Shown here: in pieces, positions 1-64,000 of the stretch
Numbering within the stretch: position 1 is the first letter of the stretch
Layout: every line of letters starts with the position of its first letter
From: Acanthochlamys bracteata
Lineage: Eukaryota > Streptophyta > Magnoliopsida > Pandanales > Velloziaceae
NCBI GenBank assembly: GCA_019914995.1
Contig: CM034131.1
Coordinates: 3,504,501 to 3,568,500 of the forward strand
Length of the DNA stretch: 64,000 nucleotides
Reading direction: 5' to 3'
Notes under the pieces: model-generated
Seen by the model: the letters and a program-made list of their open reading frames with translations, nothing else
Databases searched by the model: none
What the model was told of the DNA's origin: nothing
Translations under genes and position numbers: made by a program

Positions 1-29
1 CTTTCATCCAAACATAATTTAATTTTTTT

Positions 30-400
30 CCTACACGTTACTCTCGTCGAAACGGTGGTGTATGTATAGATTTCGAGTTATTTCACCCCTTGTTTTTTAG
101 TTTGAGCCCTTAATTTGCTATAAATAAAGCTTTAAGAATCTAAAAATTGTGAAGTTCACTCATTCTACATTAAAATACAAGATCATTTTTTTCTACATGT
201 CACTCTCACCGAGAAGGTCGCGTACACGTAGGTTTCGAATCATTTTACTGCTTTTTTTAAGTTTTGAGTCCTTAAGTTCCTATCATGCGAAACCATTTTA
301 TATAAAAACCTAAAAAATGCTTTTAGTTCACTCATCCTACATCTAACTCTGTACTGTTTCTTTCTATACGTAACTCTTATCGATTCAGTCGTATATGTAT
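30..400. repeat. Diverged tandem repeat, unit about 163 bp
   Basis: Two full units (about 30-190 and 191-355) and the start of a third (356-400) are aligned by eye. Each opens with a block like 'ctacacgttactctcgtcga', then 'gtatatgta', then 'tttcga', and closes with 'gttcactcat' and 'ctacat'. The units differ by many substitutions, so the array is old. It could be part of a satellite or the repeated region of an LTR element that continues left of the window. No coding potential is seen. Confidence 0.6.
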
Positions 401-845
401 GGCGATGAGAAGAGTGAGCCCAAGTCTTTATGAATATCATCTCAGGATCATTGATAAGCAATGTGGGACTAAACCTTTTTTTTAACACCTGCCCCTGTAA
501 TAAATTGGATGAAGCGGGCGACCTGCCCTGAAATAAAATGGGCTATTTGCCCTAGAATGAGCGGACAAATATCCTTTGAATAAAACGGGCTACCTGCCCT
601 GAAACGAAGCGGGCTATTTTTGCCCTAAAATAAACTGGACCATGAAGGCCCTAAATAGATATGAACAATAAGTTAGATTTAGCCCACATTTTGGACCGAT
701 CCTGCCCAACCCACTATGATACTATGTGACGAACTTAGGATTCTTCTCAAAACCAATTGGCGATTAAAAGAGTGAGCCCAAGTCTTTATGAATATCATCT
801 CAGGACCATTGATAAGCAATGTGGGACTAAACCTTTCTTTAACAG
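399..845. repeat. Pair of 85 bp direct repeats with an LTR-like edge
   Basis: Positions 399-485 and 761-845 are nearly identical: both carry 'gagcccaagtctttatgaat', then 'atcatctcagga', then 'gcaatgtgggactaaacc'. Read on the minus strand each begins TGTTAAA and continues with TTTAGTCCCACATTGC, a start common in plant LTRs. They may be two truncated LTR ends of one minus-strand element. The spacing of 362 bp is too short for a working element. Confidence 0.5.
510..645. repeat. Short tandem repeat, unit about 33 bp
   Basis: About four imperfect units share the core 'gcgggctacctgccctgaaa' or 'gggctatttgccct'. They lie between the two 85 bp direct repeats. No gene is seen here. Confidence 0.55.
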
Positions 846-1196
846 TGCAGATGTCTGAGGTGGGATATCTTGCCCAGGCTTACAGTTGTCCGATGCATTG
901 TCTGGCTCCCGGTTGATGATTAGGTAGTGTTTCCTTCTGTTGTTTTTTGTTTGTCCTTGTGCTAAGCTTCTATTCATTGTAAGGACCGCATGGTAATTTG
1001 TTCTGTGAGTCATGCGATTTTGTTAGACATCCGACGCATCTCCTCGCGAAGATTAGGATTGTCCTCGACTTTTACAGATTTGGCAGAAGCTGGGGATGGT
1101 GGTGATTGCAAAGAGCAACCCGCGACCATAGTGATGGTTGCCTCAGGTGTCTTTGGGGAGTCAGAGGTGACTGAACGGTATTTTCTCTTGGAACCT

Positions 1197-1700
1197 GCTC
1201 TGGTACCAAGTTGATACACCTTAGAGGTGTAAGCCGAAGCCTACAATAGCTATGGATAAGTAAAGAGAAATCTATTTTATTGAATAATATGCATACCTTT
1301 ATCAAAGGTTATGCATCTGTTTATTATTGAAGAAGACAAACACATGGAACTCCTCCATTTCCCTAACTCTTCCTAAGGGAGTTACATTGAAGATACAACT
1401 AAAGACATAAGAATCCTAATGGACTTAATCACCTAAGTGGCACTCGGGCACTGGGTGTCAAAACAGAGCTCAAGAAGGCAAATATTTGGAACACCTTCTA
1501 ACTCTTCCTAAAGGAGTTTTGCTAAGAATACAGTTCAGGATATTTGAGTCCCTAATGGACTCAATCAGCTAAAAGGCACCCTAGCACTGGGGTGCCAAAA
1601 CTGAGCCCGGACACAATTCATACTGTCCCAGGGACATTTGGCACCAAAGCCATAATTCAAAAGGTGTCGTAGGTGCATTAGGAATTGCACCTAGATAAAT
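1197..1700 (-). mobile_element. Degraded LTR retrotransposon, 5' LTR and primer-binding site
   Basis: On the minus strand TGGTACCAGAGC at 1208-1197 matches the usual plant primer-binding site for initiator tRNA-Met (TGGTATCAGAGC) with one change. Just upstream, at 1212, a sequence ending TATCA is a plausible LTR end. The LTR would run up to about 1700, but I could not place its outer edge. Inside it, about 1343-1475 and 1487-1620 are diverged copies of one 135 bp block, each with 'aactcttcctaa', 'ctaatggact' and 'gcactggg'. Internal DNA below 1197 has short open frames but no recognisable gag or pol. Confidence 0.5.
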
Positions 1701-2853
1701 CTAGCACTTGAGGGAAACTCTCCTGCTCCTGCATGGGTGGCTCTGGACCACTTCTCCTATCTCCTCTCCCTTGTATCCTTCTTCTCCTCCTCCCCCCTGT
1801 CAAGTGCATCAGTATCCTTTCGAAAATCTAACTTCAAGAATTAAAAAGGGCTTTTTTGGAGTTATACAAGTAACCAGTTTCTTTATATAACCATAACAAA
1901 AATATTTAAGAAAGAAATTAGGGATAGATAAGCACCCATATGACGACATTAAGATAATAAATATAAACATCACTTGAAAGTATGATACCGACAACTTCTT
2001 CAGAAAAACAAGACTCGGGCAAATAATAGTTTCATGTGCATATTACTGCGGTGCCTGCTAGATTTTTGAGAGCCTACCCAATAATTTTTAGTGTACTGCA
2101 GGTGCTATAGTAAAAAGATTATTGTTGCGTACTAGTGTGACATATAGGTTCTCAAAAACAAGTTACTTTACAGATTTAAGCACATTCGTGCCAATTCCTT
2201 CTATTTTGCTAGGTGCCTGTAAAAAACCCTAACCGAGCTCTATATTAACTGTATGATTTCCGTTACATTTGTAAAACTGTACATATACTATATATGTATA
2301 CTACCAAATCAGGAATATCTTTGGATGCTCCATTTGCAGACTTGATTCCTTTTCTAAAAGGTAGCTGCGATAACAATCAGAACCAATGGAAGTTCAAAAC
2401 AGTTTTGCATTGCCCTACAAAATATGTAGAATCTGCTCCCACTTGCAAGCATGTCTGAGAGGAATGGTTTCTTGGACTACCAGAAGTTACCACCAGCTCT
2501 TTCTTGAGTTCATGCATCAACCAACAGTATGATAGCCTTTAACAATTTTCAAATCCAAATTGGTTGGACACAACTGAATCTTGTAAAAACTCCTTGATCT
2601 CACATTCTAGCAGCAAGTCTCTCAATCTCCTCTTTCTCTCGAAGATACATCCTACAAACAGTTGCATTATAGAAATACGATTTCTCTCGAAAATGTGTTG
2701 TTTGACTACAACCACAACAACTAGATAGGAAACCTGCGGCTTACCAAGACGAAACAAGAAACAAGTCTGTCAGTTTTTATTATTTTGTTATCCAGATATG
2801 AGAATGATGATTCAATTTTGAAAGTGCCGACAAACTTACAACTCCGAAGAAAG
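1701..2853. other. Intergenic DNA and probable ELMO 3' UTR
   Basis: No gene is recognised. The right part, roughly 2300-2853, directly follows the ELMO stop codon on the minus strand and probably holds its 3' UTR. The left part has low-complexity C/T-rich DNA around 1725-1800. Confidence 0.4.
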
Positions 2854-5800
2854 CTATTTGTAGAGAAGGTTGTATGCGGGTAAGTCATGAATGCGATGGA
2901 CATCCTCCAAGCAAAGTTCTCTCTCTAATTGAGTCCTTGTAGCTTGTAAGACATCCTGGAATACCCATGTTAAAGCAAAATTGTAACTTAATCATGAACA
3001 TATATTGAAAATCAAATGACAGGGATTGAATACCTTAAACTGTAGGTAAGAGGCACCCATAGCTAACCACTGAGCATCCATCATCTGAAACGCTATGCAG
3101 TATAGCACATCAAAAGCTTCTTCGTCTTCTGCAATAAGCAGAATCTATATAGCAAGATATAACTAGGATTAAAATGTACTTATTTGGTGCAACTTTAAGT
3201 TACCCGCCAAAATCTTTACAAAGTTGATTCCAGGAACCGTCTTTGGCTTTGCTGCAAGAAACAAAGACATGATTAGTATGATGAAGAAATATTTTAAATA
3301 CTTTCTTTTCAGGACTGCGACAGATGGGATCTAAAAGCATTCATCCTTATAACCAAGCAGCACATGACCAGTTATTAGGTACAGTGCCAGGTAAGCTAAT
3401 AACAGAGCAGATTCAGCAAAGGAACATTAAATAGAAGGTTATATGTTGGAAGACACCCCTTTAAGTCACTATTTGCTACTTAGAAGATGGCATTTTTGAC
3501 ATCCAACTTTGTCTCAGACGTAAACCTATTCACATAAGGTATTCAAAAATCTTGATCCAGTGGACTACATAACTTTATACATGTGTCCCCACAACCTGTT
3601 GAGCATTCAACTATCAAATGAAAATGAGATTTTCCTTACCAAAGTGTACCACCAAAATCAAACATTCCCAAGTAAACCAGGCCTAGATGTGTATTCTCAA
3701 CCAACTTTTGGAACCTAAGCATACATCTATATTCAGCCAACCTGGCCTATATGTTCACAGTTCAATAGAATACCCAAATACCTAGTACCTATTTAATTGA
3801 GTGAAACATTGAGGGAGGTTAAGAAGGTCTCCAGTCCTGTATCAATCTCTTTTAGGTTTTGTCAACTTTTAAATAAAAAGAACGCACTTGTTAAAACTAA
3901 TATGTAAATCTGCTTGTACTGACGTGTTCTGAAACAATTAAAAAAAAAGAAATGTACCAACCTTGTGAAGCAGACAATTGGATATCACATACTTTGAAAA
4001 CAATTAGAAGAAGCACAACTCTGATCTACAGAATGGAATTCTACGCCTGTTTGACTACTGTCTAACATTTTTATGGAAAAATGCATCACAGTATAAGGAT
4101 ATAGAAAAAGAAAACAATTTCAAAACACTGAGGAGCATGACTGTGAACAACCAGAAACAGATTTCCATAACTAAAAAAAAGATCCTTGGACATTTAGAGG
4201 AAATTGTTTCTGAACCAACCTGAGTACAAATCTAACATTTGAATCAACATGAAAGTGACATTAATGCCTGCAACAGCAAATGGATATTCCCATGCTGCTC
4301 TGATGCCTTCTAGCTTGAATAATATTCTATGGAAAGAAGCCTTCACAACAAAAGTTAATGAGAAAGCAACATTGAAGCAGATCACTGTAACCAAGAAGAG
4401 AGAATACAGAAAGACAGAAATTGATAACTTGATGAAAATTCATTAGTATTAATTGATTATCAAATGATATGTAAAAGTAGAACCAAATACAGATCTACTG
4501 GCTGGCTTACCGGGTATGTCCTTGCAAAAAACAATAGGTTCTCAAGTGAAATAAAACCACAACCCCTGAAAAGGCAATAATCGTGGAATTACTAATATAA
4601 ACTTGTTCAAGCTCGTAACCAGCGATGGCACTAATCAGCATCAGTGTGCAAATACTTTAATATATGGTTCATTTAACAGCAGTAAGAATAAATGTGTGTT
4701 TGTCATTATTTACACCTAGGATAATAACGGTTGCCTTCCATATATGTTTGTGCATAAAGACAGTTAGAAGTAAACAAGTAGCAGCAATCACTGTGTTGTT
4801 CACGTGTTGCAATAGCTACTAGAAAGCCACAAAGCCAAGGTAAGGACTTTATTACAACATCTCAATAAAATATTAAAAAATACAGAAAAAAACAAGTAGT
4901 TGTCTGTTTTGAGGATGTATACAAATTGATAATCTAGGCAATGTCACATATGCACATGAGATTACACTATCAAGAACTATATCAGTAATTTAAGACCTAC
5001 TAATCATGCAAAGGAGGGACTATTAGTCAAATCCAGATGTATGCTTCCTTAGGAGAAGCGCTTGTAATCTATTTCATCTATCACTATGTCAATTTGCCCT
5101 ACCAAGGTCCTACTGTAAATGAAAACGTACGGGACAAACAGTTTCAAAACACAATGCCAGTTCAAATTGTGATGACAGCTACATTGACCTCAACTGTGAC
5201 AAACATGTATAGAAAGATGTCTGCATCAACTATGGAAATTACCGAAAATCTGTTGAAGGATTTGGACCTTGCCAACCCATATCTTTCCATTGCTCAGAGA
5301 CCATGCCTTTGAGGTCTGTATCAGGGAAGGACGCATGCCAAAGTGCTTTAAGAGATTCCTGCAAACAAGAACAATTAATTAAATCAAAATCATAGAGTTT
5401 GGGTTGGTTCATATCGGAAAGTTAAGATAAAACCTTGATAAGGAAGAAGATGAAGCTCTCTAGCAACATGGATATGGTGATTAAAGCCTCTAAATTGCCT
5501 AAAATGTAGGGTGATTCATGGTTACATTTACCGTCTGAAAGACACGATACTAGTTTAAGTCATAGAGAATTTCACTCACTAGTGTCTTTTAGTTATACTA
5601 TGAGGTGAGACAGAAAAGTACACAACCAAAAAGGAAGACAATCATTTCCAGGAAACAAAATCTTTTCAAACACATGCTTCGATTCCAAGACGAAAACTGT
5701 TGTGAATGAGAATCATTAGAAAGTGAAGATGCAGTATGAAGAATAGATGGCAACTCTCAGACACTCTATCAAGCTAATATCTAGAGATGTTTAAAAAAAT

Positions 5801-7496
5801 GTAAATCTATGGTTTCTAGTTCTGCCATAAAGAGAATAAGTATTAGAAAAAAGATGCTACCAGAGCTTAAGAATGCTCGGGGATGATATGTGGGTCGCAG
5901 ATAAAAATATTCGAGCTCAAACCATCCGAATGTGCATTAGTAGAGGCAGTATGATAGAAGAGGTTAGATGAATTGTGCTTGAAAAGCTCAGAGCTTGTTT
6001 ACCAACCCACCAAACTCACTTTTTTAAAAACTCACTTTTAAATTAAAATAAACATAAATTTTGAAATAACTTTTTTCTCGTAAAAAATTTATTTTCAAAT
6101 TTTTAATTTTAAAACTCACCTTTTAATACTAAATAAATATAAAAACTTATTTTTTATTAAATACTTTTAATTTTAAATTATTTTTATAACTCACTTCCAA
6201 AAAGTGAGTTTAACATCAAAGCAAACACCCCCTTAGACAGAGTGACAGTACAATTTGCAAGATTTTGCAGAAACAGTTAGTTCAAGCTTGTCATCAAAAG
6301 CAAGACGTGGATAAAAGGGCATGGCTTCAGCGGTAACACTATTTATTATGACTCCCACCCACTATCCCGCTTGGCATTCCACTAAATCAACAAAATAGAG
6401 AGTATGTCTATTCTAATGCGATTCAGATGAAAAGTACTAAACAAAACATAAATTCGGCAAATGCTTATATTATGCAATGCATGATTGAAGAATAAATAAG
6501 TCTGACAGTGTGAGCAATGTGCAGTGCAACATAGTCTCTTTCCTACTCATCTTTGTAACGATCTGGCTCTTTACAATATAAGATATATTTGGGTAGGTTT
6601 CATTAGTTTAGTAGTTTTAGTATCCCTAAAACTGATTTTAAATTCCTAAAAAACTCAGTCTTTGAGATTTTTGAAAGTTAAAACTTTATTAAAACCTGTC
6701 TTGTAAAGAACCGTACCTATAAATTCTAGTTTTTAAGAAAAAAATGGCTTTATTAAAACTAAATTACCAAATAAACAACAAGAAATTCTCACATGCAAAA
6801 AACAAATAATCTAAAAGCTCTAAAACTTCTTCTGAGTGTAACATAAACTTCTCCACTGAGGGAGGATGCCTTCAAAAGCTTGCAGTTCCAAAAGTTACAT
6901 AAGAATCACAGAATAATTCCTGATTCTTTCTTTCTCAAATCAATGACTGTACAATATTATGGAGAGCAAGAAACAACTGGATGGAAGCCTCATCTAGTGA
7001 TTCTGAATAACATGTTAGACAGTTAGGGGCAAAAAGAAAGATACATTACTTGATGGTCAGGCCTAGTCTCATCAAAAGGCACATTCAAACGTTCTTGAAA
7101 CTTTTGTAATCTTTGTTCCTGAAAAAGTACTCACAATGCACACAGGAAGATATCATTAGTAACATCCTAGCTATAACTGTCAGCATAAAGTAAGGTCTGT
7201 TAGGGATTCAGCTTCAACCAGCAGTTAGGAGATAGAGCATCCTATAAGAATAGAATTATAAGACTGTTTAGTTGGTTTGTGAAATCTTTTGTCTGAAACT
7301 ACCTTTTATCATATTAATCATATGAAAAAAGAAGTGCCTAAAGTTAACAAACTAGTTCTTCCTACACAAAATACTAGCCCAGCATCGCTTGGACCTCTTT
7401 CCCCAAGTAGACCCTTGCCTAAACCAAACAAGAATATAATAAAATTGTGAAACCCAAGACAAGCCACAATTTTAGCTCTTGTATATAGTTTGTGCC

Positions 7497-7551
<55 letters not shown>

Positions 7552-9344
7552 ACTATATAGATGGGGATAGACAACAAAATTTTATATAAACTTTTCAAAC
7601 TTTTATTTTACAAGAACGTTTGGGTAATTCTAGCTTCAATCGAAGACAGAACTGTTCAACTTAACCTAAATCCCCTTGCAATGCTAACAAACCAAATATC
7701 ATAAGTTTTCAATAATGTTTTGGTTAAGGCCAGTAAAATTAACAGGAAAGAGGCATTCAATCCAAGACACACACGACAGAGATGTCTAAATTGGATGAAC
7801 TTTGATCTATACAGTTAGAATAATGGCTAGATCGGGAAAGTCGGATTTAGCATAAATTATTCCTATTATGCATTTCTTAGCATAACTACTCTTTCCGAAG
7901 TCCATCTTTTTAGACTTTTAATAAACTATCAAAACATGAAAACAATTTGTGAAATTTGGTTTAGGAGCATTTGTAAGGGTCTAATCAACTTGAACGGTTT
8001 CTATCTTCCATTTGAAGCTCAGATGTCCATTTTGTATTCCAACTATCTCTCTCTCTCAATATATACATATATACAAACTCATATGTATGTAAATTGCCAC
8101 TACTATGAGGCATTGTATTTAGATTTGTCTACTCTACTAACAGAAGTTCTCTGTTTACAGAAGTGTCCGTAAAACGTTATGCACTCTCAATGCGGTGTTT
8201 CAATAAGACCAATAAATAAAAGTTGTGAGTACCTGGAGCGGTGTTAGAGTGTAGTCAATAATCCTTCTACTAGCACGAAAGAAGAGACTTGCAAACCATG
8301 ATCTGGGTCCAACCATAGCATTAGCTGTAAATGAAACCACAGTTCTGGTAACAATATTATTAAATGAAACTATAAGCATGTGTGAGCAACAGAGCAACAT
8401 GAATAGCAAGGAACTCCAATCTAACTATATTGCAAGAATATAGGCTTGCGTTTCTTGGTCCCTTCAAATGCCCAACAATGCAGATTCTCAAAAAAAAAAA
8501 AAAAAAAAAAATAGAGATAATAAAATAAGTTAAAATAAATAAAGAATGCAACAATGCAATTCCCTGCATTCAAATTAATCTGAAGCGGGTCTGGCTCTAA
8601 GAAAATTCAGGCTGGCCATTAAGGCATCAACTTTTTGAGCAACTGAAAAAGTTGGCCTTGATTCTGTCCGCGATCAATCAATGACGAAACCAACAGGCTC
8701 TCCAAAGCAGAAAAATACGGAAACAAATGAATCAGTCAATTGATGGATCATGATATCAAAACATATGCTGCAAACCTTCGTTCAACAAACAGAATACGTG
8801 TAGCCGTATAATGTCTGATAAAACGAAATGACCTTAAAAAAGTTCAAAGATCTCTTCAGCCATTTCCAGCTTCTCCTTCAACATCAAAAAATCGAAGCAT
8901 TTGCAAACAATGCCATCTCATCTCTCCTCTTTTTTTTCTATTTGAGAAGCACTCTCTCCTCCGGAAACCATTACAATGTCAAAAAAATAATAATAAATAA
9001 AAGCAATACAGAAAACGAATGACAAAAAAAGAAAATAAAAGAATCTTTCATCCATATACTTCTCCGAGCTAAGATATAAACAACAGAGAACCCGAAAACA
9101 ATAGACAAACAAATAAGAAAAAACATGTAAAATTAATACCTTGGATGTTAATATGAATTTGAATTTGGAGAGATAAGAGAGAAAAAGGAGGGGAATGGTG
9201 AAGAATGCGGCCGGCGTAGCTGGAGAGGCCGGCGGCAGCAATAGGGAACGGCGGAGAGGAGAAGGAGGAAATACTGCGCGCTGGCAGCAGAGATGCTCCC
9301 GCGAAAAACGAAACGAAGAGAACGAGAAAGAGAGAGAGGTTCAT
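2854..9344 (-). CDS. ELMO/CED-12 domain-containing protein
   Basis: Exons on the minus strand: 9344-9140, 8324-8233, 7118-7050, 5358-5243, 4565-4511, 4340-4220, 3251-3204, 3128-3034 and 2955-2854 (TAG stop). All introns are GT-AG and phases fit, giving 300 codons, or 229 from the internal Met at 8316. The ELMO domain is recognised from MVGPRSWFASLF, TPLQEQRLQKFQERL, EQWKDMGWQG, STDFRGCGFISLENLLFFAR, WEYPFAVAGINVTFMLIQML, FDVLYCIAF and a C-terminal DLPAYNLLYK. Animal ELMO proteins work with DOCK-type Rac exchange factors, and related ELMOD proteins act on Arf GTPases. The partner of this plant protein is not shown by the sequence. Exon 1 encodes a hydrophobic, signal-peptide-like start (MNLSLFLVLFVSFFAG) that joins the ELMO part in frame. 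It may be coding or may be 5' UTR, with translation starting at 8316. The family call is secure; the start is not. Confidence 0.9.
5993..6232. mobile_element. MITE in ELMO intron 3
   Basis: The two ends are imperfect inverted repeats of about 40 bp. The left reads GCTTGTTTACCAACC then AAACTCACTTTTT. The right, reverse complemented, reads GGGGGTGTTTGCTTTG then AAACTCACTTTTTGG. The centre is very A/T-rich without coding potential. A clear target duplication was not found. A relative with similar ends lies at 62536-62740. Confidence 0.6.
7501..7550. repeat. (CT)25 microsatellite
   Basis: Fifty bases of uninterrupted CT dinucleotide lie in ELMO intron 2. Read in the gene's direction this is GA. 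Confidence 0.97.
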
Positions 9345-9394
9345 CGTGCTGTGTTTGTCTTTAGTGTTCGAATCCAACATTTCTTTTTTTGAAA

Positions 9395-11179
9395 AACTGT
9401 GGCTGAGTGGCTTCTTAACAATTTTGGAATGGACCTAAGATTTTTTCACCTCGTTCAAACAAAACAAACTGACCCATAAAATGCTTTAAATGTTAATACT
9501 CAACTTACCAGATACTCAATATATTGAGGTTACATATAACAAATTATATACGAACATATTTGACATATTTATCATTATTTACTAAATTGAAGTATTTTTT
9601 AATAAAACTTTTATAATATTTTTAATATTTTTTGAAGTTAAAAAATATATATTGTACCTCATAAAATTTATATATACATAATACTTATTAGTTTTTAAAA
9701 TAAAAAATCAAATTTATTTAAATATTTTAAAATAATTTCTTTTTTTTAATTTATTTAAACACTTTCATACATCTGTTAATAGAGTCTCTGACAGCCTAAA
9801 ATGTGAGGAAGGCGATCTAAAAGTTATATACACAATTCTCCAAAAAAAGAAAGAAAGGGGAATTTGTATACACCAGCTCACAGCTCCAGGTACGCATTCC
9901 AACTATGAAATTAATATTTTCCAACATATTTGTATGTCTAAGTTGAATTGGAAAGCAACATTGGGAATAGTCTGATTTCATTTTTAAATTATAAAAAAAC
10001 ATTTAAGTGTGTAATGGTGCTGGTATATCATTATTTGATAAAAATATATATTTATGTAAAATAAATATAACGTTTGGTATAAAATAAGATAAGTCACAAT
10101 GCATAAGAACAAATATCTGAATATTTCTGCATTACTCTTGTTCAGGCTGCTGCGAATTGAAGTTGCAATTCGGTATTTTGAACTATGGTTTGGTACATTT
10201 AATGATTATGTGAACCAATTTTATATAGAAATTATCCATATAATATTAGCAAATTTTCATTTTGTGCACACTGTATATTAATTAGGAGTATATGTTATAA
10301 TAAAAATGTACCCGATACAATTTGTTAGTTAAGAATCTACTTGGTTCACAGTTAATCGCATTGGAAGTATATCGTTCATAATTTAGATTTTTTATCATGA
10401 AAATGATTAATTTTTAAATAAAATTATCCAAACTGCTGAATGTTGAGCTAATTTAATTTTGTACATAATGCAGATCCTATTAAGATATAACATGTCGAAA
10501 ATTGCAAAAATTAGTTCGAATTGCTTTTGAAAAGCCAATTGAAGTCACACTTGATCGTATTGGATATGTTCAAATCTATTTAATAATTACATAGCCTATC
10601 TTGTACGTGATGTTAATGTTAATCAATTTCAACCTTGTGGGAAATATAAATGTAGTCGGATTTGGCATGGTAAAATATTGCACCAAATTAGGTATAGTTG
10701 ATCAGTGAAAAGACCAAATGGACTCAAACTTGATCGACTGATTATGGACGATCATAATTTGGCCTTTTAAATAATTGCATTAGCCGATTTTCAACGTAAT
10801 AGTCTGCATTAAGAAAAAGAAAAAATTGTACCAATATGAATTTTAGATAAATCAAAAGAAAGGTGGGACATTGAAAAGAATACAATAAAAAAAAAGTATA
10901 AGAGCCACTCAAGAACATAATAGCCAATAATAATGAAGGTGTTATAATAGCCAATAATCTTCGAAGATTATTCCTTCATACCGCTCCTCAAAACAACAAA
11001 AATGAGTACTGAATTAATCTTTTTATTTGTTTGCTGCTGTTGGAAATTAATGTTTTCGTTTCACTTGTTGTTTTGTGGTAGATGAAGATCGTGTCGAACG
11101 TAGTAAATGATTAAATTCCTTACAGACTACACGGACTTGCTACAAAAATATTGGATCATCCTTCATTTATAAGAAGCAT
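9395..11179. other. Intergenic region without recognised gene
   Basis: This lies between the divided ends of the ELMO gene (5' side) and the EPF1-type gene (3' side). 9480-9780 is strongly A/T-rich. Short open frames exist but none shows a family motif. The ELMO promoter should lie at the left edge and the EPF1 terminator at the right edge; neither shows a clear sequence signal. Confidence 0.5.
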
Positions 11180-11672
11180 TTAAGGAACAGGGTAGGACTT
11201 GCTATTACACATGCATTTATAAGCCATAGGGCAAGTCTCCGCCTCCTCCAGCGATGCACAAACGAAGCTTACCATCACCAGATGGCACGGAGAGCACGAT
11301 CCGCAAGCATGGGAACAATCTGGCAAGCTTGATCCTGCCACCATTAAAGGTTCCGGCTTCCTAGTTCTTCTCTGCAGCAAACTCCTCGTCTTTTCCTTGT
11401 CAAACTCAAACCCTGATTCCTGTTCTTCAACTGCTGCAGACCGATGCGTGTCATCTGTACACACATAAACATGTTTATAAGTTCATGAATAATCACTAAA
11501 CTGTATCTAGTAAGAAGAGAAGCATAGCAGCAGACTTAATTAATTGGAGAAGATGAGAACATTTACACAAGATAAGATGTTTCCTGGAGGCAACTGACTC
11601 TAAGTTGGGAAGGATTAATGCTAGTATAATGAGGAGAAATCTAGCTGAAGTCTGGGGAAGGGAATCCATCAT
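11180..11672 (-). CDS. EPF1: EPIDERMAL PATTERNING FACTOR 1-type secreted peptide
   Basis: Two exons on the minus strand, 11672-11567 and 11454-11180 (TAA stop), are joined by a 112 bp GT-AG intron at phase 1 and give 126 residues. Residues 1-28 form a signal peptide (MMDSLPQTSARFLLIILALI). A basic linker with LLQRRTRKPEP follows, and then the C-terminal mature peptide begins about AGSSLPDCSHACGSCSPC and ends CMCNSKSYPVP. It has eight cysteines in the EPF1 spacing, including CPMAYKCMC. From memory the last 50 residues are almost identical to Arabidopsis EPF1. EPF1 is secreted by stomatal lineage cells and acts through ERECTA-family receptors and TMM to keep stomata apart. Two ATG codons stand in tandem at 11672 and 11669, so the first residue is uncertain. 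The paralogue EPF2 lacks the CASLEEAETCPMAYKC block, so EPF1 is the better match. Confidence 0.95.
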
Positions 11673-11806
11673 ATGACTGACAGATGCTTTTATCTAGCTA
11701 CCTACAAACGGAGAATGCTTATGCGCAGATCATATGCATGCAAAGATCTGAGTTAGAAGATTGGTGGTGGTCTAAGAATATATTGGCGACGAGAGGTGAA
11801 TTAAGG

Positions 11807-11920
11807 ACATTGAAGAGCATCACAGATGTGGGAGAAGAGCACAGAGCGATCAAAGTCATCACAACTTCACATTGAAGAGCATCACATGAGAAGATCACAG
11901 AGCGATGAAAGTCTTCAAGC
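11807..11920. repeat. 62 bp tandem duplication upstream of EPF1
   Basis: Copies start at 11807 and 11869 with 'acattgaagagcatcaca' and share 'cacagagcgat', 'aaagtc'. They lie 135-250 bp upstream of the EPF1 ATG, in its probable promoter or 5' UTR. Confidence 0.7.
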
Positions 11921-12019
11921 ATGAATCCTGCAGTTTCACGAAGATGAATGCCAGTTCAGTTATGGATTACCAGAGGGCTCAGGAAAAGAAACCTGGCAGC
12001 ATTTAACTGGGGGCATGAA

Positions 12020-12052
12020 GGAACGAACGAATGAATGAATGAATGAATGAAT
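12020..12052. repeat. (GAAT)n microsatellite
   Basis: About seven GAAC/GAAT tetranucleotide units in a row lie in the EPF1 upstream region. Confidence 0.85.
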
Positions 12053-12721
12053 TACAGCGAACTGACGAAACACGCACGTACTATGTACGCATTTAAATGT
12101 TTGGGATCCTCCTGGCCAGCTAATTAATTGCTGGATCCCATAGTTCAAAACAGTATCTCCTGCTATATATATGGTTGTATAGGGACCTTTAACGTGGCAA
12201 GTTTAGATCACACTAGCAATTTGTCCGTAATTCGTTTGGGATGAACATTAGACTATTCTTTATATTTTGGATTATGACCAACTGCAACCAAAATTTTGAT
12301 TTATATCGTACGTGTCGCTAATGTTTTATCTGTGTATATCCGAAAGTAATGTTGAAGAAACTTTTGAATCATCGGTCAAATTTATGACATCAACCCAAAA
12401 CATGCGTACATTAGATACCACTCTGAAGTAAAAAAACGTTTATTCCATAACCTACATTAGTTAAAAGAAAACGAAAGAAAAATGAAAAATTGCAATATAT
12501 TGACGAAATAATAAATCAAAAGAATTGAGAGAATAACATTTGCTTTTAAAATCATAATGATAATATATCTAAATGTGTTTACAATTATGATTGGAGCCAC
12601 TGCCAAAAAAATGTTTTGCCAAAAGATCCTAATATAAATGTTAGGAACTAATGATATAAATGAATGGATAAGAAATCACAAAATTAAAATGATTAATGTT
12701 ACCAGTTATTAATGAGCACTT

Positions 12722-12910
12722 TTAGCTCGAATATGCACTCCCCTCTAAGTGCTTTTCTTTGTATTCATTTCGCTGGTCAGTTTTATCGCCCTTCTTCCAA
12801 TCTTCTATTGTAGGTTGGCCGCCGTCCTCAAGGCTAGAGGCATATCCAGCATCATCCACCGACTCCTGACCTGAGTCTATTTGTTCTTGGTTGTTAAGGA
12901 GGGGATCCAA
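12722..12910 (-). CDS. Unassigned acidic open frame, possible last exon
   Basis: A 61-codon open frame on the minus strand follows a possible splice acceptor (CAATAG) at about 12911 and ends with TAA at its lower edge. The product begins DPLLNNQEQIDSGQESVDDA and is acidic and Ser/Gly-rich, then ends in a charged stretch (KKGDKTDQRNEYKEKH). I do not recognise the family. It has no ATG near the acceptor and no partner exon that I could find upstream. It could be the last exon of an unrecognised gene, a piece of a transposon or chance. Confidence 0.2.
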   Translation of the reverse strand: MDPLLNNQEQIDSGQESVDDAGYASSLEDGGQPTIEDWKKGDKTDQRNEYKEKHLEGSAYSS

Positions 12911-14040
12911 CTATTGTATTGGCTTTACCTCAATAGGATTTTTCTTTAGCATCCTCGTATGGAGGTTCGTAAGAGTCGGACGACTGTGGCTGTTCGCGAC
13001 ACATACAAACATGATCATAGTCTATAACGTTGATTATGCATTGCTGCATTGGCTTTCACTTTTTTCCCCCCACAGCTAATGAATTTTTTACCAACGGCCG
13101 CCGTAGGTGCCGAGAATTACAAAACAGAAATACCATACTACTATGCGAACTAATGGGTTACTAATTGCTACAAATGACTTGCATCTTTGATTTTAGCGAA
13201 TATGCTTATTTTAAGAAGCTTTGGTAAACTTGTCAGTGACGTTCTCCTGGAGAGATTTCCTCGTAGCAGGTTGAATTTATTCTGCATTTTGCAAAAGGAA
13301 ACTTTAACTCGATGTTTCTTGTAGTTTATAACCTTCAACTTGGAGGTCTTCGTAAGGTAGAAGATGTTTTGACTTTTCTCAAGCACTTCAATTTCACAAA
13401 GCTTGCAGGAAGTATATAATAAATTCACTTGTCATTCAGCACAGTAGCAAATGGCAGAAAGAAAGAATTTTTTTCAATTTCAGGTGATACGCACCGATTC
13501 ACCCTATCGCCTAAGAAAATTGAAATTTTTTTTACAATATGATTAATAAGAAAGAAGCCACCAATATCACTGCTGTAGCACCTAGCTCAAAAACAGCAGG
13601 GCAGCGACCTTACTTAGGCCAACTACTTCACCTTCTCTCAAGATAACAAACCGGAACGGTCTACATACAAATACAACTCAATTCAAAAAAATATGTACAC
13701 ATCTGAAAGATCTCTGCGACGGGCAAGGGCTTACACAGCTTCTACTATTCGAACTTGATTTCTATTTCTTCTCTTTTTCTCACAACCACATTCCACGGCA
13801 TGTAAAGAGTCTAATTATAAGGCCACTTCAAGGTTTGAGTGATGTACTATCATTACACCAAGTAGCCGTGTCACTCCAAAAGAATCAGAACTTGATCGAC
13901 TCTACACAGATGGTGCCAAAATGACCACTGTTGCAGAATAACAACTGATGGCCTCTAACATACAAGTTAAAGTCACCCTCTCTGACAGCAAATGATCACA
14001 GAAGTTCATTGAAAAAATAGTCTCAGCAAATACTCATTCA
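12911..14040. other. Intergenic DNA and probable importin 3' UTR
   Basis: 13430-14040 directly follows the stop codon of the importin gene on the minus strand and probably contains its 3' UTR. 13168-13428 has an 86-codon open frame on the minus strand with no recognisable motif. Nothing else is seen. Confidence 0.4.
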
Positions 14041-17000
14041 TCAGGAGGGATTTGGGGTATTGCGATGGGATTCTGCAAAGTCTCTGATTATACGTTTGAG
14101 AGTTCTTCCTCCTTTCCCTTGCATGTGTCCATTATCAAATCTACTGTTACCAAAGGCTCTACTTTGGAGATAATCTGATGCTGCAGAGACAAGGGCATTC
14201 AGCCACAAAGGAACCAAAGCTTCTGCTTCACCTTCTTTCAAGTATTCTGATGGTAGCTTTTGTATCTGAATCATTAAGATCACTCATTAAGAACTTAAAA
14301 GGAAGCAAAGAAGACTACCATGTTCACAACACCAATGGTTTGGTAATCATAACAAAATATAATTATAATTCATTATTTGAAGAATGAGCCAAATTCTTAC
14401 TTTATTCTTCAGATTGGAACCAAATAAAGTGGCCATGTATTGAATTGCTCTAGACAAAAGAAACAAATAATATATGTTGATCAAGATTGAACAAGTCGGG
14501 GAGTCCCGTTCATTCTTTGTATGAAGTTAAGAAAATCTGAATAAAAACTATGAAGGGTTACTGAAAGAAAGTCTACAATGCCGTTATAGCATGACTAGTG
14601 TGCAACTCATTTTGAAGTTGAAAGGACAGCTCTCACTAAGTAATTTACAAGCAAAAAATTGGATATCCACCTTAATTTTTAATATTCCTTCCAAATACTT
14701 TGATTTCAAGAATCATATTCCAATACGCATAAAGTAGTTCTGATAAAGAAGACATTGGTTATAATATGCAAGGTTCCCCTCTTCTTATAAAAACAGTACC
14801 ACTTTTTAAAACACCAAGCCTAGGGATGCATTTGTCATCCCAAATCCATAAATTTTCAGTTCCACTGCGACAAACGTAATATTTCTTAGAACAAAGACAA
14901 AAAAAAACTCTCCTGCATGAATCTTAGTACTTTAAATGAAAAAAAAAATCATGTTAGGACTTCGTCAAGTTAATCATGAAACAGAGACATACAGTTGATT
15001 GTAACCATCTGCACAGAGAATCCCAACAAAGAACTGATTTCCAGGTGGATCCTTCAGTTAGACTGCATATTGCAGCCAATTGCTGTAAAATTGTTGCAGA
15101 CTTATGAACCTATGCAGAATCAAACATAATGACAAGGTAAGAAATTCGGTATTCTCAAGATGCTTTTTCTAAGAACTAGCAAACCCTTGAATATATTTGA
15201 ATAATCACAATGTATGAAAAGATATAGGCTAGCTATGCAGTTTCAATTCTTTGAAACATACAACATCAAACAGGAAACTATGTTAACAGGATTCAGGCTT
15301 TACAAAAACTAACAATTAGTATAATTCAAGGAAAAAAATAGTACTGTTTAACTTTTCTTGAGTGTTAATCTCTTTGCTTTAAAGGTAAATGCAAAAGGGG
15401 AAAAAATGGATAACAATAGTATAAAACAAAAGGCTGTGGATTACATGTAAGATTAAACCATAACATTGAAGGAAGTCCACAAGCTTTAAACAAGAACTAG
15501 GTATGTCCATGTAAAAGAAGTAGAACGATTACCCTCGACAGTGCCGATACACCAAGTAAAGCGTATAGCAAATTTGATATTAATCCTTCACCACTTCTGG
15601 ATAAAACTTGAATTGCAACTGCACCAAATGATTCCTCCCTTATATAAGATATAGACTCCAATAAAGTGATCAGGCTGACCTCCAAGAAACCTGCAAATTT
15701 GTTGAAGATGAAAGACAAAAAAGAAAACAAGAAAAAAAGAAAAACATACAATATAGTTGCAATTTATTGGTGTACATATCACCAAAAATAGCTTCGAAAT
15801 AACAGCAGTAAACAGACTTATAGCCTTTTGATTTATTACATAAAAATTTAAAAAAGCAATTTTCAGTTTAGAGAAAATTATGACTTTCTTCAGAATATGT
15901 TGAATTGCTCTCATGGAGGTTCTACTTAGAGGACGAAGGTATGTATTAACTAATTGAAGAGGATCTAATTCTTGTTACACCTGCCTATTTATCTCCAGTT
16001 CCTAGATATGTTTCCTGTTGCATCAATTAATCCGAACGCTTCAACAACCTCTGATCATGCACCAATTACGCTTTCCATGCCCATTAGAGTTTTGCCTAAT
16101 CTCGGTTCCGTTTTATAAAGACGCAGGAGACATACCCTGATTTCAGATATCTGAAAGAACAAAAAGAGTGGTAAAGCAATAGTCAAGGCAGCTTAATATA
16201 GTCCAAAGACTTGTCAGCAAGTTGAAATCCTTCGAAATTGTCTTCGTGCTTAGGTGAGAGATGACTTCAAGGTGGTCACTGCTAGAAAGCTACTCTACTC
16301 TTGATGCCACAGACAGAAAACCTTGATATGGAGCAATATGTAGAGCTAATAGGATAAGGTTTGCGTCCTTCGCAACAATGAAATTATGTGGAGTCTGTGC
16401 AATATTAATTGGTTGAAAAAGGAGAAATCTTAATCCATGCTGAACACTGATTTGGAGTTCACATGTCTCCCCAACTACTCCATGTTTTTCTTGGTAAGTT
16501 ATCCAAGCTGGTTTCTTTAGGAAATAGAAAAAATAAAAAGAAATTGATAAATAAGGAAGTTACAAAATGAGTCATATCATCCCAATTACTACCTCACCCT
16601 ATTTTCTTCCCATGCCTCCTGACAATCTCGCACGTCCCAAATACTCATTACCTCTACTCTTCTTCAATGCTCAAAATTACTGTGCAAGCTTAGTACTCAT
16701 CCTCCAAAAACCTCTTTCTGGTCACTTGTTAAAGGAAGCATCCACCACAGTTGAAAGCATATCCTTAGCATAAACATAAATGAATGGCAATTATATCATG
16801 CCAAGGTGGGTCTCATTTATATACTCAATTGCTTAGTCGGTTTCATTGGCTCATCTATTTTATTAATATCTGTGCTGCTTATGGTAACAATATATATGTT
16901 TTTAAATCTCATGAATTGAGGTACAGACCAATCAGTTGGCATGAGGCATGTCAACTGCACGAATTAATTTGCATTCCATATGGTCATGTCCAAGAAATAT

Positions 17001-20000
17001 ATCCTATTACTTTTCTATGTAATTTCTATACATCACGAATTTTACTTACATAATCATGCACAAGTTAATTACTGCTATAGAGTTCATATTCATTCAAAGG
17101 AAGAAACTCTAATCACTTCCGATATCAAGAATGACAAAGAGTAAAGGTTCTACAAGGTTCCATATGTTTATATTTCGCATTTTTAAGTTGAGCATGGGTT
17201 GTTTTTGGTACAGCAAGTCCTTAACATTCTTCCATAATCCTATGTATGATAAGAATTGCTTAAACATATGTCAGTTCTTTGTCTTGTTACTTTTTATTAG
17301 CTGCAACTACAATGGTATTCATATTAACTGCATTGAATTACCACATTAATAGAGTATTATCCTCAGAAGAAAGTTAACATTATCCAGAAGTAAATCTTCA
17401 TTCTAATCTTAAGTTCATTTGTGTTATACCAAAAGGTACTCATATGTTGTTTCATTACAATCCTTGAAAACTGAGCATACGCTATTTGTTAATATAACAT
17501 TAACGTTCAACTATCAAATGCTTTTCAAATGTTGCTTTATATAGGTTTTAATACTGAGAAAGGCGGCAGGTGTAGGAAGCAGTAAGCATACATGAAGGCG
17601 ACCCTTTCAAAGATAATATTATAGGGATACACTTTCATGTCAGTCTTAAGGTTTGATAGGAAGTAACGATTTTGTTAGAGTGAGGTTCCGTTTGAGTGGG
17701 ATTTCCTCAAAATGCTTGTAACGTTATATAGACTTATAAGCTTTTTTTTATTTGCAAATGGTGTTTGGATAATTACATCAATTTACTTAAGCTTTTCAAA
17801 TAATGAAAAAAAGATTTATGTTGATAAGCTCAATATAAAACTTATATAAGTCAAAACACACATACAAGGGAAGCCTTTCTAGAATAAGTTATGAGACCCC
17901 TTAAAATTAATTACATATTTACATTTGGAGACCATAGAAATAAGATAAGTTCTTTTAAAACAAGTGCATCTGAACCCCAAAAGGTTTAAACACAAAGCTC
18001 TTATTTTAAAAGTACTTTTTAAGGTACGTTCTTAATGAGAAAATATACTATCTCAATAAGCCCATCAAAACAGAGTCTTAATGGTATGAAAATGTTTTAT
18101 AATGGAGATTTTGGAAATATGAGTGCTTGTAGTATGTTCCATTAGTAGATACTGTGCCAATTATGAAATAACTGGCATTTGTAAATAGAAATCTTACAAG
18201 AAATGAAATGTAAAAGCCTACCAATCCGGATGCCTTTAGAAAAAAACATAATTGAAGCAATTTATAGTTTTGTTTTATAGCAACAAAGTGAGCAATTCTT
18301 GAAAATCAAAAAGTTAAGATACTTCTCATAATGGCTATACTCAACTGATTATAAAAAGCATAATTGTACAAAATACTAGAATCAACATTCCTTGAAATAA
18401 TAAAATATAACAAACACTCTCGAACTAATGACTACACTAATCTTTAATCATGAATAAAATGAACATTGAGGTCACTTATGCCCCCAACAAAGTTATTTTA
18501 GCTGATAGTTATAATTTGAACATTAGGATGAGTTAGATACCGCTACATCGAATGTGGTTAATGAAGTGACTAGCTGGTGGATGGTGAATTTTGAAATAAA
18601 CAAAACTAATAGTAAAATAGACTTAGATGTTAAGCAACTAGCACTAATTTTGTAAACTAATCATTTAAGGCTAAAGTGAAACTAAAATCAAGTTTAGAGT
18701 GCATTTTGCCTCATTGATGGTATTAAAGGCCTAACTTATGCATCATTCTACTAATGGAAGATTGACGGAAGGGCTAAATGAAACTATATAAACATCAGGG
18801 CTAAAGTGCAACTACATGAAGGATTAGGGGCCACCGATGTCATTCAGCCACATTGATTGAAGCCATTCATTTTTACTAAATACTAAAGTTACATTTCCAA
18901 GCAGGATGCAAGATTATAAATTGATATCTTTGCAAAATAAGGCTTTCAAGATGTATTCTCCGGTTAAGGCTACATGGAACAAAAGTGTCATAGATACATT
19001 TGTTGATTTCACCAAACCGACATTCATATATGATTATTCACATGCCTAATATGCTTGATACTATTCATGAAATGTCAAGAGGTACTATATGGACAAGTGA
19101 TTGATATTCTCCCGATAAGTAATTCCCAAAACACTTTCGATTGTGTGAATGGGGGTCTCTTGGAATCATGTTCGAAGCCCCATGCTTTAGGCAACTTTTG
19201 AGTTAATGGAAATTGTTTCATTCACAAGAACTCCTTCCTTATGATGGTCACTGAGACAAGCATAGCCAATCATCTCGTAGCCTTCGTCAAGTTGACCCTC
19301 AACCTCCATATCAACCTCTTGATTATAAGTTAATTTAATGAGTATTCCTATTCATCATGATTGTTTAGCCCTAATACATATCGGGGATGATGTGTTAATA
19401 TATGGTCTAATGAAAACCAAAATTTACAAAGTACTATTCTTTACAACTATAAAGACGAATTGAAGCACACTAGTACTGAACAACCTAAATGCCTAGAAGC
19501 TTCTTTTTTAAATGTGCTTTTAAGTGTATATAATTCATTTCTATTGTCCACAACTATAGTTAGGTTACTAGATCAAATATACAAATATTTTAACGCATGA
19601 TCTCATTAAATATTTATTTGCCCAAGACGCCATGTTTTTTCCCACATTTGATGTGGAGTATCTTAGCATACAGAAGCTTATTTCTATTTCTTTTGAGGGT
19701 TCTCCCACTTGAAATTGAATTTTAGAAGAGTAGCTTACAACTTTGACATGGAGATACTTGCATTAAGAAGGATTTAGCAAATTGCATTGTTTATAAGTGG
19801 AGTTTTATCTTAGCGTGTTTTTTTTACCCCATCCTTATTAATTGGATAAGTTTTATATCTAGCTTGATGGAAAGAATAACTCCAACCTTTCTCTCGTGAT
19901 TTTCTATTTATTGATATCATGTATAACTTGACAAGGAATTTGAATGGACGAAGAAAAGATTTCTTTGGACAGAGAATAATTTGTGTCCACCTTCATCATC

Positions 20001-23000
20001 TTGTCACGAAAGAGACACTGCGTGCAAGAGATTGAATGATGGATGAGGAACCTTAGTGATCAGCAAAATGATGGTGATAATTAGTGATTGGCGATGCCCA
20101 TCCTCGGTAGCTATTTACTATTCTTAGTAATAGCAAATGCATGACTCGCATAATTGGCACCAAGCCACAATCTCTAACCTATTTGGTCTGTTGCTCTCTC
20201 TTCTCGAAGGATATTAATACCACTTTGAATATAAGGTTGATAGGAGTCGTTACGTTTCTTCCTAAAGATATGTTTGATAATGTTCTTTTGCGTTTTCTGC
20301 CACATTGTTCTATAACCTTACATATGTGCAATCTTAATGAGCATTGACTCAGACTGCGCATAATGTCACAAGTTTTGGGTTGTGGCTCAACAGGAAGTGT
20401 GCATTACCATATAACATGCTCTAATGCATCTCCTTTATTGGTGGAGTAAATATACTTAATTGGTTAGTCATTAGGACCATCAATGTGTCGGAAGCCGTAA
20501 CAAGGCAATCAAGTACAACCTTACTATTGATTCGATGCTCAGATCCTTTGGAACCTATATGTCCTACTAAAACACAAGCCTTCTTAGTTGGCTTGTCATA
20601 ATTGCATCTTACAAAAGACAATATTGTAATTATATACAACTTTCAATTTCGATTGATGTAGTTTCGAACAAGAATCATCCAATTACAATTTCTTTTAGGG
20701 TGTGTTTCAATCGCTCAGAAGTGAGTTCCTATTAAGTGAGTTCCTAAGAAGTGGAGCTCCAAGAGAAGTAGGATGGAAGTGAGTTTCAATTCTTATATTT
20801 CGATTGCATTTACAAGTGCAATTCAAAGTAGAGTTCGGAATGGGGTTCAGATTTGAAAGTGGAGTTCGTAGTGGCAACAGAAGCACGTGAAAGTGGCCCC
20901 GAACTCCAAATCTAGTAAAAAGAAAAAAAGTGAGGTTGGGTTAACCGAAACACGCCCTTAGTCTTTGCATAGGTTGGAATTTTTTAGCTAAGCTAAGTTA
21001 AGCATATTTATCATACCTCCTCTTTAAGACACATGGAATTCTTAACGCGATGCTTGAATAGGCTTTGACAGATTGAATGTTTTTATTATCATATTCATTT
21101 GAGAAATATAGTTAAATCACAATTGTCATGAGATTTTGTATAAAATTTAGATCCACTTGGTTTCATTACCTACTCCTTTTCGTTTCTCAAGTTCGGTCAT
21201 ATTCCTTCATCTCCTGCAAAGTTCATGGAGTCATATTTAATATCCTATGGATATTTTATGATCTACTTATGCATCATTTTCTTTTAGAGCCTAATAACAG
21301 TTTGTGACCAGTGTTGGGAATAAGAATAGAATGTGTGAATTTATTCACCTATCAATAGGTGCAATGCCATATTTCTACAACTTGGTCATCTGTGTTAGAA
21401 TTCTAAATGCAGAAGCTTAACCTTTGAATGTCATTTACAGCCCAAAAAAAAAAAAAGGTTAGAAAACCATACTCATTACTCTTAATAACTCCTAGGTCCT
21501 CGATTGATAGGCTATTAGCGCATCCTAACAAAAGGTTGAAATAAAATGAACCACTGGTAAAGAACATATGAAATAACTGAAAAGTGAAAGTTTAAACATA
21601 GATTAAAAGTAAGGTATTTGGAGTTGTAAAGATGTATTACAATTTAAGAGTTAGTTTTAAGGTTTTGGAGCTGGACTCCAACTCATTAACATAAAAGCCA
21701 AAAGCAAGAAAAGGTAAAAAGTTAGTGAACTAAATCTTAGAATACAAAAAAGGATTTAATCCTTGCAGAACTTGACTAAAGATCAAGACCTAAGTTAAAA
21801 CTTGGTCAATCACTTCGGTTTAATTCTGGAGGTTACTGTCTTTAAAGAGTTTGCACCGACATGATATTGAAGCTAAAGCAACAAATGTGTTATCTTGAAG
21901 CTGCTTGAAATGGATTGTCATCAATTAAGAAGCGGCTATATAAAAGGTCTGGCTGGTGAACTTTATTCAGACACAAAAAATGGTTAGCTAGGTGCAGTTC
22001 ATAGTTCTTAGCCTAATGGAGGACACATAAACAATTGCTTGCTAGCTTCACATCTTAATTATATAGAAAATAAAGTTTGTTAGTAGATGGACAACATCTA
22101 GGCTACTACTTGCTAGCTCCATACATCCTGATACTAATATAGATAAGAAAGATGAACCAACCCTTATGCACGTTAACAAATAACATGGCTCAATAGAAGG
22201 AATTACAATGGAGATAGACATTTCACCTAATGTAGAAGAATAAAGCACAAACATCTGCTGATTCAGTATATCAGCCACGAGTGTAGACATCCAAATGTGG
22301 ATTAAAACAATGTGAGACCTTTATATTTAGTTGAGCATGAAGGGCATGATATATTAAGGTTGCAGACTAGACTAAACTCTAGTACTTTTCTGATAATCAT
22401 GAAAGCTAACCTTGCTTGATGTGAAAAGAAGATTGACAATGTTGCAATCAGTTAATACCAAGAGAGGATAAGATATTATAAATTTTACACTCACAGGACA
22501 TGTATGACATTGCCGCCAAAGCAGCTCCACGGTGCATAGCTGTACAACAAACAGCTGCCTTCTGGAGTGACAGCTCAAGTAACGTGCCAGACGCAGCAAG
22601 AATCTCCTAGAGACATGAATGAATCACGATTACTGAGCAAGAAAAAACATCTGGAGAAGAAGGTTGAAGGCAAAGGGAGACCTTTGAACAGCAGCGAACA
22701 AATGTAGATGTGAAGTTCGTGTAGGCTTCAACTAAATCTGGTTCTTGATCACAAATGTAAGAAGACTTAAGAGATGTTATCGATGCCGCTGTTGTAAACT
22801 TTTCAAATGTACTGATGCATGAAGGTCCATACTCTTGCTTGTGGCCAAATTCCTCTATGGCCACAGCAGCTGTTGAAATTAGACCAGAAAGAAAAAACGA
22901 GAGAAAAATGAGACACAGTGATGGATATATGATGAATTTGACACAGATTTCATTTATAAGCGACAGACAGACTCATGATAATTCATGAATAAAACAGAAA

Positions 23001-26000
23001 CCTTATTACAATACGGTAATGTTAAAAACTACTTTGCATCTATCTTCCAATTTAGCAAAAGTAAAAGTACTATAAGTACAAACTTCTCAGAGCAGCTGCT
23101 AGAAAGGTTTCTCAATAATATTGAGACTAAAATTATGGCGCACAATGCAGGCGGGTGGGATGATTATTAAGGAGATGGATACAAAGCAGACACTGGGAAA
23201 AATAGATGAGGCAAGGCAAAGAAGAAGACGAACTCAAAGAGTGATACATTATTGCAGTCTAACACTCTTTTAGACGCATTTAGCAGGAGTAAATGTCACA
23301 TCATGACTCAAAGAGTAATTGATGGTCTGTCCTTGTATCAAGTCCTAGAGAGAAGGAATGTAATTTAGTTACTGTATGAACTCCACGTGTTACCATAATG
23401 CAGATCCTTCTCATACTACAGAAAACATCGAATTCCTATATTCACAAATTAAATGCTTTTCATCAATCAGTTATTCATGTTTTCCAAAATTTCCGTACAA
23501 ATCCGTTTGGGAAAGGACTTCCTGTGAAATCTATGACTAGGATAATTTTCAAAGAATCTACCCAAATAATTTTCAAATTTCTCTTTGGTGAAGTAAAGCC
23601 CTACTACAATGTAAGTTCTTAGAGGCATCGTTCTCTCTCAAATAAACATATTTCTAATTATATTCTTCAGTATGCATCTACATATTGGCAGAAAAAAAAA
23701 GCTTTATCCCCACACGTCGTGCCTAACAGACTAAAAACAAATCAAGCACGCAGACTTGCAAATTTCAGCTGAACCTGTTACAATTATTCTAAAAGGATGC
23801 AAATGATCAACAGTTTGCCTCAGGACAAGATTTTTGACATCTAGGAAAGAGCACTTTCCATTTGTTCTAGAACAACCATAGCAAGTACATCAATTCAGAA
23901 TGTATACCAAAATCTCACCAGTTCTGATGAAGCAATCATGACCCTGATATTGCAGAAAGTTCTTAGATAAATAATCAAGCACTTTAGGCAAGAGCATGAG
24001 AAACTGTTCGCCTGCAAGTGTAGTAAAGACGAAAAATTATCTTAAAATACAGATGAGCACTGTTGTAAATATGAATACAAACTGCTAGTACCACTATGAT
24101 GAATTGCTTGAGAAAGACATCTGCATGAAGCTGCAGACAAGCTCTCATTCTCCATGTGTCGAGAACTAAGTAATTTCTCCAGAAGTGGCCAAAACATGCC
24201 TAGAACAACCAGAATAGTCTCATCTTGAACTTGGGAGGTCGCGTGGGAACTTCCAAAATTCTTGAATACAGACCCCATCCTGATGATTTTGTATACAATT
24301 TGGAGACACAATTTTAGTAACCACAAAAGATTTCCTATTATAGAAGATAATGATCATAAAGTTCCAATCAAATATCACCTCAAACTGGACAAAAAGAATC
24401 AATCAAACTACAGATAACAACGTCAACTATAAGGGAGAAGCCCTTGAGGAAGTAAGCAGCCTACCTCCAGTGAATTTTCTTCTACAGTTACGTAATCCTT
24501 AGACCCTGTCCTAAACTGTTGCATGTCTTCTATAGCATAAAAATCGTTAGAAATTAAATTATGAGGTTTTACCACTTATATCCCCTCCATAAAGACACAA
24601 TTAGATAGGCTCTAATCGACAAGCTCTAATCGACATTGAACAATACACCAAAGTTAAAAACCATGATACTGTGAAAAAATATATATAAACCATGGATCAT
24701 GATAAAGGCTGCAAATAAAAATATAAACGATTGGATGTGATCCACAACAAAAAAACATGTTAAAGAAGAAAGTATTTAGAGTTTCTACCATTTGTAGATC
24801 TCCATCAAGAGAAGATCAAGGACATACCTGTGAAGACCCCTAACAGCGGAATTAAGGGCTTGAGTATAAGCAGAGGGATTCTCCTTCAAATAGTTATCGT
24901 TATTTGCATCAACCTGAAAGGAAAAAGTTCTCAACTGAAACAATAATCAATACAAAAGAACACTAAAGCCAAAATATTCACATAGTTGGCTAGTCAAAAA
25001 CAGTTACAGCCCCACAAAAATATTAGGTTGATTAAGTTTCAGAAATGAGAAAACAACTAACAACCTTCTTTATGGAGTTCCCAATTTAATGTTAAGCATT
25101 AATCAACTAATTTGAACAAAATGCTCAGAGCATAAGATAAATTCCATGAGCAGCACATGCAGCACGACCAAGAAAAAGCAAAAATAAAGCAAATGGAATA
25201 CAATAATAATAATAATAATAACGACAATGATAATGATAATAATATCAACCTAAGAAGAGCAAAATAGAGCAATAATTCATGTTATGAGAAATGCAAGAAG
25301 TAAGCAAGATGGTCAAGATAGCATTTCATATTCATGGTAGTGGAAAAAGGTGTCATGATCAAAAAAAATTGAAGGGAAAAGAAGTATATGCATACTGCCT
25401 CGAATAAAGTTGACATAGTCAAAAGTTAATCTTATGTAAGCTCAAGGTGTCTTTGCATGCTACATGTCTCAAATCCTATGGAGGAAGGTAGTCTGTATCA
25501 AGTATCACATCACAAAGACATCTTTCTACTAAATGAAAGTTCCAGTATTTCCTAGCAACTTGTCCATGTCTTGAAAGAGTGTAGGAAACAATGTCATAAG
25601 CATGCAAAACAAGTACAATAGTCCTTTCACATTAGCTTTCTGTATTCTGAAGTTTTTGAAATTGCAGTTGCTTTTCCCATTTTGCTAAAGTCCTCTCCCA
25701 ACTCTTAAATGTAGAATAAGACACTACATTTGTTATCTTATGCACCAAACATCTAAACACCACAGGTTGAATTTATCTGAGGAATAAAATAATTCTACTC
25801 AAACTGATACACAAGCAAAAGCCAGGAGACTAATTTATATGTGCTCCAAACAAATTAAGGAAATTATATCTTTTATATAATAAGAAAAAAGACATTTGGA
25901 AAGTGATAAAAGGAGCATACAAGCTTATCAATAGCTCCATAGCTAGATGCAAGAAGCCTTGCCAAAGAACTTTTCCTCAACTCCTTGTTAGAAATCGAGC

Positions 26001-29000
26001 TTATAATAAGAGATATAGCTGTAACAATTTCTTCTTCTTCATTCAATGGCAACTTTTTCTTCTCCAAGCTCTGCAAAAAGGAGGGGGGGGGAAAAATCTC
26101 TGCAGTAAGTTAGCCAAAGTATTGCCCGTAAGCACATAAGTGAAAGTGACATAAAGCTCAACATTGAGTTAACATTTTATAGTCATACTATGGGTACCCT
26201 CATGTGTACCCTTTTTGTAATTCAAAATCCATCGTCAACCTCCAAACACCCTTTCCAAGATGATGTATCTCATCCCATACAAACTGTATAACAAAGAGAA
26301 GGGTGTACAAAAAGGGGTGCATAAGAAGGTCTCCATAGTATTAGAGAATATTTTATATGAAATGAGTAGAAATACAATGATATTTGAGGTAGACAAAGTT
26401 ATAACTCTGCTAGTAAAGTGTAGCAACTATCAAGAAAAGCCTCCACAACAAGCTAGACCAACGTATCACACTAAGCACATAAATGATGGTAACATAAAGC
26501 TAGACATTGAGCTAACATTTTATATAGAATGACTAGTAAGACAACGATATTTCATGTAGATAAATTATAACCTTTCCTATGAAGAGTAGAAAAGCCTCCA
26601 CAGTAAGTTACAACCAAAGTATCACCATTAGGCACACAAACAATGGTGACATGAAGCTTAATATTGGTGTAAATAAGTCACAGTATGACTAGAAACACAA
26701 TGATATTTGGTGTAGATGGAAGTTATAACCTCTCCGATCCATATAAGAATTTCAAGATTTTGTGACTCCAGAACCACAGTTGAAGCATCTTCACAAAGTT
26801 TACGCAAAGTAGAAGAGCAGGAGCTTGAAGATATTGATTCTGTGATGCCCGTTGCACAGAATAGGCTGCAAAAAAGTTTAAGAGAAAGAAGCATAGGTAA
26901 TGATCATCAGAATCCAAACTAAAACCAAGAGCTTCAATTGAACATAATTCTTACAGAAATGATCTCATATCGCTTGGAGAAGATGACAACCATTTTGAAT
27001 AAGAACCCACAACTTCAGCTACACACTTGTAAACCTGAAACAGACATAACAACTAGATTAAGAAAAAAATGGGGAAAAACATGGTCCACAGCTAGCAAGG
27101 ATCTTGAAATGCATGAAAGTGCTGGAATCTAGATGCATTCAACAATAACTTACAAAGGACATAACACCCTTGAGCTCTTCAGGCCTTTTACTTAATAAAA
27201 TCACCACAAGGCGCTTAATTGCCAAAAAATCAAATGGACGACCACTTTGTAGCACTGATTCTGCTACCTGAAACATGTGAATGATATTTCAAGCATTGTC
27301 AATAAGAACTTCCTCTTCTGTATACATGTGAAAAAAACACATCCTGCAGTAGGTGTAACAAGATTTTGCTACTTCAAATATAATATACAACATAGACGTT
27401 AGTTCTTATGCACCTCATGAGTTATCTGCAAAGTGCATTTGCTAGTCAACAACAAAAGTATTCACACCATTTTAAGTGATCATGTAGAGCACACAGGTGA
27501 GCTATGGTCACAAAATACTAGGAAGAAAGAAGAATGATAATACTATCTCCTCTTACTAGTTCTTTTCGCACGTGCATCATAAACGAATTCGTTATAAATT
27601 TGTTCTTTTTTCTTCCCTTTCTATTTTCAGAAACTAAAAGTTACTTTTATGTGAATACGATAACTTAAAACTAACAAAAAATCAACGGTTAAAAACTTGT
27701 CTTATGTAGATATTCCTTCTATAATAAATTAGTACAGGTTTTCACATTTGCAAGTCAAAATATTTTCTCACAACCCTAGCTGAACGGACCTCTAAACCGC
27801 TTAAATTGCGCAACTTAAAACCATGTAGTATAAGGAGCAACACAAAGCTTGTAAAATAATTTTGAACTATACGAACGTCAATATCTGATCGCTTTAGACG
27901 ATTCAACCCTATATACTCATGCAAGAGAATTTCCTTGGTTATTTCTTTTTCTTTCACTCTCCTACCAACTGTCCCACCCCTTTTGTGCAATATTTTCCCT
28001 CCCATCACCAACAAAACATTTTCTCACCTTTGTTTTACTTAGTTTTCTGTTTTTTTCCTTTTTTAATACTTCTTTCTTTGTTTACTTAGCTTTCTATTTT
28101 TTTCCTTCTTTTATTTGTTTTACCTTTTATTATTTTAATTTGCTCTTTATTTCATATTAGTTTTTTTTCCACTCACTAGTCTTTATGTATTTTGTTTTAC
28201 TTTTCATCTAGTTTAAGCTTTTCATTCATTTTCTCACAATTTTAAATATTAACATTCAATAGTGAACTTTTAGATATCTTGGAGAATGGTTTCGGTTTGC
28301 TTTGCGCATTGGCTCATAACAATACTAGTAAGTTATCTGCCCCTAGCTTAGCTCAAGTCTTACGATATCGTTTGGAACATATGAATACCTGATACTAAAC
28401 AGATAATGAAATTTGTAATATTGATTCGTTTGATTTGCTTTAAAAAATAAACACGATTTTTATTTGTTTCGCCTTTTATTTTCTCTACTCTTTGTCTTCA
28501 AATTATTTCTTCTTTCTTTTTCACTTGCTACATTTTATTGTATTTTATCTAGTTTCTACCTTTTGTCGTTTTCTCATAGTTTTAAATATTAAACATTAAT
28601 TAGAAAATACTAACAAAATAAATTTTTTTTAATATGTTAGAGAAGAGTTCGATCAATTCCGTGGTTCACCTCATAACCTTCCTTGACTTAGCTCAGCCCT
28701 TACATCATTATTTTGGACATATGGATACCTAATACATTTCTTTATAGCTAAGTCTGTAGAACATAGTTGTTTCATTTGCTTTCAAAAAATAAGCATGCTA
28801 ATTGCTATTAACTTTCTTAGTTCAACTAGCACTTCTTATATATGAATCCTAAAGCTCTCCTTAAACAGGAAATAGCTTAGCCACTTAACATTATACGTTC
28901 TTTGTACTTATTGCTATTAGCTTAATTTTTATGTACAATTTATTTTGAAATATAATGTTTTATCTAAGTCAAAAAGGTCTCATACCAATATGTTGAAAAG

Positions 29001-32000
29001 GTTGATTCAAATATCTATAAGGTTGATAGGTATATTTTGTGAAATGGATTCATATTTGTGTCTTCTGACATGCTTTATATCTATATATTGATAGTGCAAG
29101 GAAACATAAATTTACTGTTCACTTTATTTTCAACCTCAAAACCAATGCAGTACTTATTTTTTGTTACTCATATATGTCTATTCCTTTGTCGTACCACAAA
29201 CAAATCACATAAAGGGCTCTTTAAAAAATGCAAATTGTAGATTTTACAATGACTTCTGAATAGTAAAAACAACAACAGTCTTAGATAATTAGCAAGGTGT
29301 GTAAATAATCACCATTTTGGAGCAATGATTGTTTTACTACGATGAAAGTCATAGTACATTCTCAAAAAAATGAACAAGACAAGGAATAAAGTGAAATCAT
29401 AGTTTTGGAGCCTCTAATAATGTTTTCTATACTAAACTATTTATAATAAAAGAACATTCTCACCATATTGAGCATGAACATTCGAGCTTCTACCTCCATC
29501 CAAGGAATTTGCAGATCTGTTGAAGCCCATCCACCGGAAAAGAGCTATAAAGGCAATAATAAATTTTACTATTTGAAAAGCGATCCATGCACTAACAGAA
29601 AGCACAAATGGCATATAGGAACTCTTACATTAAGGAGCAATATTTAGAGCAGTTTTACATATAACTAGCATTGCATGACAAAATAGTCGAGAAGAAACAT
29701 TGTCCAAGAACAGAAAATTCTACTATGTTAAGATCTCATCTCCTAGCAACACATTTAGGATACATAATTTTAAAAGACTCCTAGTAAATGCTTAACTGTT
29801 GAGCAATACTGAATTGATGATCAACTCTCACATAACATGAAATTTTGACACATAGATCAACTTACACAAAATCCTACCCTTCAGAAAATATAGAGGAAAA
29901 CAAGAACCAAACTAGAACTGAGAAAGGAATTTAGGGCATGTTCAGTTGTCCAGAAGCATCTTGGAAGTGACTTCTTCCTCAAGGTGGAAGTGAGGCTCAT
30001 CAAGTAACTGAACTTTCTTGAACAATTTGTGTGGTTAGTTGTCTAGAAGTGGAAAAGTCACTTCTACAGATTTGTGATTGTCTTAGGATGCAAGTAGATC
30101 CACTCTTCAACTCCACAACCCTAAGGAGTGAGCCTTCTCGTCCTACTTCTCAAGCTATGAGTTTTCTCTTGTGGTATAGTCATCCAACTTATTTCAACAA
30201 AAAAAAAAAAAAAAAGATCCACTGCTTATACACATTCCCAATATGGGTTTTTCCTTCTTTCTGATAGATTACACCAAGGCGGCTAGTAGAGAGAAAACAT
30301 AAAAGAAAATCTCTTTTCCCTTTCTTTTGGTAAAGATATAATTATATTCATCCCGATCAACATCTAATTTGCTTTTCATAGATATTCATCAAATTGTGTA
30401 GAACTACAGTAAAGCATTCCAAGATCTAATTTTCGTCAATATTTATTCAGATATGAGGCAAAGAACGCCATCCTATAGAAACACTTTGTTTATCATGATG
30501 TCTTTCTTTTCTTTTTCCTTTTTTTATTTTTGGTGCTATTTTGCTTTGTTTCTTCTTGATTTGTCTTTTTGTATTCTACTTTGTATGGTTTGCATTAGAT
30601 TAATGTCTTCCTTATTTGTTTTCTTTGGTTTGGAATGGAGAAAACGAATTCATGTAGCCGACCCAACTCAAGTGGGATAAAGCTTAATTGGTTGTTCATG
30701 TTGTATTTGTTTTCTTTGGTTCATATCAAATACAGACTGACTTTGTACATTTTTTGGTGATTAAAGAAAAAGAAAACATATTATTAATCAGTTGTACGAG
30801 TTATTTCTTTTTCTTTTTTGGCAATAAAATGAATGCATTATGCTTGTTTGTGCATGCGTTAATTGGTTGTAGTAACTTTTTTATTAATTGTGCCCGCCAC
30901 ATTGAAAATGTACTTGTAGTAGGAATTATTGTTAACCTATTAACAAAGCAATATACAATCCCATCTCTCCAAAGTTGTCCTTGTTGAGGTGTTTTCATAA
31001 ACAAAAGATATATATAGTGAATTTTAAACAAAAGGAAAGATTATTGTGAGTCCTATCTTAAAAATGGATGCACCAGCTTTGCTTAGACATGCCCAAATAA
31101 TTAATTGAGAGATACAATTCATGTGACTATACAAATAGACAACAAAATCAATTAGCTTATTTTTACACATCGTTGGTCATAATTAAAAAGATAGGACAAT
31201 GAGATAAAAAATAGGACAAAGAAGATTGATTTCAAGATCAATTGACACCATAAGTCCATACTTGTACGGAAATGTTACATGTCTTAATATGTTGAAGCAT
31301 TTAGTTATATGTTAATACACAAAGAAGTTTTACCCTATACTTGAATCTAAGATATTGGTTTTAGTTACATGCCATTACACAAGAAAGTATTACCCTATCA
31401 CTGAAGCAAACATATTGGTTTCTATATTGTAAGGTATGATTGTAAAGGTTCATATTATTCTTTCTTTAGGTTTTTAATACTACTTTCTCATGGTCACCAA
31501 AACTTAGGATAATCTAGGCTTACTTGATGGTACATTACATATTTCCAAATGATACCTCAGAGATATTCTCCAGTGCATAATGGTTTAATTTAAAATGTCT
31601 TAGTGGGTTCTACTCTAGAGATGAAGTTTTCACTTATATTTTGGCCAGCTGGAAAGGATATGCTAATGATTTTTACCGTTCTTAAAATTGTACTGAATAT
31701 AATGGAAGGGCGGGCTTCTAGGGAAGCCACTCAAACAAGGACTAGACAAATTAACAGGATTCTACTATGACTTCTTCTCTTGGAAAGCAAGCAAAATAGA
31801 TTATAAAACTTTCAATAAACCAGTACTAAATGCTACATCGCTACATGTGAATGAGTTTGGCACCAAAATTATTTGCAATCACATGGATAACCACTTCAAG
31901 ACTCTCAAGCAACGGTATAAAAACATTAAAGTTGTCCATGAGTGGTGACTGTTAGAATAGCTAGCTAAGAATTAAAATTTGACAGTAACAAAAAGGAACC

Positions 32001-35000
32001 TAAGAAAAGCATATGATACTACTTTATTTTGATACATGCATGTAGTATTGAAAGTGACTGACTGTTGCGTCTTTGTATGACACTACTAAATGATACATAT
32101 GATACTAATGTACGAAACATATGATATAGAGTTTTCGAAATTGTTTCTTTTTTTCCCTTTATTTTATGTTTTAGTTTTTATTTGTTTCGCTGAATCTAAT
32201 CACTAAAATGATGTTTAATGTGATTTTTTAATATAGAATAATCTCAAAGCTAATCAATCACCTACTAAATTTAAGAAGATAGCAGATCTATGCAGGGTTG
32301 ACAATGTAATTGGTGCATATGGGAAATCTTGTTATGAAGACTTTGCAACTAATCCAGCTCAAGAAAAAGACGCCTTCATCAAAGATCAAGTCTTCCAAAA
32401 CTCTAATGTACCTAATATCTCTGAAAGCATCTCAAGTTCTGCTCCAGCAGCATAAGCACAGAGACCTTGTTTTTCTATGCCATCTTCATCTAAGAATGGA
32501 AAAGTAAATCAAAGGTTTGATCCATTCAAGAATACTTGAGCATTCCGTAAGTGAACAAGATTTAGAGCAAGCAAGGTTGCTGAGAACATAGGTGGGTTGA
32601 GAGTGGCCTCTAGCAAGGTCTTTGAATGCTTTACAAGAACCTGTAGTGTAACCCATAAAAGGAACATTCTTTCCCATCCCTAAGGCGAGGAGATTTCATT
32701 ACTTAAGTTAGCTTAACAAAGGGTGAACAGCCTTAAATGAATCCAAGCCAACTTATTGGCCAATGTATTGCAAGAATAGTGGAATGGTTCTTATTCACTT
32801 TCGCCCCTCAAGGTTTTACCTTTATGGTTGATTGGTCATAACTAGGGAGGAGGGGGCGCATTCCAGAAAACACTACACTAAAAGATACAGCTTGTAGACA
32901 TTAGCACGTACCCATAAAAAATATGAATCCTAAACAGTAGCATTATGTATCCCTTCATCAATATAATAGTAACTAATTAAGATTGAAGACATACACCCAT
33001 TAGTTCATGTATAATCCAAAGTGTCACTGGACAAGCTTCAAACCCAAGCTGTATAAATCTTATATCTATACTTGTATATGATTCTTGTTCTTATTTAAAA
33101 TCATGCGGGGAATTGTGCTTGTAGTTTTATGATTACAATTTATTTTTTATATTTAAGCTAGATTACGTTTTGATAAGTATATGTTTTAATCAAATCTGAT
33201 GACCCTTGATTGACTGCACACAAATATGCTGGTATGCTGCTAGTTGGCTCAATTAAAAGGGTCTTGATTCGAGTGTTCGATTGTTTTGGAGATGTTTGAC
33301 TCAAGCCCAAATTAAATCCACTTGAAGAGATCCTTTTTTGCAAAACAGAAAGATATCTCTCTTTTGTTGAATGATACAGATGGTTGGTGGTGGTGGTAGT
33401 AGAACAGCCCACCAGCTCTCTCTCCTCTATTGCAACCAGCAACGGGACAGCTCTCTTCTACTTGCTTTTGTTCTTGTCTCGATTCAACTGTTTAGATCAA
33501 CCTCCATTGCTCCCCTAAACTTATTTCCCGTGATTTGAGCCTAGAGCTTTGATTTTCCCTTTGGTTTTATGCTAAACAATCTTTCTTGGGGACTAAATTT
33601 ATGAGATAAGCTAATTCATGCTATTACTATCTTGAATCATTGTATTTATGAAGGATTTGGTAAAACCTTACATGAGAGGTCAATCAAATTCTAAGAGACC
33701 ATGGATTGTACCATGTGCCTCAACCACCAACTCCTCTAAACTCATTTTCATATTTCTACTGAATTTTTTTCAAGTATGGTATTACGAGTAGGTGTGTAGA
33801 TTCGTCACCTTTATATGATTTTACTTGTTGATCTTACTTTTCTAGAATTATTCAGACTTTTCCAGAACTGAAATTGGAGGGTTTTTGTGATTGTTTGCTT
33901 GAATATCACATAAATAGTATTGTAAAAGGTTTTTTTTCCCATTTTTGGCATTATTCAAGAATTTTTCTGCACATACTATGCACTCATTTTTACAGAAAAC
34001 TAGTGCAATAACAAACTTGATTTAGTTATATATCTTGTTCAAGTAAGTGAGTGCCAGACAATTATCTTACTGCCCACATGTTGTATATAAAGTCGATTTC
34101 AGATGGTAACTAGACTTGTAAGCAGTTGTTCTTGTGCTAATCCTTTTTTGGACCGAGTCTGGTTCACTAATAGCTTATGGTTTTCTTCCCTGCTGTAAGA
34201 GTGTGTTGTTTTTAATCTCCAGTTTAATTGACTCATATGCTCTGGTCTCCTTCTTGTGTTTGCAGGGTTGTATTACATTCAAGTTTGATTAATTCATATT
34301 TTTTTGTTTACTTACTATGTGTTATAGTTGTGTGCTAAACTCAAGTCCAAAGTAATATTACGAAACATACTACTGTTTAGGATAGCATTTGCTAATGCCG
34401 TTTTATGTATTATTGTGATCAACAACCTAGTGTGTCTGGTTATCAGAATGAACGTTGGACACAAATTTATCAATATCCAGCAGCTTCAAATCATAAGTGT
34501 AGGAAACAATAAGTGGTAGTAAGGGCATTTATGCATTTTCAGGAGAGCCTTCATCAAGTTCAAGTTCTTATTCTCTTGCTTGCAATGTGTTTGGAACCTG
34601 GAGACCCTGAGACAGGAACATCAGCAGGACCGACCTTTTACTAGGTATCAATCATGCCTAGAACATTGTCCAAAATACTACCCGATAGGCCTTCGGATTC
34701 CGGGTACCTATACATCTTTAAGTTTTCTGCACATTTATGTAGGATTCAAGAAGGTTTCAGATTCAGAGTTAGCTTAGCAAGTTCTTTCCTACTCTGATTT
34801 CTCTCCATATTTATATTATTTCTACAGTTTTAGCTCTATTAGAAGTTTGGAAGTCTTTAGGAGGTTTAAGGGTCTGTATAGTGGGATATTTTATCATATT
34901 CTCAATAGATATTGTGTATCTTCTTGTGGATTTGGTACTTCTCCATGGATGTAGAACTTATCCCTCTTTAGTGCAATACGAGAGAAACCTCTTTTTTGGA

Positions 35001-38000
35001 TTTTTATCATAAACCTACATGTAGTGCTCAACCGGCAGCATCAGACCAGATGTTTCAATCTCATCATAAGGTTCTTTCCATATTACTTTTATGTTTCTAG
35101 TTCTATTTAATTTATAACTAGATATTTATTTTAAAAATAAAAAACACACTCACTCAATACTTTCAAGTTTGCGTGGAAAATGAAAAAGTAATTCATTTTA
35201 TGATAAAGTAATAGTCAGTTCTAAATTATATGCATCATTAACTTCTATGTTTTGTACTAGTAACTACTTGGAAAGTTGTCAATACTTCCATATATAACTA
35301 ACTGCCATAACTTACAATAACTCATTTTCTTCTCCACATTTCCATTGTCAACTAAAGAACTCAGGAGCAAACAACTATGCAGAAAGACCACTTCCCAAAA
35401 GGTGACTTCTTTACCATTTCTAAAAAGTCACTTCTATCACTTCTCGAAGTCACTTTTTCTCAAGCAACTAAACATGCCAGGCCTTATTATGATTCGATCT
35501 TCCCCTTTTGACAGGTAATGAAAATATAGCTATTGCAAGATGACAAGAAAATTATGTAACTATTTCGTCTTCACATGTATTTGAACCGAAAGATCACGAG
35601 GGCATGTTAAATTACTGCAATTTAATGGCTTAACAACTAGGAATATTCACAAAATGTAGTTACACTACAAGTGCAACATACAAACACAATCACAATTACT
35701 CCAACCATGTAGATATCTAACGACATTAAACCACAAAAGGTATAAACTCATCATATCTGTGAAGGTGACGAGCAATAAAGTAAGTTTCTAACAATTCAAA
35801 CTGTCAATGTGCTTTAAAATGTTGTACTAAAATACCTTTCGAACAAATGATGCCGGTCCTAAGAGCTGACATGTGTCAACTAAAACTTCCTCCATATTCA
35901 TTCTAAAGTGAGCAAAACCATCAGGAATGTCTACAGTCCCAGTACCACTATCAATGTAAGAGTCATCAACCTATAAATAGCAACGGATAAAACAAAAGTT
36001 ATGTTTGTGAAACCATTATGGTAAATCATATGACAAGAAATTACGCATTTAACACTTGGATAATTATTATCCTTCTTGTCATAGTTGCATTTGCATACAA
36101 ATTGACCATGAATCCAATCCACAAAAACCATATCAAAAGCAACAATGTATGCTCACTAGGAACTTAAAAATGCAAGCATTGATATCATTCTCGCTAATGA
36201 AAACCATTTTGCCTAAGCATAGCCAAGCAACATAAAAATACAAACATGTTGTGCCAATCATTCAAGGACCTTTCCTTTTTCGTAGTGCTTGAAAACAGAA
36301 CTATAGAAAAAACGGAAGATGAGCAAAATGAACTTCTTCAATTTCTAAAATTCACAGAGAAATACTAAGATGTCATAACCATAATTGAACCAAATGAATG
36401 ACGGAACATGTCAAGCCATAACAAGTACACAAGCAAGTCCAAAAGCAATACCCATAATGGTACTAAGTCAATACACATGATCCTTCTCATGTCATGAAAC
36501 TTACAAGGCCTTCTTTTAGATGTATTGCACATGCATTATGTTAAAATCTAGGTTCTTTTCCGTTGTTCTTGTCCAATTACTTTACAATGTCTTAGATAAC
36601 ATACTTGAAGTTAGAGGCATATTAATCAGCAACTTCCTACTTAAAACAGAAGCATCTTTGGAGCTTTTGCAAAATATTTTTAACTAGCCACAGACCAAGC
36701 ATACCATCACTAAACTTCGCAGGTCCTAAATGCAACAACTATAATATTTCAGTTCATTAAAAACTGAATGTCCAGGAACAGAGGAATAGAGTAACAAGAC
36801 ACAATGTGCCAAACAACCAACAAGTGATTTCTACATGAATATGCAAAATAAGAAATACCAAGCCAACACCTGAGCACGGGACAGTAGAGCGTCCAGCAAA
36901 GCAGTAAAAATAGGGTAAAACTTCTCTTTATTAACTGCCTTGTCCATGTCCAATCCCAGAAGATACGTGGCCAAACTGCACCTATATATGAACAAATAAA
37001 GACCAAAATTAGATTACAATTCTCACAAGAGGATGACTACAAAAACAGAAAACAGCACAAGTATTTGAATGTCCAAATATATACAACAGAAGAAGTGGAG
37101 CATACATAGCAGAGGAAGGAAAACTGGTAAATGAAGTTCAATTTAGCATCCGTATCCAAACAGCATATCAACAAATGCATGCCTATTAAAAAGCTTGAAT
37201 CTCAAGGTCTGACATCTCCTTCGTTAATAATACCGATCACAAATTGTAACAAGGATTTATATGACATTGGATACAGGATAATTGCAAGTTCAGTATAAAA
37301 GACTTTAAAAGTCCAGCAGATCACCGGATCACTGAGGCAAATTTGTATGGGCTCTAATTTTGAAATCTTTGTGCAGGTTTCTCTTTGAATTATTTTGGTT
37401 TGTTCTGTTTTTTTTTTTTGGGTAAAAAGCATTATAATACAGACAGGTCTTGATATAAAGTTACCAAAAGCTCAGGCTTTGCTTTCTGCCACCTGAGCTA
37501 ATCAAGATAGAGTTAGTAGAGGTCATATATTAGAAGATTGATGTTTCTCCTTTGAGCCTAGACATCTTCACGTTTGCCTTTATTTTAGAAAAGATAATTT
37601 GAAATCAAGTGCATTTAAATGTTTACATATTAGTATGAGTTACTCCAATCAAGCCTCTTGATGTATAATCTTTTTCTTATGTTGCAAACTTCGAAAACAC
37701 AATCAAATAAACAAATTTTTAAAAAATTCCAAATTTGAAACAGTACGAATTAAAGACAAAATAGAAAAAGGAACAAATAGTTAGATACACAGAAATTTCA
37801 ACAATATTATTTGAAGCTTACTAATTGAAATGAAATTGCCAAAAAGGTTTAACACTTAGACTATTTTGAGACTGAAATAACAGACTTCATAATATCTTAC
37901 AAGTTGTTTGTTAACTCATTTAAGATGTCCGTCCAATGCATGGGGCCTATGACTAGATCTGACTGTGGACAACTAAAGCAACAAAGCAGCACCAATTCAA

Positions 38001-41000
38001 AACAATGATGTGAAGGTTTACCAGAACTGCAAGGTGGAATCTGAAATCTCCCAGTCTTCACTTGGGAAAGTAATGCAACTGCATTAAGTGGATACGTAGT
38101 TCAGAATAACATAGGGAGTCAAGTTTAGGTTAGCAAGTCTTGTCATCAGGAAAAATGGCAGCTATTGAAGCAGAAGTAACATATTCCACTAAAGATACTA
38201 CCTCAGAATTGAATCTGCAAGAAGAAGAGATTCTTTTGTTGCTTCAGCAATCAGAGATGGGGCCTGATGAAAGAAAAGTTCACTGAAATTACAAATTTAC
38301 ACAGAAACTGTTCTGGGTAGCTAAGAAAATTAGCAATAAGCTAGCATACAATATTTAGAACAAGAAAATATAAGATCTTTATCATCAAGTGTATACCAGT
38401 GTAAGAAACTAGACCAACAAAAATATAGCAACATAGGGGAAAATGCAGACTCCTTACTTACTGCCTGCCCAATTTCTGACATCAAACATGCTAAGCCACC
38501 AATGACTTTCTCATCTCTATTGGCAAGAGCAGGTTGAAGAAGTATTTCTCTAATATATTGCACTCTTAATAAGAAAACCTGAGGTAATCCCTGTAGAAAC
38601 AAAATTGTCATGTAGATGATGATGATGATGATAATATAAACAAATAACCCGATTGTAAGCAGTACAAACATGTATTCTTAGGTAAATAAGAAGCAACAAT
38701 AAATATAGAGAGATCTCAGTCAGAATGTGAATGGAAACTATATAATGGAAGTGGTGTTCAAAGCCATTAGCATGACAGATAAAACATGCTTCCTCTTTGA
38801 TCGAGATATCATTCCTATTAAGTACAAAAAGATGATGAAGCAAATCTTCACTCCCAAATAATCTTTGTAGTTGTCAATGTGGGTGGAGAAACCGAATAGA
38901 AAAACTAATATCAAGTTGTATCCACTCATTTGATAAGAAAAGAAGACATGCAACGCCAATTCCATTTAAGGACCTGCTTTGCATACCATAACAAATAGAA
39001 CATAAAGGAAAATAAAAACCTTCTCTTAGTGTCCAACTCCCCTACCTCAAATCCCTAAACCCTAAAACTAACAAGTCCTAAGTACTGATCAGTCCATATG
39101 AAGTCCATACTTGAGTTGCATATAACAAAACTTTGCCAAAAAGTTTTGACTTTGATGTGCAAAATTTGTCTCTGGCAAAAATTTATATTTTGATTTAAAG
39201 CAAGGATCTATATGTAAACATCATTTTAGTTGTAGGGATTCAAATGTAACCTTTGACAGATTGATCATGAACTTTTTTGGTAAATTCCTTTTATCACCCA
39301 GTAACCTCTTGAAAGATCGAGGAGATGTAGGAATCGCGAAACACTGGTTTTAATCTATATTGAATTAATTGTCCATATGTACCTCATTTCTGTTGACGAT
39401 CTCAGTGAGAACTTCAATGGCAACAGCAAAAGAAGATGGAACCTTGCAGCAAAAAACAATAGGTAAAAGCAAGTTAAGTAAAGAAAGTATCTTACAGGGA
39501 AAGAATGAACGCCATACCTGCAGTGAAGTGAAAACAAAATTTAAAAGAGGGTGTGTTGGCAACAATGCAGATGGAATCTCTGAGAAGCATCCTACCTTAG
39601 CCTGAAACATGAAAAGCAAAGTCCTATTTAAAGGTGATATGTCAATTGTTAACTATAGGATAACAGAAATAGAACAAATACACTAACAAGTGGGATGGAG
39701 GTATAAATCATAGTTGTCAAAGGGGCCAAGTAACTCCGGTTTTTAAAGATCTAAACTAAACTGGTTCAGCACACACTAACAGTTTAAAGCTAAGGGCGTG
39801 TTTCAAATGCACGTAACTGAGCGCGAAAATAGAAAGTAGGAAGTGAAGTTTCTTCAAAAATAGGTTGGAAGTGAAGTTTAGATTTTGTGTTTCAATTATT
39901 TTTTGAAGTGGAGTTTAGTTTGTGTTTTTCAATTCTATTTGGAGGTCCGTGTATAGTGTCACGGGCCTAGAGTTTTACCTTGGCTCGTGCGGCACTTAGT
40001 CACGATCCTTTGTGGCTAAGTCAGCCTTTCCCCAAAACTGCTATCAAAGATCGCTAAAGACTTTGTGGCAAGAAGGGACTTAAGAGAAGAGATGAAAGCT
40101 TACAAGAGAGAGCTTTGAAGAGAATGCTTTATATATAGCTATGCTAGTATTACAACTCTTGCTTGATCTATTTGATTTTCTTCCTGCCCCAAATGAGAGC
40201 TCATCCTCCCTATTTATAGTTTCTCCACCTCCTCAACGGACGGTGGAGATTGTTTTGATCGGACGGTGGAGAATACATGATCCAAAACTTTCTTATAAAA
40301 TATCCCTTACAAGAGTCTCCACCATTCTAGAGTATTCTCTAGCCTATGCCAATTATCCTTTGTCTAGAGTATTCTACCATACTCTAGACTTTGCCTATGC
40401 ACAATATAAATTTACCTAGGCAAAAAGCATTTTACCAAGGTAATTTTGATGGAGAGAATAGCCAAAATAGCCATACCGTGACAATAGTGATGCTGAAGTG
40501 GAGTTCTGAATTCCTTATAACACATTAAAACACATAAACTACCTGGAACTCCAATTATGTCGGGAGAAACTAAAGTTTTGGGCATTTGAAACACACCCTT
40601 AGATTAGAGTTAGCAATTTAGATGGTTTCCTACTTTTTGACAATTATATTTTTCACTTGTTTTTCTCTTTGACTAGTTCAATCTTCCTACATTAGGATAC
40701 CATATTTCCTTCCTTATTTTTATAGTAGTTAAGGACTCAACTCTTTTCTTTAGGGCTTGTCTAATTATATAGTGTAAGCCCGATGGCAATGACAGAATTG
40801 ATTTGAATAAACTTGACACTCTTTTCTACTTTTCATTCTCAGGTAATCTTTAGGAACCAACAAACTTTAATGCCTAATTCTTCTGGGTATGCATGCAATG
40901 ACTCAACAGAACATTACATTAATCTGGTGTTCGAGTGACGAACCAATAGAGTAAATGAATCTTTTATTTTGGGAATTACGCAAGACTTAATAGAATAATT

Positions 41001-42415
41001 AGAGTTATCCCGGTTACTTTCATATTAGCAGTAACATCTTTTATGCTGAATTCTCTGTTAAAGCTTTTGCTATTCAGAAACTCAAACATAAGGCCTGAAA
41101 ATCCTCACTAAAGCAAATCATTCACTTCCTGTCTGCTCTAGATAAGATATACGAAAATGCTTCTTTCAAGTTAGCTTTCTATACAAGAAACAAATGACCG
41201 TGTTCAACTCATTAAAAACATTCAGGAAAGACCCTCTTCGTAAAGACACCATTCCTTGCATACAAATTGACTATGTTACTAACAAACAATTGACACATAA
41301 TCATCTTTTTATCCTGCAAGCATGCCGAAGCTGCACCGAACTCTAGCTCAGTGACCAAAGGAGAACAAAAGAAGACTAAGTTTCACAGATATACTGAAAT
41401 GGCTGCATGCCCTACTCTCACATGATTAGATTATAGTCAATTAAATAAGAAAAACTGAAGTAATGGTACTGACCCAACTCGAGAGGCAGCGAAGAACTTT
41501 ACAATTCTTTTGTTGGAGTTGTATACCATTGTCTAGCCTTTGCTCTGCCTGGAGGATGAGGAACTCAAGAACATTGGGAGTATGCGACAGAAGCTGAACC
41601 AACCATTGCAGCATTCAATTAACTTAAATTAAAATCATCATCTTAACAGCTCAACTCCATTTGATCATGAGAATAATGCATTTTCATCAAACCTCTCGCT
41701 TGAACCTGCATCTGCTTCTAGAATCAACACACAGGTCACCATTCTGGTCGTCAAGAATTTCCTCCGGGAGGACCGTTAGCAACTCCAGTACAGCAAGATT
41801 GCCATTAGCCTGACTCTGTAGCTTGTCAAAACTAGAGAAGAGCTGACTTATCGGCTTTTCGTGTTCGCCAGCTGTAGTTCGCAGCATCAATGCAGAAATT
41901 GCAAGGCATGTCTGCGTCAACAACTACCCAAAAGAAAAAACCAAAACAAGCAAGTCAATAAACAGAATTGAAACAAAAATGCGGCTGAACAAAATATCAC
42001 TGCAGTAAATGAATAATCAACCTGTGGAGGACCCAAGCTGAACCGCACTGCGGCAATCAAAAGTGAATCAAGCAACGCGTCTTTATCCGGTGGCTGAAGG
42101 TAGTATCCGTTGTTCTTGATCTAGAATGTTTGCACGAAATCGTAAACAATCAGTTAACTTATAACACAACAAAGATGCTAAAGAAGTGGGGGAAATGTGT
42201 GGAATTCAAACCTTGCGTCGAAGAATTTGAGCAGCAAAGAAATGAAGATCGAAGTCTGGAGGAGCTGAAGTGAGTAGAGAAGTAGAAACGCGCCATGCGG
42301 ATTCGGAATTCTGGAAGCTGACAAGCCACTGGTTAGCGGCGACGCGGTTACACGACTCGGAATCGTGGTTAAGCACGTGCACCGCACGTGCTACCTGCTC
42401 TCCAAGCTCGTCCAT
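14041..42415 (-). CDS. Importin-13/transportin-3-like nuclear transport receptor
   Basis: Twenty-four exons on the minus strand: 42415-42212, 42120-42022, 41923-41693, 41593-41474, 39601-39518, 39442-39383, 38590-38462, 38263-38202, 38078-38022, 36981-36870, 35970-35836, 29544-29464, 27267-27154, 27034-26955, 26865-26730, 26070-25921, 24913-24828, 24279-24092, 24011-23919, 22869-22682, 22606-22495, 15690-15533, 15109-14993 and 14265-14041 (TGA stop). All junctions are GT-AG, phases agree, and the sum is 3021 bases (1006 residues) with no stop. The N-terminus ([20 protein letters not shown], then [14 protein letters not shown]) is the importin-beta N-terminal type. The remainder is helical HEAT/ARM-like sequence to the C-terminus. 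Such receptors carry cargo through nuclear pores under Ran-GTP control. I believe it corresponds to Arabidopsis At1g12930 rather than MOS14, from memory. Introns 4, 11, 15 and 21 carry transposon insertions. Confidence 0.92.
20698..20957. mobile_element. Tourist-like MITE in importin intron 21
   Basis: The left end is GGGTGTGTTTCAATCG. The right end, reverse complemented, is GGGCGTGTTTCGG. Both sides carry TTA (20695-20697 and 20958-20960), the target duplication of PIF/Harbinger elements. The body is 260 bp, noncoding, and rich in GAAGTG(A/G)AG motifs. The same ends occur at 39794-40598. Confidence 0.85.
25202..25244. repeat. (AAT)n microsatellite in importin intron 16
   Basis: A run of AAT units is followed by imperfect AATGAT units. 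Confidence 0.8.
26101..26740. repeat. Three tandem copies of an exon-intron junction region
   Basis: Intron 15 of the importin gene holds three diverged copies of a block of about 150-160 bp. Each runs from 'gcctccaca', through 'aagcacataaatgatggtaa', 'cataaagct' and 'cattgagctaacattttat', to 'gtagataaattataacc'. The copies end near 26405, 26570 and 26735. The last includes the real splice donor of exon 15 at 26729. The first copy is split by the small MITE at 26186-26340. Confidence 0.7.
26186..26340. mobile_element. Small MITE inside the tandem repeat of intron 15
   Basis: The left end is CTATGGGTACCC, continuing to GTACCCTTTTTGTA. The right end, reverse complemented, is CTATGGAGACC, continuing to CACCCCTTTTTGTA. 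TA flanks each end, which would suit a TA target duplication as in Stowaway/mariner elements. The element interrupts one of the three tandem copies, so its limits are clear. It is about 155 bp and noncoding. Confidence 0.65.
29934..35483 (+). mobile_element. Decayed PIF/Harbinger transposon, 5.5 kb, in importin intron 11
   Basis: The left end reads GGGCATGTTCAGTTG. The right end, reverse complemented, reads GGCCTGGCATGTTTAGTTG. TTA flanks both sides (29931-29933 and 35484-35486). Subterminal AGAAGTGACTT motifs recur at both ends. Inside, a SANT/Myb-like ORF1 relic is readable at 31806-32455. No DDE transposase could be recognised. The element accounts for most of the 6.3 kb intron and lies opposite to the direction of the host gene. 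Confidence 0.75.
31806..32455 (+). pseudogene. SANT/Myb-like ORF1 relic of the intronic Harbinger element
   Basis: Two open pieces fit one protein. The first, about 31814-31948, reads [20 protein letters not shown] then [13 protein letters not shown] and stops. It resembles the Myb/SANT-like (Myb_DNA-bind_3) domain found in Harbinger ORF1 and related plant proteins. The second starts after an acceptor at 32236 and ends at TAA 32453-32455, with [20 protein letters not shown]. Between them no open link is seen. The fit of the first piece is good; that of the second is weaker. Confidence 0.5.
39794..40598. mobile_element. Tourist-like MITE with nested insertion, importin intron 4
   Basis: The left end is GGGCGTGTTTCAAATGC. 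The right end, reverse complemented, is GGGTGTGTTTCAAATGC, one mismatch in 17. Flanks are TAA on the left and TTA on the right, so the usual 3 bp duplication is not exact. Without the nested LTR (39957-40483) the element is about 275 bp, close to its relative at 20698-20957. Confidence 0.8.
39957..40483. mobile_element. Solo LTR or small LTR-type element, 527 bp
   Basis: It starts TGTCACGGGCC and ends CCGTGACA, a perfect 8 bp terminal inverted repeat with the TG...CA ends of LTRs. ATAG directly repeats on both sides (39953-39956 and 40484-40487). A TATATATAG motif lies near 40130. No internal coding region remains, so a solo LTR left after recombination is the simplest reading. Confidence 0.7.
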
Positions 42416-42516
42416 TTGTTCGACGTCGATCACCGTCCCACGCGCGCCGGCGCGAGGAAGCGAGATCGCAATCAAGCAATCAATCAATCGAGCGCGCGCG
42501 TGCGGGAACGGAAGGG

Positions 42517-42524
42517 TATATAAA
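42517..42524. promoter_or_regulatory. Possible TATA box upstream of the importin gene
   Basis: TATATAAA reads on the plus strand, and TTTATATA on the minus strand, about 100 bp before the importin ATG at 42415. The minus reading would suit the importin gene but the plus reading is the better consensus. A C/T-rich leader lies between it and the ATG on the minus strand. Confidence 0.3.
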
Positions 42525-42699
42525 GGGATCAATAGAGAGGTGATCGGACGGTTGTGGAGAAGGCAAGTGGAGAGAGAAGGAAATAGAAAGAAGATTGGTA
42601 AGGTGGGGGGCAGAGGGATTTAGAGTCAGAGAACGAGAGCAGAGAAGGGAGACGGTGGGGATGAAGGAAGGCAAACTGGACGGTGATTGATTGGATTAG

Positions 42700-43771
42700 A
42701 TCCAAGGGCAGAGGGCTGGAGGATAATAAGAGAGACTAGGAAAAAATTATGGATCTTTTGTGGTGATACCACTTTGTTTGGCCTATGCGCCGAGTCACTT
42801 TATGCCAACTGTACTTTATGTGGAGTTATTGCTACATGTGCCTGCGTAAGGATGCTAGTCGCTGAGGGAGTCCTATTAGGTTTCGTTTGAATTATGGATA
42901 TAGATGAAAAAAGATAATGAAATGAAATTAACACATTCTTCATCCTTACTTATATTTAATAATTATTTATTAAAGAGAAGAAAGGAGAACTCTTCTCATT
43001 TCTTCTCAATATTATATAATTAAATATGTATATATCAAATTAATAAATATATATGATGACAAGAAAGAAGACAAATTTGTTTTCTTTTTATTTTTTTCTT
43101 ATTATTATTATTTAATATTTATTTTATTTAATACTTTAAAATAAGATATATTATATTTTATTATAATAATTTAAATTTTTATATTTATTTAATTTTATTA
43201 GTTTTATTTGGTAGAGAAAATAATAAAATTATATGATTATTTTTATATTTAATAATTAATATAATTTAGATTAATATAAAAATTAATCTAAAATTATATT
43301 AACAAAGTTTATTTAAAATTATATTAATAAATTAGTTTAAGGTTTTGAGTTTTTTATAAAAAATGTACTTCCATTACTCATTCATTTATCTATTTATTCA
43401 AACATAGTTAATTTATTATCTTTACCATATATCCAAACATCGTAAGATTATTAACTATCATTTTCTATCCGTTCTTTTATTATTTTTTCTATCCGTCCTC
43501 TTATTCTTATTTCTTACCTATTAATCCAAACATATCATTAGAGCAATGGTTGGCATCTCTTAAAGCTGCTTTAAGCCAAAAAAGTGATGCAAGTATAATA
43601 GAAACTTCTTTCAAATTTTTTAAAGGTTGTAGACATAACATTTGTATATAGAAGCGCTTTTTTAAAAAAGCTACTGAAAAATTTTCTTAAAGATTCTTTT
43701 TATCTCAAAAAGCTCTACTTTTTCAGCTAGTTTAATATAACCTAGAGCTCATTTATGCTCTCAGAAGGCAT
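42700..43771. other. A/T-rich spacer with one possible MITE
   Basis: No gene is seen. 42900-43500 is very A/T-rich. 43541-43762 may be a MITE: its left end GAGCAATGGTTGGC and reverse-complemented right end GAGCATAAATGAGC are only loosely alike, and both sides contain 'aagct...ttaaa' motifs. Confidence 0.35.
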
Positions 43772-43949
43772 TTCGGGGGTGTTTGGCAGTGCGTTTGGGA
43801 AAATTTTCGTTCCCCAAACGCACTGCACAGTACATTTTGTTCGGGTAACGCGTTTGGTTGAGAAACGCTCCATTCGTTGAACCAAACGCACAGCATAGTG
43901 TTATTCCCTTATCAATTATATGTTTACTAAATATTTACAAAACGTGCCA

Positions 43950-44114
43950 TCATATAAGCATAACTTTACCTCAAACCTCATTCGTTTGCATCTCGACAGC
44001 GGCGCAGCGGCGGTGTCGATTTCTCTCGAGATCCTCCTTCCGCGCACAGCTCGCCACGGCGGTTCTCTTCGTCTGAATTTCGACGTCGGAGGAGGCGATT
44101 GACCGGAGAAAAAG
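43950..44114 (+). promoter_or_regulatory. Probable noncoding first exon of the Harbinger element
   Basis: A GC-rich patch in A/T-rich surroundings ends with a good splice donor, AAAAAG|GTACGG (donor at 44115). ORF1 begins with its ATG immediately after an acceptor (TATAG at 46609-46613). Together these suggest a 5' UTR exon spliced over a 2.5 kb intron. This is inferred; no transcript was seen. Confidence 0.45.
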
Positions 44115-45210
44115 GTACGGTTGTTCTCTTTTATTGTTTTGTTTTGTTTTTTTTTTGCTTCTCTTTGTAGATCTGTGTGTATTTGTTTTGTATAGCTTGC
44201 TTGCGAATGTGTACAGATTTGATTATCTAATATCTGTGTGTATTTTTTTTTTTTTTCTTCTCTTTGTAGATCTGTCCGATGTTGAGTTTTTTTTTATGAA
44301 GTATTGAAGTTTTCGAGCTTTGTCGTGGTATCTTACAAGTTCTTGTTTTGTAACAAGTAGAAACTTCTATTTTATTCTCCAATTTTGGATTCAGAAGTTT
44401 GTCACTGGATCTTCCAGGGAGATATGACCTGGGCTCTTGCTGATTGATATGAATTCATTATAGCTTTTGTCTTATAATAATCTGTGTTTTCAGATCTTAA
44501 GCTATTGAATTACTTGTTAAGTGAAGTTGATTTCACAAATGAAGATAAGCATTTGGAGGTAGGAATAACGGGAGCTTTTTTGTTCTCTGTCTTCTCTGTT
44601 GTTTGTTGATAAGAGAGGGTGTTGTAGTTTTTGCTTTACTATTGACGAATTGTGATTAAAAATTATGTTCGATGGGGAAATCAGAAATTATTTTTCTAAA
44701 GGAAGGAGTTAGAAATTATCGATGAATTCAAGCTTTAAATCTGTTCTTGTTGTTCTGTAGGCATTATTAAGCTTGAGTATTTCTGGTTTCATACTGCAAC
44801 TTTTTTGTAAGTGGATAATTAAAAAGTTATACTTATTTCCTGCTTTGAATTCCTTCTTTACTCTAAAGTGACTGTTGTTTATTGACACCATATATTCAAA
44901 GACATTAACTCGGTGCGTTAAACCATTTGCTGGAATGACTTTGAGAAATTTTTGAGTCATTGTTTCTTTTTCTTTTTTTTTTATAACTTTGAGGACTTTT
45001 GATTATTCTCAGTGATGGATGACACGCAGTTATTCCATGTTGATTGTATATTTCCTATGGCATTTACTTCTGCAATTGCTTGTCAAAGTAACAAAAACCT
45101 TTATTTCTTTTAGCTTAAAGCCTAGTAGTTATAAATCAAATGAATTTGCTGTTATTAGCAAAGTTGTTGGATATGTTTTCGAAATAGTTTTCTTTTCGTG
45201 TATTCGCTTA

Positions 45211-45674
45211 TGCTATTTTGTTTTAGCAATAGAATCTGATCTTTAGCAATAAAATCACAATTATCTATTTTCTATTTTAGCAAAAACAGATGCTAACCCT
45301 ACACCCTAAACTCCAAACCCCAAACCCTAAACCCTAAACCCCTAAACCTCAAACCCTAAACCCTAAACCCCTAAACCCCTAAATCCCAAACCCCAAAATC
45401 CTAAACCCTAAACCCCAAACCCCAAACCTTAAAATCCTAAACCCTAAATCCTAAACCATATGTGTTGCTGTTTTCAGCAACAGTTTTTCATATGTTTGAA
45501 AATTGGATTGGTTTCTGTTTTTGCATATGTTTTTCTGTTTTAGCAATTGAATCTGATTTTTAGCAATAAAATCATAATTACATGTTTTCTGTTTTAGCAA
45601 AATCAGATGCTATATGTATTCTTTTTTTAAACAAATTTTGGATATGTTTGAAAATTGGATTGGTTTCTGTTTTA
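45211..45674. repeat. Tandem duplication, one copy interrupted by telomere-like DNA
   Basis: About 45211-45521 and 45523-45674 are copies of one block. Each contains 'ttttagcaat', 'gaatctgat', 'tttagcaataaaatca', 'ttttagcaaaa', 'cagatgcta' and 'tatgtttgaaaattggattg'. The left copy is longer only because 165 bp of telomere-like repeat sits between 'gatgcta' and 'tatgtgtt'. The right copy reads straight through at the same point ('gatgctatatgta'). Confidence 0.8.
45294..45458. repeat. Degenerate interstitial telomere-like array
   Basis: About twenty units of CCCTAAA and variants (CCCCTAAA, CCCAAA, CCTTAAAA, TCCTAAA) follow one another. CCCTAAA/TTTAGGG is the common plant telomere repeat. The array lies in the 5' intron of the Harbinger element. 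The C-rich strand is the plus strand, the same as the transposon's coding strand. Confidence 0.9.
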
Positions 45675-45819
45675 CATTAAACTTCATACGACATGTGTAT
45701 ACTTGTATAAACTTTCACCCTACACTTTATGCTACAGGTATATGCTAGTATAGTATAAACTAGTAAAAAGTTTTTGTATGAACTTTGTACTATAAGTGTA
45801 TAATTTCTTCTGAAGAAGC

Positions 45820-46440
45820 TTTTTGAGGGCAGGGGGCGGTAGAGTTTTTGTTAGGGTGCAGGCAAGGTTGACGAATTTTTTTGTTAGGGAGGGGGGAGCA
45901 GTAGAATTTTTTTGTTAAGAAGCGAGAAAATTGTTTGTTAGAGGGGGCGAGGGGGAGTTCTACTACAAAGAAGGAGATGGTGGTTTGTTTTTTTATTATG
46001 AAATAAAAAAATATTTTGTTAGAGGGGGGCGTAGAATTTTGTTAAGGAGGGGCAGTAGAAATTTTTTGTTAGGAGGTTAAAGCAGCAGAATATTTTGTTA
46101 AAAGGGGCGATGAGAGTTTTTACCGGAGCAAGGGGCGAAATGGGAAAGTAGAGTTTTTCTGGAGGCAAGAGGGCGAGAGAAATTTTTTATTAGGGAGGCA
46201 GTAGAGGCGAGGAAGCGTAGAGAATTTTTTTTTTAAAGGGGCGGTAAAGTTTTCTCTGACAAGGGGCGATAGGGGGCGGGAGGGGGCGTTAGAATTTTTT
46301 TTGGGGCGAGGCGGAGAGTTTTCTCTGACAAGGCGCGATGAGGGCGGCGAGGGGGCGTAGAATTTTTTGGGGAAGGGGGCAGAGAGGGGCGATAGGGGGC
46401 GGGAGGGGCGAGAGAATTTTGTTAAGGGGCAGGGGGAGTA
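45820..46440. repeat. G-rich minisatellite in the Harbinger 5' intron
   Basis: About twenty loose units consist of a G-rich half (variants of AGGGGGCGGTAG or GAGGGGGCG) and a T-rich half (GAATTTTTTGTTAG). C is scarce on the plus strand. Many runs of three or more G lie close together, as at 46253-46290 and 46370-46410, so G-quadruplexes could form on the sense RNA. No coding function is seen. Confidence 0.8.
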
Positions 46441-46613
46441 GAGTTTTCATAAGTAAGTAGCATAACATAACTATGGTGAATAATTTGCGTGCTTCATAGG
46501 TAATTAGTTGATATAAGCTTATAACTGCGTAGGACTGGTTTGTTGTAATTGTTGTTATGGTAGCTTATTTACGATATTTACGACATAAGAATTTTGTTGA
46601 TTATTCATTATAG

Positions 46614-47593
46614 ATGTCTACACCAAAAAAGAAGCATCGTAGTGAAATAGCACATTGGTCGGAGATTTACTCTAGAAAATTTGTTGAACTTGCTGAAGAA
46701 GAGATTCGAAAGGGTAATAAGCCCACGACTCATTTCAATACAGAGGGTTGGAGTAACATCCGTCGTGCATTTAATGAATATTTTAGGGAGACGTACGACA
46801 AAACTCAATTCAAAAATCATTGAGATAATATGAAGACTGAATGGAAATTGTATAAGAAATTAGTCTTCGGTGAGTCAGGTTTGGGATGGGATGCTGAACG
46901 CAACACGATCATTGCTGATGATGAGTGGTGGGACGCGAAGATTAAGGTACATTAGCTGCTTGTTATTTATAAACTGTATTTTTTTTTAAATAATATTAGG
47001 TTTTAACTGATTTTTTATTATTTCTATAGGCTGACTATAAGTTGAAGAAGTTTAAGGGTAGAGATTTATCCTTAATCCGTGATCGGTACGGTCGTCTATT
47101 TGAAGATAATGTTGCGACGGGGAGCAGGGCAAGGTCAGCAGCTACAGTTGGGAGAGATGTCGCAGCTGAAGGCACGCCTAACCAGGAGGGCAGTGATAGC
47201 AGTGATGATGGTGATCAACCTCCACAAGTTGTTGCTTCTGAGCAAGATTTGTTTCATTCGAGCTCGAGGCCTGTTTCCAACACAGCCAAGAGAAAACGAT
47301 CACTGCAGGAGAGTTTGGATGCACTTGTGGATGTCATCAGTTCAAGTAGCCGGACGTCTACGGGAGTAGAGGGAGAACAAATGAACAATCAGATGAAGTG
47401 TATGCGTATGCTCAAGGAGATGGCGGGAAAGGGAATCGACCCGGGCACAATATTCTGGAGCTACTCTACGAGTCTTCTAACCAAACCAGCTAATCAGTTT
47501 GCTTTTTTAGAACAGCCAGATAATGATTGTCGTTTGGCGTGGTTAGAGTTTAGTTATAATGAGTATATGAGGAAAACATCGGGTAGTATTTGA
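46614..47593 (+). pseudogene. Harbinger ORF1, SANT/Myb-like DNA-binding protein with one nonsense codon
   Basis: Two exons, 46614-46946 and 47030-47593 (TGA stop), join in phase 0 to 298 codons. Codon 70 (46821-46823) is TGA where the family has Trp: the frame reads KTQFKNH, stop, DNMKTEWKLYKKL. The Myb/SANT-like domain spans about residues 9-105 (HWSEIYSRKFVELAEEEIRKG, GWSNIRRAFNEYF, GLGWDAERNTIIADDEWWD). The second exon is Ser-rich with a basic stretch (AKRKRS) that may be a nuclear localisation signal. In characterised Harbinger/Ping elements ORF1 is needed along with the transposase. If the stop is real this copy cannot supply full ORF1 itself. Confidence 0.85.
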
Positions 47594-47832
47594 ATTGTGA
47601 ATTTAAGTTTGGAGAATTCTTATGTTTGTTTCGTAAATATTGTACTAAGTATTTGTTCTATCGCCTTAATAAATTTATGTTTGCTGTTTGTATTGTTGAA
47701 TTCAAAGTTGTAATTTTATAATATTATTTAATATGAGTGTTAGTTAACTTATAGAGTTTTTGTGGTAATACATATGCTTATTTAGTGGTTGTTGTTTAAT
47801 ACTGATTGGTATATTTATATTTGTGTAGTGAA

Positions 47833-49064
47833 ATGAGTGACTCAGATGATTCGATGAATTTTTGGATGCCCGTTTTAGATGATCGGGTGGATGTTTCTGA
47901 AAATGATGCGAATAGCCAAGATAACGATAGTTGGGCACAAATCATAAGATGCGCTGGTTATCATGCTGCGGCTATATGTGTACACAACAAGATAAAAAAT
48001 CCGTGCCGTACATCCATACGCACAGGTCATCGATTTATTTTGGAAATATTGGAGGGAAATGAAAATCGCTGCTACTCAAATTTTCGTATGAAGAAAGATC
48101 TTTTTCTAACATTATGTCAATGTTTGACACGTGACTACGGTTTGAAACAAACAAGATCAACAACGGTCGAGGAGAGCGTTGGAATATTCCTTTTAGCTTG
48201 TGCTCATGCAACTTCAATCAGAGTACTTGGGGAGATGTTTAATCATTCGGGAGAAACAATTTCTAGGCATATTCATAAAGTGTTGAAAACTCTATTACAA
48301 TTATCAAAACAGTTGATACGGCCGCATCGCTACTATAATGAAGGGGTCATCTATCACAAACCAGAAAACACACAATATCTTCCGTGGTTTCAAGTAAGCA
48401 ATTAGTTTTTCATTATAATAGCGCATATTTTTTATAATACGAAAAATTTTTTTTGCCGATTTGAACATTGGATATTTTATTATAGGATTGTATTGGAGCA
48501 ATTGATGGAACTCATATCAAAACTAAACTGCCAATTAGTGAGCAGCTACCTTACATTTGCCGTAAAGGATATCCTACTCAGAACGTTCTTGTAGTCTGTG
48601 ATTTTAATATGTGCTTCACCTTTGTATTGGCTGGATGGGAAGGAAGTGCTCACGACAGTATGGTTTTCAGCGAAGCATTATGTAACCCAGAGCATGAGTT
48701 TCCTCATCCTTCAGGCAATAAGTATTATTTGGTGGATGCTGGTTATGCGCACAGAGTTGAGTATATGGCGCCGTATACAGGTGAAGGCATCAGATATCAT
48801 CTCAGCGATTTTCGACGTGCAGGTACAGCACAACTACGGAAACCAAGAGGTCCAAGAGAAAAATTCAACCGACTCCACTCTTCCTGCAGAAGTATTATCG
48901 AACGTACAATTGGCGTATGGAAAGCTAGATTTAAAATTTTAGAAGATATGCCACCATATAACATTGATGATCAACGAGATATTGTCATTGCTACAATGAC
49001 AGTTCATAACTTTATCGAAAAAGCGCGACGCGTCCGATGTAGCGTTTTGATGAATGAAACATGA
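47833..49064 (+). CDS. PIF/Harbinger DDE transposase (HARBI1-like nuclease)
   Basis: Exons 47833-48393 and 48486-49064 (TGA stop) join in phase 0 through a 92 bp GT-AG intron to give 379 residues. The N-terminus (SDSDDSMNFWMPVLDD) is acidic. A helix-turn-helix-like region follows (EESVGIFLLACAHATSIRVL, then FNHSGETISRHIHKVL). The catalytic DDE_Tnp_4 triad is complete: Asp in CIGAIDGTHIK, Asp in YYLVDAGYAH and Glu in SIIERTIGVWKARF. No stop or frameshift is present. The enzyme would cut and paste DNA with this family's ends. Its expression is not shown; the ATG lies just after an acceptor-like TGTGTAG at 47822-47828, so a spliced leader is likely. Confidence 0.93.
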
Positions 49065-49746
49065 AAGTTTTTCTTCACAACCGTAGAAGCATCGTGTACG
49101 CCTAACGTTACGCCGGTGAGACATAGATCTTTTGTGAAAATATTTGATTTGGCATATATATCGCGATGATATTGCTATGAGAATGTCAAATGTATAATTA
49201 TTTTTAACTGATTATTTATTCAAGCTTCTACAATTATGTCAAAAGTACAAATATTATTCAAAATAATTTAACACATAAAATAAGAAATTATTAAATACTT
49301 AAAACTTTTTCAATATTTAATAAATTATTTAACTATCAATTATTTAACAAATCTTTTAAATAATTATTTAACAAATTATTTTTTAAAATAATAATAATTT
49401 TAGTTTAAACAGTTATTTATATAAAATAATTCATTTAAATATTTTTATTTAAAAAAATCAATACAGAATTATTTTATTGAATATAATATTTTTTACATAA
49501 GTATTTTATTCAAAATAGTATCAATAATTTAGTATATATATATCAATAACTAACACAAAACACCAAAGGATAAATCAGTAATTTTTATATCTCTTTATTT
49601 GAAAAGCTGCTTATCCAAAAGTACTACCAAACACCTTTCTACAAAAGCTCCTTTTCTCTCCATTTCTCAAAAACTCTTTTTTTTTTTTCCGAAAAGTTCC
49701 TTTTCAGAAAAGCTTCTTTTCATAAGCAATCCCAAACGCCCCCTTC

Positions 49747-51626
49747 ATGCTTAGCTCTTTAACGAACTTAATTTTGAATTTTGTATTTAAGCATTTTAGG
49801 TGGGCTGCCCCAAATATCAAATGACTAATAGCATGATATAAATGACCGCAATTTCAGTAGGGCTCTTGATATAGCACTCAATCAAATATTTTTTTAGTTT
49901 CATATTTACGAGCTATTCACGAATACAATCGAAAATGCTCACATATGTTATTATCCTTTTATTTAATGATTGAGCATTCTAATTTTGTTACAAATTTAAT
50001 TCATGTTCGTGATGTGTATGCACACTTATATGCTGATGGATTAATAAACATAATATCAAAAAATAACATCAAATATTTATTTGAACTAATTCATGTTATA
50101 ATATATTTTGCTCTGGCACCTTAGTTAAAATTGAATAAAGGTATTTGACATTATTTAAAATAAAGTAGTAACACTAATACAAAGTACGAATTTATCCATA
50201 TACAAAAATTATTGGTAAGCATCAACATCTATAAATTTATAGTAGTTACCGTCAATGTTATTATTACTAAAATGTCTAATATGCTTAATGAAAATATTAG
50301 CATGATTGTTACTATTTTATTGTGTAGAATGTACAAATATCTTATATCGAATTGCCACTATTTCTTACATAAAAATAAATAAAATAACTATCTCTAATCT
50401 AAATTACTTTCTAAATTAGTTTTCAAAAACTTAGATGTGACAATATGTGACCTGATCCATGAACCCAACTCAAAACTGACACATTTAAATAAATTCGAAT
50501 TTGATTTTAGTTGAGTTCATGTTAGTTTTAGGTGAACCTGAAATTGATTCGAAAATTTAAATAAGTCTGGATCGAATTTGGATTGACTCAAAATACACAT
50601 TTTAAATATTTTTTTCTTAGTTTATCATATTTTGTTTAAGTTCTTATTTAATTTATATATTTTATCAAAATTAATATATTTTCTTGAATGAATGTTATCT
50701 AACTATTTTCACATAATATTGTGAGAAATTAATTTTATAATTCTTATTTTATAATTTTGATTATTAAATAAGTTGATCTGAATTTGATTTCATTATTAAA
50801 TAAGTTGAATTAGAGTTGATAATTTTGACATATATAAATATATCAATTGAATTATGATTGAATAATTTTAATCCGATTATTATATGAATCAATCTGAATT
50901 CAAACACATATTGCCACCCATTCAAAAACTAAAACTAAAAATCCCAAATACAATTTTTTAATAAGGATAGAGTAATCGGGCTCTTGCCTTTCTATTGTTT
51001 CATTAAAGTAACCTAAGCTTTTATTTATTTATTTATTTGTCTTGTGTTAGTTCCAAATGTTGTAAACTAAACTAAATAGTTATTAGTTTAGTAAGGATTT
51101 CTTAAAGAAAATTATTTGATGTTGGCATAAAAAAAGTACAAATATATATAAATACCGTAATTATTTTAACTTAATAAAGACAAAAATTATTTTATAACTC
51201 CAAATTATTCTTATTTTTGTTCATCCTATATTGGGTTGTGTATAACGAAATATAATGATTACTCTCTATATAATACTAATGAAGAGGATTTTTGCATTTT
51301 AATATTTTTATGAAAGAATTTCTAAACAAAAATTAAGAGCAATCGATTTATTATTCTGTTTTATTATTCATTACCTTAACGTTAATGTTTTAGATATCAC
51401 ATTTGTAAGGAAATGTTTAAAAGTATTTAATAAAAAATAATTTTTTTGAAATTAACAATATTTTAAAATTTTTTTAAATAATAAGCTCTATAAAAAATTT
51501 AAAATAAATAATAATAAAATATTATTACTTAGATCTTTTGTACAATTTAATTTTTTAAAAATTATAAAATATTATAAAAGAATTATCTAAAAAATGTGAA
51601 ATACAAGTAGAAATGAAACTCTCAAT
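49747..51626. other. A/T-rich intergenic DNA with MITE fragments
   Basis: No gene is seen. 51400-51605 resembles the core of the A/T-rich MITE at 54004-54246 (TAATAATAAAATATTATTA, then TTATAAAATATTATAAA). 50440-50930 is low-complexity repeat DNA with recurring 'gaattaatttga'-like words. 50995-51040 contains a TTTA run. Confidence 0.4.
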
Positions 51627-51629
51627 TTA

Positions 51630-51892
51630 GGGCGTATTTATTTTGATAAAAAAAATCAATAAAGTAAATTTTTTGAAAATTAATTTAAAAATTAAATTAA
51701 AAATTAAATTAAAAATTAAAAATATTTAATAAAAATAAAATTATATATTAATGTAATATTTATAGTAAGTTTTAAAAATAAAATTTTTAAAAAATTTTAT
51801 TAATAAAAAAATTTATTTTAATTTATATATATATTTTATATTAAAAATAAATTTAAAAAAAAAATAAATTTAGGGTGTTGGTAAATATGGCC
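51630..51892. mobile_element. Tourist-like MITE in the ENT1 promoter region
   Basis: The left end is GGGCGTATTTATTTTG. The right end, reverse complemented, is GGCCATATTTACCAAC. TTA flanks both sides (51627-51629 and 51893-51895). The 263 bp body is almost only A and T. It ends 215 bp before the ENT1 ATG. Confidence 0.6.
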
Positions 51893-52107
51893 TTACGGTG
51901 CTCGATCTCCAATTTCAGAATTAAAAAGTACGAGTTGTCGTGGTGTATTTTTTTTTAAATTTTCTCTTTTTGTTGGTTTTGAGCGGGCAACGTGGCGGCT
52001 CTCCTCTCCACCAGACCTCGAGCTGGTCAATAGACATCTTCACTCACATAAAGCTGTGAAGAAAACAGCAAACGCAAACTGACCACCGACTGCCCGATCG
52101 ATCATTG

Positions 52108-55100
52108 ATGGGTTTCTCCAATGGTAATACAAAAGCCGGCGGCGACCCAGAGATCGCCGTTACTACCACGACGGCGTTGCTTGCTTCCGGCGGCGTAGTT
52201 AAACTCCCATCGCCGCCCAAGGATCTCTTCAACTTAGCTTACTTAGTTTACTTCATTCTCGGCGCTGGATTTCTTCTTCCATGGAACGCATACATCACTG
52301 CCGTCGATTACTTCTCGTATCTCTACCCTTCGTCTTCTGTCGACCGGGTCTTCTCTGTTTTTTATATGTTCTTCTGTTTAATCCCCCTCACTTTCATCGT
52401 TCTCTTCCGTGGACTACATCGATCAGCTGCAGCAATACGAATCAACATTGGACTTGTATTGTTTACTGTTTCACTTCTTGCCGTGCCGATTCTGGATGGG
52501 GTTTATGTTCGTGGCGTGCCAGGAAGGTACGCAGGGTTTGATTTCACTGTTGCTTCGGTTGCTGTTTCGGGAATTGGTGATGCGCTTGTTCAGGGAGGAG
52601 TGATTGGTGCTGCTGGAGAATTGCCGGAGCGGTACATGCAAGCGGTGTGCGCTGGCACCGCGGCATCAGGTATTTTTTGTAACTCTGTTCTTAGTTGTTG
52701 AAGCGAATTTGGAATTGCATGCATTTTTTTAGATTTAATATATTAATATTATCATACTCATTCAAACTTTTTGTGTTGGATGTAATTTACATATGAGGAC
52801 AAAACGACCTAAGAAATTGCTTAGAGTTCTATCCTAATTTATCCTGTAATTGCAAGCTGTTTGTCACCGCCATACAGCAATAAGTTGGGTTTGTTCCAAA
52901 GGGTCTAATTTTAACTCAAATATAATCTAAGTGCAACAAAATAAAAACAAATGATGTTTGAAAATTGTAAGATTTAAAAGTATTATGAGAGCTGAAGTGT
53001 GAAAAATAGTTCTCAAATTCAAAACCCAAGTTTGGTTAGAATTAATGTTTAAAATCTACCACTGATTTTCTTGCTTAATATCTCAAGTGCAAGCGACGAA
53101 GTGTGTTGTTGATTGTGAATATTCCATGCCCACAACTTGATCTAGCTTTTAGGATCACCTATCTCTAATTCATCCCATTTTGTCAGTTGTAGAATTGAAA
53201 GTAAATATGCATTAAGATTGTTAAAATCAATACAATCCAATTAGTCCTTACAATTGTACTTCATAATTCCAAGATCTCAATTCAGAAGCAAATTCTAATG
53301 TCAATCAAACATAGGAATTTAACGTCTAAACTTTTGATTATTCAAGGATAAAACACTAACAGTCAATTAAACATCTTAGTCATCACAATGCAGTTAAGTA
53401 TTAAAACAATACATTTAGTGTTTCTTTCCAAATTCTCGTTAAATAAAACTAGCTACTCATGTACATCTTAAAAGCAAAGAAAAGGTAAACAACAAATTTG
53501 GTTGAACCGTCGCCGTCCTACATCTTCCCTCTTTTTCCAATCTCTCTTTATTTTCCAATCAAGCAGCATCAATCACAAGCAGCGACGACATTTATCATCA
53601 AGCAATGGTGGTTGTGAGAAGCGGTGCCGGGCAGAGGCAGGTGATGTGGACAAAATAACCTAAGAAATTTATTATCTTAGTTTATACGTAATCCCACGGT
53701 TATCGTCCACCATATAGCAGCAAAACATATTTATTTTCAACTTGTTACTAATTTAAACTAATTACTTAGAACTTGCTATTTCATGAAAATTAATGTGATT
53801 AAAATATAAAGATGTAGGAAAAGCAACGATGACCAACAATATTTAGGTTTTGCAAGCACATGTGATTATAAGTAAGAATCTCTCACTAGTGTCTTTGTTT
53901 AAATGCTTAATTATACATGATGGAAAATGATTATGATTGTGAAGATTTCGTATTAATACTTGGGTCCAATGGTTAGGGCAATTTCTAATCATAGGGAACG
54001 TTAGGGAGTGCTTATTAAATGGAACTTTTTTAGAATAAAAGATATTTTTAAAATATTTCGAAAAATGAGTTATACGTTTTATCTAAAAAAAATAAAATAA
54101 GCAATAATAAGATATTATGATACACAATTTTCTGTACTTTTTAAAAATTTTTAATAAATTCTGTAAAATATTATATAAAGTTTATTGAAAAATATGATAT
54201 AAAAAGTTGGAATGATAAGCGGTTGAGAAACAATGTTAAACGCCCCTATAATTCTCATCTAGAATCTCTATCTTTAATCCACTTTGGTTTTAGTCCAGCG
54301 TAGAATTGAATTAGCATTAAGATATGCTAAATCAGAAATCATATAATTGTATTTATTTTGGTTTAGAATCTCATTTTATATTTTAATTGCTCCTCGCAAT
54401 CACAATGAATCATATAATTTTGATATACATTTCAATGTTAATAAAACATAACAAATTTAACATACAAATTACAATTCACACAAGAATTAATATTCATATT
54501 CAATTCAACATTCATCATATAACATTCATGCTTAAATCAAATATACTAAGGTTTAAGAACTCCAATACAAAAGGAATAAGATATTTAGACTCAGATTATA
54601 CACAACAATAATGTATAAAATTAGTATGAATAGGGAGAAAGAAAGCAAATTTAGTTTGGAGAAGAATCCAGTTGTCAAGCTTGTTTCCTCTGAATCTCCT
54701 CTGTGAACGATTCCTACCTCTTTTACTCTTTCAATTGTATGGAAAATATTATTATAATAAACACTCAATCCCACAAATTAGGAAAGAAATCTCATTGAAA
54801 ATATAAGAAAAGAAACTGAATTCGAAATCTCTTAGATCTGGTAAAGAAGACCCGGTGCAGAGGATTAAATTAGCGGATAACATCAAATGGGGCGAGATTC
54901 GCGCAAAGAAAATATGATTTTTGGTGATGGATTCGATCGACTGAAGAGACATGCAAGGAGTGAGTCGCGAGTAAGAGTGTGTCGGGCTAGCACATGTGAG
55001 AGAGAGGCGCGAGAGAGAAATTCGTACGATAAAACCCTCATTTTTCCCTTTTTGTTCTTCCTCACTCGGGAATAAGTTTAATGACTGAGAAGAACAAGGC

Positions 55101-58100
55101 CAATAACTCTTTGTTTTGACATTTCTCAGTTGTGTTTTCAACTTTTCAGAACTTGTATTTCAAGCTACTTTTCTGCTTATTTTTCACTAATGCCTAAATT
55201 TTTCAAAAAATAAAGCAAGCTAGGTCATAGGCATAGAAAATCAACACTTAAAGTCTAGCGAAAAGATACTTAAACGCATATGATTATACACTTATTACCT
55301 GTAGTAGTGGTGATCAAATAGAGGAACATCAGTAGTGGTGAAGAAGGTTGGAGGAAGGAGAGACGGAGATCTTCAATACGTTCGTTCAACTGTGGAGAGC
55401 AGAGAAAAAATGCAGCTGTGGAAGGAGAGGAAACTTGAGTAAAGAAAAACAAAAAAAGGTCATAGGGAAAAGAAACAAGGAAGGAAGAAGGAAGAATGAA
55501 GAGTGACCGCGTGCAGGGAGGAAGCGTGCCGCAGAAGGAGGAAGAAGCAAGGTTGGCAGTCGTAGGAGGAAAAGGAGACGAAAGCCTCCCCTGTAAAGAA
55601 GAAGGGAAAAAAAAAGAGAAAACCTAGATTCTTTCTTTGAATTTCAAAGTAGGGACACTATTATTAAGAATGTCATTTTTGGTTAGTTGATATGTCTCGT
55701 TGTTATGAATTTTAAAGTGAAAAATCTTCTCGTCAAGTACATCACTGATTTCCTTCTTTTCCTAAATATTCACTAAAATAAGATAATTTAGCTCATAGGA
55801 ATAGAAAACCAACATCTCAACTATGGAAAAAAGATGTAAAAATGCATACAATTATGCGCTTGCCAATATGTGTCAGTATCATTCTTGTTTTTCATGAATT
55901 GACTGTTCTTTGTATTTGTTGTCTTTCTTATTTTGAAGTTTTGGTATAGAACAATTATAGGCAGTCTGGTAGTACTTGGGTAAGGGCAATAATTTTTTTC
56001 TGATTGCTGCTGTTCGAGCTTAAATAATAAATACCAAATAATTATAAGGGGTAAGCTACTTGAATAAGTCGCTTTTGTCAATGATCTCTCTTTCTCTTTG
56101 ACAATTATTTCGTTTCTATCTTTGAGTTGTCCTCTTCAAAAATATTGTTTTAGCGTGTCAACATATGTCCTGCAGCTGATTTGAATATATTATTGGAACC
56201 GGAGGAAAAAAAAACAGAATGCAGAAACTTGCACTCAAGTAACTGTCTAATTTACATGAGTTACTACTAGAAAGACTTGGGAGCAGTAATCAGCACAAAT
56301 TTTGTAACTTTTTTCGAGAATGGCTTTGGTTTGCTAATTCAATGCTGCTGTTCAAAAGAGCATGTTTAGATATTTGGTAGAACATCATCGTAGGTACTAC
56401 GATATTCATAACTTCAGACTAGAGTGTTTGCCTGTTCCAGCATACTGCTATTTAAATGCTTTAATGGCTGCAGTTATAAAGTATGGTGTGACAGGGACCA
56501 TATGCAAATAGTTCATTGTCTTTCACAATTTGACTGATTTTAAAAACGTTATTATACTTGTCTTCTACGTAACTTAGTCTGAGAAGGTTCTGTCTCTTGC
56601 TTGTTGTTTGGCCTGTTACTATTACCTGAGACTGACGAGTCTGTGTGTGACTTGTATGAGTGACTGGTTAGTTTATGTCGTGTTGGGGCCAGTGTGCTTA
56701 ACCTTTTCTACCTTCTCCAACTCTCAAATCCCATCTGGTAGAAGACATAAACCTTTCTTAATATGATGGTTGGTTATCATGACTTCTCCTCACACCATAC
56801 CTTGTGTAGCAAACTATTTCCAAGAGAATTCTACTATTTTGGGATCATGATATTCGTTCATACCATAGTATGTTGTAAAATACTGGGGTATCAAAACTGG
56901 ACCTAAATAGTCTGCACTTTGTTTTCGTGGCAAAAAAAGAACAATAGCATTAGGTTGTTGTTCTGTCAGGCTTTAGCATCTGAATTGTGGGTTGGGATTT
57001 ATGTATTCGTTTGATAAAAAATTAGATGCTTCATTTGAACTTCAACATTCAAGTATTTTTGTGGTCATCTTTTTTAGTAAGTAAAGAAGTTGGAGTAAAA
57101 TGTTGCTCATACTTTGAGATGTTAGACATGATCTAATTGAGATGCATTTAAGTCTCATCATTTCTGTCTGCTTCCTATGCACCTAAAACCTCATTTAGCT
57201 GAAGTTCAAAATTTGTGTTTGTTTTAGAGAAGAGCCAAGAATTGAAGAATTAAGATATTACTCTGTTTCCAACTGATTAAGCAAATCAGAAAGCAAATTG
57301 GCCTGTTTGCGGTACAATATATCTTCTAAATTAAGTTAGCCCAATCTTGACAAGCAACACTGTTGTGTTGTTTAAATAGACTTCTGTATCCAACATCAAA
57401 ATGTAATTTCTTTGTGATCAGCACTGTAATTTATTCTTTCCACATACTTGTGTAAGAGCATCATGGGCATGCGGGCTGACGGAGTAGTCAATATTGCACA
57501 GGAAGCATGGAGTTATAAATGGGTTCTAATTACTGGATATTTATGCATTTAACTAATAGTGGTAACATTAAATGTCGTAATGACTTCATATATTTGCCCA
57601 TTCATATGAATGTAATATCCTGGTACTAACACCTATTTGTTAATTCTTATTTCAGGGGTACTGGTCTCTGTAATGAGGATAAAACGAAAGCCATATATTC
57701 TCAAGATGCTCATGGATTGAGAAAAAGTGCAAATGTCTATTTTGGTGTCAGTATTGCAATTATGGTGATCTGCATTGTCTGTTACAATCTAGCAGACAGG
57801 CTTCCTGTTGTTCGGCACTATAAAGACATCAAATTAGAGGCACTGGAACAAGAGAGGACTGAGAATGTATCCTTAAGTGGGTCTGCCTGGAGATCAACCT
57901 TGTGGAGCTTTGTTGGACGTATTAAATGGTTTGGTTTCGGGGTACTCCTAATATATGTTGTCACCTTATCTATATTTCCAGGTTACATCACAGAGGATGT
58001 GCATTCTGATATCCTCAAAGATTGGTATCCTATTCTCCTTATAACCGGTTACAATGTCTTCGATATGATCGGCAAGTGTCTACCTGCTGTTTACATGCTT

Positions 58101-58385
58101 GAGAATGCAAATGCTGCAGTTGGTGGCAGTGTTGCTAGGCTGCTCTTCTATCCGCTTTTTGTTTGTTGCTTGCACGGTCCAAAGTTCTTTAGGATGGAGA
58201 TTCCGGTGGCAATACTTACATGCTTTCTAGGCTTGACTAATGGGTATTTCACAGCCATATTGATGATTCTTGCCCCCAAATCTGTTCCTATTCAGCACTC
58301 AGAGACTGCAGGTATTGTGATAGTTGTATTTCTAATTATCGGCCTGGTAATTGGTTCTTTAGTTGCATGGTTCTGGGTCATTTGA
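52108..58385 (+). CDS. ENT1: Equilibrative nucleoside transporter, ENT1 type, with apparent frameshift
   Basis: Exon 1 is 52108-52669 and exon 2 is 57656-58385 (TGA stop), with a 5.0 kb GT-AG intron. The product resembles Arabidopsis ENT1 along its whole length: FNLAYLVYFILGAGFLLPWN in the first membrane segment, ITAVDYFSYLYPSSSVDR, SGIGDALVQGGVIGAAGELP, ERYMQAVCAGTAASG, LSIFPGYITEDVHSD, DWYPILLITGYNVFDMIGKC, ARLLFYPLF, APKSVPIQHSETAGI and a final VAWFWVI. About eleven hydrophobic segments can be counted, as usual for the SLC29 family, which moves nucleosides across membranes; Arabidopsis ENT1 acts with protons. With the single obvious acceptor at 57655, exon 2 opens GVLVSVMRIK, then leaves frame at 57680-57685, where four A stand and five are needed. 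The literal reading stops at 57718-57720 after about 208 residues. Otherwise the protein would be 430 residues. Assembly error or true mutation cannot be told apart here. Confidence 0.9.
52795..53733. repeat. Diverged direct repeats in the ENT1 intron
   Basis: 52795-52884 and 53647-53733 both read like 'ggacaaaa.gacctaagaaatt', then a 'cctgtaat/cgtaatccc' word, then 'gtc.acc.catatagcagcaa'. The distance is 852 bp. They might be remains of the LTRs of a small LTR-type element, but TG...CA ends and a primer site were not found. Confidence 0.45.
54004..54246. mobile_element. A/T-rich MITE of the Harbinger-related family, ENT1 intron
   Basis: The left end is GGGAGTGCTTATTAAATGG. The right end, reverse complemented, is GGGGCGTTTAACATTG. 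The core (TTATCTAAAAAAAATAAAAT, AATAATAAGATATTATGA, TAAATTCTGTAAAATATTAT) is shared with 62281-62533 and 62748-62985. The flanks (TTA and TAT) do not match, so the edges are approximate. Confidence 0.6.
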
Positions 58386-58941
58386 TCAGATTGAAGAGGC
58401 CAGTTTTACTTGGGAAGATCATAATCAATTCCTTATTGCTTCGTCTGCGAGATATACAATGATTCCTGTATAGACTATATGTAACGGTTACAGTCTGATC
58501 TATGCGGCTGCAGCTTACTGATGATTGTTTGGTTAAACTTTCTAATTTTTTATTTTATGTTTTTTAATAAATTTTGTATAATATTTTATAAAATTTTAAA
58601 GAATTTGAAAAAATATCAAAAATTTTGACATTGTATACAATTATTTATTATTATTATTATTATTATTTTTAGGGTTAAAAAATAAAATTCATTTAAAAAA
58701 AAAATTAAAATATTTTTTGGTTTAGAATTTTTTTATAAAAATACTTCAAAATATTTTCTAAAGCTGATTATTCTTTATGTATATGCTACTTGTATATTCA
58801 TCCGCTCAATGCGGATCATGTTATGGAACTCTATGAAATAACAAAACTGAGATCTCGTCACTTGCTACACTTTGTTGCTGATACGTTACAGCTTTGAGTT
58901 GCAAGAAACAAAAACGAAAGCTATGCAAAATTAAGATAAAA
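58386..58941. other. ENT1 3' flank with A/T-rich repeat
   Basis: 58386-58520 probably contains the ENT1 3' UTR. 58535-58770 is A/T-rich, includes a (TTA)n run at 58645-58668, and has the TAATAAATTTTGTATAATAT core word of the MITE family at 54004. Confidence 0.5.
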
Positions 58942-59186
58942 ATCGAATTCTAGTAGAGTTAATTCATTGAATCGATAAACGCATACAATGATAAAGCATC
59001 ATTGTATGCACTTTAGCATTTTTTACATTAGTTTACATATTAATTTTTTATTCTGGCATAATTTTTTATTTTTGAATGTTTAGGAAAATAAAAAAAATAT
59101 AAATATCAGTAAAATTGAGTTGTAATGCTAGAGGAGAACATCTTACACCTCGATAAGTTTGGCACCGAGAGAATAGTATCGATATA
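58942..59186. repeat. Left copy of a 245 bp direct repeat
   Basis: It is nearly identical to 61395-61638: both run from ATCGAATTCTA through AATCGATAAACGCATACAAT, AAAGCATCATTGTATGCAC, GAGTTGTAATGCTAGAGG and TTGGCACCGAGA to GATATA. The two copies bracket a decayed copia element. Confidence 0.9.
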
Positions 59187-61394
59187 AGAGAAAATCACAA
59201 TTCGAATTTTTTTAAAACTTTCTCAACGAAAGAGGTATAATATATAGGAGTACAAGTATCTAATTAAAAAGAATATTTAATATCTAAGTTAGGAAAGATA
59301 TCAAATCTAATATCTAATTTAGAAAACTAAATATTCTAACACTCCTCCTCAAGTTGGTGTATATATGTGACACATGTCCAACTAATTTAGAAACCTTAAG
59401 AAGACATGTTTTGAAACTATTTTGGTGAGAATATCGGTCAATTGATCTTCTGATTGAATCTTTGGCAATTCTAGATTATTTTATCCAACTTTTTCTTAAT
59501 GAAAAATCTGTCTACCTCAATATATTTTGTGCGATCATGTTGGACTAAATTATGTACTATATCACATGTGGTTTTGTTATCACAGAACAATCGAATCGAT
59601 TATTTAGATGCAAAGTCCAAATCTTATAGAAGAAATCTCAACCATAATATTACATAAAGTCTAAGTACTAAACTTCTAAATTTAGTTTCTGCACTTGAGC
59701 GTGTTATAATATTTTACTTTTTTGCTTCTTCATGTAACTATATTACCGCCCATAAAAGTAAAGTAACTTGAGGTGGACCGTCTATCATCAATTGTCCTAG
59801 TCCAGTTTGCATCAGTATATATATCTATATTTTGACAATTCATATTTTTTGTGAACATAATTCTCTTTTCAGGAGCAGATTTTAAGTAACTCAAAATGCG
59901 CATTACTGCATTCATGTGTTGCTCTCCAGGATTATGCATAAATTGGTTAATAATACTCAATACATAGATAATGTCAGATTTTGTATGTGCTAAGTACATC
60001 AACCTTACTACTAATTTCTGATATCTTTCTTTGTTAGCTGGTATCTGATTAGTCTCAATATGCAACTTCAGACCTTCTTCCGTTGGTGTATCAGCTGGTT
60101 GACACGCAGACATATCGATCTTCTCTAATAGGTGTAAAGCATATTTTCGTTGTGATAGAAAGATCTCCTTTTTAGATCGGGCACTTCGATCCCAAGAAAG
60201 TACTTCAAGAGATCAAGATCTTTCATTTCAAACTCTCTGAATAAATAATCTTACAATGCCTTTCTTTCTTCCGGATCATTTCATATAACGACCATATCAT
60301 CTATATATACAATAAGTCTAGTGATTTTGACATATCTTTTCTTCAGAAATAATGTGTGATCTGAATTGCTCTGATGGTATCTAAATGCTATCATAGATTT
60401 TGTGAATTTTCTAAACCATGCTCTTGGAGATTGTTTAAGTCCATAAAGTAATTTTTTTAATCTACACTCCTGCTTATGAGTCGCTGATGACATACACGTT
60501 GGTGGAAGATCCATATAAATCTTTTCAGTCAATTCACCATTTAGAAAGATATTCTTCACATCAAATTATTGTAACAGTCAATAGAAGTTCACAGCTAAAG
60601 ATAACAAGACTAAAACTATGTTGATTTTAGCTACAGGTACAAAAGTATTTGTATAGTAAATTCCACAAGTTTGAGTGTATCCTTCTGTCACAAATCTTGC
60701 TTTGAAGCGTTCGATTGTACCATCTACTTTTTACTTCACAGTATATACCCATCGGCATCCAATTATGATTTTTCCTATAGGGAGATCAGTAAGTTCTAAA
60801 TTCTATTCTTTTGTAGAGACTTTATCTCCTCATTCATAACTTCTTTCCACTTAGGTCACTTAAAACATCCTGCACACTGTTAGGAATAGATACAGTAGAT
60901 AATTGATTTACAAATAACACTTTTTGATTATGACAGCCGATGGTTATACACATAATGACTCATAGGATATTTAGTTTTAATAAAAATCTCAGGTTCATAT
61001 ATGGGTTTAGGAATACCTCTACTAAAATGGTATGGTAATTATTTTCTGGATGGTTCAGACACTGAATTAAGAATATTATCAGCAGGCGATTAGTTTGGTA
61101 TATCTATTGATTAGGGAGCGTGGGATTCGGAATAAGGTGAGATCGGTGCCACACCTTCAGTTTCTGAGTGTTCAATACAGTTTTCATTCAAAAGCACACC
61201 AATAAAGTTTCTGTCAATTGATTTTGATAAAGAGCTGTCGTCATTGGTCGCCACTGCTTTGTTAGCAAACTCAGACAATGCACATTTTTTAGAAATATCA
61301 AACTCATAGTTTAAAGTATGTGAATGGCGGTGGCGGAGCTAAGGTTTCTCTACTATTTTCCAATATGTGAATTTCTTCACATTAGAATTTCTTC
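59187..61394 (-). mobile_element. Decayed Ty1-copia retrotransposon
   Basis: On the minus strand the 3' end of the pol gene can still be read. The reverse transcriptase piece (60559-60281) has IYMDLPP, RLKKLLYGLKQSPRAWFRKF and the YIDDMVV catalytic motif. The RNase H piece (60113-59730) has SACQPADTPTEEG, RLMYLAHTKSDIIYVLS and YTDANWTRTIDDRRSTSSY. Stops and shifts break the link between them, and 60560-61340 has only traces. At 59352-59340 a polypurine tract (TTGAGGAGGAGTG) leads into TGTTAGAATATTTAG, the typical start of a copia 3' LTR at 59341. A TATA-like word lies near 59235. The element cannot be active. Confidence 0.85.
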
Positions 61395-61638
61395 ATCGAA
61401 TTCTAATAGAGTTAATTCATTGAATCGATAAACGCATACAATGATAAAGCATCATTGTATGCACTTTAGCATTTTTTCTAATAGTTTACATATTAATTTT
61501 TTATTCCGGTAAAATTTTTATTTTGAATGTTTAGGAAAAACAAAAAAAACATAAATATTAGTAAAATTGAGTTGTAATGCTAGAGGGGAACATCTTGCAC
61601 CTCGATAAGGTTGGCACCGAGAAAATAGTATTGATATA
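61395..61638. repeat. Right copy of the 245 bp direct repeat
   Basis: This is the partner of 58942-59186 with about a dozen substitutions and small indels. If the pair is the R-U5 part of the copia LTRs, the right LTR has lost its U3 part, since nothing like 59190-59341 follows at 61639. No primer-binding site was seen inside it. Confidence 0.88.
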
Positions 61639-61699
61639 TTCAACAAAGGTCCCAAAATGCAATCGCAGTAATAATGGCCTACTTCGCAACTCTTAGAAA

Positions 61700-62280
61700 A
61701 TGATTATGAAGAAGAAGATAATAGTGAAATATTTTTATTAACTTTTCTTCTTCTACTACGTGGATCGCACCTCGTTTTTTCTCCCTCTCGCTTCTTTTCC
61801 TTTTTACTAGCAACCGCTTCTTCTCCTCCTAGTATGCTGATCTCTTCTACTTTTCCTTCCTTTTTTTTCCTCTTTCCTAGCAGTTGCGGGCGTCTCGTCT
61901 CCCACGGCCTCCACTCCTGCTTCTTCATCCCTGTGACACGCAAGGTTTCGGTCTCCTCCCCTATGTGCTCATCTCCTTCTCTTTTTCTTCTCTTTCCTTC
62001 CTCTTCTTCTCCTTCTTTCCTTGCACTGCTACAATGGAGCTTCTCGATGCGCATCTACATATCTTGCTTCTCCCTGCAGCCGTTGGTCCTTGTTCTATCC
62101 GAAGTTGCCACGACATCGTTTCTGTTCGCAATAGCTGTTGTCGTAATATGGTCGCCGTGGATGGACATCAGCTTCTCCTACGCTCTTCGTATCATTATCT
62201 CTGCAATGTAATGGTACGGTGTAACTTCTATGCATTACAGCTTGACGGTGTATACACCTATTTGGAAAAATAAAAGGGAT
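61700..62280. other. Pyrimidine-rich low-complexity DNA, no gene
   Basis: 61740-62040 is dominated by C/T on the plus strand, which makes long open frames on both strands with no family motif. The minus-strand frame gives only Glu/Lys/Arg-rich sequence. I regard them as chance. Confidence 0.5.
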
Positions 62281-62533
62281 GGGCGTTTGGGATTGCATTT
62301 CTCAAACGTTCATTTTTAATTTTACATTTCATATTTTTAATATATATTATATAAGTATTTAAAAAATTTATTTAGAAATTTAAAAAGTGTAGAAAAATTC
62401 TACGTAGTGAGATCTTTTTATTGTGTATTCTTATTATTTTTTTGAAGTAAAAAAATAGAGCTTGTTTTTTAAAAAAGAGAAAAATATTCTCTATTTTAGA
62501 AAAATTTCATTTCATAAGCACTCTTAAATGTCC
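62281..62533. mobile_element. MITE with the ends of the Harbinger element
   Basis: The left end is GGGCGTTTGGGATTGCAT. The right end, reverse complemented, is GGACATTTAAGAGTGCTTAT. GAT repeats directly on both sides (62278-62280 and 62534-62536). The left end matches the right end of the autonomous element at 49743 (GGGCGTTTGGGATTGCTTAT). The body is 253 bp, A/T-rich and noncoding. Confidence 0.7.
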
Positions 62534-62535
62534 GA

Positions 62536-62740
62536 TGAACTCACTTTTTTAGATTTTGAATTTAAAACTTTAATTTAAAATTTAAATTATTAATAAAAAA
62601 TAAGTTTTTATAATAATTTTATATTAAAAATTAGTTTTAAAATATAATTTTGAAAAAAATAATAGATTATTTTAATTTTTATTTATTTTATATTAAATGT
62701 GAGTTTGAAAAAATAGAATTTTCGTGGTAGGTAACAAGCC
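62536..62740. mobile_element. MITE related to the one in ELMO intron 3
   Basis: The left side begins GAACTCACTTTTTTAGA. The right side, reverse complemented, is GGCTTGTTACCTACC, then CAAACTCACA. The element at 5993-6232 has the same order of words. It directly adjoins the previous MITE. Confidence 0.5.
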
Positions 62741-62747
62741 ATTGCGA

Positions 62748-62985
62748 ATGTTCTTGAAAAAATAATTTTCTAAAATAGAAAATAGTTTTATCTAATTTTG
62801 GCAAATAAATTTTACTATTTTATCTAAAAAAATAAAAAGTAATAAAATCTTATCATTAAAGTTTTTTATACTTTCTCAAATTTTAAATAAAATTTATAAA
62901 CTATTATAAAAAATTTATTCAAAAATATAAAATAAATAGCTGAATAAAAATCTTTTGGCTAACGTATTACCAAATTCCCTCATAA
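62748..62985. mobile_element. Second copy of the A/T-rich MITE core
   Basis: The core TTTATCTAAAAAAATAAAAA, then TAATAAAATCTTATCATTAA, then ATTTATAAACTATTATAAAA is alignable with 54060-54200. The ends are not clear; 'ggctaacgtattaccaaatt' near 62958 may be one. Confidence 0.45.
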
Positions 62986-64000
62986 TCAGAATTAGTACGT
63001 ATTGTAATTACCTAAAATTTATTTTTTTGGCTAAATTTTAATTTTAAATTTAATTTATACTCTAGTTGTTTCAAATTTATTTTGAATTAGTTTTGTATAT
63101 ACTCAATTTTACTGAAATTAATTTATAAAAATTATTTTTATTAATTTAAACACCCTATTGGCCATGGTTATTTAGATGATTCGGATCGGATTAGTAGGAG
63201 CAAGAGGACGTGGCCCATTTTGATCCAAGTCCGAGACAGTTAATAAGCCGATGTGATTCCAATCCAATATCCTCTTGACGTGAAGAGCGTGCTGTACTTT
63301 ACCCATAACTTATCAAACTGAATTAAAAAATGATTTTTAATAAATTTCAAAATTACTTGTATGTATTTATATATCCTAATAATTTTATTTATAATATATA
63401 TCAAATTTATTTTTATAAACTTATTTCTAAATAATTTTTTAAATAAGCGAACTGGTTTCAAATCAAACATCTATAATAGCTGAGCAGTAACGAGCCAAAA
63501 GCGGACATAGATTTATAAAAGTGTTCACAAATATTACTTTTAAAATAAAAATATTTTATTTTAATAAAAAAATAAGTTTTAATTTATATCCTTAAAATTA
63601 ATAATAAAATCATATAATATAAAAATTTTATAAAAACTCTATAAAAAATATTATATAATAATAATTTCTATAAAATATTATAAATAATTTATTAAAATAA
63701 AATATAAAATAATATTTTTTTAAAATCACAATCAAATATATATTAAAGAATCATTGATACAGATGAAGATGTGAGCAGAGGCAGCCATCTGCCAGTTGTT
63801 TTCTTTCATCATTAGCCAAAAATCAACTTATATTCACAGCTCATAGAACAATAGAGGTCACAAACAATTCCAAAATTTGTGTAAATAGGACCCAATCCCA
63901 AAAGGCTGGATAAACTCGGGTGATGTAATTAAGTCTTATATTTTGTATCTATTCAAATATAAGAAAGTGATTATTGATTCTCTTTTCTCTATCTTAGAGT
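62986..64000. other. A/T-rich intergenic DNA
   Basis: No gene is recognised. 63300-63730 is low-complexity A/T-rich DNA. A less A/T-rich stretch at 63750-63960 has no open frame of note. The window ends in this spacer. Confidence 0.4.

Follow-up and report, generated by a model that had tools for sequence, protein, structure and literature searches.

A degenerate CCCTAAA array of 163 bp lies inside a Harbinger-type DNA transposon of Acanthochlamys bracteata, in the window analyzed here (the whole stretch of 64,000 nucleotides, G000:C6:3504501-3568500; assembly of 195.5 Mb in 557 contigs). The array is a short interstitial telomeric sequence, since it is made of the telomere unit, lies internally on the chromosome (C6, ~3.55 Mb of 10.7 Mb), and has an empty site in related elements. 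Three other copies of the transposon carry such an array at the same base, and all four most likely descend from one telomeric insertion at the repair of a break, followed by transposition to at least four places with divergence and length change of the arrays. Short telomeric array insertion at breaks is already established, and the window holds a clear example. The features were as follows.

43772 to 43774, no strand: target-site duplication TTC, 5' side, from the flank letters
43775 to 49743, plus strand: Harbinger-type DNA transposon holding the array, delimited by its terminal sequences and the limits of similarity to other copies
45146 to 45295, plus strand: first tandem unit left of the insertion point, ending GATGCTA
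45296 to 45458, plus strand: inserted degenerate CCCTAAA array, 163 bp, with the G strand (TTTAGGG) on the minus strand
45459 to 45673, plus strand: remainder of the first unit, then the second unit, with the empty site GATGCTA/TATGTATT near 45612
47030 to 47593, plus strand: open frame, stop to stop, upstream of the transposase, 187 codons
47806 to 49064, plus strand: transposase region, two open frames, the second (48486 to 49064) with DDE_Tnp_4
49744 to 49746, no strand: target-site duplication TTC, 3' side, from the flank letters

A sequence-only reading of the window had described a degenerate CCCTAAA array between the words "gatgcta" and "tatgtgtt." The array is real according to Tandem Repeats Finder (45295 to 45457, period 7, 22.6 copies, 80% matches, consensus AACCCTA), best local alignment of the 163 bases to perfect CCCTAAA (143 identities, 15 mismatches, 5 gap positions), and the flank letters; the length given as 165 bp was corrected to the 163 bases that separate "gatgcta" (ending at 45295) from "tatgtgtt" (starting at 45459). 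It comprises ~23 units, contains 13 AAACCC and 6 AAACCCTAA motifs, and precedes the first transposon frame by ~1.6 kb. CCCTAAA/TTTAGGG forms 4 of the 9 contig ends read (240 bases each; both ends of C6, starts of C8 and C13), and the array is therefore built from the genome's own telomere unit. The starts of C1, C10, and C14 (3 of the 9 ends) were N, the end of C13 was nonrepetitive (240 bases), and the final 240 bases of C1 (L053) were an AGGCCC hexamer repeat, not telomere repeats. Perfect telomere 21-mers numbered 1127 forward and 472 reverse; among the matches listed (contigs C2 to C4), all places except one (C3:9673155) were near contig starts. Rfam (gathering threshold) and ARAGORN scans of the window gave no match.

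Members of the PIF/Harbinger superfamily have a DDE_Tnp_4 transposase, terminal inverted repeats, and a 3-bp target duplication. The window element is Harbinger-type and shares all three; it departs from the superfamily in that its family has tandem units of ~155 bp in subterminal position, with a telomeric array in four copies. Similarity to other copies begins at 43775 and stops near 49742, and the terminal inverted repeats are imperfect (GGGGGTGTTTGGCAGTGC; other strand, GGGGGCGTTTGGGATTGC). Target duplications of 3 bp were found for the window element (TTC), L034 (TTA), and L040 (TAA), and no matching duplication was seen for L031 or L035 at their ends as drawn. DDE_Tnp_4 (PF13359) matched the frame at 48486 to 49064 with an E value of 1.3e-25, with weaker matches to DDE_Tnp_1 and Plant_tran (Pfam); the first transposase frame had no Pfam match, and a search of the transposase frame against PDB sequences (E value, 0.001) gave none. 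The frame at 47030 to 47593 is in what we take to be the position of the Myb-like Harbinger ORF1 and had no match in Pfam (E value, 0.001). A transposase-region DNA query (765 bases) gave at least 40 matches, with scoring of 40 of 186 candidates, and the family may be larger. The transposase region of the window is broken into two frames at 48405 to 48486, possibly by an intron.

The array interrupts the first of two adjoining tandem copies, a pair already described in the sequence-only reading, with a unit of ~155 bp; the units start at 45146 and 45465, the period minus the array is 156 bp, and spacing in array-free relatives is ~155 bp. The second unit runs GATGCTATATGTATT through the insertion point. 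It had been taken for the preserved preinsertion sequence and is instead a diverged paralogue (86% identity to the first over 97 ungapped bases, 81% over 151 aligned bases). What corresponds to a true empty allele is the first unit in other elements, e.g., L034: the filled element L038 and L034 share 94% identity in two alignments, of 408 and 219 bases, that flank the array and meet at one L034 base. The empty site had 19 matches genome-wide (≤3 mismatches), including the second units of the carriers L031, L035, and L038.

Unit queries of 97 and 216 bases gave 45 and 76 matches, respectively, together 24 loci including the window, out of which 21 elements were examined (the window and 20 others, ~10 kb each) and three loci were left out (C11 3.14 Mb, C16 4.05 Mb, and C17 2.60 Mb). 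The best-matching first unit held an array in 4 elements and read through without one in 17. In a looser motif scan, which also gave unrelated weak matches and missed some units, all other recognized units of the 21 elements, the further units of the carriers included, were empty. A genome-wide search for the right junction (≤3 mismatches) gave four perfect matches and no others (reversed control, 0); each lies in a member of this transposon family, and the array sits at one shared base of the first unit. A shorter right-junction query with 1 mismatch gave the same four and one place on C17 (control, 1), and an exact left-junction 13-mer gave 12 places (control, 1), i.e., the 4 carriers and 8 others; the 9 stray places had no unit match and 0 AAACCC/GGGTTT each. 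These searches detect carriers whose junctions lie within the mismatch limits and would miss one changed beyond them. The search for the array in other copies of the element, proposed along with the initial reading, has been run, and its outcome supports telomeric DNA inserted at one exact point after duplication of the unit: no recognized unit beyond the first units of the four carriers has an array.

The carriers are the window element (C6, ~3.55 Mb), L031, L035, and L038. The three others are at C13 2.65, C14 2.03, and C15 3.55 Mb, and the four arrays measure 163 (window), 248, 75, and 104 bp. Outside the element, the window flanks matched none of the other carriers, and comparison of seven flanking stretches (all carriers, without the 3' flank of L038) gave one weak match (99 bases, 73%), inverted and misplaced. 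The unrelated flanks fit transposition, not segmental duplication.

Filled copies read GATGCTA-ACCC...AAACC-ATATGT and empty copies read GATGCTATATGT, so no target base was lost and at most one was repeated. The junctions of the four carriers are identical except for one G/A difference a few bases past the right junction. On the left, all four read CTAACCC, where in-register telomeric DNA would be CTAAACCC; the shared "cta" suggested earlier as microhomology is thus one base out of register in every copy, which leaves telomerase priming at microhomology unsupported, and a one-base change in the common ancestor may lie behind the shift. Helitron ends are 5' TC and 3' CTRR, and Helitrons insert between A and T; the insertion point here is also between A and T, but the insert starts ACCCTA and ends AAACCA, and a Helitron insertion was rejected.

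Most likely, telomeric DNA was captured at a double-strand break; here we infer the break itself, the capture by end joining, and where the repeats came from. A double-strand break inside a Harbinger-type element would have been repaired by end joining that captured telomeric repeat at the end of the first ~155-bp unit, with no target bases lost; telomerase, a telomere fragment, and copied telomeric RNA are candidate suppliers of the repeats. The element would then have transposed, taking the array to at least four places, where the arrays would have diverged and shifted in length, largely through gain and loss of whole heptamers. A genome search for two CCCCTAAA units in tandem gave five places (the window, L031, and three near contig ends) and identified no source array.

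Telomerase might instead have healed a broken 3' end in the element, adding TTTAGGG units before rejoining, which we regard as possible though rather doubtful. The array motif is the telomere repeat of the genome, the accessible text of PMC7215372 gives such healing as the model for mammalian insertions, and for single plant telo boxes a role of telomerase is proposed by Gaspin et al. (accessible text of PMC3022908). Against it, on the G strand the receiving end ACATAT is followed by GGTTTAGG, with 0 bases in register in all four carriers (with the preceding base, CACATAT in the window, L031, and L035 and TACATAT in L038), and the other side, GGGTT/AGCATC, is one T short of register, again in 4 of 4. 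In the horse data, as given in the accessible part of PMC7215372, at least one in-register base was present in 31 of 40 informative insertions and none in 9 of 40, so the out-of-register junction is weak evidence against telomerase. An array grown by slippage from a short chance seed in the unit appears improbable: the arrays of the window and L031 do differ in length by whole units, but the empty site reads GATGCTATATGTATTG and has no CCCTAAA-like seed within it. Array loss fares worst. Uneven loss from one copy had been offered as the other explanation of the window, and it is unsupported with 17 of 21 elements empty and no recognized further unit filled; an ancestral array lost from all other copies and units is highly improbable, for although lengths do vary (75 to 248 bp among four copies), repeated losses would be needed in 17 elements and in paralogous units, each restoring the same joined sequence, and the midpoint root of the transposase-region tree has empty elements to either side.

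A single gain of the array in the four carriers is favored with modest support. In the transposase-region tree (20 rows; L043 dropped, having no match there; midpoint root), a single change accounts for the carriers, with support 75/81; 74% of bootstrap trees agree, and 0 of 500 shuffles gave so low a count. The support is below the threshold of 80 for drawing the fork. Unit trees (21 rows; 209 and 369 columns; 10 and 6 of 18 inner branches open) read differently: the first-unit tree left the carriers ungrouped, with 3 changes (81 of 500 shuffles as low), the longer-stretch tree needed 2 (6 of 500 shuffles as low) and placed the empty L034 among the carriers at 91/81, and one-change bootstrap trees were 0% in both. 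Two insertions at the same base, one in L038 and one in the ancestor of the other three carriers, would suit these unit trees and the different sequence just upstream of the unit in L038; we judge them quite unlikely, given the one gain favored by the transposase tree, the near identity of both junctions, and an element 5' end common to all four carriers. That end (43775 to 44403) is present in each carrier whole or in large part, and similarity in the 17 empty elements reaches no further than its first ~58 bases; carriers do not have it to themselves, because it is also found in elements without tandem units. Variant units point to one descent of the arrays, CCCCAAA and CCCCTAAA occurring in the window, L031, and L035 (absent from L038) and the array start ACACCC in the window and L031 only. 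The arrays are ~7 to 12% off perfect repeat and the carrier branches from the carriers' ancestor measure 3 to 7% in the transposase tree, a ratio between ~1 and 3.4 when taken carrier by carrier, which may mean that the insert was not a perfect repeat to begin with or that the arrays mutated faster.

The 5' part of the window element up to ~45147 matches an element (L069 and the match on C2, C2:7442k) with no units in the stretch covered, which gives the window element the look of a chimera between two 5' architectures. This 5' part is also matched by L031 and L035, and L038 has the same 5' end joined to the upstream sequence of ordinary unit-bearing elements; with L069 and C2, these mixed architectures suggest that the element family recombines readily. 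Gap repair after excision would be a plausible occasion for both the array insertion and the 5' recombination. Inside the element at L069, positions 761 to 791 (L069:761-791) are a 31-base, 87% match to the transposon 5' terminus, as though a terminus had been copied into the interior.

The accessible text of PMC7215372 describes short interstitial telomeric sequences (s-ITS) that arose by insertion at double-strand breaks in primates, rodents, and horse. The array resembles them as a short internal telomeric run with an empty site in relatives and an unchanged target (11 of 66 horse loci were without target change, same text). It differs from the s-ITS of that text in being in a plant, inside a DNA transposon, multiplied by transposition, and compared among paralogous transposons, and from most of the horse loci given there in having no in-register bases at the break. 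Plant telo boxes share the heptamer, a proposed telomerase origin, and AAACCCTAA motifs, but occur as lone short motifs in 5' gene regions, whereas the window has an array (accessible part of PMC3022908). A review, in its accessible text, names mobile elements as a possible route for large heterochromatic blocks; here too a mobile element moves telomeric repeats to new places, but the array is short and has both filled and empty copies. The family would thus show, in a specific case, telomeric repeats being spread by a DNA transposon, a route named there as possible. In the open-access literature (including accessible parts of PMC7215372, PMC3022908, PMC6410037, PMC9498494, and PMC8449440), with few subscription journals covered, no description was found of a DNA transposon from a plant that has a telomeric array inside it and also copies with the empty site. 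Because filled and empty copies abound in one genome, the insertion can be polarized, set on a tree, and followed in its length change; mammalian work did such polarizing by comparison of species or alleles.

It is conceivable, though we think it a long shot, that the array acts as a cluster of telo boxes upstream of the transposon genes, binding telomere-repeat-binding Myb proteins and altering silencing or expression. If so, the element would spread docking sites for telomere proteins through the genome.

Downstream of the tandem units, the window has G-rich degenerate tandem repeats at 45829 to 46470 (units like GGGGGCAGTAGAATTTTTTGTTAG), a stretch that gave short, differing aligned pieces between element copies, and the GC skew is 0.39 over 46001 to 48000. 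A separate dispersed repeat at 50600 to 50894 of the window recurs at 73 to 75% identity in L040, where it is inverted and lies upstream of the element, and inside L049.
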